64,000 bases of DNA from the NCBI GenBank assembly GCA_003439945.1, contig QVRM01005378.1, positions 110,001 to 174,000 of the forward strand, written 5' to 3'. Below the pieces are notes generated by a model. It was not told the DNA's origin. It searched no databases and worked only from the letters and a program-made list of their open reading frames with translations. This stretch comes from Dermanyssus gallinae (lineage: Eukaryota > Arthropoda > Arachnida > Mesostigmata > Dermanyssidae). The position numbers were made by a program, and so were the translations under genes. Positions 1 to 64,000 of the stretch are shown piece by piece. Positions within the stretch are counted from its first letter, which is position 1, and each line of letters opens with the position of its first letter.

Positions 1-1660
1 AACTCCACTGCAACATTCTGGTCACTCTGCCATAGCAATGAACAAGAGTTTTTTTTGTTTTGTGACTGATATGGAGCAACGAGTTCACGACACACAGATT
101 TCCTCGACAAAAAACGCTCTAACTTCGTGTCATAATGTGTTATAAATGTAATAGCCGATTTACAGACGTTTGTTCTACTGCTCGCCGCTGTACCTCAGTA
201 CGCAGAACTTAGAACCATTTGGATGTTTCTCATTTACACGCATTCTCCGAAGTCTTTAATGATGTTTCGCCTTCTAGGAAATGAGAGCAGTGACGCAGTT
301 GCCAGACCACAGCAAGCCTTTTTGATTTATGAGATGACTTGGCCTTGGTTTAGCCCACGTTTAACTTCAACAGTCGTACAACATTTCTCTCATTTTGACA
401 TTTCGACCGATTTGCGGTGTCGAGAAAATCGAAATTGGGCAAACGTACAGCCATCACTTAAAACGGGCATTTGCTGTTTTCTTTGAGAAATCCCTCACGA
501 CAAATCCCTCAAACAAAATGTCACGCAGATTTGAATATAAAGATCTTCCTTAACTACTGATTCAACAGGCGTTTTTCTATAGTATATTTAATTACTGATG
601 CAACAGGCGTTTTTCTACTACGGCATAAAGGGGGCTTGCTCGCGGCGTCAACCAAATGGATTGTCTCCAGGTCGCCGCTACGTATACTGGGATCTAAAAC
701 TACGCAACCACAGAGCGTCCGTGGTAAGCTTACTTTTTTAAGGGCAATGTAAATTTGGACTATTGTACAATTAAATTGAGTGGGTGGAATGCGAAGGCTC
801 CACACAACAAGTGTCGTCAGAGGCAGTTGGAGCGCTGGCCGGGAACTCTAATTTACACGTCCCGTAGGGTAAGTTGACGGCTCGACGAGCACATAATGAA
901 AAGCGACTTGCCTCTGATCTTGTGCAGTTAGCTCTAGTGTAAAACTCGACTCTGCAAATACCACTGTATGAGGATAGAATTGCTTTGAACACATTAATTA
1001 CGATGATTAAATGGACAGGCAGACACCCCGGGTATATATATATATAAGTAGAAGCATACATGTACTCTGCCACAACTATAAGTCGGCAGATCTCCCGGTA
1101 TTCTCCAGTTGCAGCCATTCAGAAGGCCAAGGTTGCGCCCGAGGACCCCGCTTCTTTGTCAAGCACATTGTAAAGCCTTACGGAAACACAAGTCCGTGAA
1201 TCCCAGCAGACCATTCATTAGGAAACGCATATGGAAATCTCAAGCGACGACGGGAAACCTTGAACGAGGACGACAGCTATGTGCGATGCTGTAACACAGA
1301 TCGAGGAACAGCTAGGTGGACACTGTGAGGGTACCAACGTCTGGTAACCAGCGCGTTTGGTAAAATGCGCATAAACTCACATAATGGGCGGGATACATAG
1401 TGAAATAAAATATCGGAATTTTCGACGGAAATTACTGATTGTCAAAGACGGCTTGACGTTTATAACAGATTCGTTCAAATCTAACTACAGTCATTACACA
1501 TGATCATTCTTATATATTACTGTTATCATGATATTTCGTATAAAAGGATTGCTGCTGTAGAACTTCGAAGGATTTTTTTTCTGCAACCAACTTCTGCATT
1601 CTGCACCAGAGGTCAGCTAAATGATATACACAACGCGCTGGAAAGTGGGTAAAAGGTATT
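1..1660. other. No gene recognised
   Basis: Mixed-composition DNA with only short unrelated open frames. The frames at 223-486 and 771-1118 show no domain, codon bias or splice context I can recognise. A short TA run lies near 1032-1046. Nothing else is supported. Confidence 0.6.
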
Positions 1661-1666
1661 CATATA

Positions 1667-1719
<53 letters not shown>

Positions 1720-1845
1720 TACTTTGGCCGAACGCTTAAAGATGACGATGGGGAAACGGGAGACTTCCTATTGACGCCCAGTGGGGCAACGCGGCCTCAT
1801 ATCAATAATCGCCTGACGAATTATATATATATATATATATATACA
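1661..1845. repeat. Two (TA)n arrays
   Basis: An interrupted TA array covers about 1661-1718 and a shorter one about 1821-1844. The open frame running through them (1621-2166) reads as alternating Ile-Tyr and is an artefact of the repeat. Confidence 0.9.
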
Positions 1846-1961
1846 CTAGCAGCACACTTGAAATACCTCAATGTTGCTACTTGTCAAGCAGTAGTAGTAG
1901 TAATCTGTATGATGTATAAAGTTTTCACTGCCTCGTTTACTGAGAGACGATCTCATAGCCA

Positions 1962-2090
1962 CAACAGCAGCAGCAACAACAACAACAACAACAATAACAA
2001 CAACGCAACTCCGTCGTCGCTCGTGGTAGTTGCAGTGGTAGTGTTAGCGTCGTTGTCGTCGTCGTCGTCATCGTCATCATCTTTGTTATC
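1962..2090. repeat. CAG/CAA then GTC/GTT trinucleotide tract
   Basis: CAG and CAA triplets occupy roughly 1962-2005. Imperfect GTC/GTT/GTA/TCA triplets follow to about 2090. This is simple sequence with no coding support. Confidence 0.85.
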
Positions 2091-2474
2091 GTTATCCAAT
2101 CGGTGGTCGGTGTTGGAGTTCACCTGGCCGCCCCTCCTGGCTAGGAGGTGCTGGGCCGCCGCATAGGCAGTATGCAGCCATACTGAGTCAGTCGTCTGCC
2201 GGCCACGTAGTGTGAGTTAAACGACCTACGCCATGGTAGCAAGCGTCTGTTCCCGCCCTGTCACCATGATGACGATCGGAACCGAAGGAACTGCACGAGC
2301 CCCGCACAGTAGTCGCGGCAGCGGCAGCAGCAGCAGCAGCACCATGAGCTGTAGCAGTCATAGGATTTGGTCTCCCTCACTCGGCAGTCACGTACTGAAT
2401 GGGAAGCGTCACAGCGGGACCAAGCAGACCAGGCCAGCCCCCGGCGACAGGTGCGCTAGAGTAGGCCTTCTGGG

Positions 2475-2600
2475 GTAGACTGCCCAAGCCTAGGCTACCC
2501 TAGAAGCCCTTGGGGCTACCCTAGAAGGGGGGATGCTGAGGTGTGGCGGGGGTGCGCGCTCGACGGGAATAGGGAGAGGAGCACGGGCGGGGGGGGGGGG
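2475..2600. repeat. Short duplicated motif and poly-G tract
   Basis: The phrase GGCTACCCTAGAAG occurs twice, near 2493 and 2513, within a CCTAGG-rich stretch. A G run of about ten bases lies near 2590. The surrounding 2.2-2.7 kb block is GC-rich and purine-rich, with no recognisable gene. Confidence 0.55.
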
Positions 2601-2783
2601 ATCGAAGAGACGAGTCTGGGAACTGGAGGAGTCGGAGAAGGAGAACGAAGCACGTAACCAAACTGTGTATACTTTACTACCACGGTCGGTCCCTAGAAGC
2701 CGCGGACCCGCGGAAGCTGGTGTAGGTCCAAATGCGTCTGCCTCCACGTTGACTGCACTGTCGTCGTGACTTCGAAAATCAAA

Positions 2784-2785
<2 letters not shown>

Positions 2786-2824
<39 letters not shown>

Positions 2825-3047
2825 GAGGGGAAGAGAAGAGAAAGGAAAAGTAAAGCATATATAGTAGGAATTCAAAAGTGTCACAGTTAACATCGGAAAC
2901 ATGCTGACAAGAATCCTTTAGGCCTTGACGGCTCTCATAACTAGACGTCCATGCAGCAGATGCTTCCCGTTCGACACATATATGGCGCTAGATTAGGGCG
3001 TTGTTGTCTGCGTCTGCAAGGTTTGTAAGTTTAATTGGCACTTGTCG

Positions 3048-3102
<55 letters not shown>

Positions 3103-3163
3103 TTTTTTTTTTAATAATAAATTATTTTTATTAACTTTAATAAATGAGTTTACCATTTATATA

Positions 3164-3242
<79 letters not shown>
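2786..3242. repeat. Cluster of three (TA)n arrays
   Basis: TA arrays lie at about 2786-2819, 3050-3106 and 3165-3241. The second is followed by a T run and AT-rich sequence. Frames through them are Ile-Tyr repeats. Confidence 0.9.
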
Positions 3243-3245
<3 letters not shown>

Positions 3246-3711
3246 AGCTGAATTTAGATATTACGACGCCGAGTTGCTTCATCAAGTTCATCAAGAGCAG
3301 TCGCAACGTCATATTTATAAGCTGGCAAAGCGATAACCCAAAGTAACTAACCTTTCAACCATAGGCGGATGACATACCCATTAAATTTGCGTACGGACTT
3401 ATAGTCAAAATTGCCGCCTATGCTGCCCGTCTTGCCAAAAGACTTGTATTTATTTTTGTAAATTTCTGAAAATGATGTCGCACTGATTACTCTACAATCA
3501 ACGACCCGCCACCGGATTCTAATTCGTACGTATTTTCGCGCTTCGGTAGGCGATTTTGACTGTCAGGGATGCCCTTTTTGTTTTTGGGCTAAGTAATATA
3601 TTGGTGACTTTGAACGTTGCCTACTATGACGACTCCAGGGAACTCGGTTGCCGTTTACATTATCGGTGCTGTAGAGCAGTCCGTCGTGGGCCGTTGTTGC
3701 TATTTTTTGTT

Positions 3712-3813
3712 GTTGCCATTCTTGCAAATGTTGTTGTTGCTGCTGTCGTAGTTGTAATGGCGGAAATCGTCAGTTGCGTTGTTGTTGTCGTTGCTCTTGT
3801 TTTTGTTGTTGTT

Positions 3814-3844
<31 letters not shown>

Positions 3845-3865
3845 TCGTCGTCGTCGTCGTCGTCG

Positions 3866-3935
<70 letters not shown>

Positions 3936-4003
3936 CGTCGCTGTTGCTGTTGTTGTTGTTGTCGTTGTTGTTGTTGTCGTCGTCGTCGTCGTCGTCGTCG
4001 TCG

Positions 4004-4064
<61 letters not shown>

Positions 4065-4095
4065 CGTCGTTGTTGTTGTTGCTGCTGTTGCTATT
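3712..4095. repeat. Long GTT/GTC/GCT trinucleotide array
   Basis: Nearly 400 bp consist of GTT with GTC and GCT variants. All three forward frames stay open through it, as poly-Val, poly-Cys and poly-Leu/Ser. This is what a stop-free triplet array gives and is not evidence of coding. The complementary strand is AAC/GAC/AGC, similar to the opa-type repeats known from arthropods. I see no splice signals or domain joining it to a gene. Confidence 0.9.
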
Positions 4096-4319
4096 ATTTT
4101 CTCAAACCTACCTACCCTGCGATGTCGGTGCCATATTTCGCATTGAATTCAGCAATGACGTGCTTGGTTGAGCGTGACTACAAATTGCTTGCTCAAGCCA
4201 ACTCAAGCCACACGAGTTTGCCATATGCCCCCTTCTTAGGTCTACGAAGCTGCCGCCTGCATCGACATCTCCAGATCATAGGTTCGTACGAAGGGTCGAG
4301 CCTCCTTTCGGGGGCCGTG

Positions 4320-5134
4320 GCAACAGCTACAGCAGCAGCAGCAGCAGCTAGAGCAGGAATAGCAACAATATCCAGCCCAAAAGCTGGACAAGTAGCTTGG
4401 CGGCGCTTACCGTTGCCGCTGCTGGCTCTAGCAAGGTTCGCGACGGCATGCGCTGCTACTAGGTGGTTGGTTGGTGGCTACCAAGCGCCAGCCGTAGAAG
4501 CTGCGGCAGAAGCAGCAGCAACAGTAGCGGCATCGGCCAGAGTCACACTCGCATACCCCCGCTGTCAGAACCTCGCCTGCGTTGGTGGTCGGGTGGACTT
4601 TGCCGTTGCCGAAGACGATGACGGCCCCCAAAAAGAGCCCCCACAAGAAGGAGGCAACAACAGCGGCAGCAGCAGCAGCAACAGCAAACTAGTAGCAGGA
4701 ACGGCCTGTTTTAGGCTTCGTTGGGGGCTACAGTGGCAAGCCAACGACCTAGGTTCAGGTAGGTCATCTGCGGATGTTGTTGTGTTTGTTGTTGTTGTTG
4801 CTGTTGATGTTGTTGTGTTTGTTGTTGCTACTGCTGCTGCTGCTTGTAGTTCTGCTTCCGTAGTTCGTCGTCGTCTAACGCGAAACAGCGAGCTATACAC
4901 CAAGTAGCGCACCGCTGCCTCCGTCGCTTTGCTCGTGTACAGTGGTTGCCTTTAGAGCTGCCTGCTGGCCAAGCTGACCGGTCAACGGGATAAATCCACG
5001 ATTTTCGAAGCTGCCTCTACAAACGCACCTCTCCTCCTTCGTCATAGCCTATCCTCCCATCGTCAGAAAATAGGTTGCTATTGACGCTGCTACGCTAACG
5101 TACCGACTAGAAGCAACCTTTTCTTCATCTTCCT

Positions 5135-5180
<46 letters not shown>

Positions 5181-5280
5181 TCAGTGTTTTGGACCAAAGC
5201 AGAAACAGCTAGTAGCGGCTGAAACAAGGAATAAAACGACAGCAGCAGTAGCAGCAGCAGCAGCAAGACAGCTACTACAC
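4320..5280. repeat. Region rich in CAG/CAA/GTT triplets with a (TA)n array
   Basis: CAG-rich patches occur near 4328-4352, 4515-4530, 4660-4690 and 5238-5265, and GTT-rich patches near 4776-4845. A TA array covers about 5138-5178. The long open frames over this block (for example 3774-4907 plus, 4565-4912 minus) are driven by stop-poor triplets. I do not call them genes. Confidence 0.7.
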
Positions 5281-5680
5281 TAAAGCATCGACGCTTACCG
5301 ACCGCTCACCCATGATCGTCCCCGCTTCCGCCGTCGTCGTAGCGTCGAAAACAATGATCGGTGTATGGTGAAGGCCTGTCCGGTTTCCCTTAGCCGTCCC
5401 CTTTACGGGGGTTCGAAGGAGCGTCGACATTCAGGCGCAAAATGTTGAAGAGCAAATTGTTTTTCAAGAACGTTGGCCCTCAGGCCTCTTTTAGGTTGGC
5501 CCCCGCAGGCCAACAAGGGTCAACAGGCTCTATCGGAAACCGGGCAAGATGTAAGTTGCACATGGGGGACTATACAAGGAGATCCCCTCCCCTACCCTAT
5601 CCTGCGTCTCGAATGCCAATCCGACTGGTGGTGGCACGTGTCCTTGTTTGCTGGCCTTTAGACCGCTTCCTATTCTCCTG

Positions 5681-5706
5681 TTGTTGTTGTTGTTGTTGTT
5701 GTTGTT
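5681..5706. repeat. (GTT)n tract
   Basis: A short GTT array of about eight units. The flanking 5.3-6.1 kb shows no recognisable gene. Confidence 0.8.
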
Positions 5707-6666
5707 TTTCAACGAACCTCGCAAGCATAACATTTTTTTGTTTGTCATCATGGTGACAGAAAAGAAACTACGTACGCACAATAGCGTTCATAATGTTGTG
5801 GTAACGTGGCGTTTGCTCGTTTTGCCCACAACAACAATTGGAAGTAGCATTATTATTTGACTGCTGCTACCAGTGCTTGTAAATGCATTACCGAACGAAT
5901 TATGCCAGTGCCGTGCTAACCGTTGACAGCTCTAGAAACCTTAGAGAAGATTGATTCAAAAATGAATATGACATGTCCGCATGTCGGGATAGAATCCACA
6001 GCACTTCCAAGTGTTGGATTTGCCGGCCATCTCCCCTAGTTTATCCGGCAGACGTTTTACGGTGGAAATAAATGCAGAAGGTACGTTTGTTTCTATTCAA
6101 AAATGAATGATATATATATATATATATATGTTTGGCCAAATATATGAATATAGTTATGCCAAACCGTTAGATTCCGATATGAGCGCTGCACATGTAGCAA
6201 GGTTGCAACACTTTAAAACGTTTCGACTGAAAAAATCGGTACTCATTACCCGGTGTCCAACAAAGAAATTGGCCGCTCAAGTTGAAGCGTTAGGAAGGCG
6301 TAGTGAAAGGCAAGCAAAGCTTCTCTCCGCAGTTCGCCTAGTTTAGCTGGTACTCTAATGGCTCTCAGCGCTTACCAGCACAGCTAACAGAGTAAGAGCG
6401 GACATCGTTCTATGCGTCAATGACTTGCGAAATAAAGCGATCGATTTTCAAACAGCCGACAGCCCGCTCTTGTGTAAGCAAACACATCGGCCTTCCCACC
6501 CGTGTTTACGAACGAACCCCCGCTTGTCCCCCGATATGACGAGCGAGCGACAGGTACAAATGATACGTACGCCAGTCATGCTATGCGGCTAGCAGCGTTA
6601 GCAACAGCAGAAACACTTCCGCCGTTCTTAGAGACCACACTTGCTAGGTTTGAGCCTGCTACCTTA

Positions 6667-6975
6667 TGTTCGGGGGGGCGGGGGGGGGGGGGGAAGGGGT
6701 CACCTTCGCTTGCTAGTTTTCTCTACCTATCTCCCTACGACCCCCTGTGGTCCATCGGTCTCTCTCTCTCTCTTTCTCTCATGATTCATCTACTCTCTCT
6801 CGCCCCTTACTCTCTCTCTATATGTTACTGTCTATATGTGTGTCCGTGTTTGACGTACTCTATCGTGACGTTCAGGCGTCCACTAAAGTAACATTGACAG
6901 TGTTAGTGGTGGTGATGGTGGTGGTGGTGGTGGTAGCATCAGTAGTAGTCGTAGTAGTAGGCGTAGTCGTAGTAC
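6667..6975. repeat. Poly-G, TC and GTG/GTA simple repeats
   Basis: A G-rich run (6670-6695) is followed by TC-rich sequence (6755-6820) and GTG/GTA triplets (6905-6975). This is low-complexity sequence inside a GC-richer 6.5-7.9 kb block with no recognised gene. Confidence 0.8.
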
Positions 6976-7560
6976 AACTGGCCGGCACAGCGAGCAAACA
7001 AGGAAGATTGATGGCCACTTAGGCGTCTTGCGGAACCCTCGAAATTGCTGTCACGGGAGACGCGGGCGCAGCGGCGGGCAACGCAACCCGCAGAAGAGAC
7101 GGGATCTTTCCTTCTCGAGAATCGTCTGTCTCCGGAAGTGGGCGACATCGACCGCTGACCTTACGACATTTGCCGGTCGAAGCCGAACGAGCCGAGAGGC
7201 GCGTCTTCGTTGTCCTTTGCGCGTTCTTCTGTCTGGCAGCCGCCGTCTTGTAGCCAGCGCCGGCAGGCCGGGCGAGCGACCGACCGACCAACCGCAGTCA
7301 ACGAGCTCAGGCCGCCGGGCCGCACGAGGGGTACGCGATCAGGGAGGAGAAGGGTGATGGGGTAGAGTAAGGGGGTTGTTCGAATCGCAAACGGTGGAGG
7401 CATTGTATCTGTTCAGCGGTGGTGGTGGTGATGGTGGTGGCGGTGGTGACGGTGGCCGCCACTCTGAACCACAGTCAAACCGCCATTGGTCGTCGTCAAC
7501 CGCTGTTAGGGCGGACTTCTCGCCGCCAACACAGCCGTCGTACTGTATCTGCGTGCAGCG

Positions 7561-7590
7561 TCGCAGCGACACAGCGCTGTGTCGCTGCGA
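7561..7590. repeat. Perfect 30-bp palindrome
   Basis: The 15-base half TCGCAGCGACACAGC is followed with no spacer by its exact reverse complement GCTGTGTCGCTGCGA. The symmetry centre lies between 7575 and 7576. The next outer pair does not match. Function is unknown: it could bind a dimeric protein or form a cruciform, or it may be chance or an assembly effect. Confidence 0.95.
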
Positions 7591-7599
7591 GGTACGTGC

Positions 7600-10500
7600 A
7601 GAGTCTACGACGTAGCCCACCGATGACAGAGACAGCGGGTACGGACAGAGGACAATACAATGGACGGGCAATGTCGTAGCCGGATGTCTGTCGACGACAC
7701 CAACCGATACAGATCGCCTATCGATGCACCGATGTGGCCGTTCGCCGTATCATTCACCCCCCAATTCATTCACTTGGACGATGTAAGCAACACGGCGTAC
7801 ATTCACCCCCCCCCCCCCAATCAGTTAGCTCTACAATAGGGCGATTAGCATACGAAGCCAGAAGCCGTACGCAACGTGAACGGGCGGTCGCCTTCGCCAA
7901 CGCCGGTGTGTGTGTATTTGGCACTGCTGTGGGGGAGTCGTGAGACCATAAACCTAAATGACTCGCTTTATTGTCGGGTTTTATTTCAAGGGTGGTAGGG
8001 GCGGTGAAGGGGGCATTTATTGCGCGCTTCGACGTACGAACAAGCAAGACAGCGACGTGGTGGCGTTCTAAGTACTAACGCTCGTTGCTTCTGTTGCGTG
8101 TAAATAAATTAGCGTGAAATTGGCCTGCATGCGTTGAGCTTCAACACGCAACGACGGTCTTATTGCGTCGAGTTGTCCTCTTTTCTGCTGTATGACGCAC
8201 AATCAGTCTTTGTCGAAATAGAACGTATGATGAGTCAATATAGCACTAGTTCGATTAAGGCCATTGGCGCTTATGTTATGTAACTAGTGTACAATCGTCA
8301 TATAGAGTGCGTGCATGGTGTCAAAGTCAAAGCATTTCGGGCTGCCTCGCCGCTATGAACCGTCATGCAGTGCATCAAGCACGTGAAATGCCGCAAGGCT
8401 AAGCAAAGCAATTAGTCTTAACATCTACCTGTGATTCACACCACGTCTTAACGATGGAGATCTCGACTTTTCGAAGTCACATCGCGGCCTTGAAGAAAAT
8501 GGAAGGCTTCAAACGCAAAAAAAGCACTTCGGACAGTGGAATGAACTCCACAAACTTACGAAAGGATTAATTCTATTAACTCTGCTATATTTTTTCCGAT
8601 GTGACCTATATATGAATAAAGCTGTTTGCTAATATTATTCGTTATTTGTTCGGAGTGCGTTGTCAGAATTCTTCCACTGTCGGAGCCTCACGTTGGCAAT
8701 CCGCTTTACCAACAGTGGCAGTTTTGGCCGAGTCTAACCGAGGCGGTTGCAGCCTCATATCCTCATAAGGCCTGTCTGTGAGTCTATCAATTGCGTTGGG
8801 ACGTGTGGTCACGAGGTCAGCGAGTAGCGATGATGTCCAATGGACGATTTTCGTGTGCCAAGCTCTTCGTGTGCTACTCGGGGGACTAATGCACACGCTA
8901 CTGGGCTTCGCTGCTACCGGAGCTCATGCTCTCGTGAGGGCCCTCAGGGGGCTCTGCGACCCCGTCCCGGGGTTCTCGGGACCTCCGCTCCGCCCTGATG
9001 GCCAAACCGCCCCGCGCCACGATGGTCGACTGCCACTTGTTATTGGTGTTGTAGATGCTGCGTTTAGGACAGGAATTGTTGGCCTTGCCGAGATCCCGGA
9101 CTCCGGAAGAGGGGGTGGAGGTTGTGAGTCCTGCGTTTGCTTGCGCAGGCCCTATGAGGCTGAGCTCTCTTCGGAGGAGTAAAATTGCGCTGCAGTTGAA
9201 TCGTCGATGAGCAACGCATTCGTAAATAAAATCTATTGCTGTCGTCCGACCATCTAAACGGGCCCTTGGTAGTGATTAGTGTATGAACGAGCCTCGGCAC
9301 ATACCAACTCATTGCATGTATCAAAATGAGCCACGAAAAACGCAGAATCAACTAAATGATGCAAGCAAAAAGATACAGAGTGAGAGAGAGTACAGAGTGT
9401 GCAGATCGCGACACTAAATAAAGATGCAAAATATAACTAGTACTAGGTTTGCGTTCGAGTATCAACTGAAACAAGCTAGAGCCATTTTGGTACATTCCAA
9501 AATATATTGGAGGACTTACTAGCCAAAAATGCATAAAAACTATTTATGGGTCTACTGAGGATGGTCCACCACCGAAGTTTGTCTATTATCAAAAAATAAG
9601 CACGATTCACGAATCTTGTACTAACCTAAACGCTTGTGTCTCTTAAAAATGTTGAACAACTATATGTTTGTTTCATAATTTGATTCGAAGTGTGCTGAGG
9701 AAGTTTGCTGGCGTCATTCGTCTGCTCCTTCATTATTTTTTCTGCAGCCCAGCAAAAATCCGGAGACCTCAGCGAGCAGTTAGATCGATGCAAAAAGATA
9801 TTTTTATCTACACGTACAAAAAAAACTAGAACTTTAGTTACGTCGTACAAGTATCAACCAGAAGAAGCACAGTATTTTTAGCTCTTCAAAATGTATAAAA
9901 AATTAGAATGAAAACTTTATTGTCAACTCTTCAAGACACGTTTTTCTAAAGGTACACACTTGCTTATATGACCGTACGGTTTGGCTCTGTAGAAGTTCCC
10001 CTCTTGAGACCGTTATTTAGGTCACGCGCGTCACGCCTTGCTGGATGTCCTAAACATGAAAAACCGAGTCAAAATCACGATCACTTTTAAATAATTGAAT
10101 TATATTTCATTTCGGATTATAACTTGGCGACAGAATAAGGCGACATTTTTTTCAGCCAAACTTGTTCGTACATGTACTGCGTATGACATCTCAGCATGTT
10201 TTTGTCGTCCGTATTGGCTGAGAAATGCAGAAAAATCGCTGAACCATAAACCCGCCCTAGTAACAGGGCTCACAATTGCCTTCTCCTAGATGAAAGAGGC
10301 AAACACCCGGCCGCCAAGCGGCGGGAAGCAAATCTAGTTTAGGTTCTGGCAATCGGAAACAGTGTTCAAACAACGGAGCTAAGATAAAAGCGGAAGGTTG
10401 TACGTAGCCGGACAAAAAATATAGCGCAGTTATACACCGAATAACAGCGCGCGGTCTTTTTGGGTGCACGCGACGCCCTTAGCTGAATAAGCCAAATAAT

Positions 10501-10690
10501 TGTATCCTAAACTGGACACTATAATAGGTCAAAACATTCTCTGCATGGCTGCTGTCCCAAAGTGCATGGATGATTTTAATAGATGGACAAAAACTACGTA
10601 TCTATTATTGTTCAGTAAAGCCCCCCCCCCCGCCCCTTCGATGTTCAACACATATAGTTCAACAATCCTTAATAACCAACATTTTTAGAC
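7600..10690. other. No gene recognised
   Basis: Contains poly-C runs at about 7806-7818 and 10620-10631 and GTG/GGT triplets before it near 7420-7450. The GC-rich part 8780-9180 has a plus-strand open frame of 134 codons with no recognised motif. The rest is AT-rich with many stops. Confidence 0.5.
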
Positions 10691-10734
10691 CCAAACTACC
10701 CGTCTACTGGGCGTAAAATTAACCGAATGTCACT

Positions 10735-11040
10735 GGTATAGGACTTTTCTTTTACGTAGGATATTGTATATCCAAAAATTTCGTTTTCCGGCCCCGAGTC
10801 ATGGTAGCTTCTCCACACGGCCGGCAAACGGATCGAACTGGCAACAAAGGAGAAAAGAGTTCTTGACTATTTTCTTAACGGCTACCTCTGGTTGCCTAGC
10901 GTGACAATCCGTTAAAACGAAGTATTGTCGAATATCTGCCAGGATGCTCCGTTGGCTGTTCTTTCGAGCAGATCGTGGTTACGGGCGGGAACGATCAGAT
11001 CGTCTGCGTAGGCGACAAAATAAACTCTCAGGGATTGTGG
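10735..11040 (-). pseudogene. Decayed non-LTR reverse transcriptase fragment
   Basis: On the minus strand around 11000-10990 a frame reads VYFVAYADDLIVPARNHD. This contains the YADD catalytic box of reverse transcriptases, preceded by the V-A context typical of R1/Jockey/I-type LINEs. Downstream, similarity continues only by switching frames past several stops, so this is a relic. I infer an R1-like or Jockey-like LINE; the clade is not resolved. Neither end of the element can be seen. It is unrelated in sequence to the younger LINE at 42.1-43.9 kb. Confidence 0.5.
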
Positions 11041-11142
11041 GGTCTAAGTGCTCTGTCGTAGATTATATTGAATATGATTTAACAACATATTGCCAGAAAT
11101 ACGTCATTGTTACATCAGGTGTGTAATAAAATGTAACCAAGG

Positions 11143-11145
<3 letters not shown>

Positions 11146-11184
<39 letters not shown>
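11146..11184. repeat. (TA)n array
   Basis: About 38 bp of TA dinucleotides, with AT-rich flanks and no gene nearby. Confidence 0.95.
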
Positions 11185-11187
<3 letters not shown>

Positions 11188-11514
11188 CAAATATTGCTAT
11201 ATTCGGTCGTGGCGTGGGTGTTGTCAATAACAAGCAGCAGCTGCGGCATTGTTATCGGCATGATAATCATTCGAATCGTAGTATATCCATGGCCTATGCA
11301 CCTTTAAAGTATCGAGCTCAACTCCATTAGACGAGGCCAGCTCGAACACAAACAGTCGTGTATGGATGGGGAGGGGGCATGGGGTTTGGACCTGACCACG
11401 ACGGCGACGATCGGCATGTCTAGCCTACGTTTGGCGTCCGTGCGACTGTTGGTCGGTTACTCGGGGGTGGCCGATCTATCAGTTTGCATTTCGGGTTTTC
11501 GAATAGACTATGCA

Positions 11515-11962
11515 TACTATGAGAGAGAAAGAGAGAGACGCGCACGAGGTCTAAAGGTACCGCGGGCACACAAAGAGACAAGGAGGTTAACGCAAGCGAA
11601 GTACGGCGACGGATGAAACTCTCGTCAAGGGAAGGTGGCCGTGGGGTTATGCGGTTAGCTATAGGGGCCACAAGTCGCTACCATGCTCATCACATATACA
11701 CTCACACATACACAAACTTATATATATATATATATATATCCACAAAAGGGCAGGCTGGGAAAGGCGATAAAAACGGGGGAAATGCATGGAGAAAGTGAGA
11801 GAAAGAGAGAGAGAGGAGGAAGGGAAATAAATGCTACGGGATATGACGCTGACATGGATCCATTATGATAATAGTTATCATCGAATATCAATTCCCCTAT
11901 ATGAATATGTATACATCTATCTGGCCAGCTTGCCGGTTGATCCCGTGAACATCAACAACGAC

Positions 11963-11996
<34 letters not shown>

Positions 11997-12070
11997 GCAA
12001 CGACACCAGCAACAACAACGCTAGAATCATCCTCATCAGCATTATCATCAACATCATCATTATCGTCGTG
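11515..12070. repeat. GA-rich, (TA)n and AAC/ATC simple repeats
   Basis: GA-rich patches lie near 11521-11545 and 11795-11820, a TA array near 11718-11738, AAC triplets near 11951-12017, and ATC-rich sequence follows to about 12066. Open frames on both strands here (for example 11917-12408 minus) are repeat-driven. Confidence 0.8.
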
Positions 12071-12760
12071 CAGATCACCGAGTCCCTGACCCCGTCGAAC
12101 AGTGAGTAAGTCACAGTTCTATCCGTGGGCCCACGTTCATCTGTGTCCAACAGGCTGGTCGGTGCAACACACACAGCTTGGACAGAACACAACACGTACT
12201 CGAACGACTTGCGCGCCTCTATGCCTACCTGCCACCTGTATACTATGCTCGCGAATAGCGTCGAATAGAACTTCCCAGACGACGAGAGGCCATCATCACC
12301 CACATGGTGCGTACAAATGGTAGAGGACGCTGGTCGTAGGCAGATCAGCGCATCGCAATAACGCAGAACGATACGCGTCGACACGTCATCGTGTGGGAGC
12401 ATCGGCACCGATGGCTTTCTCGTTATGTTGTTGTCCGTTGTTGCAGGTATTTTTATTCTTGTTGTTGTTGTTGCGGGTGTTGTTATTGCTGCTCTATAGC
12501 CTAGTGACTAGAGACGCGCGCTTGGTAGAATGGGGCAGTTGTTGCTGTGGGCGCTGTTGTTAAGACTGGTTTGTCTGACCGTACAAATAAACATGTAAGT
12601 AAATTAAGTGTCGAATTGTCTTCGTGGTATATTGAAGACATCGCTTACCTTGAACTTCTGAGTAGGAATTTTACTGCCGATTAGAACGATTAGCACGGAA
12701 TTTTACTGCCAACAATTTAAACGAGCCTATTGAAAAAAAATGAACCTGCACGCGTTTACA

Positions 12761-13078
12761 ACTCGTGAGCAGGAAGCGGGTCTTTTTTCACTATGACATT
12801 GCGATGATGTGTGTAGCATCAGTCGGAAGAATATACGGCTCGAGCTGGATATTTATTGAGCACCCACCATACTCTCCCGACCTTGTGCCTAAGACTGCCA
12901 CTTATTCCGTTTTCTCTTAAACGTTTTGACTCGAAAAAAAGTGTAGTCTCTCAAAAGGAAGTGAGGAACAACACTTCTTTGCCTTCAAGAAATATTACTT
13001 CTACAGAAAAGGGATCAAAAAGCTGGCTGGTCGTTGGCAATATGTCATTGAAAGATTACTATCCACTGAAGTCCACTA
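12761..13078 (+). pseudogene. Mariner transposase C-terminal relic
   Basis: A plus-strand frame contains EHPPYSPDLVPK, the PPYSPDLAP box of mariner transposases around the third catalytic aspartate. The usual D of the following APSD motif is lost. About 130 bases on comes RKGIKKLAGRWQYVIE, which matches the conserved end of the family (G-I-x-x-L-x-x-R-W-x-x-V-I). The frame shifts between these two blocks, and the N-terminal two thirds are missing. The younger mariner at 13081 sits immediately next to it, so this older copy may have served as its landing site. Confidence 0.75.
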
Positions 13079-13080
13079 TA

Positions 13081-13112
13081 CATAGTGTGTTCAAAACGTA
13101 TCGCGACTTTTG
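13081..13112 (+). repeat. Mariner terminal inverted repeat (left)
   Basis: The inner 28 bp (13085-13112) are the exact reverse complement of 14369-14396. The outer bases start CATA here, against CGAG at the other end. Confidence 0.95.
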
Positions 13113-13134
13113 TGTTTTTTCAAAAATTATTCAT

Positions 13135-14240
13135 TTATTCATGAATATCTATTTTGTCCCCTTCAAAGTAATCCCCATGAGATATTATACACTTGTGCCA
13201 ACGGTTTTTCCAATCTTCGAAGCACTTCAAAAAACCATTTTTTTTTATCTTGTTCAGCTCCTCCATCGATGCCGTCTTTATCTCGTCAAGCGTAGCGTAA
13301 CGTCGTCCTTTCATGGGCCTCTTCAGTTTAGGGAACAAGAAAAAGTCACAGGGGGCCAGATCTGGGGAATACGGTGGCTGCGGCATCATTAGTGTGTTGT
13401 TTTTGGCCAAAAACTCGCGCACAAGCAACGATGTGTGAGCAGGGGCGTTATCGTGGTGCAAAAGCCAATTTTTGTTCTTCCACAAATCCGGGCGTTTCTG
13501 GCGGATTGCTTCGCGCAAATTGCGCATAACTTGCAGGTAATATTCCTTATTGACCGTTCTACCCTGTGGCAAGAACTCATGATGCACCACGCCCCTGCAA
13601 TCGAAGAAAACTGTCAGCAAAACTTTAATATTCGATCGAACTTGGCGCGCTTTTTTCGGTCTTGGTTCGTGCGGCAGCTTCCATTGAGCTGATTGAGCTT
13701 TGGTTTCCACGTCATAACCATAAACCCACGATTCGTCACCAGTTATGACCCTCTGGAGCAAATTTGGGCGTCGCGGACAGAGTCCAACATCTCATTAGCA
13801 ATGTTCATGCGATGCTGTTTTTGGTCGCAATTGAGCAATTTTGGTACGAATTTCGCGGCGACCCGTCTCATGCCCAAATCATTGATAAAAATCGAATGGC
13901 ACGAGCCAATCGATATGTTTAGGTCCTCAGCAACTTCTCTAACGGTGATTCGACGATTGGCCAATACCATTTTCTCCACTTCATTAATTTTTTCGTCTGT
14001 TGTTGAAGTGCTCGGGCGTCCGGCACGCTCTTCGTCGTTCACATCTTCTCGGCCTTCTGAGAACATTTTGTACCACCGATAAACGTTGCTTCGGTCCAAG
14101 GTAGCTTCTCCGTATGCCACAGTCAACATTCGGAATGCATCCGCGCACTTAATTTCGTTTTTCACACAAAATTTGATACAGGTTCTTTGATCAATTTTTT
14201 TGAATAGGTAAAAATCGAAGACGATCCAAAACACGTGCAA
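13135..14240 (-). pseudogene. Mariner transposase, one frameshift
   Basis: This is a cut-and-paste DDD transposase of the mariner family, in two overlapping minus-strand frames. Frame 14240-13743 has the N-terminal paired helix-turn-helix region, including NVYRWYKMFSEGREDV and GRPSTS, then the linker. Frame 13761-13135 has the catalytic core: GDESWVYGYD (first Asp), HHDNAPAHTS (second Asp) and PPYSPDLAPCDFFLFPKLK (third Asp), the D,D34D arrangement. The frames meet at about 13770-13785, just before the first catalytic Asp, where one base appears to be missing. The true start is uncertain because the first 20 or so codons of the open frame look unlike the family. No full-length protein can be made as read. 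A sequencing or assembly error is the alternative to a real mutation. Confidence 0.9.
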
Positions 14241-14368
14241 GCAAAGCAGCTGTCAACAATTAAGTGAACATTCAAAATGGCCGAGCTTGTCGGCATAAGT
14301 GAGAGACATGAGTACCAACATAACGCCACAAAAAATCGAAATTCGAATATACGTAACCCGCGAAAATT

Positions 14369-14400
14369 CAAAAGTCGCGATACGTTTTGAACACACCTCG
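14369..14400 (-). repeat. Mariner terminal inverted repeat (right)
   Basis: Partner of 13081-13112. It is adjacent to the transposase 5' end and followed by the duplicated TA target. Confidence 0.95.
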
Positions 14401-14426
14401 TATATGTATACATGTATATTAGATTG

Positions 14427-14429
14427 ACG

Positions 14430-14458
<29 letters not shown>
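14427..14458. repeat. (TA)n array beside the mariner
   Basis: A TA run about 25 bp beyond the right end of the mariner. Confidence 0.9.
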
Positions 14459-14461
<3 letters not shown>

Positions 14462-14950
14462 GGGTTTTTTTAATAGTCTAATATATGTAATAGAACATAA
14501 TAACAAGAGTGCTTAAGATATTTTAAAACTCATTTTCTATTCTGTTACAAATATAATGCCACTTCTTATAAAATAAAAAAACTTTAAGATAGCGACTTTA
14601 TTTCATGTTTACCAGCTGTATTTGGGGCACTATGTGTAACACGTTTTTACACATATCACGCTCATTTACCTTAATGCAAGCTTTAATGTTGGTCTTTAGT
14701 TTGGAAAAGTTTAACGGCATTAAACTGCACGATATTCATGACTTGTAAATGTCCCCTTTACGCGAGTTTATCCATCCGGGACATTTCATTCTCAAAAGCT
14801 CAATTGTCTCGCCGGCTGTTTGGCTTGTGGCACCAGCCTGTTGCAGCTGGAGTTAACTCGCATCCATTTCGTCCAACTATATATATATTTCTCTTTGGAA
14901 AATGTCTCAGCATCTCTAACTCTTCGCACTGTGACACACCAATTACTTCT

Positions 14951-15225
14951 ACACCAAGTCACCTCTAACCAGGTCGTTTATCTTGTCGATGAGTTCAGCC
15001 GAGGTTACAGTGTTGTCTGACCCCAAAAACTTCTGGCCTTCACAAACGGGCACTCCACTTTTTCACTGCCTTGTTGGACACACAGTATTTCCCGTATACG
15101 GCCAGCATAGGGCAATGAATATTAGCCAGTTGAACACGTTCTACACTCAGAAATCTGATAACACGCCGCTGCTTTTCAATCGTTGAATTTTGCAGTGAGA
15201 ACGCCATAACTACTGCGTCAGGTTG
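14951..15225 (-). pseudogene. Mariner-family N-terminal relic
   Basis: The minus-strand frame reads KQRRVIRFLSVERVQ then NIHCPMLAVYG and KKWSAR. This matches the first DNA-binding helices of SETMAR-like mariner transposases (RAVIRFL-x-E-G, EIH-x-R-M-x-x-VYGD, W-x-R-F). A frameshift near 15035 leads into EGQKFLGSDNTVTSAELIDK, matching the end of that region. No catalytic core was found downstream. Confidence 0.6.
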
Positions 15226-15516
15226 CCGGAATAGACAATGGCCTGTATTTATTTTCCATCCAGCAGGTGCCCGAGCAAGGCAGACGCTAGCGACCGCCAA
15301 ATAAACTAAACACTCTACACACATCATCTACACACTCTACACACCAAATACACACATTCTATTGGAAATTTATTTCATAACAACCCCCTCAATTGTGGCC
15401 CATTTATCTATGGACATAAATACGTGTAGGGTTTACATGGCATTAAGGGCAGAAATGCGTCGTATTTACTGTAGAACTTTTTGGAATATCTTACTCACGC
15501 AAACTGTGACGCTTGA

Positions 15517-16225
15517 GTGAAAATGTCAGAGTTAAATATGCATTTTCGGTATTTAATGATATTTTATTTCCGGAAAGGAAACAATGCAACCCAAGTTGTA
15601 ATTGAGATATGTAAAGTGCATAGCGGAAAGGCAGTAACAGATAGCCTAGTTCAAAAGGGATTTGTCTCATTTAGGAACGGCTACTTTGACGGTAACGACC
15701 AAGACCGGCGTTGTCCAAACAAGAACGTGGCTTTAGGATGAAAGCGAGCCCCAAGCAACTACCCTACCCGGAATTCATACAAAGAAAGTGATGTTAAGTG
15801 TTTGGTGGGATGTAAAGATGTTTCTTTTTAAGCTTTTATAACCAAACAAAATGATCAATACGATAAAATACTGTCCACAACTGGTCAATTTAAAGAGATT
15901 AGTTGGCCGGGAGCTGCTGAAATGGGCAAATAAGCGAGAAGTGACTTTCCACTACAGCAACGCAAGACCGCACCCATTCTTTTTCACCACCTGCGTACAA
16001 TTCGAACCTTGCTTTACCAAATCAGTATCTGTTTCGGACCCATCAAAACCACCATAATGGCAAAGAATTCGATTCTTTAGATGGCGTTGAAGCGTATAAA
16101 AACCATTACTTCGGAAACCAGGTATAGCTTAACAAAATTGGCAGTATAGCATTCAATAAATGCTTTCCGTTGTAATGACATGTGTTTTCAAAAATGGGTG
16201 AAAATTCCGACCGCACTTATGGATC
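15517..16225 (+). pseudogene. Mariner transposase relic (second copy)
   Basis: The frame 15517-15741 reads MIFYFRKGNNATQ and FVSFRNGYFDGNDQDRRC, matching the mariner N-terminus (M-L-F-E-F-R-K-G-N-x-A and F-x-R-F-R-x-G-D-F-x-L-x-D-x-x-R). Further on, CPQLVN and HYSNARPHPF match the R-P-x-L-V-N and H-D-N-A-R-P-H blocks, with the catalytic Asp replaced. Stops and frameshifts separate the blocks and about a third of the gene is missing. It ends near a TA array at 16230. Confidence 0.7.
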
Positions 16226-16226
16226 A

Positions 16227-16229
<3 letters not shown>

Positions 16230-16272
<43 letters not shown>

Positions 16273-16341
16273 ATAACTGTTTTAAACGTGATTAATATTT
16301 TATCAGAACAAGGAGGAGCACTAAACAAAATAACGTGGCAA

Positions 16342-16373
<32 letters not shown>

Positions 16374-16430
16374 GCAAAAGATAGAGAGATGACCCAAGAG
16401 CGAGTGAGGGAGAGAGAGAGAGAGGAAAAT
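16230..16430. repeat. (TA)n arrays and GA tract
   Basis: TA arrays at about 16230-16267 and 16344-16373, with a GA-rich run at about 16382-16425. Region 16430-17230 has no recognised gene. Confidence 0.9.
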
Positions 16431-17235
16431 AACAACCAGCCTGTCATGTGAAGGGAAACAGTAGTTCGAGTGGCAACAACATTCGAATGGTCCGTTTGAC
16501 GAGACCGCGCTGCCGTTATAGTAGACCACAACTACGGGCGTCACCACCTACTAGCTAGACCACCTGCGCCAGCCATGCCCCCCATCAGCGCGTCCGCGGT
16601 GCGCCAGCAGGCACTGCGGCAGAACTAACCGAGCGTTCGTTCGACTAACTGACGGAACGCTGCCCTGCCTGGATGGATGCGCACCTTGTACTCGAACTGG
16701 GGTGGAGTCAGGCGCGCTCGGTCGCCCAGCCATTCGCTCTCTCTGTGTGGCTCTCTCTCTCTCTCGCGCGCTTTATAAACTGAGCTCTTTGTTAAGCTCA
16801 TTTGTCGAGGGGTGGAGAAATGCCTTGCCATTCAGGTCTGACTACTACTACTACAATTGCTAATACTGCTGCTAGTCCAGCTTCTACTCGCCAGTCCATA
16901 CAACCACATTGTAAAGTGGTAAATACAAACTAGCGACAGATATGCGAACGAGCACATGAACGATGGACGTGAGTCGCGCTACCCTACGAGTCTGAACGAG
17001 AGTGAACGGTGAAGATGAGACCCTCCCAACATCACACACCCCGCCCAGTCACTCAGCTGGAGAGTAATCATACTCATAATAGCAACAACAAACATCAAGG
17101 CCACTGATCTCTAATTATTGGTAAGAATCATCGGTACGGACCACAAAAAATGCTGCATAATCTGTCTGACAGCTAACGCAAGTTAGCGAAAGACGAATAG
17201 TCAGGTTAAGGATCATATATAGTCGGTATGTTGTT

Positions 17236-17830
17236 ATGTCTTACGTTGAAGCTTCAACGAGCAGGTCCGTACAATTTTGCCATTGCGACCAGAAGTTCGT
17301 TTCAGAAATGTTGAGTGTCCAGCAAATTAAGGCCCGTTGGAAAATGTCCGAATTGGATTGCTTCAGGGATTACAGAAAACAAATCAGGGGTATATGGTTA
17401 CGACATCGAGACCAAAACCAAATCCTCCAAATGGTGAATTCAAGAAAAAAATCGATTAAATAAATTTAAAGCGAAATTTTAAAAGGATTGCACGGGAGCG
17501 TCTGGCGCAAGATGCCTTAACTTTAGGCAATCAACTCTTGAAACTCCCATCACGACAACGCACCGGCGCACACATCGTTACGGATTTCGGATATTTTGAT
17601 GCAAAATTTGATTTCCCCAACCTCCAAATTTCTGAACCTGGCTCCAAGCGACTTTTTACTGTTTCCACGGGTAAAACTATTAAAAGGGTAGTGTTTTAAA
17701 GCTAAAGAAGGGTTAAAAAATCGCAGGAGTTACTCAACGTGATTCCAAAAGACACTTAAAAAGTTTCGAAATGTGGGAAATAAGGTAGCTTTTTGTGATT
17801 ATAGATAACTGCTTTCGTATGTATATAAAC
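17236..17830 (+). pseudogene. Mariner transposase relic (third copy)
   Basis: Around 17392-17435 one frame reads VYGYDIETKTKSSKW, the block after the first catalytic Asp. Around 17540-17680 another reads HHDNAPAHTS and then LAPSDFLLFPRVK, carrying the second and third catalytic Asp of the D,D34D core. The intervening conserved block is deleted, several stops and frameshifts are present, and both ends are lost. It is more decayed than the 13-14 kb copy, and the sequence shows it to be a separate lineage. Confidence 0.8.
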
Positions 17831-17839
17831 ATTTAAAGA

Positions 17840-19670
17840 ATTATTATATCTACTAAAGAGGTTTCTGGAAAATGCACTTGTCGGGAGTCTAACCTGATAG
17901 CAAGGTGGTAATCATGATACAGCATGATATGTGGTAATTTTGCGAGCTTTTTTTTGCGAACTAAAAAGGTTACAGCTAGGGGATAGCGTTCTCTTTACTC
18001 ATATGTCAGCGCATCCATCCCGGAATAAAGTAACCCTGTTGCCTTTGAGCATAGAGAATAGGCGTGTCTAGAGAATAGGAGCGCCTCAGCAACTATTCCA
18101 AAAAGCAGAATTAAGGTTCTGCACCAGATCTCGGGCAGTGTGTTGAAGGATCTAGGCAAGTGCGGGCATGAATAAATTGCGCGGCTATTCAACGAACTTT
18201 TATGTATGTTCGGATATGAAAGCTTGTTTATCAAATAAAGAAACGGTAGACTATTCGTGATGAAAGAAACAAAATCGGTCAAAGTCAATCTAGCAACAAA
18301 TTGTCTACTACGATAACGGTGATGTCACTGCTGCACGACCATGGCATAGATGAAACTAAGATAATGGGCGAGATTTACTAGGGTTTTAGACCGGAGAGGT
18401 AAGTAGAGGCCATCTATATGTTCGCCTATGCTTTAGACTGTCGGAAATACAAGGCTCTTAAATTACCTGTATGTTTTTGTTTACTCAACTGTCTAACTTC
18501 GCATATGCTAAGCAAAACTGTGGAGTGTTATTGAAGATTTACCTAAAACAAATTTCGATCTAAACACTGGGTATGCTGTACAGATCCTGCCGGGCATGTT
18601 CGTTCAGTCCGGTCCTCGTTATGAGTTGTATGGCAAAACTCTAGAATAGGCTAGTACGGATGGCGCCGATGATTTGAAGCGTGTGTTCGAGGGAATTTCC
18701 AAAACGTGATGCAGAAAAGACTCTCCTAGTGACGCATGTGGGCTAGCGTCCTACATACTAGCAGCCTGTGCAACTAGAATGTGGGACTCACAAACCCACC
18801 GGAAGCCGGATTCCTCCCCGTCCTTCCAATCTCGGTAATACCTGGCATTTCTTCGAAGCCGTGGGAGAGGCGTCCTTGCCCACGGTTTCGAAGGCTTGGC
18901 CTGAAAATGCCCTATATCGCCTTAGTTCTGTCTCGTTCTCTCTCTGCACTCTTCTCTTACTTGTAGTTGCAAATACACGTATTTGTATTAGCATTACTTA
19001 TATGAAGTAAAAGTAGAAGATGTTGATGATGATGATAACGATGATTATGATGATACAGGCTGCGACGACAAATATAAAGATGATTATGATTGCTATTAGC
19101 CACGATGGTCGTACTTCTTCTTCTCCTGACAATAGCCAAGCCCGCGCCAGTCGTCAATGACCTGTGATTTGTTTACTTGTTGCTGCTATTGCTGCTGTCT
19201 GCGCTGTGTCATGCGATGAGTGGCTGAGATGAAGACGGTTGACGCCCACCACCCACCGCATGAGGTACATTGGCACGCCACGAAAGAAGGCCACATGTAT
19301 TTGCCGTTGCACGTCGATTGGCCGTCTCTAAACACACCCATCATCGAAGATGCCGGTCAGCGAAGAAGCGGACCGCTGAAGCCGGTCTTCGCCAGTTCTC
19401 GCAGTTCGAGGTCTCTCGTGTTGTCAATTATTCGGTGGGCGTGGCTCTGGCCACTGTACTCGTTGTCGTTGTCGTCGTCGTCGTCGTCGTCGACAAAGTT
19501 GTCGTTAACCTCGCCTGTCGCGTTATCCCGATTGGTATAATAACTCCAAGTACAATTTGCGCGATCTCTCTCTCTGTTGCCGCTTTCGTTTTCTATCCAT
19601 TCGCCTGATACGACCCTAGCGATACTGCCAGTCATCGCAAACGATTTATGCCTTGTCTTTTCTTTTATTT
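17840..19670. other. No gene recognised
   Basis: Contains a GATGAT-type patch near 19020-19055 and GTC triplets near 19460-19492. Open frames on both strands near 19220-19635 are repeat-driven. No domain or splice structure seen. Confidence 0.5.
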
Positions 19671-19677
19671 GGCATGG

Positions 19678-19793
<116 letters not shown>

Positions 19794-20889
19794 AATCATC
19801 CTATTTCACTCAATAGAGTATATAAAAGTTAACTTTTTTTTGTCTTCGTACACAGGGCCCTACGGAATAATGAAGTCATGATCATCGTACATGGTATCAA
19901 TAAAACACACTTCTTCTGCATCGTCTGCATCGTCTTGTTTACCGCTCCAGCGAGATGCAATTGGAAAGTGAGCGCGTTGTAGGTGTCGGGTAGTCAACTG
20001 AGTGAATACCAGTGTCAGTATTGCTGCGAACAATACTGACACAGTACTACTCATGCTCCTAACACAATACGCACGCACAGTAGTCCTCATGACATTTAGT
20101 ATTCAAACACACTAAGTGAAGATAGCCGTGCATAATGCTTCATGTGTTCACGTCACGACTATTGCACGCAGCTCTATCCCAAAGGTGGCATAACCCTAAA
20201 ATCTCTAGATTTTCAATTTCCTATGTGGCCTGTAGGTCTTGCCTCCCGATTGACTATCAATGGTCTCGTTGACTTCTTTAGCCGAATTCTAGCTACTTCC
20301 GGAGTGGTACTTTTACCGTATGTATATGTAGCAATTTCGCGCCCTAATTTAAAGACAAAAAACGCGCTTCAATTAAGTGCGAAACACTAGCAAAGCTTAC
20401 ATACATCAGCTTTGTAAGAGCGACCTTAACGTTAAGGAGCTGAATCGCCTTAGCGAGAGTCGAAAATTCGCGTTCAACAAAATTGCTAAACAACAGGTTG
20501 ATGGTACTACCACATTCGTAAAAATGTATAAACACGATTATTTTAAAGGCTCTTCCCCTTCCCCAATCGTTCAAGGCGTATATCAATTGGACAAGCTTGA
20601 GTTTCACTACAAATAATGGAAGGACCGACCGGAGCAGGTCCTGGGCAATATGTGACTGAAACCGCGTTTATAATCACAGTATATGTGCAGTATACAACAG
20701 CAACGAGCAGATCGGTACCATAACGGTAACGGCAGGATCAGCCTTTGCGCCGTCTTCATGCGCAGGGTTCACCCAGGCAGTGATGTAGAGAGACGGCACC
20801 CTCCTGGTTTCCCACATGGATCAAGCTCATCGGGTACGTTAGCTTGAGCGCAGTTTCAAAAAGAAGTTAACGAAAAACATTTTTACTAT

Positions 20890-21640
20890 GGCAGCAGCAT
20901 TACGTCGTTCTTTGGCTCTCATAGAAAAAGGTTATAGATAGATAAAAAAATAAAAATGTTTTCTTCACTAGACACCACACCCAGAACGCGCAAGGATGCC
21001 TTAAGTTTAATGTGTCTCCACAATAGGAACATTTTCTGGATTGTGGGCAAACTGACGGTTTTTTCTGCCGGGTAATTTTTCCTTTGCGGTGGTTGTCCTC
21101 TCGCCAGAGAAGAATAATCACGGCATGCTTGAGGAAATTATGCTTAAGGAAATCCAGGAATTCCCGTGTTGAGTACAACTGTTCGCTTTATTGGCCTCAG
21201 AAAAATTCGGTCTGTTTTTGTGCTATACGACTAATACCAGAGTCCTTGTGAACATTTGATCGAACGGTTGGCACGCCATAACACATTCAATGTAAGCTCA
21301 AGCTTCGAGGATCGGCCAAAATGCGCTTTTGCACTGCGCGAATTCTTCTTCTGGAGTCCTCGCGCATTCTATCGTAAATCTTCCTCTCTGCTAAGGAATT
21401 CGATTTTGCCACTTATACAGGCGCGTGCTTGGCCATAGATCATGTACTGTCAGTTTCGATAATCGATGAACATTTGCAATCTCATTAGCGGTCCGTCCGG
21501 CGCGAAGAGCGTGGACAATAGCTGATATTTGCTGAGCGTTCCTGAGACGCAATAGTTGCTTGGTTGGCCATGTTTAGCGTTTGTTTAGAGTCTGCTTCAA
21601 ATGGGCTCTCATTGGATACCAGACGTGACGCACGATTGCA
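20890..21640 (-). pseudogene. Tc1/mariner-superfamily transposase relic
   Basis: Read on the minus strand. Around 21555-21440 one frame gives AQQISAIVHALRAGRTANEI followed by SKLTVHDLW, a helix-turn-helix like that of Tc1/mariner-type transposases. Around 21060-20960 another frame gives NPENVPIV, and a nearby frame LRVLGVVSSE, matching the conserved block after the first catalytic Asp in this superfamily. The expected SDE box near 21120 is degraded. Multiple stops and frame changes show it is dead. The subfamily is not resolved. Confidence 0.5.
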
Positions 21641-21649
21641 TACTGGATA

Positions 21650-22960
21650 TGTTGTTCAGGAAACCCGCTAGAATTGGCAAGACATTTAGTGACACCACCA
21701 ACTATACCAACTTGTTTTTGTAGCAAAAGCTTTCCTTGGCCATGAGTGTCATGCACCAGCCTTGCGAACAGCAGTCCACGCAAGCATAATTAGAAGGAAA
21801 ACACCGAAACTCCACTCTGTCTGCATCTCACGGTGATGGGCCTCTAACGGCCCGGCATCAGCATAAGTCAGTTTATGGCGACCGGCCGGCCATGTGCACA
21901 ATCTGTAAATTGTACGTACATAGTTTCTAAATCGTGTGTAAGTACCGTTACGCGTGCCCTTTGACTGGATCACAACATTCTCGTTTTTCACGATCACCGA
22001 TTGCCCGAACCCCGTTTGTTTGAGAAATCTCGACGGCACCGAACTTACCTCTCTAGATGGACACCTGTTTGCGTCCTTAAAGTACATTTATTGGTCATCG
22101 TTTACTGTTCATATGCGGATTGCTCCATGTTTCGTTCCGTGACTAAGTACGTTTGTGCAGTCAGCTCTTATCTTTGGTTATATAGAGACCGTATACAAGA
22201 AGCTAGGAATGATTTGTGCTGTATTTGGTTTTATAGAGACCGTATACAAGAAGCCATTTATATTTAGCTACATATATATTCGATCGTAATGAACGTTCTA
22301 TTCGAAAAATACGATATGTTTGACGACATTTAGAACTACTATGTAGCATTTTCCGTAAGTCCACTAATATTATACTTTTTCAATTTTGTTTATACTCTGA
22401 CATGCCCATGTTTGATTCAAAAGCGAAATAGACAATAACACCATTCACAATGATTGGCGCTAAATATATAGAGACCGTCTCGGCGATATTCTCAGAGGCA
22501 TTTGATTCCCACGAACGGTTTGGTTTTAAGGGCGCGTTTTTGTCGTTAAGACAGTAAGGCGTTTTTCCATATTAAAATATATTATTTGCGTGGGCTTCTG
22601 GAACACGCTAGACAAGAGACAGTATGATTGAAAAGATCGTTTAATAATAGACCAACCTTGCTAAATAGCCGTATGATTCGGCTCTAATACCCGTCGCCCC
22701 CGGCGTCTTGTTGCCGCGCGTAAAGCGCAAAAGTGGTTCGTAAGAAGATCAAATTTGTCGTATTTTGCTGTACGAGTTGTGACAATATACCAGAGCTGCC
22801 GGTGCTTGTCGAGATGTCGTCGCCATCCTTGCAGAAACTTCTGCAATCAAATGCACTTTTTATATAGCGTAGAGTTAATTTTAGGTTTTGTAAATTCGTT
22901 TGGCGATTGAGTCGGCTTCATGCAAAAATCTGGTAAAAAATAATCTATACTGCCAGCTTG
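21650..22960. other. No gene recognised; short tandem duplication inside
   Basis: Within this AT-rich stretch a segment of about 30 bp containing AGAGACCGTATACAAGAAGC occurs twice, near 22172-22203 and 22226-22257. A shorter related piece (ATATAGAGACCGTCTCGG) lies near 22467. No gene seen. Confidence 0.6.

Positions 22961-22961
<1 letters not shown>

Positions 22962-22992
<31 letters not shown>
22962..22992. repeat. (TA)n array
   Basis: About 30 bp of TA. The 23.07-23.7 kb plus frame downstream (213 codons) has a hydrophobic start and proline-rich low-complexity sequence but no recognised domain, so I do not call it. Confidence 0.9.
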
Positions 22993-22995
<3 letters not shown>

Positions 22996-23797
22996 CTCTG
23001 GTAGCTCTGACTCGGCCAGCGTAACGACGCTTGCTCCAAGCTAACATGAGATGAACACGTTAACATCACTCGAATGGCACACTTCTTACTTGCCCTTCGG
23101 TCTCTTTGCGTCTGTATCACGCCCGCCATCCACTCGCAACTATTGAGCGTGAGGGTGGTCCGTCGTCCAGTCTTTCTACAGCCGAGAATGCGGTGGAACC
23201 CCCGTACAGGGCCTCCCTTTTCCTTCTCGTCGTGGAAGTCGCTTGAGTATGACGCCCCAAGCGACCGCAGCAGCTACGAGGCCGACGGAAGCTGGTCGTC
23301 CTACAACTGGTCTACTATTGCTACTACCGCATCAACTACGTCAAGTCAACCAGGTCACGGCTGTCCTGTACCCCCCCCACCCCCCGCCCTCCCGTTCCAC
23401 CCCCCGAAGGACCGCTGGCGCCTGCAGCAACGTCGACAACATCGATGGCGGTACGACCCCCGATGGTGGAAGCTCTCCTACTCATATCTAGCCGCACAGG
23501 AAAACTGTGCGCACAAAGCCCGCTGCGCCCGGTCAATTTCTGGCAAATTATTCACTAAATTGAAAACAACATTCAGTTTTGAATTCGAAGCGAGCTGGCG
23601 AAATAGCAACGACGAGAACGCAGGATGTCGCCCAGCCAGCCACCCATTCACGGCAAGCAACCACCGCGGCCAACAAACCATTCCAAACCGCACAGCCACC
23701 ATCACCTCTCCCTAAGGCAGCAGTCGAAAATCGCCCCTCTGCATCTCCATCTCACGGGCAATACAAGTGCCACTTGTTTTGCAATGGTGGCGTTAGT

Positions 23798-23822
23798 ATA
23801 TATATATATATATATATATATA
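23798..23822. repeat. (TA)n array followed by transposon-like end
   Basis: The TA run is followed directly by AGGGTGTTTCGTC, which resembles a Tc1/mariner-type terminal repeat next to a TA target. No partner end was identified. Confidence 0.5.
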
Positions 23823-24727
23823 GGGTGTTTCGTCTAAATTGGCACGCTTTTAGATTTCAATTCTTGTCGTATCAGAATGGCGCTCATCCGGTTGATGCGT
23901 AGCAGACGAAAGCTCATATCTAGTAGAACACGGCATACGTGCCACATACTGCAGAAGAATGCATCATCTTCGGAATAAGAGCGAAAAGCAGCTTTAGTAC
24001 GCGCCCTCCGCGTCGGACAAACCTGCAATTTCAAACTACCTTTTTATTTCATAATATGAAAAATAATAAATTTGTTAAAAACAATATGGATTTATATATG
24101 TATATATATATATAGGCAACGTCCCAATGATGGCTCATATCACACCACCGTTGTCATCGACGAGAGATGACGGAATCAAGAGTGACATTCACACTAAAAT
24201 GAGTTCACAGAGATTTAATGATCGATAGCATGCCTGCATTTCCTCATAAAGCACGTTCCTCTTACTTAGAGCAAACCTGAACAGTGAAGGTCGATACAGG
24301 CATACTTCATTTTAAATATTGTATAACAGGTAATTGGATGTAAGTAGAAATACTACTTCACCTGAGCGCATACTACATATTCAAATTATATAGTATGTAC
24401 CGACACGTGCATATGCGGGCGTCTATCTTAAGCTAAAAGCATTTAGACAAGAGCCAGAGGGATAAGTTCACGAATTTACATCCAAATATGACCAATTTTG
24501 AAAAAAAAACACTGGAAAATTAAATACATTGCGTTGGTTATCCGCATCAATTCTGTCCGTTGACGTTCGAGGCAGTAAGAGATCGTGGCCTCTTTACACC
24601 CAAACTGATTCAGCGTTTGGATGTAAAGATGCCTTAATCTTTCGACAGGAGATTCGAGATCATTCAAACTCTTGACTCAGAGGCTGACGCTTGACGTTCA
24701 ACGAGAAAATGCAGCAGCTGTTTGGGG

Positions 24728-25024
24728 CACTGGAGAACCCGCGACAACGCGCACGTGCAGCTGAAGGTAGCAGTTGTTCACTCTAAAGTGCTAACATGCT
24801 AAATAAAATACTATTAGTATAAATAGTATAAATAGGTATCAAAACGTTTTTATCCACCTATATATACATATATCTATATATATGTATATATATATGAGAG
24901 TCGATCAAAAAGTTCTGACACATACTTTTAAGCAATCATATTTATTCAATGATTTACTATATTAGCACTTTGGAGTGAACAACTGTCTCCTTCATGCGCA
25001 CGAACGTGCAGCCATGGGTTCTCT
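24728..25024. repeat. Inverted repeat pair around an AT-rich core (possible MITE)
   Basis: The left arm (about 24730-24805) and right arm (about 24955-25022) are imperfect reverse complements. They share the block AGTTGTTCACTC-AAAGTGCTAA and the outer GAGAACCC. The core holds TA-rich sequence and the phrase GTCGATCAAAAAGTTCTGAC, which resembles mariner ends. It could be a miniature inverted-repeat element about 290 bp long. No coding sequence is present. Confidence 0.6.
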
Positions 25025-25029
25025 AATCC

Positions 25030-25099
25030 ATATATATATATATATATATATATTTATTGGCATGTACATATACATATATATATATATATAGGCATGTGC

Positions 25100-25151
<52 letters not shown>
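25030..25151. repeat. Three (TA)n arrays with CATGTGCATATACA spacers
   Basis: TA arrays at about 25030-25054, 25074-25091 and 25106-25151, separated by near-identical GGCATGTRCATATACA spacers. This suggests local duplication. Confidence 0.9.
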
Positions 25152-25154
<3 letters not shown>

Positions 25155-25973
25155 CATAAATGGAAAAAACAAAGCGACGCACAGGCAGCTGAGAAGCTAT
25201 TTGCGGCCCTCAGACGACAACTTGATTATTTGCAAGTTTCTCAGATAGTTCTCAGATCGTGAACAATATCACTGTCACTGTTTAGGCATCGTTGGGCTTC
25301 TCCCGGTTCTCCACCGGACAAAAGGCCGACGTTCCAGAATCGCTCCATTGACGGCGTATGTGGCCCGGCTGTTCTATAAGGAGTAGTAGAGTTCTAGTAG
25401 AGTAGGTCGACGCGGCCCAATGCTGAACGAGCACGCGAATCGGGCAGCAGGTAGGAGATCGAGCCGTTCGGCGGCCGACGCAAGCCGACCACCAAATTAA
25501 CTGCACTACGAAACGACGCATCTTGGTTTGTCTCGCAATCTCGTCCTATCAGGATCAGATGGAATGCAGAGGTCCTCGGGGGTAAGAGGGGGGTGGCAGG
25601 GAGATTGCCCGCTGAGCTATCGAAAGGCCACTCCATAGGGGCCGCAGAATAAGACAGATAGGATAAGATAAGAAACCCCTCAATGCAACAACAACAACGA
25701 CAACAACTGACGATGGCTACTTGGCGTGGCGTACACAAAGAAAGCCAATTACTTCAGCTCGGGTTCAGCACCGCATTCAGAGCGTAGGCGAAGCGGGCGA
25801 AGGAAGGGATGATGGGAAAACAGAGATCTTTGAGCGGGTACCGTCTTGATCTATCGGCCTCAATGGGAGTTGCCTACACCGTAAAAGCTAAGCTAGGTGA
25901 AAAGGCAAACTAGCTTGAGAGCTGTTACTGCTGCCGCCGTATCCTCCTCGGCACCGTAGCGACCACATACGAG

Positions 25974-26041
25974 CGTGTATATATATATATACACACATAC
26001 ACAAGAGGAGTATATATATACACACATATACAAGAGGAGCA
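25974..26041. repeat. Tandem duplication of TA/CA/GAGGAG unit
   Basis: A unit of about 30 bp, (TA)n followed by CACACATAYACAAGAGGAG, is present twice in tandem. It is simple-sequence derived. Confidence 0.8.
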
Positions 26042-26371
26042 CGCTGTTGTCAAAAAAAAAACACTGTCCGTGTGCCGTTTTGCACCTGCGTTTGTTCTCC
26101 CGGTCGCTAACGATTGAAGCATTGTTTATCGACAAATAAGGAGAACAGCTTTGGCCCTATAATCGGTATCGTTTAAGGTTTTTCTGGAAATTGAAAAATC
26201 ATAGTTAGTACCGTGTATATGTTTGTACAAACACACAAACGTAACAGTGGGGTAGGAAAAGGGATATGAAAATTAAATAATTGATGTGCTGTATATATGT
26301 ATATAGCATTATAATAAACATCAATTTTTGTTTCTCCATCAAGCGTGCAGTACACTGGGCAAGACACAAAG

Positions 26372-26555
26372 AACATGTGTGTATTTCTATGCTGACTGAC
26401 TCTCAGCGAACATTTAACGTCCACAGAATCGCTCTCGCACAAGACGGATCCCCATAAATGCAAATGTGCAACGGTGAAGGTCGAACCCGTACACCCGTGT
26501 GCCTCCTCCGATCGCAATCCGGCGCACGCGAATGCATCACGCTACCGGGCTCGAT
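26372..26555 (-). mobile_element. tRNA-derived SINE, family 1, copy A (diverged)
   Basis: On the minus strand a tRNA-like head (26555 downward) includes a B-box-like GGGTTCGACC at 26488-26479. It is followed by the family body with ATTTATGGGGATCC and ending at the CTCAGCG/CTGAGAG block near 26400. The sequence differs from the other three copies at many sites and no clear target-site duplication remains, so it is probably older. The left boundary is estimated from the 183-bp length of its relatives. Confidence 0.75.
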
Positions 26556-26725
26556 TTATACACACAACGAAGTCAACGCATTTAACGTTTACACACAACA
26601 CTCGGCCCTAACCAAGTAAAGGAGACAGTGAGAGTTACCGTTAGTGAGGTAGCCAGGGAGGCGACTACAGATATTCCTGCTAGCGCCAGGTTCAATAGCT
26701 GTCCAAAAATAGGCATGCGGGTATA

Positions 26726-26784
<59 letters not shown>
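26726..26784. repeat. (TA)n array
   Basis: About 58 bp of TA dinucleotides. Confidence 0.95.
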
Positions 26785-26788
<4 letters not shown>

Positions 26789-26789
26789 C

Positions 26790-28490
26790 TACTGTCGTTA
26801 TGGTAACACTCCAAGGGGTAAGGATAAAAGCTCGAAGTCCAGTTTTGCAACTGCTGGCATACTATCTTAGATAAATGCATTAGTGATGGAGTAGCACGGC
26901 TTCGCTGAGTCAATATGGCGTTGTGCCGTCTCCACATCTAAGCGTCATGCTGGATCTGATCATTTTTCGCATGGCCACCGCTAAAAGGGTCAGCGATTGA
27001 TATGCAAAAGCTGTCTACTTCGCTGCAAACTTTTGAAGATACACAGAGTCAAACGAAGTAATAAACCAAACCCGTAAAAAAAGGAAATCTGTACGTAACA
27101 CTGGAACTCCGAGGCTGAAGAACTGAGCAGCATTATTCGGAGGCCCGATAACGTGATGACTCCCGTCAGGTCTCTCAGCATAATCCTGACATAGGACGCA
27201 ACCGTTTCATGCATTGCAGCTCCCTTCTTTCTCAGCCGCAACAATGTTAACTCTATGTGGGCGGCGGAGCATACGGAAAGGAGAAGAAACATAAATACGC
27301 CAATATCGTGCCAATAGCTACGAAGACACGGGGTCCCTCCGGCAGTCGGTAAGGTTTATGTCTCAAGACATAGCAGGCAGAGTGTAACCGGTGATATAAC
27401 TATAGGACCAGCGCAAGGGGATTGTAGCCCGCAATGTGTATAATGCCAATGATGCTTGCCTGGTCGACGCCATGCATAAGAAGGTTGGGTATTGCCGCTA
27501 AAACCGATATGTTCTTTGTTTCGAAAACGTTCAAACGCTTGACAACTTGGCACACTAATTACTGTATGGCGGCAATAATACTAAGGATAAAATTTCGAGT
27601 CTGTAATTTTAACATATCTAACTTTGCTGTGGATCGTGCAATGTGTATTGTGATGTGCAAAGGTTGGAGCACGACAAGAGGTTATGATGCTACTGGTCGT
27701 GATAGTATACCGTAAAGACAACGATGATGACGGGATCATGACGATGCCAGCGACCTCATCATTTGGAGGCCACCTAATCACGAACAGGAATCAGGATACA
27801 ATGAGATAAACGACGAAGAGCAGAAAGCAGAAAAGTTAGAAAAAGGGCATGAAAGAGAGAGAGGCGTAAAACTGAAGTGCGCCAAGGGGAACTTGGAAAG
27901 CTCTCGGTACAGAGGTTGCAAATAGGTCTGCTACTGCCGCCGTAGGCGACTGTAGTCCAACTGCTGCTTCCGCTGCTGCTGCTGCTGGTACGTAGGGGGA
28001 TCTACGGAGACGCAGGAGGTGCAGGTGCGGGACACGTTTTCTGTTTTAAAATAAAAGAGGCACATTAGCGCCTCTCGTCGTGACGATGGCCACCCCTCGC
28101 CCCACCACCGGCCAACCCCCACACACCGACAACGTCGAGGACCACGACGATGAGACGACGTGGAGGCTTACTGCAGCTGCAGCACGGCCAGCCGACACAG
28201 TAGCCGACAACAGTCTTTCCTTCTCGTTCGTTCTAGCTTCGTGGCTGTACTCTGTTACGACTCGCGAGCCGACAACTCGACGGAGCCACATTCTCGACAA
28301 GCGCACGGCAGGCAGACAAAGCGCGGTGCATAAAGGACTGTGTGTGTGGTAGGAGAGCGAGCGGAACAAAGATAGGCGGGTATCTAGCCAGATAGACATT
28401 GGGAAAGCCTGGGTAAAAACCGAGAGAGAGAGAGAGGCACGCGGGGGAAACTGAACCCCCCGCCTCTGAAAGAAGAAACGACAGGAAAAC
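26790..28490. other. No gene recognised
   Basis: Contains ATGATG-type patches near 27720-27760 and GCT triplets near 27970-27987. The GC-richer 28.05-28.45 kb has overlapping frames on both strands without recognisable domains. Confidence 0.5.
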
Positions 28491-28499
28491 AGACGTATA

Positions 28500-29010
28500 C
28501 GATCAAAAGAACAGCAGCGGCAGCAGCAGCAGCAACAACAACAGTAGCAGCACCATCATCATCATCACCATCAACGACAACAGAGGGGGGTAGCGCAGAT
28601 GAGAAGGAAAAGACCTAAACGATCGAGCGGGAAGTCGTCTGTCGCCGGCAAGCCGGAGATGTTAGGGGGCGCGGGGGGATCAGGGCTCGGACTATGGATG
28701 CGGGGGTACGCTGAGCTACTGGGCGAATGCCGATGGGCGCTGCTGTGGTCTCCCTGGAGATCACTAAAACACTCGGCAACCGGTAAAACGACGCACGGGA
28801 CGACGCGTTTGGCCGTTGGTCCGTCTGTCGTCTCTCTCTTTCTCTCGTGTTCTCGCGCGCTCTCTCTCCACGGCACGTCTGGAGCTCGAGCGAGTGCCGC
28901 AACTCAGCTGCCCCACAACCAGAGCTAGTGCCCTAGACTCCTTAGCGCACTGAACGTCTGCTGCGATGGCCACTATTATTATTATTATTGCTACTACACT
29001 ACTACTACTA
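28500..29010. repeat. CAG/CAA/ATC triplets, TC tract and ACT triplets
   Basis: CAG and CAA triplets near 28510-28550, ATC near 28553-28575, a CT-rich patch near 28830-28870, and ATT/ACT triplets near 28973-29013. The GC-rich interval 28.58-28.93 kb has open frames on both strands but no recognised domain. Confidence 0.7.
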
Positions 29011-29202
29011 CTACAGCGACAACAGCTGCTACCGCCTGTATCTACGACGCCATCGTTGGGAGCGCAACGCCAACCACTGAATCGACAGTGAATAGTCGGT
29101 TCGCCGTTGTTATTAGGTCGTCTCTGTTTGGGCCTGGTTCGGTCTTTCGTTGGCTCGTTGACTAACTAACTCGGGGGCTGGTTGACCAGATTGGCGTCGT
29201 TA

Positions 29203-29467
29203 ACCTTCGACATATCATGTGGCGGCGTGGTATAGGGGTGACTAGTGGGGCGCTAGTCATGGTTGTCGTGTACCGGGGTGTCGCCGGTTCGATTCCTGTT
29301 GTTGATCGAATTTTCTTTGACCGATGCTCATTGAGAATAGATGATAAACCAAACCGATGAGAGTCAGCGCCCAGGTTAGTTAAGTTCCAAGCCCGTAGGC
29401 GACGGAGGATGGTCTAGAATTAAAAACAACCTCCTTAAAAAATGTTGAATTCTTACCTTCGACATAT
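29203..29467 (+). repeat. 13-bp target-site duplication around SINE family 2 copy
   Basis: ACCTTCGACATAT occurs at 29203-29215 and again at 29455-29467, directly bracketing the element. It is a hallmark of LINE-mediated insertion. Confidence 0.95.
29216..29454 (+). mobile_element. tRNA-derived SINE, family 2, full-length copy
   Basis: A 239-bp element flanked by a perfect 13-bp target-site duplication. The tRNA-related head carries an A-box-like stretch TGGCGGCGTGGTATAGGGG (29220-29238) and a perfect B-box GGTTCGATTCC (29286-29296), the internal RNA polymerase III promoter. The body follows with GATAAACC, GATGAGAGTCAGCGCCC and AAGTTCCAAGCCCGT, and ends in AATTAAAAACAACCTC and a T/A-rich tail. 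A second, partial copy lies at 61983. I infer mobilisation by an unidentified LINE. Confidence 0.9.
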
Positions 29468-29469
29468 TG

Positions 29470-32050
29470 ATTTCCAGCGAGATCTATATATGTATATATA
29501 TTGAGAGAGAGAGCAGCTAACAACAGTATAAGTGTTATTGCTATATGCAAAGTTAATATGTGTGAAATATATATATAAATAAATAAAAAAAAACTAGTTT
29601 TGATTATATAAGAGGGGCTTGTTTTTAACTCATATTATTTGCGGATCAATCGTGCCTCACTAATGGTATATTACGCATATTCGTAATCAGCCATTGAAAC
29701 ACTGCTATTGCTTATTAGGCTTCTTCATAAAGTCCCTTACCCTAAAGTACATAAAACAGGTAACCATTCAGCCCCGTCCTTAGCCGCACGGTGCTCGGTG
29801 TTCTGCGTATTGTGACAAACGACATACACTTTTATAACCGGTCTACGTAGATCGGATAAAGTCAAGCAGAGTTTGACGCCACTTTTGTAGCTATTTTTAT
29901 ATAGATACATTTGTCCCGTTTCTCCTCTCAATCCTCTCCTTATCTTCTAGCTCCTCACGCCTGGTATTGCTTAGTTCAAAAAATTACTGTAAAACATTCT
30001 AATATGAAGTACTGTGGATAAAGGAAGTGCAGAAACAAAATAAAGAGCATATATTACAGTACCAGATGGACCCTAACACGTACGTGGAGGATTATTGTGC
30101 AAGTCATTAATTAGGCATTATTGTACTCCGTATTGGAAGAAAAGCGGCGCATTGGAACGAGCAGATCGGTCCCGCAGAATGCAATTTGGGAAAGCCGTGT
30201 ACGTAAATTTTGTTCATATATATTTATATGTTTTTATAAGACCGTCTTATTCAGACGTCAAATTGATTGAAATTTCAATAATTCATCATTGAGCTTACAA
30301 TTATCAAATGTACGAAATGTGTAATAATGAAGGGGTATTTTGCAAAATATTGGCCGCTTCTGACACGTATTTATGCAAATGATTTTGTTAATATCATGTA
30401 TACAGATATATTCAAGCAGCAGAGCGAAAATGCAAAAACCGGTCCGCCTGACACTGTCGAGGTCGATTAGACCAAGAGAAATGAACATGGGGGATCCACT
30501 TTTAATAATCACACCAGGATTGAGTTGAATGACCTTCGTGTCGCTTAACGCCATCCCCAACAAATGTGTTTCCATTTAGTCTTACAGAATTCTAATAATT
30601 TACCTTAGATGAAACTGACCCATGAGTTCTTAATTGCGGAAAGTGCATTCAAATGCCGAATGAAAACGTGCCGCAGAGTACATGCGTGATGAAGTGCCGT
30701 AAAATGCAGAATGGTGGTATGATCACACTAGCAGAATCTACGGTCATACCTAACAGCTTATTTAATTAGCAAGCAAATGCCTTTATCTTATTGGCTTGAA
30801 AATTCTAGCATAAGCCTATTGACGGCAAATTAGGTAGACATTACTTACACAATTGGTGTCAACTGAAGGCGTAGACAGCGCACACGCTGCAACTTACTGG
30901 CTATTGGCATTGAAATTTAAAAGTTTCCTATTTTGTCTTGTCTATTGTTGGCGTTTGGATAGGAGAAACTTTGAAGGCAGTAGGCTGCAGAGGGTGTCGT
31001 CGCGGACACCGCAGGGGTCCATGCTCCCTCGAGCTGATTCATGCGCCGCTATGGAAACGTGTTTTGTTATTTTAGTGGCGTACAGTAAGCATTATTGTCA
31101 GCTCGCTTAAATGCCTCGATGCGCTAAATTATTTACCAGAGGTGTACTGCTACGTGGCTACCTACGGCTGACATTGCTGGGACAGTTCACAGAAAGGCAG
31201 CAAAAAATGATATGCTGCAATCAAGCCTTTGCATCCTTTCCCTTACTAAGGAATCCCAGGTGGAAAGAAGGCTTTAAGCGCCAGACAGACGCCAGACTAC
31301 AATATAGCCGATGTGCGGCAGAATCGCCGTGTGCAGGCAGAGTACGTGAGGGATCTCAATCGGCAAGTTGTAGATAGAATCTACTTGATTATGGGCATAC
31401 GCATCGGTGAATATATGAAGTTGTTGTGCAGATGTTTTATATTTTGCTATCACTCCTTTTACAGGCCTGCAGAGCTGCCACGCAAAATCGGCATCGCAGA
31501 CAAGATTGTTTTCTTAAAAGCGTCCATTCCGCCCTGTATAATGCTAAGAGATAGTTAGTAAAACTAATTTTTCTAAAGGGTTTGCTGTAAAAGCGCCGGA
31601 AAAGTATTCAGGCTGGTGTCGCTTGTCACAATATAAGCATCGCCTCGCTCGTACAGAGGGGTTTGTGACCAGACACCCTTGTTGAAAATTGTTCTAAAAG
31701 TTTTCTGAAAAGCACGTAAAGGAAGAGGATAAAGCAAAAATGCATTTTATTAACTACAACTTCACGGAGAAGAAGTCAACCGCTGTTAGCATTCAACAAA
31801 GTTAGAATCATCTCCAAGCCTTGTACCTGGGTTATTCGCTAGGCGATCGTTTACGCACATGTATTTGAGTGTTTGCTTTAATTGTTAAGCTGCTTGTGAT
31901 GAAACATGACTCATCTACGAGAAAATATCGCAAACACAATAAAATGTCATAATACAACAGAGGAGTCTAAACTACTTGCTTGCTATCTAGAGATGGTTCA
32001 ATGAGGATAAGAGATATATTTATTAAATGTGTTCATGTTTTGTGACCACT
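29470..32050. other. No gene recognised
   Basis: AT-rich sequence with scattered stops. An open frame at 30853-31110 contains TPQGSML, which resembles a reverse-transcriptase box, but nothing around it supports that reading. Confidence 0.5.
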
Positions 32051-32055
32051 GTAGG

Positions 32056-32057
<2 letters not shown>

Positions 32058-32103
<46 letters not shown>

Positions 32104-32124
32104 ATATTTTTTTTCTAATAAAAA

Positions 32125-32160
<36 letters not shown>
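32058..32160. repeat. Two (TA)n arrays around T and A runs
   Basis: TA arrays at about 32058-32099 and 32132-32160, separated by a T run and an A run that could pair. Confidence 0.9.
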
Positions 32161-32339
32161 TACCTGTTATAACCTACAGTGCCCTGCAAGCTGTTGCCAG
32201 CTTAGTATTTCACAACAATAAAATGTTTTTTTTGTTAATTGACTGTATTTAGACAAAAATGTGCGAAACCACTGCAGGGTCAACCACGGTACACGTAACT
32301 ATTGATGCTAAATACGTAAGGCGACAAACATTTACGAGC

Positions 32340-34020
32340 TATGCTGGCTATGTATAGCAGCGGCGAGTGAGCTCTGAAGGAGGTGCTATCGGAGAGGAAG
32401 AATGAGAAGAGGGAACAAAGAGTATATTGGCAAATAGAAGCTCACCTCAACCACGACAGCCGGGTCGAAAAAGTGCTACGTACAAATAGAAGACGACAAC
32501 GGAAACAGAAACGAGGACGAATCGGCGAATGGCGTAGGTGGGGAAATGAAGAAGAGGCAAAGGGCTTAGAAGGAACAACGACGACAATGGGGGGGGGGGG
32601 CACACAATAGAGCGAGAGAGACAGGAGGAGTGCACGCACCGACAGGAAAAGGGCAGACCGGGAGTGGCGTCTACCCTGAAGAGGGCAGCCGTGGCCTGCC
32701 AAGGGTGAAGCCCGAGAGGACGGTTCACCCCCTCGCGCACGCGCGACCTCACTCGGCTAATGGCTTAATGGGCTCCTAGGGAGAAACGAACGAAGAGGAA
32801 GAAGAAGCTGTAATGGTGTAGCGGCGGGAAGGAGCAGCGGCAGCGAGGTTAGCGATGGGCTGGATCCAGCCTGATAGGCCGGGCCGCACGACGGACAGAT
32901 AGACGACTCTGTGCTGCAGACAGTGGAGTGTCTCGCCGTGTATCTCGTCGTCGTCGGCCGGAGGTAGCCGTGGCGTAGTGCCGAGTGCGCCGATACTAGG
33001 GGAGGGCAGGAGGAAGAGGGGGTCGAGATCCGAACCCCACTACAGCAGCTGCGGCGGCGGTGGCGGGGGGAGCAGCAGCAGTAGTAGTAGTAGTAGCAGT
33101 ACGACCACCGCCACCACTACCACCCCACCAACCCATCGACATCATCGCATTCGTCGCAGCAGTGCCTCGCTGCGTCACAGCTCCCTTATCCTGTACACAG
33201 TCCTGTACAGATCCTGTACGCTGCTGCTGCTAAGGATTTCCACGTTGCCTCTTTCGTATTGCCACACCACATTACCTCATCGTACAGCTAGCTACGCAAT
33301 ACTTCTTCGTCGTCGTCGTTCGTTCGTTTTGCCAACACATTGGCTGGCTCGTGTCCTGGTGCGGTAGGCAGTAGCGGCGCCTTGTCTAGTATGACCAGAC
33401 CCCAGCGGCCAGGTAGGCGACGGCCGCCGGGGCGGACGGCGCCGGACCCGCCTCGACGCAGACACCGAAAGCAAGCTTTGCAAATCTATCGCCGGCCGAC
33501 GGGCTGGCTGAAGAATGAACAAGCGAACGAACAGACGAACGATTATTGTTTGGCTAGCTAGTCTGGGTGGAGCTGGAGGATGATGACGCCGACGACAACG
33601 ACGACGACGGCGATGGCGGCGGGGACAACAACGATAACAACAACAACAACAAAGATGACGACTGCTGGTGCCATAGCGCGGCGGATACACCGCCTCGACA
33701 ACCCCCCCACTACGCCTTGACCTTCCCTTCGCCGCGAGGTGGGCTGTTTCGGCGGGCGGTGGGAATCCCTTCTCCACCCCGCCCTCCCCCATCCCGGTCG
33801 GTCGGCTGTTATCGGCTACTTGCATTTGTTTGCATGAGTTGTCCTGACATCCGGTTAGACATCCGTAGTAGTAGTAGTAGTAGTAGTATGTTGTAGCAGG
33901 AGTTGTAGTACCTTCATTGGGGGGTGGAGGCGGTAAAACGGTGGTGGAGGCAACACTCGTGGCGCTCATAGGCTTTAGCACGGTCCTACCTCGAATGAAC
34001 GACGAACGACTCACACTCAA
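32340..34020. other. GC- and triplet-rich block, function unknown
   Basis: Purine-rich to about 32690, a G run at 32589-32599, then GC-rich sequence with GGC/AGC/AGT triplets (33048-33100), GTC and GAC triplets (33305-33320, 33577-33620) and GTA triplets (33865-33890). A minus-strand frame of 242 codons (34020-33292) is open but consists of Pro, Tyr, Cys and Arg runs with no domain. Such blocks can be CpG-rich promoter or 5' UTR DNA. I see no transcript evidence. Confidence 0.4.
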
Positions 34021-34084
34021 CAGAAGGATGCCAGCAGTGTTCTATTGTCTGTGCATATTCTATTATTGCCGAACATTTATATAC

Positions 34085-34270
34085 ACACATATATATATAT
34101 ATATATATCATTGTGATAGACACTAATCAAGTACATGGTGTATTGATCGTCGTTGTATACGCTGGTCCGACACACACGCACACATATGAGAAAGCACTAG
34201 TTTATGGCTATAGTCTGAGCTCGTAAGTAGGTCGTAAGGGGAAAACAAAGAACACGTTAGCGGTGTACGA

Positions 34271-34302
<32 letters not shown>
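34085..34302. repeat. (TA)n arrays
   Basis: TA arrays at about 34087-34108 and 34274-34302. Confidence 0.9.
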
Positions 34303-34305
<3 letters not shown>

Positions 34306-34343
34306 TTCAAACCATAGCCGAGTTAGCGAAATGTAAGATTGTT

Positions 34344-34543
34344 GGTTGTCTTAAAAAATACTTTCTGGGCTGACTCTCAGCCAAGATTTAACGTCCATGG
34401 GACTGCTTTTTGCATAGCTTCATAGACGGACCTCCATAAATACAAATGTGCAACAGTGGGGCTCGAACCCGTGCACTTATGTGTCTCCTCCGGTCGCGAG
34501 GCGCAGACGAAGGCACCACGCCACCGGGCTCGATGGGTTGTCT
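34344..34543. repeat. 8-bp target-site duplication around SINE copy B
   Basis: GGTTGTCT at 34344-34351 and again at 34536-34543. Confidence 0.85.
34352..34535 (-). mobile_element. tRNA-derived SINE, family 1, copy B
   Basis: A 184-bp element on the minus strand. Its tRNA-like head at the right end starts CGAGCCCGGTGGCGTGGTGC, which includes an A-box-like segment. The B-box GGGTTCGAGCC follows near 34471-34461. The body contains TTTATGGAGGTCCGTCTATG and CATGGACGTTAAATCTTGGC and ends CTGAGAGTCAGCCC with a T/A-rich tail. It is flanked by an 8-bp duplication. The same element occurs at 54418 and 54857 with nearly the same length. Confidence 0.9.
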
Positions 34544-34544
34544 A

Positions 34545-36955
34545 GAAACAATTGTCTCTGGTCAAACTTCGTTTTTCTAATATTTTTTTTTTCTGTCGTC
34601 TGTCGTTCTTGTCTTTGTAAATCCGTAGAACCAGTATTCAGCGTGTTCCCAATGATGGCCACCGGCACAACAATGGTATATTTTTTCTTTTTTAATTTCT
34701 CTTAAAGCAGGGCCATTTTGTCATTAACCTATTCAGGTGCGTTGCTGACATTTCAAGTCATATCGCTCATATTGTGGCGACATACGAAGACCTTGTACAA
34801 GGAACTCTCGTTTACGAACGACGCAAGCATTCCCGCTAGGATCTGCGTAGGCGGAAGAAGAGTACTCTGCACTGCGAGCATGACTGAACCGGTGGGAATC
34901 AGTAGGAAACCTTCGGCAAGAAGCCAGCGCCCTTACAATCGCGGATCGACTGTAGTCGCCGGATAGAACGCGCCTAAACAGTGGCTTTTAATAAGTGAAT
35001 GAAGTCTTAAAGACACTACGTAAGCTGGGCATGGAGATACGCGGTCTCGTACAACAACAGTGGCGCTAGCCAAACATGGCAAAACATGGAGTGCAGGCAG
35101 TAGGGTGCAGTTTCCGAAAGCGTTCTCTGTGCGCGAGGAGTGATACACGTATTCATAACTTGGTTGATCCAGCATACGTTGCAGCAATACGGCACAAGTG
35201 CACAAACACCCTAACATGAGCCAAACCAATGACAGAGAAGAGCAAGGGGGCTGGAATGAATACAGAATTAACATAAAAACAGGCCTAACTCTTATTCAGC
35301 TTTCTTGCAGTCATTAACCAACACTCTAGCGGCACAGTGCGGTCGATCCGTGAGTTGGGGGCAATCGCTCCTTGAATAGTACGTACACATGGCGTAATCG
35401 ACTATTAACAGTAAAGTGTGAATTTTGAAACTGCAACGAATTCCTCGGCTCCACTCGGCCAGTGTGGAAAGCTATAGGCTAAATCTTCGTGCATATGTAC
35501 CACATTAATGCCTACAAAGGTAGGTGTGCTTTGTATTGAACTTCTGTTGACATAGCTTACAGTGTCATCAAGGGTTCCGCGTAGGGAGGAGGCAAAGGAA
35601 GAGCAAGCAAGTTAAATGTATTCAATTTAAATCTTCTTTTATTTTGATGCCACAGTTCTATGTCTTTCCTTCATCCAGGTCAAGCTCGACGTCGAAGCTA
35701 ACAAACGCGTAACCTGTAACGAACACATAGCCTGTGTTTATGCTGTTCTTTTTGTCCTATGTGTATCTCGTCTTCACATACATGCTGCATACCATTGCGG
35801 GGCGGTGTATTCATTCAGGCTTAGCTTTTGATGCGTTCAGAAACTGATACACACGATTACACACATACACCAGCGTATGAATGTGAATATATATATATAT
35901 ATATACATATATATTTGAGCACAACAGTGGTGGTTGGTTGCTCGACTTCAACGAAGCGAAACACTAGGACTGCTGCCGCTAAGGAATTCTCTCGGCTGGC
36001 CTATTGCGATCAGTAGTGAGACTTCTTGGCTTGAGCCTTGAGGTTGTCTGACAACCCCAAGTTTCTGGGGGTTGACTCCATCCATCGATTTCTCCTCGTG
36101 CACACGCTCTCTCTCTCCCCCTCTCTCCCTCCCTACCCACCTCTCCCTACCCCCGTGATCGTCGTTCCCTTCAGCCAGCTACGTTTTCACTCAGTCACGC
36201 TGTAGCTCTCAGCCTCCAGCTCCAGGCATCTGGCAATGGAGCAGCCAGGGTGCCGGCCGTATTGCCGGGTGGGGTGCAGGTTCAAACTGCCATTCCACCT
36301 CCGGCTCGGCCGCCACAACTATGCCTGCAGGTATGTGGCTGCAGCCAACTGGTTCACGGCTGGCTACAAATTTAAAGCAGCTACAAGAAACATGGGCCCA
36401 TCCCCACGGCTACTGCCGCCGCTGCCAACAAGACTGAAGCGAATATGGCAGCTTAGCCCATTGACTATTCATTCATTGAACGCCGTTCATTGTGTCGTAG
36501 TCTCAATTGAACGTTTGTTATAGCCTAAATGAATTGTTCGTCGCTGCAATCTTTAGCGGCAGGCTTAAGTTCGTATAGAAAAAAAAGAGGATATTGTCCG
36601 AAAACAAAATAGCAAAATAGCGTACGTTCGCGTTCGTTGCTTCGTAATCGCTGTTATTGTTGCGGCGCGAGATCTTCTCGCTCGTACGCGTCTGTAGGCG
36701 TTCGAAAAGTGGTCCCATTAAAAAGGCTTCGTTTGCGTACATAGCACATAGATATTCATATAGTGAGAAGTGTTATCGTTTCGCCCCCTACGAACACAAA
36801 CGGATCGCAATACGGAGCGACAGAAAAGATGTCGTTTGCACGACCATGTGAGGCGTTGAGTTCTCTGCAATCCATTGTTAGGTGTAAGTCTACTTATGTC
36901 GAATCACAATTGCAGCTAGATAACTCTGCATATATAATTCTTGCTGCGCCTCGCA
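34545..36955. other. No gene recognised
   Basis: Holds a TA/CATA repeat near 35887-35915 and CT-rich sequence near 36100-36155. Open frames at 36236-36523 and 36763-37143 lack domains, and the latter runs into a TA array. Confidence 0.5.
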
Positions 36956-36961
36956 TATTCA

Positions 36962-37092
<131 letters not shown>

Positions 37093-37250
37093 ATATTTGT
37101 CTCTTCAACATGCCTATGTGCTTATAAGAATGGTGACATATGACGTAACCCGGACCTCAACGACTCCAGCTGATTGTGCGTAAGACGTTGGGGTCCGGGT
37201 TACGTCATATGTCACCATTCTTATAAGCACATAGGCATGTTGAAGAGACA

Positions 37251-37255
<5 letters not shown>
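37093..37255. repeat. Inverted repeat, 70-bp arms, 23-bp loop
   Basis: Arm 37093-37162 and arm 37186-37255 are reverse complements with a single mismatch, separated by a 23-base spacer. The arms start at TTTGTCTCTTCAACATGCC. As single-stranded nucleic acid this would fold into a long, almost perfect hairpin. Both arms abut TA arrays. No transposase and no conventional mobile-element end were seen. It may be a foldback element, a replication template switch, or an assembly artefact. Confidence 0.95.
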
Positions 37256-37304
<49 letters not shown>

Positions 37305-37313
<9 letters not shown>

Positions 37314-37404
37314 CTCTTCAACATGCCTATGTGCTTATAAGAATGGTGACATATGACGTAACCCGGACCTCAACGACTCCAGCTGATTGTGCGTAAGACG
37401 TTGG
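37305..37404 (+). repeat. Third, direct copy of the 100-bp unit
   Basis: Identical to 37093-37192 as far as I can align by eye, 212 bp downstream. It includes the whole left arm, the hairpin spacer and the first bases of the right arm, and then diverges. A TA array at about 37255-37308 separates it from the hairpin. Confidence 0.9.
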
Positions 37405-37409
37405 TTTTG

Positions 37410-39530
37410 AGCATCTGGTGCGTTCATCACCGTTAAGTGCTCTACGGTTATAACCTGAAATACATAGTAGTTTTTGCTAGAAGAAAGTGTAGACATGTTT
37501 GGTTATCATTTCCCGTGGGTCACGACAATAGATTGTTTCGAAAAAAATCACTCCAACCGCTACGGCGGTCGTTGCTAATTCATTAAGTACGATCTTTGAA
37601 GCATCATGGTTTCGTTGGGTACGCGATAGCGCCGCGGCTAGTTTGAACTGTCGGAAAAGCAACGCGCCGAAGGACACCGCTTGCAGTATCCGGCCCGGCA
37701 GGAAGAAGCGAGTCTGCGAAGTGTTTAGAGACTAATCGAGGGTGTTCGCGTTATCTAGCGTTGTGGCTGCAAGGACAATGCGTACGGCGAGTAACAGTAG
37801 CAGTAATAGCAGTAGTCCCGCCTGTAATTCTGTCTATCAGTCAGTGCGCATAACAGAAATGCTGTCCTGCCTTTGATAGGAAGAGATGAGAGGTACTTTA
37901 CAGTTGCACATCAGTGGTGGCCGTCAAGGGCATTCCAGTACCGTACCTGTATATTTGTACGCCCTGAAAAAGGCTCGCAGCTTTCATCAATTTAGCGTCC
38001 GTATCGGTTATAACCGTAAACGAAAGTTTCGCCTCTTATCGAAAAGTCAAACAGCAGTTAATAATCCAGCGGCGGTCGTAGCCCGTGGCCCATTGCTAAT
38101 TCCAACATGACCATTGTCTTGAACTCGAAATGCTGTCATACGAACGGTGGCCGTACGATGTACAGCTTTGTGCCCCCACATAAAGCACGGTCGTTCCTTC
38201 ATGACCGCCACGACACCGACAGTAGCTATATTGCTGCTATTTAAATGCTGCTATGACTGCTATTTTGAGGTACTGCCCACGGCCAATTGGACGGATCGTG
38301 CTAAAAGATTAAAGAGCTGGATGACAATAGCCTCGTAAGCTTCGGCAGTCCTGGGGCGCAAGGATGTCCTCTAGTCGCTAGACCATGTAGTAAGTTTAGT
38401 CTCAAACGGCAAATCTCGGACTTAGTTAGATTAGTCCTGGACGGCATGTCCCGGCCCACGCGTGAGGCGTAGAAGCATGTAGTTTAGTAGGTAGGTCAAC
38501 GTCACGACTCGCACACTATTCAGTATCGTGATGTTGGGCGTACATTAGTAAGCATTAACCTCCATAAAGAAAAACTGCTGCTGCTGCTATTACTGCTATT
38601 TGTATTGGTACTTCAATGGTCGAATCAACAATGGCCGATTTAAGGTGGAGACGCTTAAGGTATAGTAGAAATGGGCCAATCAACACTGGCAGTAGTAGTA
38701 GTTCATTGTAGTAGATTGTTGTGTTTGCTGTAACTGTTGGTATTGTTGATCTGTTCGCTAAATCGTTGGCAATTCCGTTTCAGATGTGCTTAGTTAGCAT
38801 AAGGGGAAAACGACTGTGCCCCGAAATAAACGACTGTGCGCTTGCCTAGTCTAGACACGCGTGTTAGTAGATTGGACAGCTGCTTGGTCCCGTGAAAATT
38901 CCACTAAATGTGCCCCACACTATAGGACAGGTGATACGGTAATGCGCCGCTATTTCGATAGATGCTAGCGTCTCCTCGTGTGTGGCTGGGCTAAGTATAT
39001 ATATATATATATTTATATATATGTGCCTAGCGTGTGCAGGTGTTTGCGAGTATAGCTCTATCTGTGTATAGGCGTGCGGCGTTTGTATATGTGTGTGTGT
39101 GTGTGCGCGCGTATACCTATGTCTAAGCCGGGCGGTGCGCCTCCTGGTGCCTCCCGTGCGCCATCGCGCCTCTGTACGCCCCCTTGGTTGTTGGACGAGT
39201 GAAGTGGTGGCGGGAGGGGGGGTGGGGTGACTTTGATCTTCATCGTCTCCGCGTCATCTGTGGCTCATCGGTGGCATGGTATGGTGGCCTGGCATCTACT
39301 TACCGCTGTGTCGTTACCAAACGCCTGCCTTTACAGCTGCTACGGTGGCGAACACTGACTGGACTGGGTCGACGACGACGACTACTGCTGCTGCTACTAC
39401 GGCGACTGAATGGCGGGCAGAGTGGACTTCTGACTACGGACTATGAAGTCTGTGGGTAAAGGGGGCCCGTGCACAAAGACCCCGACGTTGGAGGCAATCT
39501 GCCAAAAACCAGCAGCAGCAGCAGACAAAA
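37410..39530. other. No gene recognised
   Basis: Contains AGT/GTA triplets near 37796-37815, CTG triplets near 38577-38600, a TA run near 38996-39020 and a TG/CG run near 39086-39112. Open frames at 39058-39459 are short and without domains. Confidence 0.5.
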
Positions 39531-39990
39531 GCAGGAGAGCATTAGAGAGAATGATGACAGCTAGGAAGACAGCTATAGACAGAGTGGAAGAAAAAAAGAG
39601 AGAGAGAAAGAGAGATTTTAAGTTAGCGAGAGCAAACAGAGAGACAAAGGGGGGATCAAATGGAAGAGGAGAATTGAGAAGAAGTGAGCAAGTGTGGCAG
39701 TAGTGAAACGGAGGCGGATAAAAAATAAACGTTAGATAGGAGGCACAAAAGAAGGATACGGGGCCGACGAAAAACTAGAGGGTCTATCAAGCAACGGCAC
39801 ATATAGGAGAAATAGATGATAGTAACCTTGCCGAGCGGCGGGCAACACGGAATGATGGAGAGATCGAGCAGAATGTGCGACAAAGAAAGAGAGCGATAGA
39901 TAGAGATAGAGAGAAAGAAAGAAAATCAAAGTCAAAGGGATGAGTGAAATGGAAAAGGAGAGAAATAAAAGGAATAAAGGCGCCTCTATG
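39530..39990. repeat. Purine-rich tract of about 450 bp
   Basis: The plus strand is strongly enriched in A and G (AGAGAGAAAGAGAG-type sequence) over most of the interval, with only short pyrimidine interruptions near 39775-39855. The minus-strand open frames across it are the resulting Ser/Leu/Phe-rich translations. Confidence 0.8.
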
Positions 39991-40439
39991 CTCGGAGAGT
40001 GGGCAAGTCTCGGCGGCATACGGCGTGATCGCAACTGTCGGACAACGGCTGTTTCCCGCTTGGTTTCCCGTCATCCCGGATGACGACGACGACGACGAAG
40101 ACGACTTCTTGCCCGCTCGCGACTATGCGGTCTTGGGCCTGCAGCCATCGGACGGGCCTGGCCAGGTCGGGGGTTGCTGCCCCCAGCCTGTTCCAGCTGC
40201 TGGAGGCTTGCCGATCTTGAAGCTGCTCCTGCTGATGATGATGAAACGACGGGTGACTTAGCGTGCCGCTCGTTCATAGATCACCGGGCTACGCACGACC
40301 TGACTCATCGCCAACCATCGACCAACATCGGCAGAGCGACAAACGAAGCTGGCTGACGCCTGCGGAAGCCGCCGCCCTGGCTGGTGGAGGCAGCGCGCCT
40401 GCAAAGACTTGACGCTTCATGCAGCCGCCGACGTCATAT

Positions 40440-40560
40440 AATGGTGGTGTTGTTGTTGCTGTTGTTGTTGTTGCTGCAGCTGCTCTGGTTGTTGTTGTTG
40501 TTGCTGCTGCTGCTGCTCTGGTTGTTGTTGTTGTTGTTGTTTGTTATTGTTCTTGTTCGT
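40440..40560. repeat. GTT/GCT triplet array
   Basis: Imperfect GTT and GCT/CTG triplets. The frames through it are poly-Leu, poly-Val and, on the minus strand, poly-Asn. Confidence 0.9.
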
Positions 40561-40599
40561 GTTGTGGTTACTATTTTGTTTCTCTGTCGCGCCCAGTAA

Positions 40600-42094
40600 C
40601 CCTCACCCCTCCCCCACACACACACCCACTCTATTCATTGATTACGGATCGTTTCTCTATATAAGGTGGACATTGCATTTTCCCTATATTTCGCTACATG
40701 AAACGCGTTATTTACATGAGCGGACCTATTTATTCTGGACTGGATTCGTACCACTTGCCGTGTGCGTCTCGTGCTCAGCATGTAGAGTGGCAACCCACGT
40801 TGGTTGGTTTTGCTATTGCGTGCGTGAAAAACACGTCTGAAATCAGACATGCTTCCGTTCGTTGTGCAGAAAACGCACAGCATTTAATACGCGGTCTCTT
40901 TCTTCGCGCTAGGATGTTGCCAACGCATCGCTTCTCCGCAAAGTTGTTTGTTCTGAAGCACGAACTGCGCGGCGGGAGCCTCAGCAAAAGCACCTCACCT
41001 TCGATCAACGGACTTAGCGGCGGAAAAATGCCGGCCGACATCTTCCGGCACGTAACATGACGTAGCACGACTTGTCCGTGACGCTCCCTACCGTTCATTC
41101 GTCACGTCACGACCTAAAGGGGCGGATGTCGTCACTGAAGGCATGATGATTCATCATCCAAATACGACGCTTCCGTACTTCAGACACAGCCGTGCCTGAA
41201 CAACAGCCGCTGCCTTGCTGATACACATGCTCGTACCGGCTCGCTGGCCCTTACCAACAACGCCTGACCACGCCCGGTCCCCTTCCGATATGACACATAT
41301 GTGTGGGTGCGTGTATTTACTTAAGTTAACTTTGAGCCACGCGGAGACCAATGCTACTAGGATACAACGAGCATCCTGGAGACGGCATCACAAACGACAA
41401 AAGACACGAGAGCGGTGCCGACAAGCACACTAAAAAGAAAAATACAACGTTATTTAAATAACTTTGTATTTTTAGCCGATCTTGCAGGCGGTGATCAAGG
41501 CCTTGATCTTCGGCACGTATCTAATATGTATGTGGAGTTTGCTCGGTGGAGTGGAGAACAGCAATCAAGTTGATACTGTTTTTTTATAGATATGATATTT
41601 TATAGATTTTATAAAAAATGCATATTATTATTAACAACTTATAGATCGGATGCTTTATTGTGCGTAGCTGCGTCACGCTCTCAAGTACAATTTTGTTACA
41701 AGTTGTGATACGAATACATATTGGCAATTGACGACATGCCAACGAGCATGTCATTAATTGCGTGTTTAAGGCATACTTTTTTTTATAACACGATGCTCTT
41801 TTGGACGCATTGAAAACACGAGTCACGGCCTATTTAGACAATGCCCGAATAGAAGGTAATTCTATTCATGGTACTGTACGTAGCCGCTATCTACCTACAT
41901 GCTTAAGTTGAAAATAAACACTCTCCTAGCTTCTGCTTCTTGTGGTAAACAAGGTGGTTAGATACAGACGGAAAACCGTTTCGTTTGTTTAGGAAGGCTA
42001 GCTGATATGAGTTTCCTCTTTCAAACGGCGCCAGCGCTTGAGATAGTCTGTCAGATTATTCAGCAAGAGTTATCTTGTGTTTTGTATGTGACAC
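40600..42094. other. No gene recognised
   Basis: A CA run near 40612-40625 and several short frames at 40635-41098 on both strands. No motif or splice structure identified. Confidence 0.5.
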
Positions 42095-43845
42095 TAATAT
42101 ATATATATATATATATAAAGCTCAACAAAGCATGCATCCGACAGAGAACTCTTGAGGAGCACGCTGTTATTCGAAACAGCGATGTAAACTCAATCCACAG
42201 ATACGTCCGCAAACGAATCTCAGTTCGTGACTATCTGGCGTCAATTATGCGACCCGATGGTTCACTAGCTTCTGATGATTATGAAAAAGCAGAGTTAATT
42301 AAAAACATATTCGCACAAACCTATCCATCGAATGATGAGCTACGTCTGCGAGATTCTGGAGTTACGCATGCTCCTGGTGGTTACGACGACTTAGTGGTCG
42401 TGAATGATGTTGACGTCACATCCGAAAACCTGCTGAAGCACCTAAGAAGCCTGAAATCTAAGACAAGCGATACCCCTGATGGGGTGCCGTCAATCGTGTA
42501 CAAACAGCTTGGAATCTCGATATGCCACCCCTTAAGCTTGATATTTCGTCGATCGCTGGAAGATTCGATTGTACCAGAGATTTTTAGAACGGCGATTGTT
42601 AGCCCTGTACACAAGCGGGGAAATAAGTCAGACCCCAAGAATAAGCGACCGATCTCGCTCACTGTTATAGCTTGTAAACTGTTAGAAAGTGTAATTTCCA
42701 TGGCTATATATCAAAACGCCGACAAACAAGGACTGATCACTAAAGAACAATTTGCTTATCGTCCTGGTAGAAGCTGCACACTTCAACTGTTGGAGACGCA
42801 GTTTGACTGGGCAGAACATGTTCACGCATCAAGGTGTTTTGACGTTATATACTTTGATTTTAAGTCTGCTTTTGAAACTGTAACACATAGTAAACTACTG
42901 GAGTTACTACCTAAATTTGGAGTAGGCACCAAAATAGTTGCATGGGTAAATGATTTCCTACGTGAACGGACCTTCCATGTACGTGTTCATGATACACTGT
43001 CAGAGAAGGCTTATGCCACCTCTGGTTGCCCCCAAGGAACCATTCTTGGGCCACTAATGTTTATTCTTTACATCAATTCGCTACAGAGTATTATTCCCGA
43101 AAACGTGCAATATAAGATCTATGCGGATGACGTTAAAATATACGGAAACGCGAACTCGGCCGAGGACTGCAAAAAACTGCAAGATACGATAAACAATTTC
43201 TATAAGTGGTCCGTTTCGCTAGATCTGAAACTATCCGTGACAAAGTGCGTTGTACTTCATTTTGGTCACGGAAATGCAGAGAACAGTTACACAATCGGTG
43301 GCCATTCTCTTGCCTCGAAAAAACTAATTAGAGACCTTGGTGTAATGACATCAATTAATATGAAGTACACCGAACACATAACAGACATTGTTTTAAGAGC
43401 AACACAGAGAGCGAACTGGATTACACGCTCATTCATACTTAGAGATCCACATATATACTCAAAACTATTTGAGGTGTACGTACTGCCGATCATAACATAT
43501 GCAGCCCCAGTCTGGAATCCATGTCTGAAAAAAGATCAGCGACTCCTAGACAAGTTATGCAGCAAATACCGACGAAAGATTGCATACAAGTGTGGAATTC
43601 CAAGCGATGACGTCCAGATTCCCAACATATTAGAAAGGCTGCGGAAGATTGACTGTGATACCCTCGCAAATATTGAGAAAAATCATACCGATCTGATGTT
43701 AAAGATGTTCAATATCATTCATACGACGACGCGTCGTGAGAAGAACATTCTTCCAAAGTTTGTAGCGACAAAGCAAACACTTAACCATATGTTCCCTTGG
43801 AGAGTAACCCGCCAACTCCATGGAAATTTGATGTTAACAGACTAA
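42007..43845 (+). CDS. LINE reverse transcriptase (ORF2 C-terminal part)
   Basis: This is the reverse transcriptase of a non-LTR retrotransposon, which copies element RNA into a genomic target. The open frame is 612 codons. The first 37 or so are non-homologous and include Ile-Tyr from the TA run, so the real element sequence starts at about 42118. Motifs in order: the connector with NIFAQTYPS, KSKTSDTPDGVPSIVYK (42460-42500), NKRPISL, RPGRSC, FDFKSAFETV with the first catalytic Asp (42853-42880), SGCPQGTILGPLMFILYINS (43020-43080) and YADDVKIY with the catalytic Asp pair (43120-43143). The thumb and C-terminal region with YVLPIITYAAPVWNP follow. This order and the YADD box fit the CR1/Jockey/Rex group; the clade is an inference. 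The endonuclease is missing, so it cannot be autonomous as read. Confidence 0.9.
   Translation: MSFLFQTAPALEIVCQIIQQELSCVLYVTLIYIYIYIKLNKACIRQRTLEEHAVIRNSDVNSIHRYVRKRISVRDYLASIMRPDGSLASDDYEKAELIKNIFAQTYPSNDELRLRDSGVTHAPGGYDDLVVVNDVDVTSENLLKHLRSLKSKTSDTPDGVPSIVYKQLGISICHPLSLIFRRSLEDSIVPEIFRTAIVSPVHKRGNKSDPKNKRPISLTVIACKLLESVISMAIYQNADKQGLITKEQFAYRPGRSCTLQLLETQFDWAEHVHASRCFDVIYFDFKSAFETVTHSKLLELLPKFGVGTKIVAWVNDFLRERTFHVRVHDTLSEKAYATSGCPQGTILGPLMFILYINSLQSIIPENVQYKIYADDVKIYGNANSAEDCKKLQDTINNFYKWSVSLDLKLSVTKCVVLHFGHGNAENSYTIGGHSLASKKLIRDLGVMTSINMKYTEHITDIVLRATQRANWITRSFILRDPHIYSKLFEVYVLPIITYAAPVWNPCLKKDQRLLDKLCSKYRRKIAYKCGIPSDDVQIPNILERLRKIDCDTLANIEKNHTDLMLKMFNIIHTTTRREKNILPKFVATKQTLNHMFPWRVTRQLHGNLMLTD
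42095..42117. repeat. (TA)n at the 5' junction of the LINE
   Basis: A short TA run immediately upstream of the retrotransposon-related sequence. The open frame reads through it as Ile-Tyr. Confidence 0.9.
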
Positions 43846-43878
43846 ACATTTCCTTAAATAAAGCGTATTAATAATAAT

Positions 43879-43883
<5 letters not shown>
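42118..43883 (+). mobile_element. 5'-truncated non-LTR retrotransposon
   Basis: The reverse transcriptase ORF starts abruptly after a TA run, without the upstream endonuclease domain. This is the usual result of incomplete target-primed reverse transcription. It ends with a stop at 43843-43845, a very short 3' UTR and an (AAT)n tail near 43868-43885. The remaining frame has no stop or frameshift, which suggests a young insertion. A longer TA array follows the tail. Confidence 0.85.

Positions 43884-43965
<82 letters not shown>
43884..43965. repeat. (TA)n array at the LINE 3' end
   Basis: About 80 bp of TA directly after the (AAT)n tail of the LINE. Confidence 0.95.
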
Positions 43966-43967
<2 letters not shown>

Positions 43968-44171
43968 AGAAATTACCCTATAGTGTTGCTCGTTCACCGT
44001 ATTGTTCGAAATCTCCAAACTTCGTGCAATACTTGAAATTTTGATTTTCACGTTCTCGGGCGCTTTTCAATTACCTAGTTTTGCCAAGGCCAGTTTTAAG
44101 ACGTTGGAGGCTGATGAGTTGAGGACATCTAAAGTATCTTTGCAGGTGTTTTGTGTTAGTACTTGGGGCCA

Positions 44172-44320
44172 GTTCTCGTCCGACGACAAGTTAAAGTGGG
44201 TTGAGGGTTCGAATTAGTTGAACTGCATTTTCGTTGTAGTCGTGCCAAGTAAAGCACCATCGTCTGGATCGCGACATTGTGTCCGCGGATTTGAGTACGT
44301 GTTTTATAGCAGGTCCCTCG
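44172..44320 (+). repeat. 149-bp direct repeat, left copy
   Basis: Matches 45502-45649 at most positions. The shared core includes CGTTGTAGTCGTGCCAAGTA, CGTCTGGATCGCGACATTGT and CAGGTCCCTCG. The two copies are 1,330 bp apart. Between them no integrase, protease or transposase could be identified. They could be ends of an unknown element or a duplicated intergenic block. Confidence 0.85.
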
Positions 44321-45501
44321 AGGTGGCCACCTCTGTGCAACCTCTAACCAGTTTCCTTTCCTATTAATTTGTATATAAGCGGAGAAGTTGTTTGTGAGTA
44401 GTCATAATGGCCCATGCCGCGTCGAAAGTTAGGTTCTCTTGTCAGCTATGTGAAGTGGTTTAGTGAAGGACATCTTGAAGTGCGTGAAATACGAAGACGT
44501 ATTAGGTGTCTCGAGTGGAGTATTCGTTAACAGCAGGAGTACTTAAAAAAATCAAGATTTCGGTTGGCTTATCTTCTTCAAGAATTGTTCAAGAAGGCTC
44601 GAATGGAGTACAATAAGCAATTGAGATTTGAGGGGGGATTTTGAACTATAACCGTTGAGATATTTCAAGAAAGTCAACCAACAAAAGAGTGTTGAGTAAG
44701 CGACCTTCGGGTGCTGGAACCTTGTTTTGCTCGTGCGTTATCTGCGGCTGGTGTTGTGCTAGGAGCGGTTATTGCAGATAGTTTGACACAATTTTGTCTC
44801 CTCTTAATGGTCCTAGTTTATGCTGGACGGCCATACGACTCCCAAGGACAGTCGTACGAAAAACATCTCCGCTTCAAGTGGATTGCTAAAGCAACTGTTG
44901 TTTATAGAACGACGAGGTCACCTTATGCAAAGCAATCAATTTTTTTGAAACCAGAACTTTATAAAGTAACTAATGGTGTTTTGTTTAAGCATAAATAAAA
45001 AAAAAAGTTATTTAAGGCAAATATGTCCTTTTTATTTCTTGTACTATTTTGTCTTCATGATATATTTTTATTGTTTTGTCGTATAACTTATAGCAGCAAT
45101 TAATCCTATCTGTGAATAGTGAATGAATGTTGCAATGTGTGATTTAAATGTGTACCAATTTTCTATCGGTTAGTTGGTTGTTATAAATATGTTGTTACGT
45201 AGTTTTAGGTATTCGTCATAAGCTACCCAACCGTAGTAGTCGCCAGTGATAATAGTCGTTTCTTGGTGGTAATTATGCAATGAATTGCTTCTGTTTTGGT
45301 AATAACACGTTCCAAGAGTTTGCGCTTGTTCATTAGGAAATGTTGATTTGCCTATTCTAGTGGGTGCACATAGTATGTAAACGTTTGATCTATGGTTTTT
45401 GGAGCTAATTAGTATAAGAACATTTCGTGGTTGTCGAAGTCCTCTATGGTATTTGACGAAAATGCTTGGGTGATCTTTAGTCAGTTTGTGCTTGGTGTCA
45501 A
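44321..45501. other. Interval between direct repeats; no gene recognised
   Basis: A minus-free, plus-strand stretch at 44410-44560 can be read as MPRRKLGS then GHLEVREIRRRI, vaguely like a Tc1 N-terminus, but it breaks at once. A 95-codon frame at 44711-44998 ends next to an A-rich stretch near 44996-45006 and has no recognised domain. Confidence 0.35.
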
Positions 45502-45649
45502 TTCTCGTCCGACAGCAAGGTACAGCGGGTTGAGGGTTCGGGGTAGTTTAAATGCATTTTCGTTGTAGTCGTGCCAAGTAAAGCACCAGCGTCTGGATCG
45601 CGACATTGTATCCGCGGATTTTGTTACGTGTTATATAGCAGGTCCCTCG
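45502..45649 (+). repeat. 149-bp direct repeat, right copy
   Basis: Partner of 44172-44320, with roughly 85-90 percent identity by eye and a few single-base differences and indels. Confidence 0.85.
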
Positions 45650-46645
45650 GCGCATTTCGTTTATATTCCAGACATATAGAGAAAATGCGTAGCACGGCCA
45701 CCGCGGCCATCACTCTAGTGGGAGACGTTACTGACATAGAACTAAAAATCAACAATATCAGGCCCTAAAAACGTTGATAAAATAAAATCTTATTTAATAA
45801 GACGCATGTTGAGCTTGCCAAAAACGCATCGGCAATGCTCGCGCTAGAATTATGCCACAAACGCACACTAGTAGAATTTAGTTCTGGACAAGATACCGTT
45901 CAGTATACAAATCATAGAAGCCTACAGAGAATTTAGAACAAACCGCAACATGGCATTTCTAATGGGTCTCTATGTCGAGGGCCCTGTTTTTTGGAGCAAT
46001 CAATGGAAACTGTCATCACAGAAAAACAGATCTATAATATGCCGAACAACATGGCATGATTACTAATCACCTTATATGACTGAGAGGATATTGTTATGAA
46101 ATTGACGAGTGCGTATGTAACTATTGTGGAGAGTGAAGTATAGTTCATTACCACAAACTCACGTGCTCGTTTATCGAAACATCTTCACTTCAATCAGATT
46201 TCAACGATATTCTTAGCCTACAAAATAATATGTGAACTATTGTATAATACTACTAAATCATGTTGAACAAAACCTGAAATAAATTGTTCCTATTACGTCA
46301 CGATTAAGATGAAACTGTGCAAAATGTGTATTGGTTGATTGATATTATAAGATGTTACTAAAAATAGACATTAATCAATAAACGGAATTTACTAATACGT
46401 TTTTCAAGATATCTTGCATTATAGAGAACATTTAAACTAAAAAAAATGCAGTTGAGATATCGTATTACTTGTTTTTTTTTCTGTTATTTTCAATTTCCTG
46501 TAATTATATCTGCCACGCTAGCCAAAATAGTTACTCGTCTAGACCTCACTGCATTGGGAATTCTGGCTATACTTAAATGTACTTTCACGCCGACAGGTTA
46601 TCTAGATCTAGAGACTATTATTCCTCCGTTCAGTTAACCGTGCGT
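45650..46645. other. No gene recognised
   Basis: AT-rich sequence with dense stops on both strands. Nothing identifiable. Confidence 0.6.
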
Positions 46646-46650
46646 GTATA

Positions 46651-47694
46651 TATATAGTCTCCTAGAAATATTTAGAAAGCGACATAGAGAATTGTAAAGC
46701 CTGTTAAAGAAACTATTTTTTTTCTATTAGAACATGGTCTCCGAGAAGCCTTGTTTTAGAGTGGGAGTGAGATTACTAAAATTTGTGACACTGCTGCACT
46801 TCCTGCAAGCAAGATGGAAGTGGCCCGAGAGGTTGGTACGAGTCGCTGTACCGTTCCACAGGGTATTAAGTGCCCAACGACTATATCCGTACCGACCGCA
46901 GCAAGTTTCAAGCTCTGCTCGATGCAGATTACAAGCGACGGGTCGTCTGCTGTTGCTGGTCTCTGTGGCAAGTTGAAGCATATCCAGAGTTTCTTGCGCT
47001 TGTGTTTTTCACCGGTTGAAGCTTGCTTTACACAAGAGGCACATCACTCATTAATGGACAAGTGAGCCCCCCCCCCCCATATGATTTACCAGCGTGGATG
47101 CATTTCTCTGTGAACGTGTGGGCTGGCTTGGTGAACAACTATCTCATAGGCCCGCACATGCTTCTAAACGTGTTGGATGGAGAAGAGCATACCATACATT
47201 CCTGATTGAACGAAAGATTACCAGGAGTAATAAAAGGCGTTCCAGAAGGTGTTTGGTTCCAGTAGGACGGAGCGCCACCGCACTCCAATCCTGCGGTACG
47301 CGATTAGCTCAACGTGACCTTGGAGAATCGGTGGATTCTGGTCCGAGGCAGGTCGATGTGCGCACCCAACCACCGTAATCGCACGAGTTAAGTCTCGATT
47401 TTTTTTCTTTGGGGTTACCTGAAGGCTTTCGTGTACAAGATTCATACGCTAAATGAAGCGGAATGCTGCAAAAGAAGCAAATTTTTCTCACGCACACGAG
47501 CGTGTGCTTAGTGCTTGTCTCCCAATGACACAGTTTGCGCTCGGACACATATGTCGGACAACAGCACCAGTGTCCCAAATTTTAGTAATTTCACTCTTAC
47601 TCCGAAACAAGACTTCTTCGAGAGCGTGCCCCATTGTAAAAAACTTCTCTGCAATTCCTAATATTGCTCTCGAAAGCTTCTCCGGTCACCCTGT
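46651..47694 (+). mobile_element. Decayed DDE element with long inverted termini
   Basis: The left inner terminus at 46736-46796 and right inner terminus at 47563-47632 are inverted copies. They share GATTACTAAAATTTG (left) and its complement, and similarity continues outward with gaps to about 46651 and 47694, giving termini of roughly 130 bp. The right end finishes ACCCTG next to TATA, as expected for a Tc1/mariner-type element at a TA site. A decayed transposase lies inside on the plus strand. Confidence 0.75.
46800..47450 (+). pseudogene. Decayed IS630/Tc1-mariner-type (DDE_3) transposase
   Basis: Blocks recognised in order: VAREVGTSRCTV (HTH), LYPYR plus a frame-shifted DYKRRV, then MHFSVNVWAGLVNNYLIGPH (47098-47157) and IKGVPEGVWFQ with DGAPPHSNPAVRD (47228-47305). 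These match a transposase family widespread in arthropods, with FSVNVWAG, LIGP and MWFQ-x-DGAPPH boxes. The catalytic Asp of DGAPPH is present, but at least four frameshifts or stops interrupt the gene. A C run of about 13 bases (47067-47079) marks one indel-prone site. It is nonfunctional as read. Confidence 0.75.
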
Positions 47695-47696
<2 letters not shown>

Positions 47697-47780
<84 letters not shown>

Positions 47781-47790
47781 TTATATATAA
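47697..47790. repeat. Long (TA)n array abutting the DDE element
   Basis: About 75 bp of TA, then interrupted TATTTATA. It begins directly at the right end of the decayed element. Confidence 0.95.
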
Positions 47791-49954
47791 TTAAACATTG
47801 CAATAAATTAATTTGTATAATTACAAAATTTAAATATAAATAAAGTAATTTAAATTCGTATATATATATACATATATGTAACAAAAATAATAACGTAAAT
47901 CTCGCTAACACGTATACATCTCGGACTTCTCCAACTTTATTGCTTTCAAATAAATACATACGTATGAAAAAAGCTAAAAACATGTTATGGCAAAAATGGT
48001 CAATTAATTGTTTTAAATTGTTCTGAACGGAGCTATTTACCTAATGAACAAAATGATGACACGATTTCATTTCTTCATATATATACTATATTGTATTTAT
48101 TCGTCAACGATCCTGTTCATGCACTGAGTGAGTTACTTCCTTCCTTGTAGGGTCATTCTCCTCGTGAGTGAAATTCATATCAGTTAATTAATTATCATCT
48201 GTCTGCGCGGTCGGTGTTGTTGTTGTTGTGGTTGTGGTTGTTTTTGTTGTTTTTGTTGTTGTTGTAATTAATCACATGGTTCATACTAATAATTCATCGC
48301 CACTATTTCCATGCGTTTCTCGAGCCGCCGTATCCAGTGTTGCTCATCCGTACCGTCATGTTGCGGTCTGGTCAGGTGGCGTATTATTCATAATTAGTCC
48401 TATTGTGATCATAACTGTTAGTTCAGTCAATCAGCTGGATATTATGCCTCGGCCGGTGTTATATAATTATCGCCATGTGTTTTTTTACGTGACGTGCGTT
48501 TTCATCTGTATACAACTCCGGTATAATAATTTTACTCTGATTTATCTCGCACCTTGTGTACCTAGCACATTCATCCTTCCTCCTCATACACCCAAACATA
48601 CCTGCTGTTTCGTGCGTTCACTATTGCCCGTTTACTGTCTCTCTTTATCTCTCTCTCGCAATCCCTAGTTGCTTACGCGCACTTTTCAACATTAAATTCC
48701 GATCCATCACCATAATGGACGTTTTTTTTATTCTTTTCCTCCTGTTACTTTCCGTCCTCTGTTTCCTTTTTGTTTTTTCTTCGGACTTGTCATGTTGAAC
48801 TTTTCTCGAGTTTTTGGTTTCTCAATGTTGCCGCCTCTAACCCTACGGTTCTCCTTCCTTCGTGGATTTTGTTGTTACCCCAGCATGTGCTGTGGTTCAT
48901 GCTTTTTTCAATAATAATAATAATAATAATAATAAACGACGACTTTATTTCGGCATACGTCACCGTCAATCCGGGACGTCGTTACGTCTGCGTAGACGAA
49001 CTATTCACTCGATTGAGGTTCTTCCGGTTAGCGAAAGACCTGCTTTGTTGCGTGTTATGTTTTTGTCGTAGCTCTCCAGCTCGGGCAAAGGAGGCTGTCC
49101 CGTACGCGCATCGGCGTGCAGAGTGCAGGTGAAGATGTGTGACAAAAATAAGTGGTCGCCAAACGTTGCAACTTATACACGTATTTATTTATATATCGTA
49201 ATTTTAACCGCGTTAGCCCAAATCTGCAAATATTAATGGAAAGATCACCTCCAAATTTGGATATGTGTGTCGCACCGAGCCAATCCACTGCCACAATTTT
49301 GCATTTCAGAATTGCCCGTGGCCAGACACCCCCAATCCGACTTACGTATCGACAATGTACATTACTACTACGACTGGCGACAAAGTACACAAGTAGTCCG
49401 TCTTAAATTTGACACAAATTTTTACGTGTGCTCGTGATTAACAAATATCGGTATGTATATATACACACACACATCCCCTCCACCCATCCCCCATGTTGAT
49501 AGGGTGGTATAGTAGATCGTCAAGAATTGTTTTTTGTAGTTAGTGCTTTGTTTGCTGTTGTTGTTGCTGCTAATATTACCGCATCTGCTAAATAGTTTTC
49601 GAGTAATTTACCGCGTTATTAATATTGCGTTCTCTTTGCTTTTACTAATGCGCCCGGTTATTGTCATTTCTGTATTACTACTGTTTATGTTAGTGCAGTT
49701 GTTCATAACTCGCATTTTTAGCGGTTACGAGTGTTGTTATCAGTTCTCTTCTAATACTTAAACCCAGTGTTAACAGCATGAACAACGTGAGCATTTCGTA
49801 TCATAGGACTAGACGCGGCACAAATTTATGCACATGAGGGGCTCTGTGCGAAGTTTTGTCTCTCTAATTTTTTAAACGAATTCGTGTAGTATTCTTCATC
49901 GAACATAAATTTGCGTAGTTCAAGTAGGGCTACACGTATCAACCTGGAAAAAAT

Positions 49955-49955
<1 letters not shown>
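47791..49955. other. No gene recognised
   Basis: AT-rich. Contains GTT/GTG triplets near 48215-48265 and an ATA/AAT tract near 48910-48933. Opposed frames at 49055-49406 have no recognised domain. Confidence 0.5.
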
Positions 49956-50004
<49 letters not shown>

Positions 50005-50961
50005 TTTAACCTTTTGCTTGAGATCATAACAGGGTTTACAATCGGCTATGTTGCCAGCTGCGCGGATCTTGCCCGCTAAGGTTCGACTTGTTTTGGTGCC
50101 AGCCACCGCACGCCCGCTAATCGTTATTCAGTCCATATGTTCCGTCTGTGCCGGTTTAAGTGCGGTATCAGAACGCTCATAACCAAATGTGCCGATGTTT
50201 CAATCCTGCACTTCTTTTTTTGCACTATGGCACCGTGCGTTTGGGACAGTACCCCACAGAGGCAATATGGCCGCACGGTATTCCCCTATCCCCTATCCCC
50301 TATCCCCTGTTCCCAATCGATGAAGCACGGTTGAGCTAGTGACAGCTGCAGCACTTTATGACGAAGATCGAATTGCCCGCCGTCTCACCCGCCAATTTGC
50401 TTTCCAAAAAAGAGTTGGTTGTATTGTGTGTATCGGACGCAACGCAATCGCCCTCAGGCAACGAACCACCCAAAAAGCTCGAACACCCTACTCATATAGA
50501 TATATATATATATATATACACATGCAGTGACTCTTTGACAAGACCTAAAAACAATGCGGCAGAACGTCCGCTCTACCTACACGAGAATGGCCGTCGCGCG
50601 CGACCCTCCGGAGTTCATGCACTATGTTTCTTAAGTCGTCTATCAGTTGTTATGCTCCTCAGTGATGTATGTCATACTATTTATTTTACATGTCCAGTGA
50701 CCTACGTGGCGGCGGCGCCCGCTGTTGACGTGGCAACAGTCGTGATGTTCTGCCATGAAATTCTGCCACCTAATCTGTGCAAGTGGGCTACTTTCCTCTC
50801 TCAGTCTGATAATCACCGCTCTTGTAATCTCATCGTTATATATATCTATATATATATATATATTGGTTTGTCCATGACTACCTCAAAAGACCTCGTCAAC
50901 ACGTATAAATCTCAAACTTCACAAGTTAACCTTTTCCATATTGTATTCACGTGTAAGTATT

Positions 50962-51014
<53 letters not shown>
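49955..51014. repeat. Four (TA)n arrays and a CCCCTAT heptamer tract
   Basis: TA arrays at about 49957-50001, 50492-50518, 50837-50863 and 50970-51013. Around 50284-50308 the heptamer CCCCTAT is repeated about three and a half times. The frame 50358-51041 reads through three TA arrays and is not a gene. Confidence 0.85.
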
Positions 51015-51016
<2 letters not shown>

Positions 51017-51129
51017 TAAGAGATACCTCATTAGCTTATAGTGCATCTACCCTCGAACCTTGTCGTGTCGTTCTCCACTTGCAACCGATTTATCCGGCCG
51101 GAACCTAAATCTGCTTAGCAACGAAATCA

Positions 51130-51740
51130 TCTTTGTTGTCATTGTTGTCGCTTCTATTGTTACTGCTGTTGCTGTTGTTGTTGATGTTGTTGTTTTCATT
51201 AGTTCTACTTTGTCCCCTGCTGACCCACAGTTGACGGCTGGTCAAGAGATCCGCCCGTTTCAGCTGGCTGTCGTGCGCGAGGCACACGGTCATTGAGCTC
51301 GCCCCGCGCACGTATCGCCATACACATCTCCTTCCAGCTTCTATAGCACTTTCTTGTCATTCCCGTAATGATCATGCCTCATAGCTTGCACCACCGTTTG
51401 TCTACCATGCTCAGCATCTGCATACCTACGTGCCTGCCAGTCCGTCTATGTACACATTATGGGCCACTCGTCACTGCTGGAAGGCCATGGCCACGTCTCC
51501 TGCCACGTTCCGTGTTGCCGCGAGGTCGTCACACTCGAGTCATCTCGAATCTTCTGCCTTCACCATCAATGACACCATAATCGGCGCTACCAGCGGCAGA
51601 GTCTGAAAACTGAAGTACCATGGATAGCTAGGTGCCTCATTAACACTGTCGCTAAAGGCAGTTGTTTTTGTTGTTGATGGTGCTTATACTTCTGTTAGTG
51701 TTCTTGTCGTTGTTGCCGTTGCTGTTGTAGTTGTTGTTGC

Positions 51741-51774
<34 letters not shown>

Positions 51775-51800
51775 GCTGTTGTTGTTGTTGTTATTATTGT
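51130..51800. repeat. GTT triplet arrays
   Basis: GTT-rich patches at 51134-51195 and 51660-51800, the latter mostly pure GTT with GCT variants. No gene recognised from 51.0 to 53.0 kb apart from these. Confidence 0.85.
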
Positions 51801-53410
51801 ACGCGCTGCCCTTGTGTCGACAAAGAAAGACGGGCGGGCGGAGTCGCTTGTGTTGGGTCGCTTGTCGCTTTTGCCAGTCTCTACAAATGTGCCAACTCAG
51901 AGTTAGTCTGATTTATAGTTATAGTCTGATTAAACGATTAATTAGTTACAATTCATTGCCAAATGTCAAACCGGAGCTTAGTGTGTTTATTGAGCTCCAA
52001 CCTATTGATATACATGCCATCAGAGGTCACACCAATGGGCCGCTCACCGTTCGGTTTCTTTTTCGATGTCGCTGTTGAGGCAAAAGCGAGCCTAATTGGG
52101 CGAAAGACGATCCTTTGACAGATATACAACATCATGCACCTATGGCGTTTGGTTAGCGGCATGATTTGATTAGAGTGATGATCGAGTTGATCTCTAGGCA
52201 TATTTGTCTAGCATGACTATATGTTTCTTCACACTACGCTGTAGATGACTGTGGCAGACCTGCCTGTCTTCTCTTCGAGTCCCGAGGGCCCATTCTACGG
52301 AGTGAGGGTTTCAAGGCAGAAAAGGAGGGTGAGAGAGAGGAATAAGTGTGCATAAATCTGGCTTCACGTCATGGCGGCATTCCTCAGCAACACCGACCGG
52401 CGTAATATTGACGAAGGACAGGAAGCGACGAGGTGCCGTTTACACCTTTGACTCGAGGTTCTCATTAGAAGCCTTGTAGCGTAAACCTTCCATCATTGCC
52501 ACTCGCTTACCATCTAGACAGGATGATGGTCTACGCAACATCGCGGCGCAAGGTTCTGCCGTTCGATCTTGTGCGTAGCCGGCTGTTGATGTGGCTTGCC
52601 GGCTGGCTATTTGTAAGTAGGTGTCCTTTTCCCTGTAGCCGCCTGGTGTAACCGAGACGAAGAAGTTGGTGTAGCGGCGTAGATGGGTTACAGCAGCAGC
52701 AACAACAGCAACAGCACACAACGACCAGACGGGCGAGACTAACTTCCAACAGGTGGCGTGTGGCCCCAACATCCGCCGCGAACAACATTACAACATTATG
52801 CGAGTTTGCAAGTCGGCCATCGTCGATGTAAAAGCACTGCAGATCACGGCAAGCACTAAGCCGAACACAGCTGAAAGGCGAATAAACCAGGCAGTACAAG
52901 CATGTTAACATACACCTATAGACATACACACCGATACATACCGTGAATTTGCGCATATGCATACCTAGCCGTCTGCACCCTGTTGGGCTGGACGAAAGAC
53001 TGGTGTCGCCCTACTTGAGTTCTTATCCGTAATGTAAACCCTTTGCTGTTTTCTAGTGCTTTAAAGGTAGCCGTGAAAGCCTAAATTAGTCATCTTTTTT
53101 TATTAGATTTAGTAACGCTTACAATCATATTTAACTGCATGTCTTAACATTTGGAAGGCTAACACATATTGTAGGATCCCTGCGCTGTCAGGAAATCTAA
53201 AACTCCAATCAGAAAATCATACGATAACCTCGCTTTATCAGACAAAACACGCGTTTTTCAAACGTGCAGGGCTGTTTACTGATGTCGCTTAACGAAAAGC
53301 TAGTCTATTTGGGTTGTAAGATGTCAACCAAATTGCAAATTAGATACGTAATATAAGTAAGGTGTATAATTAAAATTCGATATAAATTGGGTAATTTACA
53401 TACGCATTTA

Positions 53411-53413
<3 letters not shown>
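51801..53413. other. No gene recognised; possible 3' flank of the Beat-like gene
   Basis: Opposed frames at 52440-52962 hold CAG/CAA triplets (52690-52720) and no domain. On the minus strand AATAAA occurs at 53103-53098, about 390 bp after the stop of the Beat-like gene. It could be its polyadenylation signal, but that is a weak inference. Confidence 0.4.

Positions 53414-53481
<68 letters not shown>
53414..53481. repeat. (TA)n array just past the Beat-like stop codon
   Basis: About 68 bp of TA, 12 bp downstream (minus strand) of the stop. If exon 5 is terminal it would lie in the 3' UTR. Confidence 0.95.
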
Positions 53482-53483
<2 letters not shown>

Positions 53484-53492
53484 GCAAGTAAG

Positions 53493-54067
53493 TTACATTT
53501 GAGATGTCGATTGCCAGCGAAATAAAAACGAGGCCACTGAAAGGTTGCATCGAATCTCAATATAAACCGCACCGACAAGCCGTGTTATAGTAACGGAGAG
53601 CGTATGTGGCTTACGCGGAAGGTACTGAGATGAGCCCGTGAACACGCCGCGTGTGCGCATCATGGTGGATGCTGCCGCCGACGTAAGGTGGAGACCTGAC
53701 ACGTACTGGCTGGCCTCGTAAGCGAACGCGTCACTGCTCTGCGATACCTCCTTCATCGTGGTGGCAACGCACTTGAGCTTCAGCTCGTCGTTGGGAAAGT
53801 GCGCCGGCTGAAGGCGAAACCGCAGACCGAGCAGGTTTGCACCATTCCCACCGTTCCCGCCGGTCCCACCTCCGCCACCGCCGGGGCCCGCGTAGTTGAA
53901 CTTCTTCAGGACATCGGGCCGCGCCTCCTTGTCGTTAACGAACCACTGCAGGTGAATGATCTGTGTCACGTCGCCCCCGCCCGAGCAGTTCACGTTCAGC
54001 TCGTCGCCGACATCGTAACGAGGACGCGCCGTTCGTATGATGGGGCTGCCCATCTCCCGCGACTCAC
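53493..54067 (-). CDS. Beat-like exon: second Ig2-type domain and C-terminus
   Basis: Begins after TTCACAG in phase 1, the only nearby acceptor in the phase left by the previous exon. It encodes SPIIRTARPRYDVGDELNVN then Cys, LQWFVNDKEARPDVLKKF, a Gly/Asn-rich loop of about 18 residues, LLGLRFRLQPAHFPNDELKL then KCVAT. The whole domain is in one exon, unlike the preceding Ig2, which is split in three. The frame stays open to TAA at 53495-53493. The last 60 or so residues have less biased codons and no recognisable anchor, so an unseen donor before the stop is possible. Confidence 0.85.
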
Positions 54068-55703
54068 CTGTGAACACTGTCGCGAGGTTATGAGCCGATA
54101 GCCAGACGGACGGTATATATATATAGAGAGAGAGAAGGAAGAAAGAGAAAAGACAAAAAGAACACATTAGTTTAAACGAAATGTCCAAGATGACGTTTGC
54201 AGTACTAGGCTTCTCGTGTATGCCTTAGCTAGCGTCGCTCTGTATTTGCATAAACGCGTCGCGCTTGTACAGAGTCTGTAACGGCCGCTACCAACTTTTG
54301 TAGATTCTGAACGTCTCTGAGCTTTGTTAAGTTGTAACAGACGGGACCTATGAGCCTCACGCCCTGTGCCTGTTAGAAACATCAAATAGCCCTACGCACT
54401 GCGCCCGTTAAGAGCATTTAATAAAAAAATGTTTTCTTAAGAGATTTAACGTCTACGGAATTATTTTTCACATTGCTTCATAGACGGACCCCCATAAGTA
54501 CAAATGTGCAACGGGGGGGGGGGGTCGAACCCGCGCACCTATTAAGTGTCTCCTCCGGTTGCGAGGCGCAGACTTAAGCCACCACGCCACCAAGCTCGAC
54601 AAGAGCATATCATAATAGCCCGACGCTATCTGTCCGTTAGGGACATAAATAGGGTATGCAGATGCACGACGTAGGCAGCTAAACGATAGAACATCATCGT
54701 GTAGCCCTGTGGTGACGGATGGAGTTTTCCGTGGAAAGCGGGCGGGGAAGTCAGGATAGCCTCATACCATACCGTCCCACACACACACACCAACGTTATT
54801 AGTTTGCATCTGAGGTAGTTGCTAGTTAACTGGTACTCGCACCATTGCTACTGCTAAAAGTTTTCGGGCTGACCCTCAGCCAAGATTTAACGTCCATGGG
54901 ACTGCTTTTCGCATTGCTTCATAGACAGACCCCCATAAAAACAAATCGGTGCAACGGTGGGGCTCGAACCTGCGCACCTATGTGTCACCTCCGGTCGCGA
55001 GGCGCAGACGCATGCCGCCACGCGACCGGGCTCGATACTATTGCTACTGCTACGAACTACTGCTACTCCTAATGTTAGCATTATTGCTCCGCGCTGATCA
55101 TACGCGGATGCAAATACGAGTCCTGCCGACGGGCCCGATGTTGCGACAAAGAAAAGGCATTGCGGGAAAGAGGTTCGTATGGAATCGTCAGCGTGTTGGC
55201 CAAGGCCGACGCATGCGGGAGGTAAGGAGCGGATTTATTGCTCCATCCTCGTCCACTAGTTTGCGTTCAACGGGCGGCTCAGTAATAAGAGCTTTTTGAC
55301 CCGCATCTGGTAGGATCCTGTGACGGGGACCGTCTGCGGTGTGTGTGTGTGTGTGTCGTCCTGAGACGTCCTCCTTCGCTAATGACAGCGGTAAGCCTTG
55401 CCGAGGCCCGTTTGGGTCCTGATAGGATACGTTGCGGCCCGCGGCCCACAAAGACAAGGAGGACAGCCGCCAAGATGAGGGTGAACAAATTAGCTGGAGA
55501 ACGGTCGGCCACACAAGCAGAGTGACGATATCGGGGATAAGATATGTGTGAGTGTGTATGTTTCTTGTCTTTATACGTGTGCTGTTCTTGCGATGTGACG
55601 CCACATGAAGGAACACCTGCCAATTTCGAAAGACCTTTATCTATGGATGTGGCGGCAAAGGGGTGGCTTCATGCAAAACCTTATAGAAAATAATACTGTG
55701 CGA

Positions 55704-55735
<32 letters not shown>

Positions 55736-56570
55736 CCACCGAGTCTTCCGGTCTGTTTGGCTTAGAAGCGTCATTCAACAGCTTTTGCCAATCGGTGGCG
55801 GCGTTTATTGCTTGAGTTTGGTTCAAAGAAGAAAAATTTCGACAAGTTTTAAGGAGCCGAACATCAAGGAAAAACCTGCATCACGTTCTGTGTTATAAAC
55901 CAAATCATGCTGGTGGAAGAAAAAGATCTTAAGGTGTGGTGTTAGGAACCAAACCGCATGGTGGAAATGTCACAAGCTGCTTATCTACGGTGATCAAACA
56001 GTGTCCCGAAACACTGTATATACGTAGTACCATCGATTTCGCGACGGACGTGAAGAAACCGTAGATGACCCCCGTTCGGAAAGGTATTCGACCTCAATAA
56101 CAGAAAAAGAACGTTGAAAAGTCGTGATATCTTACTCAACAATCGCTGAATTTCTATTAAGGATTGGATAGCCGGTTAGCAGTTGTCACAGTCTTGATCG
56201 ATATTTTGTGCTGCAGAAGACTGACAACGAAGTTCGTTCCAAAAAATTGAAATTTCCAGCAAATGAACGCTCTTCGAGAATTCATGTCCGAACCTTCAGG
56301 CGGTAGCAAGAGGAGACCCTGGAGTGCTTTAGAGAGTGCTTACGGGAGACGAATCATGGGTATATGATTAGGACAGCGAGACCAAAGCTCAAGCCTCTTA
56401 GTGGTGCTTCCGGAGGAGCGAGTCGATCGAAGATATTCAGACAAAGCATATTTAACACCAAGGTTCTTTTGACTGACTTTTTCGACTATAAGGGTATATA
56501 TAAATATCAATTATATCATTGGGGTATATATAAATACGATATATAGATCTCCCAGGAAATTGTCACTATA

Positions 56571-56612
<42 letters not shown>

Positions 56613-58748
56613 CTTCCAGGAATTGTCACTTCTATGATCATTTTAGAATACTACCGCGAAATGTTTTGCGCAAGAAGATTCTGCGAGCACGTCCAAGTGG
56701 CCTAAACTACGAGCAAACAAGTTTTGGACACGCCATTATGTCAACGCACCGGCGTACACATCGTTACTGATCTTGGATTTCTTAATAAAAATTTCGGTTT
56801 ATATATTTCCGCAACATTCCTATTTGCCGTTCCTGGCTCCGACCATTTTCTGTACCCACAAATAAAACAAAAAATTGAAAAGGCAACGTCTCGAGACTAT
56901 GGAGGAGATAGGAAAAAATCGTACGAGCAACTCAAGTCTATTCCGAATAACGCGTTTAAAAACGTTCGATCCGCCTAAGAATGTAGTGGTCGACGTGTGT
57001 GGTAGGAACTTACCAGTGTTTCTTTTAGGATAGCGGACGGGTTGAACACGATCTCCTCCCATAACCAACTCTTCGGAAGTTCGGCTCTCCGTTTGCAGCA
57101 CGTAGGCCATACACCTGTTGGCGGAATCGGAGGGATTACTCGTCAATTTACATTTTTACGGGTTCGACACTTAACAGCTGCGACAAACACATCTAAATAC
57201 AAAGCACTCAACAATAGACCGCAATGGACGACCACACCAATATAACAACATCAGCAGCACCAAAAACAGCTACAATAACAACATCAACAACATCGACTAA
57301 AAAGCGACCATTTGAACAAAGACATAGTATAGGCAAATGACAATGCCAAAGACAATACAACGGAAACAAAGGCAACACCGTGAAGTAAAGGTTTACTTTT
57401 TTTAGGAGCAGGCCTAGTTTAATTTCATGCGGATGTTGTACCCAATTGTGGTTACTTTTAGCTTGACAAATTTGCGTGTTTCCGTAGAATTGATTGACAG
57501 CACTATTACGGAGAAGCTAAATAGCTGCTGCCCGGTTGCTGAGCGATCTGAAGTCCGACGAGAGCTCAAAACACGAGTTGCGTGCTTACCAAGTTAGTTT
57601 TACCATAATTGAAACCGTACCGTAGGGCCACTGTTTTCGTGCAAACGGTGTCATATCAATACGTGCTATTGATCCATCGAAAACCACATCATCATCCACA
57701 TCATGGAATGGAATGGTATATACATGATTATTGTGGTATGCATGTAGTAACTTATCGGAATGACTGGTATACCTGAGTTCAAGACGACCGCGGGCAACAT
57801 CCGTCTGCCGGATGGTAAACTGGATATTTGAGCTGACTGACTGGAGCCCGTTGTCATGTCGCATCGGGCCCGAATGCGAGATCTGGTGAAGCACCGATGG
57901 CTGCTCCATAGGCAACATCAGTTGTACAAAAGTAAGCACACAGATACACAAAAGCGTCTAAGTGAGAGTTGTCTCCATAACGGATAACAACAACCACACT
58001 AACAGTGGAACTGCCGTTAGCAACAACATGGTTCGAAGTTTAAGGGTTAAGTTAAAGAGACTGTTTTCTACAAAAATGTATATATTTATATACATTTTTA
58101 TACATATTTCAGCGCGGCAATGCGGCAGCAATTATGGGTACAATGAGGGGCTGCCTCGAGGATAAGCTCGATTGGTAGCACCCCTCACAAGCCCAAGAGT
58201 AGTTAGATATTCATATTCCACTGTAACTTCAAAATGAAATAAAACCATCTTTATCTATTATATATATATATATATCAGTTTGCAACATACCGTCTGATTG
58301 TTGATGAACCACCGAAGGGTTGCCTTCGGTCTTGATGGCCGCGAGTAGCAGGTGGCGTTCACCACGTCGCCTACGTGGTAGCTTGTCGAAAGACCCTGAA
58401 TCACCGGACCTTCGCTAGGGAGAACTACAACAATTGGAAGAAGGAAATTGTGGCACAAACGCGGTGACGCGTTTATTAGAACGCGGTGTTGACACAACTA
58501 GAAATAGTCGCGCTAGCGGCACCAGCGATGCTGGCAGCAACCGTGGCAGTACAAATAATAGGTACAGTAAACATTGTTAAACAGCGTATAGGTAAAATTA
58601 CTCTTACGTCTAACGATATGTAGAATAACAACGGTGAGCAGCGTATTAAAGGTGACATTAAATAGTCGCAAGTGGATAAAATAGCACTGCGTACGCAGAG
58701 GGAAGACGACACTACCGCCAGGGATCTTGCCGTATCACAACTTTCTAT

Positions 58749-58818
<70 letters not shown>

Positions 58819-60306
58819 CTAGATCTTGAGTCATTTTCATTTATTGTTGGTATAGTAGAATACATAGGGATATTTAGGTAGATTGCCATTAATTTTAACA
58901 ACTTGGGAACAATATAGTCAATATGTCAGCTGTCAAACAATGTCGATTCCCGGTCGCTGACAATACTATCAATTCGGCTAACTGATGATGCAGGATTGTC
59001 TACGGATAAAGGTAAAAGGCAACAGCCACCTTCAACAGTAGCAGCAACAACAACAGCAACAACAACGTCAACTACAACATCAACAACAACATCAACAACA
59101 ACAGCAACAATAACAACAACAGCAACAATAACAACAACAACAACAACAAGAACAGCAACAAGAACAAAAACAACCATCAGAACAACAAACGATAGACAGC
59201 AACTAATAATAACGACAACACCGCGACATTAGCACCTAACGCGCACGCCGAACTACCTCCACTATTATCTTATCGCAGTTTGTGTGGCCTGGGCTGTCCC
59301 TGCGTCCCTGCGTGACATTTCATTTCCGCCTACCGGACGTTGTCTACCCAGGGGAGGATGGGGAGGGAGTTGGCCCCTCGCTTCTGCCCGGCGTCGGTCA
59401 TCGCCTGGTTTGTTTCACGAAGCCACCTCAACCAGCCGACAAATCAGACGCTTATATGGATGATGTCTATTAGTAGTGTCGCTACGGCTGCCAGCGTCAC
59501 TACACGGGGCGTTGTTGTCGTCATCTGTTGCTACACGTATACTACTACTACAATTATTGCCAGAAGTATGCGAAAAAAAAACTTATTTAAATTCATTAAA
59601 TTAAAAACCTTAAATATTGTTATTATTCATTCTATAACATGAACAAGAGTTACCGCCACAGCTGTGCCACGTATCGTCACGATATCACTGACCTGCGTGT
59701 CCTATTCATGAAATACACTTTTTTCTTAATTATGGCCTATGTTAATCAATTCCATTATTACATTTCTAGCGTAGGATATAAAGCGCCAGTATGTGGGGTT
59801 AAGTTGATAATGTCGGTTTTGATAGCGTCGTACAAATATAGAGTTAAATGAGACATCTACCATTAGAGGAAAAATATTTTAATTATACTGATACCCGAGG
59901 AGCAAATGGAAACGAATGCAGAACTTATGGACAACTATTGTCGTAGAGCCATGCTGCTAAACATCACCCACGTATGCTGTTAGTGTATCACGCACGTCAA
60001 AATGCGTTCGGAGAAGAGTAGAGAGGTTATTCTACTTGACCAGTTTATTTGTTTGATTTAATGCACACATGCTTAAAGCACATGTGAACTTGAGGTGATT
60101 ACGTACGCAGCATTCTATGCAGATTTAGATACGCGCGTTCCACCACTCACATATTGACCCATTGACTTACCATAGATTCGCATCTCCTTCTCTCCGCGCA
60201 CAGTCTGGTAGGATGGGCCTTCCGTCGAGACTTCGCAGCCGTAGACGCCCTCCGAGTTGATGTCCGTCCGTGAAAGGAAGACGACGTTCTTTGTCGATCT
60301 GACCGG
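53493..60306 (-). CDS. Beat-like immunoglobulin protein, three Ig domains, 5' end outside window
   Basis: Beaten-path proteins are secreted or membrane-anchored Ig-superfamily proteins of arthropods that bind Sidestep-type receptors in axon guidance and neuronal wiring. Five exons on the minus strand (60306-60171, 58424-58291, 57900-57773, 57114-57014, 54067-53493) join with matching phases 1, 0, 2, 1. Together they give the end of Ig1 (GVYGCEVSTEGPSYQTV), the linker VLPSEGPVI, a full Ig2 with C-W-C (NATCYSR, LRWFIN, LELRCMA), a linker of about 30 residues, and a second Ig2-like domain (DVGDELNVNCSG, LQWFVNDK, LKLKCVAT). Usual Beats have only two Ig domains. The signal peptide and first half of Ig1 must lie beyond 60.3 kb and were not found. 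The paralogue is not assigned, so no symbol is given. The C-terminus is uncertain. Confidence 0.8.
54115..54145. repeat. Short TA/GA run in the last intron
   Basis: TATATATATA followed by GAGAGAGAG in the intron upstream of exon 5 on the minus strand. Confidence 0.8.
54418..54600 (-). mobile_element. tRNA-derived SINE, family 1, copy C
   Basis: A 183-bp element flanked by a perfect 8-bp duplication AAGAGCAT (54410-54417 and 54601-54608). The minus-strand head starts TCGAGCTTGGTGGCGTGGTGG, with a B-box-like GGGTTCGACC at about 54531-54522. The body has TTATGGGGGTCCGTCTATG and ACGTTAAATCTC and lacks the GAGAGTCAGCC block seen in copies B and D. A G/C homopolymer of about 12 bases lies beside the B-box. 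It is inserted in the last intron of the Beat-like gene, in the same orientation as that gene. Confidence 0.9.
54857..55039 (-). mobile_element. tRNA-derived SINE, family 1, copy D
   Basis: A 183-bp element flanked by a perfect 13-bp duplication ATTGCTACTGCTA (54844-54856 and 55040-55052). The head reads ATCGAGCCCGGTCGCGTGGC, the B-box is GGTTCGAGCCCC (about 54969-54958), and the body has TTTATGGGGGTCTGTCTATG, CATGGACGTTAAATCTTGGC and CTGAGGGTCAGCCCG. It lies in the same intron as copy C, 256 bp away and in the same orientation. The duplication and close match to copy B suggest recent activity. Confidence 0.93.
55325..55360. repeat. (GT)n run
   Basis: A short GT run near 55340-55354 in the intron. 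55.05-55.7 kb otherwise shows nothing recognised. Confidence 0.8.
55708..55735. repeat. (TA)n array
   Basis: About 27 bp of TA just upstream of the intronic mariner relic. Confidence 0.95.
55900..56985 (+). pseudogene. Mariner transposase relic in the Beat-like intron
   Basis: Plus-strand blocks in order: GDQTVSRNTVY and HRFRDGREETVDDPRSERYS (DNA-binding region), ETNHGYMI with ETKAQAS (after the first catalytic Asp, itself lost), TKVLLTDFFDYKGI, a block with NAPAYTSLLI, then a degraded PDLAP-DF block and GDRKKSYEQLKSIPNNAFKN (C-terminal). A TA-rich expansion of about 130 bp (56495-56625) splits the middle, and many frames are broken. It is on the strand opposite to the host gene. Confidence 0.75.
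56576..56609. repeat. (TA)n array inside the mariner relic
   Basis: About 34 bp of TA, flanked by two near-copies of ATCTYCCAGGAAATTGTCAC (about 56547-56567 and 56610-56630). The relic seems to have gained a local duplication together with the TA tract. Confidence 0.85.
57014..57114 (-). CDS. Beat-like exon: end of Ig2 and linker
   Basis: Acceptor CCGATTCCGCCAACAG has a good pyrimidine tract. The first base completes Arg, followed at once by Cys (TGT): RCMAYVLQTESRTSEELVM. This provides the second Ig2 cysteine in the expected L-x-L-R-C position. The exon continues through GGDRVQPVRYPKRNTG and ends at ACTG|GTAAGT, a consensus donor, in phase 1. It is only 101 nt long, so it was recognised by phase and motif rather than by open-frame length. 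Confidence 0.82.
57773..57900 (-). CDS. Beat-like exon: middle of Ig2
   Basis: After acceptor GGAGCAG the exon begins in phase 0 with PSVLHQISHSG and continues NGLQSVSSNIQFTI, then GRLELR. This matches the Beat G-L-x-x-x-x-x-x-F-x-V and G-x-L-x-L-R/K blocks. The donor is CTCAG|GTATAC, phase 2, and leaves AG to be completed by the next exon. Reading on past this donor gives a Tyr where Ig2 needs Cys and a stop at 57586-57588. The extra 180 bases are therefore probably intron. Confidence 0.82.
58259..58276. repeat. Short (TA)n beside the Ig2 exon donor
   Basis: A TA run only about 15 bp downstream of the donor at 58290, within the 390-bp intron. Confidence 0.9.
58291..58424 (-). CDS. Beat-like exon: first half of Ig2
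   Basis: After acceptor TTGTAG the exon supplies two bases completing Val, then LPSEGPVIQG, YHVGDVVNATCYSR (first Ig2 cysteine, inside an N-A-T glycosylation sequon) and ATLRWFINNQT (core Trp, second sequon). It matches Beat LP-x-E-G-P and Y-x-V-G-D boxes closely. Donor CAGACG|GTATGT, phase 0. It is 134 nt long. Confidence 0.92.
58747..58818. repeat. (TA)n array in Beat-like intron
   Basis: About 72 bp of TA with two AAATA interruptions, in the 1.75-kb intron between the Ig1 and Ig2 exons. Confidence 0.95.
59030..59220. repeat. CAA/CAG/AAC triplet array in Beat-like intron
   Basis: Nearly 190 bp of ACA/AAC/CAG/ATA triplets. The open frames on both strands (poly-Thr and poly-Val) are artefacts. 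It lies in the intron between the Ig1 and Ig2 exons. Confidence 0.9.
60171..60306 (-). CDS. Beat-like exon: second half of Ig1
   Basis: Reads PVRSTKNVVFLSRTDINSEG then VYGCEVSTEGPSYQTV, the Y-x-C-E-V-S-x-E-x-P-S-Y/F-Q-T signature of Beat Ig1, with the C-terminal cysteine of that domain. The donor is CTATG|GTAAGT at 60170, ending in phase 1. Two acceptors are possible: TGTAG before 60306 (exon starts in phase 0) and GTCAG before 60298 (phase 2). The upstream exon is needed to choose between them. Confidence 0.9.
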
Positions 60307-60308
60307 CT

Positions 60309-60819
60309 ACAGTCGTCGCACGTTCAAAGTGCACAGAACACGTGAAAGCATAGAGAGATGCAAACATTTAGTAATGAAAATGAAAGGCAAATGTATATAT
60401 AGCACGAGAGATAGAACCAGTTAGTGCCAAATGGCCCCAACGTTAAGTCTATCCTAACGTCTTATTGAAATGACTGTAGACATTTAGAGAACATTTAACC
60501 AGCTTAACTAAACAACTATGTGTGTGTTTGTTGTTTGTTTTTCCGGTCACATCCTGGAGTGGCGATTGTGTTTAGACTGCGTTCAGAGAAAAGTCGGATT
60601 GATGAACGTGTACGTATACTAACTGCTTATTATTTGTATTTTACTATAATTTCGATTATCGCTGATGTTGGTGGTAATGTTGCAGCGGTATCCTCTTAAA
60701 CAAGAAATCTGCGTGTGGCAAAAGATAGGTCCGTGTTCCGACGATTTGAAAACCGCGCTGAGCAAGCTGCGTTGGCACAGAATAGGGAAGACAAAGTACG
60801 ATTTTCATGGAATGTTAAG

Positions 60820-60864
<45 letters not shown>

Positions 60865-61937
60865 TTTTAAATAAACTTTCACTTAAACTGATGCTCGACT
60901 TGACAATATTATAATTTTTCGAAATATACTACCAGCAACATTGTGTTCTAACACAAGGCGATCACTTTCAAGCTTTCTTCTTCTGTATTCTCGTTTATAG
61001 CGAGATAATACTTTAATGAGGTTCTATAACAATCTATTAATCACCCACATCTACAAGTCATTTCTTAAACTCTACAATAGCGACAAGACCGCTAAGAAGA
61101 TCGATTATTGATCCGTTGTGGAGAACTCGACGGAGCTTATCAAAAGCAATATTGCTTTCAGGGTCAAATTGAACAGAGATTTAAAACTAAAGGTTTTCTC
61201 ACATTCGCGACTAAAATCTCTTAGCTTCCACGTCCCTATGCAACTTTGCTCGTAAACGAGACGTTGGCGGTGGCAATTATTACTTCAAGATTCGTCAGAG
61301 AGAGTTCTAGCCGTAACAGAACTTACTTGTTCATAGTGTCGGTGGCCAGGGACTAATATATACCAATACGTATCTCCATTGAGAGTCTAAAAGTTCTTAT
61401 CTTGGATTTATATAGGCTTTTTTTCACTAAATAAGTATATCAAAAGAACAATTCAATTTAAATCTACACTTGCCTGCGGTCCAAACTTGTCATAACAACG
61501 CCCCGCGTGTTAAAACGACCTGCTAACCGCTCAAATAACTTGAAAACTGTTTAATCAGGGAATCTGATTAGCCTCTCTGGCGATTTGCTGGGACATATTC
61601 TATATCGAAGTCAAGTCGTCGACGAGTTAGCACCGCCCTTAGATTCTTAGCGCTGTTGTTATTGATACCAAACCAAATCGTGGTGTGTTAGTTAGTATCA
61701 CTTCGTGAAGAGAATAAAAAAATCTTTAGCAAGTTTGGCGAATCGTTGGCGACTGTGTTTGTCAAGGCAGTGTGTGGACCCGGATTTTTTTTAACTAAGC
61801 TTACGAGATTGTATCTTTCAAACGTCAGCGTCAGTTCCCTGTCCATCTTCGCTACCATTAACATGTAATAAATGAGAAGGAAAACTCCACTTTCGATCAT
61901 ATCTTAATTGTCTTTTCCTCGCTCTCTTTCTCTCTCG

Positions 61938-61973
<36 letters not shown>

Positions 61974-61980
61974 CAGATAG
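60309..61980. other. Presumed 5' intron of the Beat-like gene; no exon found
   Basis: I looked on the minus strand for the missing N-terminal half of Ig1 (Cys-x-Tyr and W-Y-K-type motifs) and for a signal peptide and found none. It holds a TA array at 60823-60854 followed by a GT run, and another TA array at 61940-61969. Confidence 0.5.
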
Positions 61981-61982
61981 AT

Positions 61983-62193
61983 GAATAGATGATAAACCAT
62001 ACCGCTGAGAGTCAGCGGCCGTGCTGCCACAAGGACTGTTAGGGAAACCCTAGACAAAAACACTACACTCTCAACATGTCCGGCCCTCGGTGTATTAAAG
62101 ATATAGGGCTCACGGCGAGTTCCAAGCCCGTTGGGAACGAAAGATGGTTTAGAATTAAAAACAACCTCTTTAAAAATGTTTTTTTTTAAATTC
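61983..62193 (+). mobile_element. tRNA-derived SINE, family 2, partial copy lacking the tRNA head
   Basis: Starts at GAATAGATGATAAACC, shared with 29335 onward in the full copy. It includes GCTGAGAGTCAGCG, AGTTCCAAGCCCGT and AGAATTAAAAACAACCTC near the end, then a T run. Relative to the 29.2-kb copy it carries about 100 extra bases in the middle (about 62022-62118), so one of the two has an indel. Its left edge sits 14 bp from a TA array, and no A/B box or clear target-site duplication was found. Confidence 0.8.
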
Positions 62194-62199
62194 TAGATA

Positions 62200-64000
62200 G
62201 CCACAAAGCAGATTGGACAATGTATCGAGCCGCACAATTGATAACAATGTTAGTTGTCACAGGTTAGAGCTGCACGAAGGTTTCAACAGTTAAGCAGAAC
62301 AATGCTATGGTGGTGAGACGCGGGGGACGGAGAACCGTACACATTGTAGGGCAGACGGAGTTTGATGGCGAACGAGTTGTTTAGTACCACTACTACTACT
62401 TCTACTACTACTCGGTAAGCCTGCTCCTCTTTCTCCCCTCTCCTTCCTCGTCCAGCTTCCTCTTTGTATTGTGCCTGCACTCGAGTCACTATCCAAAGGT
62501 CATTTCGTGCGTCCCGTGGCGCCGAGCTCCACCTACTGCTGCCTCTGCTGCCTGGGCACAGGGCGCACGCACGTGCGTCCAGTACGTCGGGGCGAGCGTC
62601 GACGTCCATAACTATATGGGAAACCAGATACCACAGACAGCCTGGTCTACCAGCTCACTACACTGCCAAATGGTGAACCACCGTACCGCTGTACTGGCAG
62701 AACCAGTGGGCAGACCGCCGGGGAGTCCGCGCGTCCCCACCACTGGGCCGAGCAGAGTTATATTTGGCCGACGGTAAGAGGTACAAGCGGCGCTGCCGTC
62801 GCGAACCTTTTATGCGGAGCATGCGGCACATCGACCTGGGGATTGTGCGATCTAGGGATCCGCGCGGTTTCGCCGCGTTCGTTGTCGTTGTCGTCGTCGT
62901 CGCTCGTCTATCGTCGTCGATGAAACGTGGACGGAGCATAAACGTCGTGGCATTCTGACCGCAGAGCGTCGGTCAGCCCTCACCGAACCGTTCTGCCGCC
63001 CTGGGGGGCCATAAAGTGAACATTTTTAAATATATTGCCCAAGAGGAAGCCCTCTGTACTCCTTGCGCCCCCCCCCCCCCCTGTCCCGCTTGTCTAGTCC
63101 ATTCGTCTTCCGTCCCTTACCTTTCCTCCATGCATTTTATCGTTTGTGTCTCTCCTTCGCATTCTTTCTCTCTCGCCCCCAACCACGATTCCTCCCTTTA
63201 TCTCTTATTTTATCGTCCCCACCTACCCTTGCTGCGTTTGTCCCCATTCTTTATATATGGATCGTATGAGGCACGCCGGGCGCCGCTCGGCGACGAACTC
63301 TGCAGCCATGATGCAGCGAATGAGGTCCTCTGATGGACACAGGTGATCGGCGGCAACGCAGGATCATGTCACACCTACTCGCCTAGGCGTAACGTCCGGT
63401 CACCGGTATGGGCCGGCGTGCCGCAGGGTGACTCGAGCGATTGTCAGATCATGCATTCGGTAAGGCGGTGCCCCTGTGTTGGGTAATTAGGTTCGTTGGA
63501 GTTTCGGGAATCGATCGAGCGTTCCGTCGCCATGACGATGATGATGCTGATGATAACAATATTAATCATATACAAAGTAATAACGCTGACCGCGATCATG
63601 CTCCTCAGCAATATAACGATTACCAATATCACACATTAAAGGGCCGTCAACTAGAAGTGACGCTCTATTAGACTTCCCTGCACGAGATCTCTGGAATGTA
63701 CATGTATCACCAAACACAGAAAAACCGCAGGCAAGTTCCGCCTGAAGTTCATTCAATCAGCAGCCAATCGACGTTGTGTTGATGGTGCTTAGCGTAGTTA
63801 TTGTTGTTGTCGTCGTGGACAGTGCTGTCATCTTAAAGACTACTAGAGACGAACTTCTAACTTCATCGTCTCGCCTCCCGGTGGTTTCCATCCAGCTCCC
63901 GGCGTGTCAAGTTAGCTGACCCCAACGCCGACTTTTAAAACGACGTGCCAACTTTTTACCACACTGCTTCAACGGGGGGGGGGGGGGGGTGAGCAGCAGG
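62200..64000. other. GC-richer, repeat-rich end of window; no gene recognised
   Basis: Contains ACT triplets (62386-62410), a GTC tract (62881-62905), a C run (63067-63081), CT-rich sequence (63120-63200), GATGAT-type sequence (63536-63556) and a G run (63974-63990). Open frames here lack domains. It may hold the 5' part of the Beat-like gene or its promoter, but nothing in the sequence proves this. Confidence 0.4.

What the first reader, a model, noticed from the sequence alone, without database searches (positions are those of the whole stretch)
53493..60306. Beat-like gene with a duplicated second Ig domain (three Ig domains instead of two)
Seen: five minus-strand exons whose phases match at all four junctions. 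They encode the end of Beat Ig1, a full Ig2, then another full domain with the same Y-x-V-G-D, core Trp and L-x-L-K-C landmarks. Known: described Beat proteins generally carry one Ig1 and one Ig2. Inferred: the second domain has been duplicated in tandem. The first copy is split by two introns, while the other is in one exon with a Gly/Asn-rich loop. This would lengthen the ectodomain and could change Sidestep binding.
Basis: partly seen in the sequence, partly recalled or inferred. Interest (0 to 1): 0.82.

Follow-up and report, generated by a model that had tools for sequence, protein, structure and literature searches.

The report
Mite Beat gene with three Igs
A mite gene of a nerve-wiring family carries three immunoglobulin domains where its described fly relatives have two, and this looks like an old trait shared by spiders, ticks, scorpions and horseshoe crabs rather than a quirk of this one gene.

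Summary
Five minus-strand exons (60306-60171, 58424-58291, 57900-57773, 57114-57014, 54067-53493) have AG/GT borders, matching phases and one open frame. They encode the end of a Beat Ig1, a split Ig2 and one more complete Ig. Single proteins from Galendromus (71% identity, whole query covered) and ticks carry all of it in that order. A paralogue in the same genome encodes Ig1-Ig2-Ig3 in one frame.

The interpretation needs correcting: the third Ig is a copy of Ig2, but an old one. By domain profiles, 84 of 101 named chelicerate proteins are Ig1-Ig2-Ig3, horseshoe crabs included, and 0 of 5 named insect proteins. In 34 selected proteins the third domains form one group (94/85) and the second another (96/90). 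A tree without Ig3 keeps these genes in one clade (99/98). A duplication private to this gene is rejected (AU p 0.0008).

Likeliest working: Ig1 binds a Side-like partner, and the extra Ig lengthens the stalk. Binding, expression, the 5' exons and the 3' end are not established. My searches of an open-access library showed no mention of three-Ig Beats.

The parts
60171..60306 (-). Exon A: C-terminal half of Ig1, ending in phase 1
   Evidence: Borders and open frame; tblastn of P0001 E 2e-21, 89% identity
58291..58424 (-). Exon B: start of Ig2 (first Cys and core Trp)
   Evidence: tblastn of P0001 E 5e-23, 87% identity
57773..57900 (-). Exon C: middle of Ig2
   Evidence: tblastn of P0001 E 1e-18, 82% identity
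57014..57114 (-). Exon D: end of Ig2 (second Cys) and Ig2-Ig3 linker; ends in phase 1, so B+C+D (363 bases) is a symmetric 1-1 module
   Evidence: tblastn of P0001 E 4e-6, and of Tropilaelaps P0003 E 5e-16, 97% identity; P0003 ends at this border
53493..54067 (-). Exon E: linker, complete Ig3 and C-terminal stretch; the true 3' end (stop at 53493, or donor at 53615 and a further exon) is not settled
   Evidence: tblastn of P0001 E 3e-39 and P0002 E 2e-41
53718..54050 (-). Ig3 domain within exon E
   Evidence: Ig3 profile match, residues 172-282 of the joined product, 92 bits; coordinates checked
53835..53888 (-). Gly/Asn-rich insert in an Ig3 loop, a gap in P0001 and P0002
   Evidence: tblastn alignments; coordinates checked

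Best explanation
This is a member of a chelicerate subfamily of Beaten-path-like proteins with three Ig domains. Supported by sequence: the order Ig1-Ig2-Ig3, and that Ig3 and Ig2 descend from one domain duplication older than the last common ancestor of the sampled horseshoe crabs and arachnids, after which the gene was copied many times. Inferred: the duplication was eased by the Ig2 unit being flanked by phase-1 introns. Inferred mechanism: a signal peptide sends the protein to the cell surface, a hydrophobic C-terminal tail tethers it (possibly as a GPI signal), Ig1 at the tip binds a Side-like partner as in flies, and Ig2-Ig3 form a stalk one Ig longer than in two-Ig Beats, placing the binding site farther from the membrane.
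For: Exons, phases, frame. Full-length relatives covering the whole query: Galendromus 71% (a record marked partial), unnamed P0002 61%, Ixodes 45%, Dermacentor 44%. P0002 is one 401-aa frame and its longest contig is 3,100 bases, as expected of a spliced transcript (source unnamed). One-frame three-Ig paralogue L002 in the same genome, with a Varroa relative at 91%. Ig1-Ig2-Ig3 in 84 of 101 named chelicerate, 17 of 27 unnamed and 0 of 5 named insect proteins (profiles from 21 seeds). Domain tree of selected proteins (34 of the 103 with Ig1-Ig2-Ig3): Ig3 94/85, Ig2 96/90. Gene tree without Ig3: three-Ig clade 99/98. AU test against a private duplication, p 0.0008. AlphaFold models of relatives P0002 (pLDDT 82, pTM 0.63) and P0022 (84, 0.68): strands across all three domain stretches, and a helix at each end. 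Beat kinship: P0006 matches solved Beat Vc (E 3e-26) and Beat Vb (1e-21). Ig1 as binding domain: PMC9743010, passages.
Against: No RNA of this species was examined, and the spliced window product was not folded. The 5' exons were not found and the genome server stopped answering. The domain tree has only 101 columns for 78 rows, and 94/85 falls short of the tool's star. The mite-level alternative is rejected only at p 0.017. Rooted on insects, the domain tree would put the Ig2-Ig3 split before the split of chelicerate two-Ig and three-Ig genes (95/75, not starred), implying a later loss of Ig3; the order is unresolved. Paired directly, L002 matches exon E best with its own Ig2, not its Ig3; its Ig3 is very divergent (branch 2.15). 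Only 120 of 534 profile hits were listed, the profile was chelicerate, and the insect sample is small. Five of the seven two-Ig rows taken as chelicerate (three of five) come from unnamed sources. Side binding and a nervous-system role are untested here.
Confidence: 0.83

Rival explanations
1. Exon E is an alternative second Ig: some or all transcripts splice A directly to E and make a two-Ig protein instead of using B-C-D.
For: A and D both end in phase 1, so A-to-E keeps the frame. Four of 101 named chelicerate gene models have Ig1 and Ig3 but no recognised Ig2: ticks P0014 and P0017, scorpion P0115 and P0118.
Against: Orthologues such as P0001, P0002, P0004 and P0006 carry all three domains in one protein, and L002 has them in one frame. 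The four models may be mispredictions: P0014 and P0017 hold other sequence where Ig2 should be, and P0115 repeats the same Ig1 stretch (by eye).
Confidence: 0.12
2. Exon E belongs to a separate, neighbouring two-Ig Beat gene.
For: L002 matches exon E with its Ig2 rather than its Ig3, and the D-E intron is 2.9 kb.
Against: tblastn with eight Beat proteins gives nothing better than E 0.8 in the D-E intron. Galendromus P0001 runs through all five exons. In the tree exon E falls with third domains. The intron holds broken transposon pieces and two copies of a SINE-like repeat.
Confidence: 0.03
3. A recent tandem duplication of Ig2 private to this gene or to mesostigmatan mites.
For: Ig2 and Ig3 share landmarks and lie in tandem.
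Against: The window's Ig2 and Ig3 are 25% identical, while its Ig3 is 65% identical to that of Galendromus and 38% to that of Limulus P0032. AU p 0.0008 for this gene and 0.017 for the window product, P0001 and P0002 together (that P0002 is mesostigmatan is inferred).
Confidence: 0.02

Closest known systems
Drosophila Beaten path (Beat) family, 14 members
   Same: Homologous Ig1 and following Ig2; orthologue P0006 matches solved Beat Vb and Vc
   Different: Described Beats have two IgSF domains (PMC5578738 section 6); here there is a third Ig related to Ig2. Beat Ia's cysteine-rich C-terminus (PMC9743010, passages) has no counterpart in relative P0002, which has one Cys after Ig3.
Two-Ig Beats of about 294 aa in spiders (P0113, P0121) and unnamed sources
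   Same: Same Ig1 type; their second Ig lies beside the Ig2-of-three group (95/75)
   Different: No Ig3; a separate clade (99/97) in the gene tree
Nectins, nectin-like proteins and RAGE (V-C-C ectodomains)
   Same: Among the best Foldseek matches of the P0002 model; three Ig domains
   Different: 10-21% identity in the 50 rows shown, and about 28-29 A rmsd when nectin-1 or -3 is aligned over three domains: a shared general fold, not close kinship

Membership tests
Beat family (homology sense) | Ig1 and Ig2 homologous to Drosophila Beats | tested here: met
   P0006, an orthologue, versus Beat Vc 9nsf E 3e-26 and Beat Vb 9np7 E 1e-21; the window itself holds only the end of Ig1
Beat family (as described in Drosophila) | Exactly two Ig domains | tested here: not met
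   Three Ig domains; filed as a three-Ig chelicerate variant, not as a canonical two-Ig Beat
Beat family (as described in Drosophila) | Binds a Sidestep-family protein | not testable with these tools
   Needs binding assays; the tick Side-like proteins of PMC5578738 form a distinct outgroup (section 6)
Beat family (as described in Drosophila) | Secreted or membrane-tethered | tested here: inconclusive
   Relatives P0002 and P0022 are modelled with a helix at each end and have hydrophobic tails; this gene's own ends were not found, and the candidate 3' exon 52870-52788 is no better than chance
Beat Ia | Cysteine-rich C-terminus resembling cystine knots | tested here: inconclusive
   Relative P0002 has one Cys after Ig3, but this gene's own 3' end is not known
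Chelicerate three-Ig Beat subfamily (defined here) | Ig3 in the Ig3 group and gene in the three-Ig clade | tested here: met

The most novel reading that the evidence does not exclude
Early chelicerates invented a longer Beat by copying its Ig2 module, then multiplied it into a large recognition repertoire. Because the split Ig2 can be spliced out in frame, some genes may switch between two- and three-Ig lengths, tuning membrane spacing at neuronal contacts.
Probability: 0.15. Interest if true: 0.65.

Novelty: new variant of a known kind. Interest (0 to 1): 0.45.

Why it matters
Beats are described from flies as two-Ig proteins. A chelicerate three-Ig subfamily means that the domain count is not fixed in the family. 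Names in the databases mostly hide the kinship: many are 'uncharacterized', 'syg-2-like' or 'cell adhesion molecule 4-like', though one is 'putative beat protein' (P0064). It also adds a second expanded recognition family to the chelicerate shortened Dscams (titles and abstracts), and offers a testable change in ectodomain length on a conserved binding head.

Tried and rejected
Private recent duplication: rejected by tree and AU test. Separate gene for exon E: no second Ig1 in the D-E intron (whose print was cut; repeated in full). 3' exon: a scan for a phase-1 hydrophobic last exon gave one candidate, 52870-52788, but the same scan gives 1.3 (plus strand) and 2.3 (minus strand) hits per 7.5 kb over the window, so I dropped it. 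Structure comparisons gave general Ig matches only; the solved Beats 9np7 and 9nsf were not among the rows shown, which says nothing either way. Rfam and tRNA scans of the window found nothing. Proteins with other extra-Ig layouts were set apart: P0085 (Diamesa) is two two-Ig units in a row, perhaps a fused gene model; P0107 (unnamed) and P0108 (Diorhabda) are three Ig1 plus one Ig2. Paper searches for Beats with chelicerate, arthropod or three-Ig terms: no title or abstract shown reports a three-Ig Beat. One search matched 12,914 papers and showed 20, so it says little. I saw listings, passages of PMC9743010, PMC11999971 and PMC6256547, and passages and section 6 of PMC5578738.

Full report
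Observation. AG precedes each and GT follows exons A to D, the phases agree at all four junctions, and the joined frame is open. The Galendromus protein P0001 matches them in order, residues 67-111, 110-156, 155-199, 199-229 and 234-348, with E-values from 4e-6 to 3e-39 in a 64 kb search. No significant match for the first half of Ig1 or a signal peptide was found in the window.

Source. The window is C5371:110001-174000 of an unnamed assembly of 958,664,175 bases in 7,160 contigs. The published Dermanyssus gallinae assembly is 959 Mb in 7,171 contigs (PMC6256547, passages), so the poultry red mite is the likely source. This is an inference; it fits Galendromus as the best full-length relative and 89% identity to a Tropilaelaps fragment that covers 56% of the query.

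One gene, three domains. The search with the joined product returned 21 proteins. Several cover 100% of the query: Galendromus P0001 71% (its record is marked partial), the unnamed P0002 61%, Ixodes P0004 45%, Dermacentor P0006 44%. P0002 is a 401-residue frame and its longest contig is 3,100 bases, as expected of a spliced transcript. In the same genome L002 encodes Ig1, Ig2 and a third Ig in one frame, and Varroa has a relative of it at 91% identity. AlphaFold models of P0002 (pLDDT 82, pTM 0.63) and Varroa P0022 (84, 0.68) show strands across the three domain stretches and a helix at each end; the angles between domains are not to be trusted at such pTM, and the spliced window product itself was not folded.

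How widespread. A profile search returned 534 proteins at E 1e-20 or better, of which the best 120 were listed. I scored all 133 proteins of the three searches, plus the window product and L002 (135 in all), with Ig1, Ig2 and Ig3 profiles made from 21 seeds that are themselves among them. Ig1-Ig2-Ig3 was found in 84 of 101 named chelicerate proteins, 17 of 27 unnamed ones, 2 of 2 from this genome and 0 of 5 named insect proteins; 87 of 135 have three domains of at least 85 residues each. The sources listed include Limulus, Tachypleus, spiders, scorpions, ticks, and mesostigmatan and spider mites. I sorted the organism names into chelicerates and insects from memory. The profile was built from chelicerates, so three-Ig Beats elsewhere could have been missed.

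When it arose. For the domain tree I chose 34 of the 103 proteins with Ig1-Ig2-Ig3, plus 8 two-Ig proteins and the two second domains of P0085. On 101 columns the 34 third domains form one group (94/85) and the 34 second domains another (96/90); the second domains of five two-Ig proteins (two from named spiders, three unnamed) join the latter (95/75). Holding the window's Ig2 and Ig3 together costs 124 log units (AU p 0.0008); holding both domains of the window product, P0001 and P0002 together gives p 0.017. A gene tree made without Ig3 puts the same 34 genes in one clade (99/98), apart from 7 two-Ig rows (two from named spiders, five unnamed) and 3 insect rows. One duplication older than the common ancestor of the sampled horseshoe crabs and arachnids explains this. 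Whether it came before or after the split from two-Ig chelicerate genes is not resolved: rooted on insects, the domain tree would have it before, with a later loss. The window's Ig2 and Ig3 are 25% identical, while its Ig3 is 65% identical to that of Galendromus. Against this reading, L002 matches exon E best with its Ig2 rather than its own, very divergent Ig3.

How it probably works. Beat kinship rests on sequence: the orthologue P0006 matches solved Beat Vc and Vb. In flies the first Ig of Beat is needed to bind Side (PMC9743010, passages). Ig1 is kept in the relatives, so I expect the partner to bind Ig1 and the added Ig to act as a spacer. Tether and partner are inferred. B+C+D is a symmetric phase-1 module, which would help both its duplication and its skipping; 4 of 101 named chelicerate models have Ig1 and Ig3 without a recognised Ig2, so a two-Ig isoform stays possible, though some of these look like mispredictions.

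Known or not. [quoted passage not shown] the section does not mention a third domain. No title or abstract shown by my paper searches reports a three-Ig Beat; most subscription journals are not in that library. The proteins themselves are in public databases, mostly under other names. Verdict: a real and apparently unremarked variant of a known family, of moderate interest.

Noticed in passing
L002 (G000:C6092:159646-159987, minus): A second three-Ig Beat in the same genome whose three Ig domains lie in one uninterrupted frame, possibly an old retrocopy; Varroa has a relative at 91% (P0022).
   Followed up: partly
window 55871-56982 (+), inside the D-E intron: Pieces similar to a mariner-type transposase, in several frames, so broken; a longer copy in two overlapping frames lies at 13138-14252 (-).
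   Followed up: partly
window 55035-54880, 54599-54442, 34533-34381, 26554-26442 (all -): A repeat of about 155 bases in four copies (the other three 76-89% identical to the first, the last one partial); by eye it has tRNA-like A and B boxes, so perhaps a SINE, though ARAGORN found no tRNA.
   Followed up: partly
window 41962-43845 (+): A 627-codon open frame with a reverse-transcriptase domain (RVT_1, E 8e-31).
   Followed up: partly
P0107 (unnamed source) and P0108 (beetle Diorhabda): Beat-like proteins with three Ig1-type domains followed by one Ig2: a different route to extra domains.
   Followed up: no
P0115 and P0118 (scorpion Centruroides): Gene models that go from Ig1 to an Ig3-type domain without Ig2, either Ig2-skipping isoforms or mispredictions.
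   Followed up: partly
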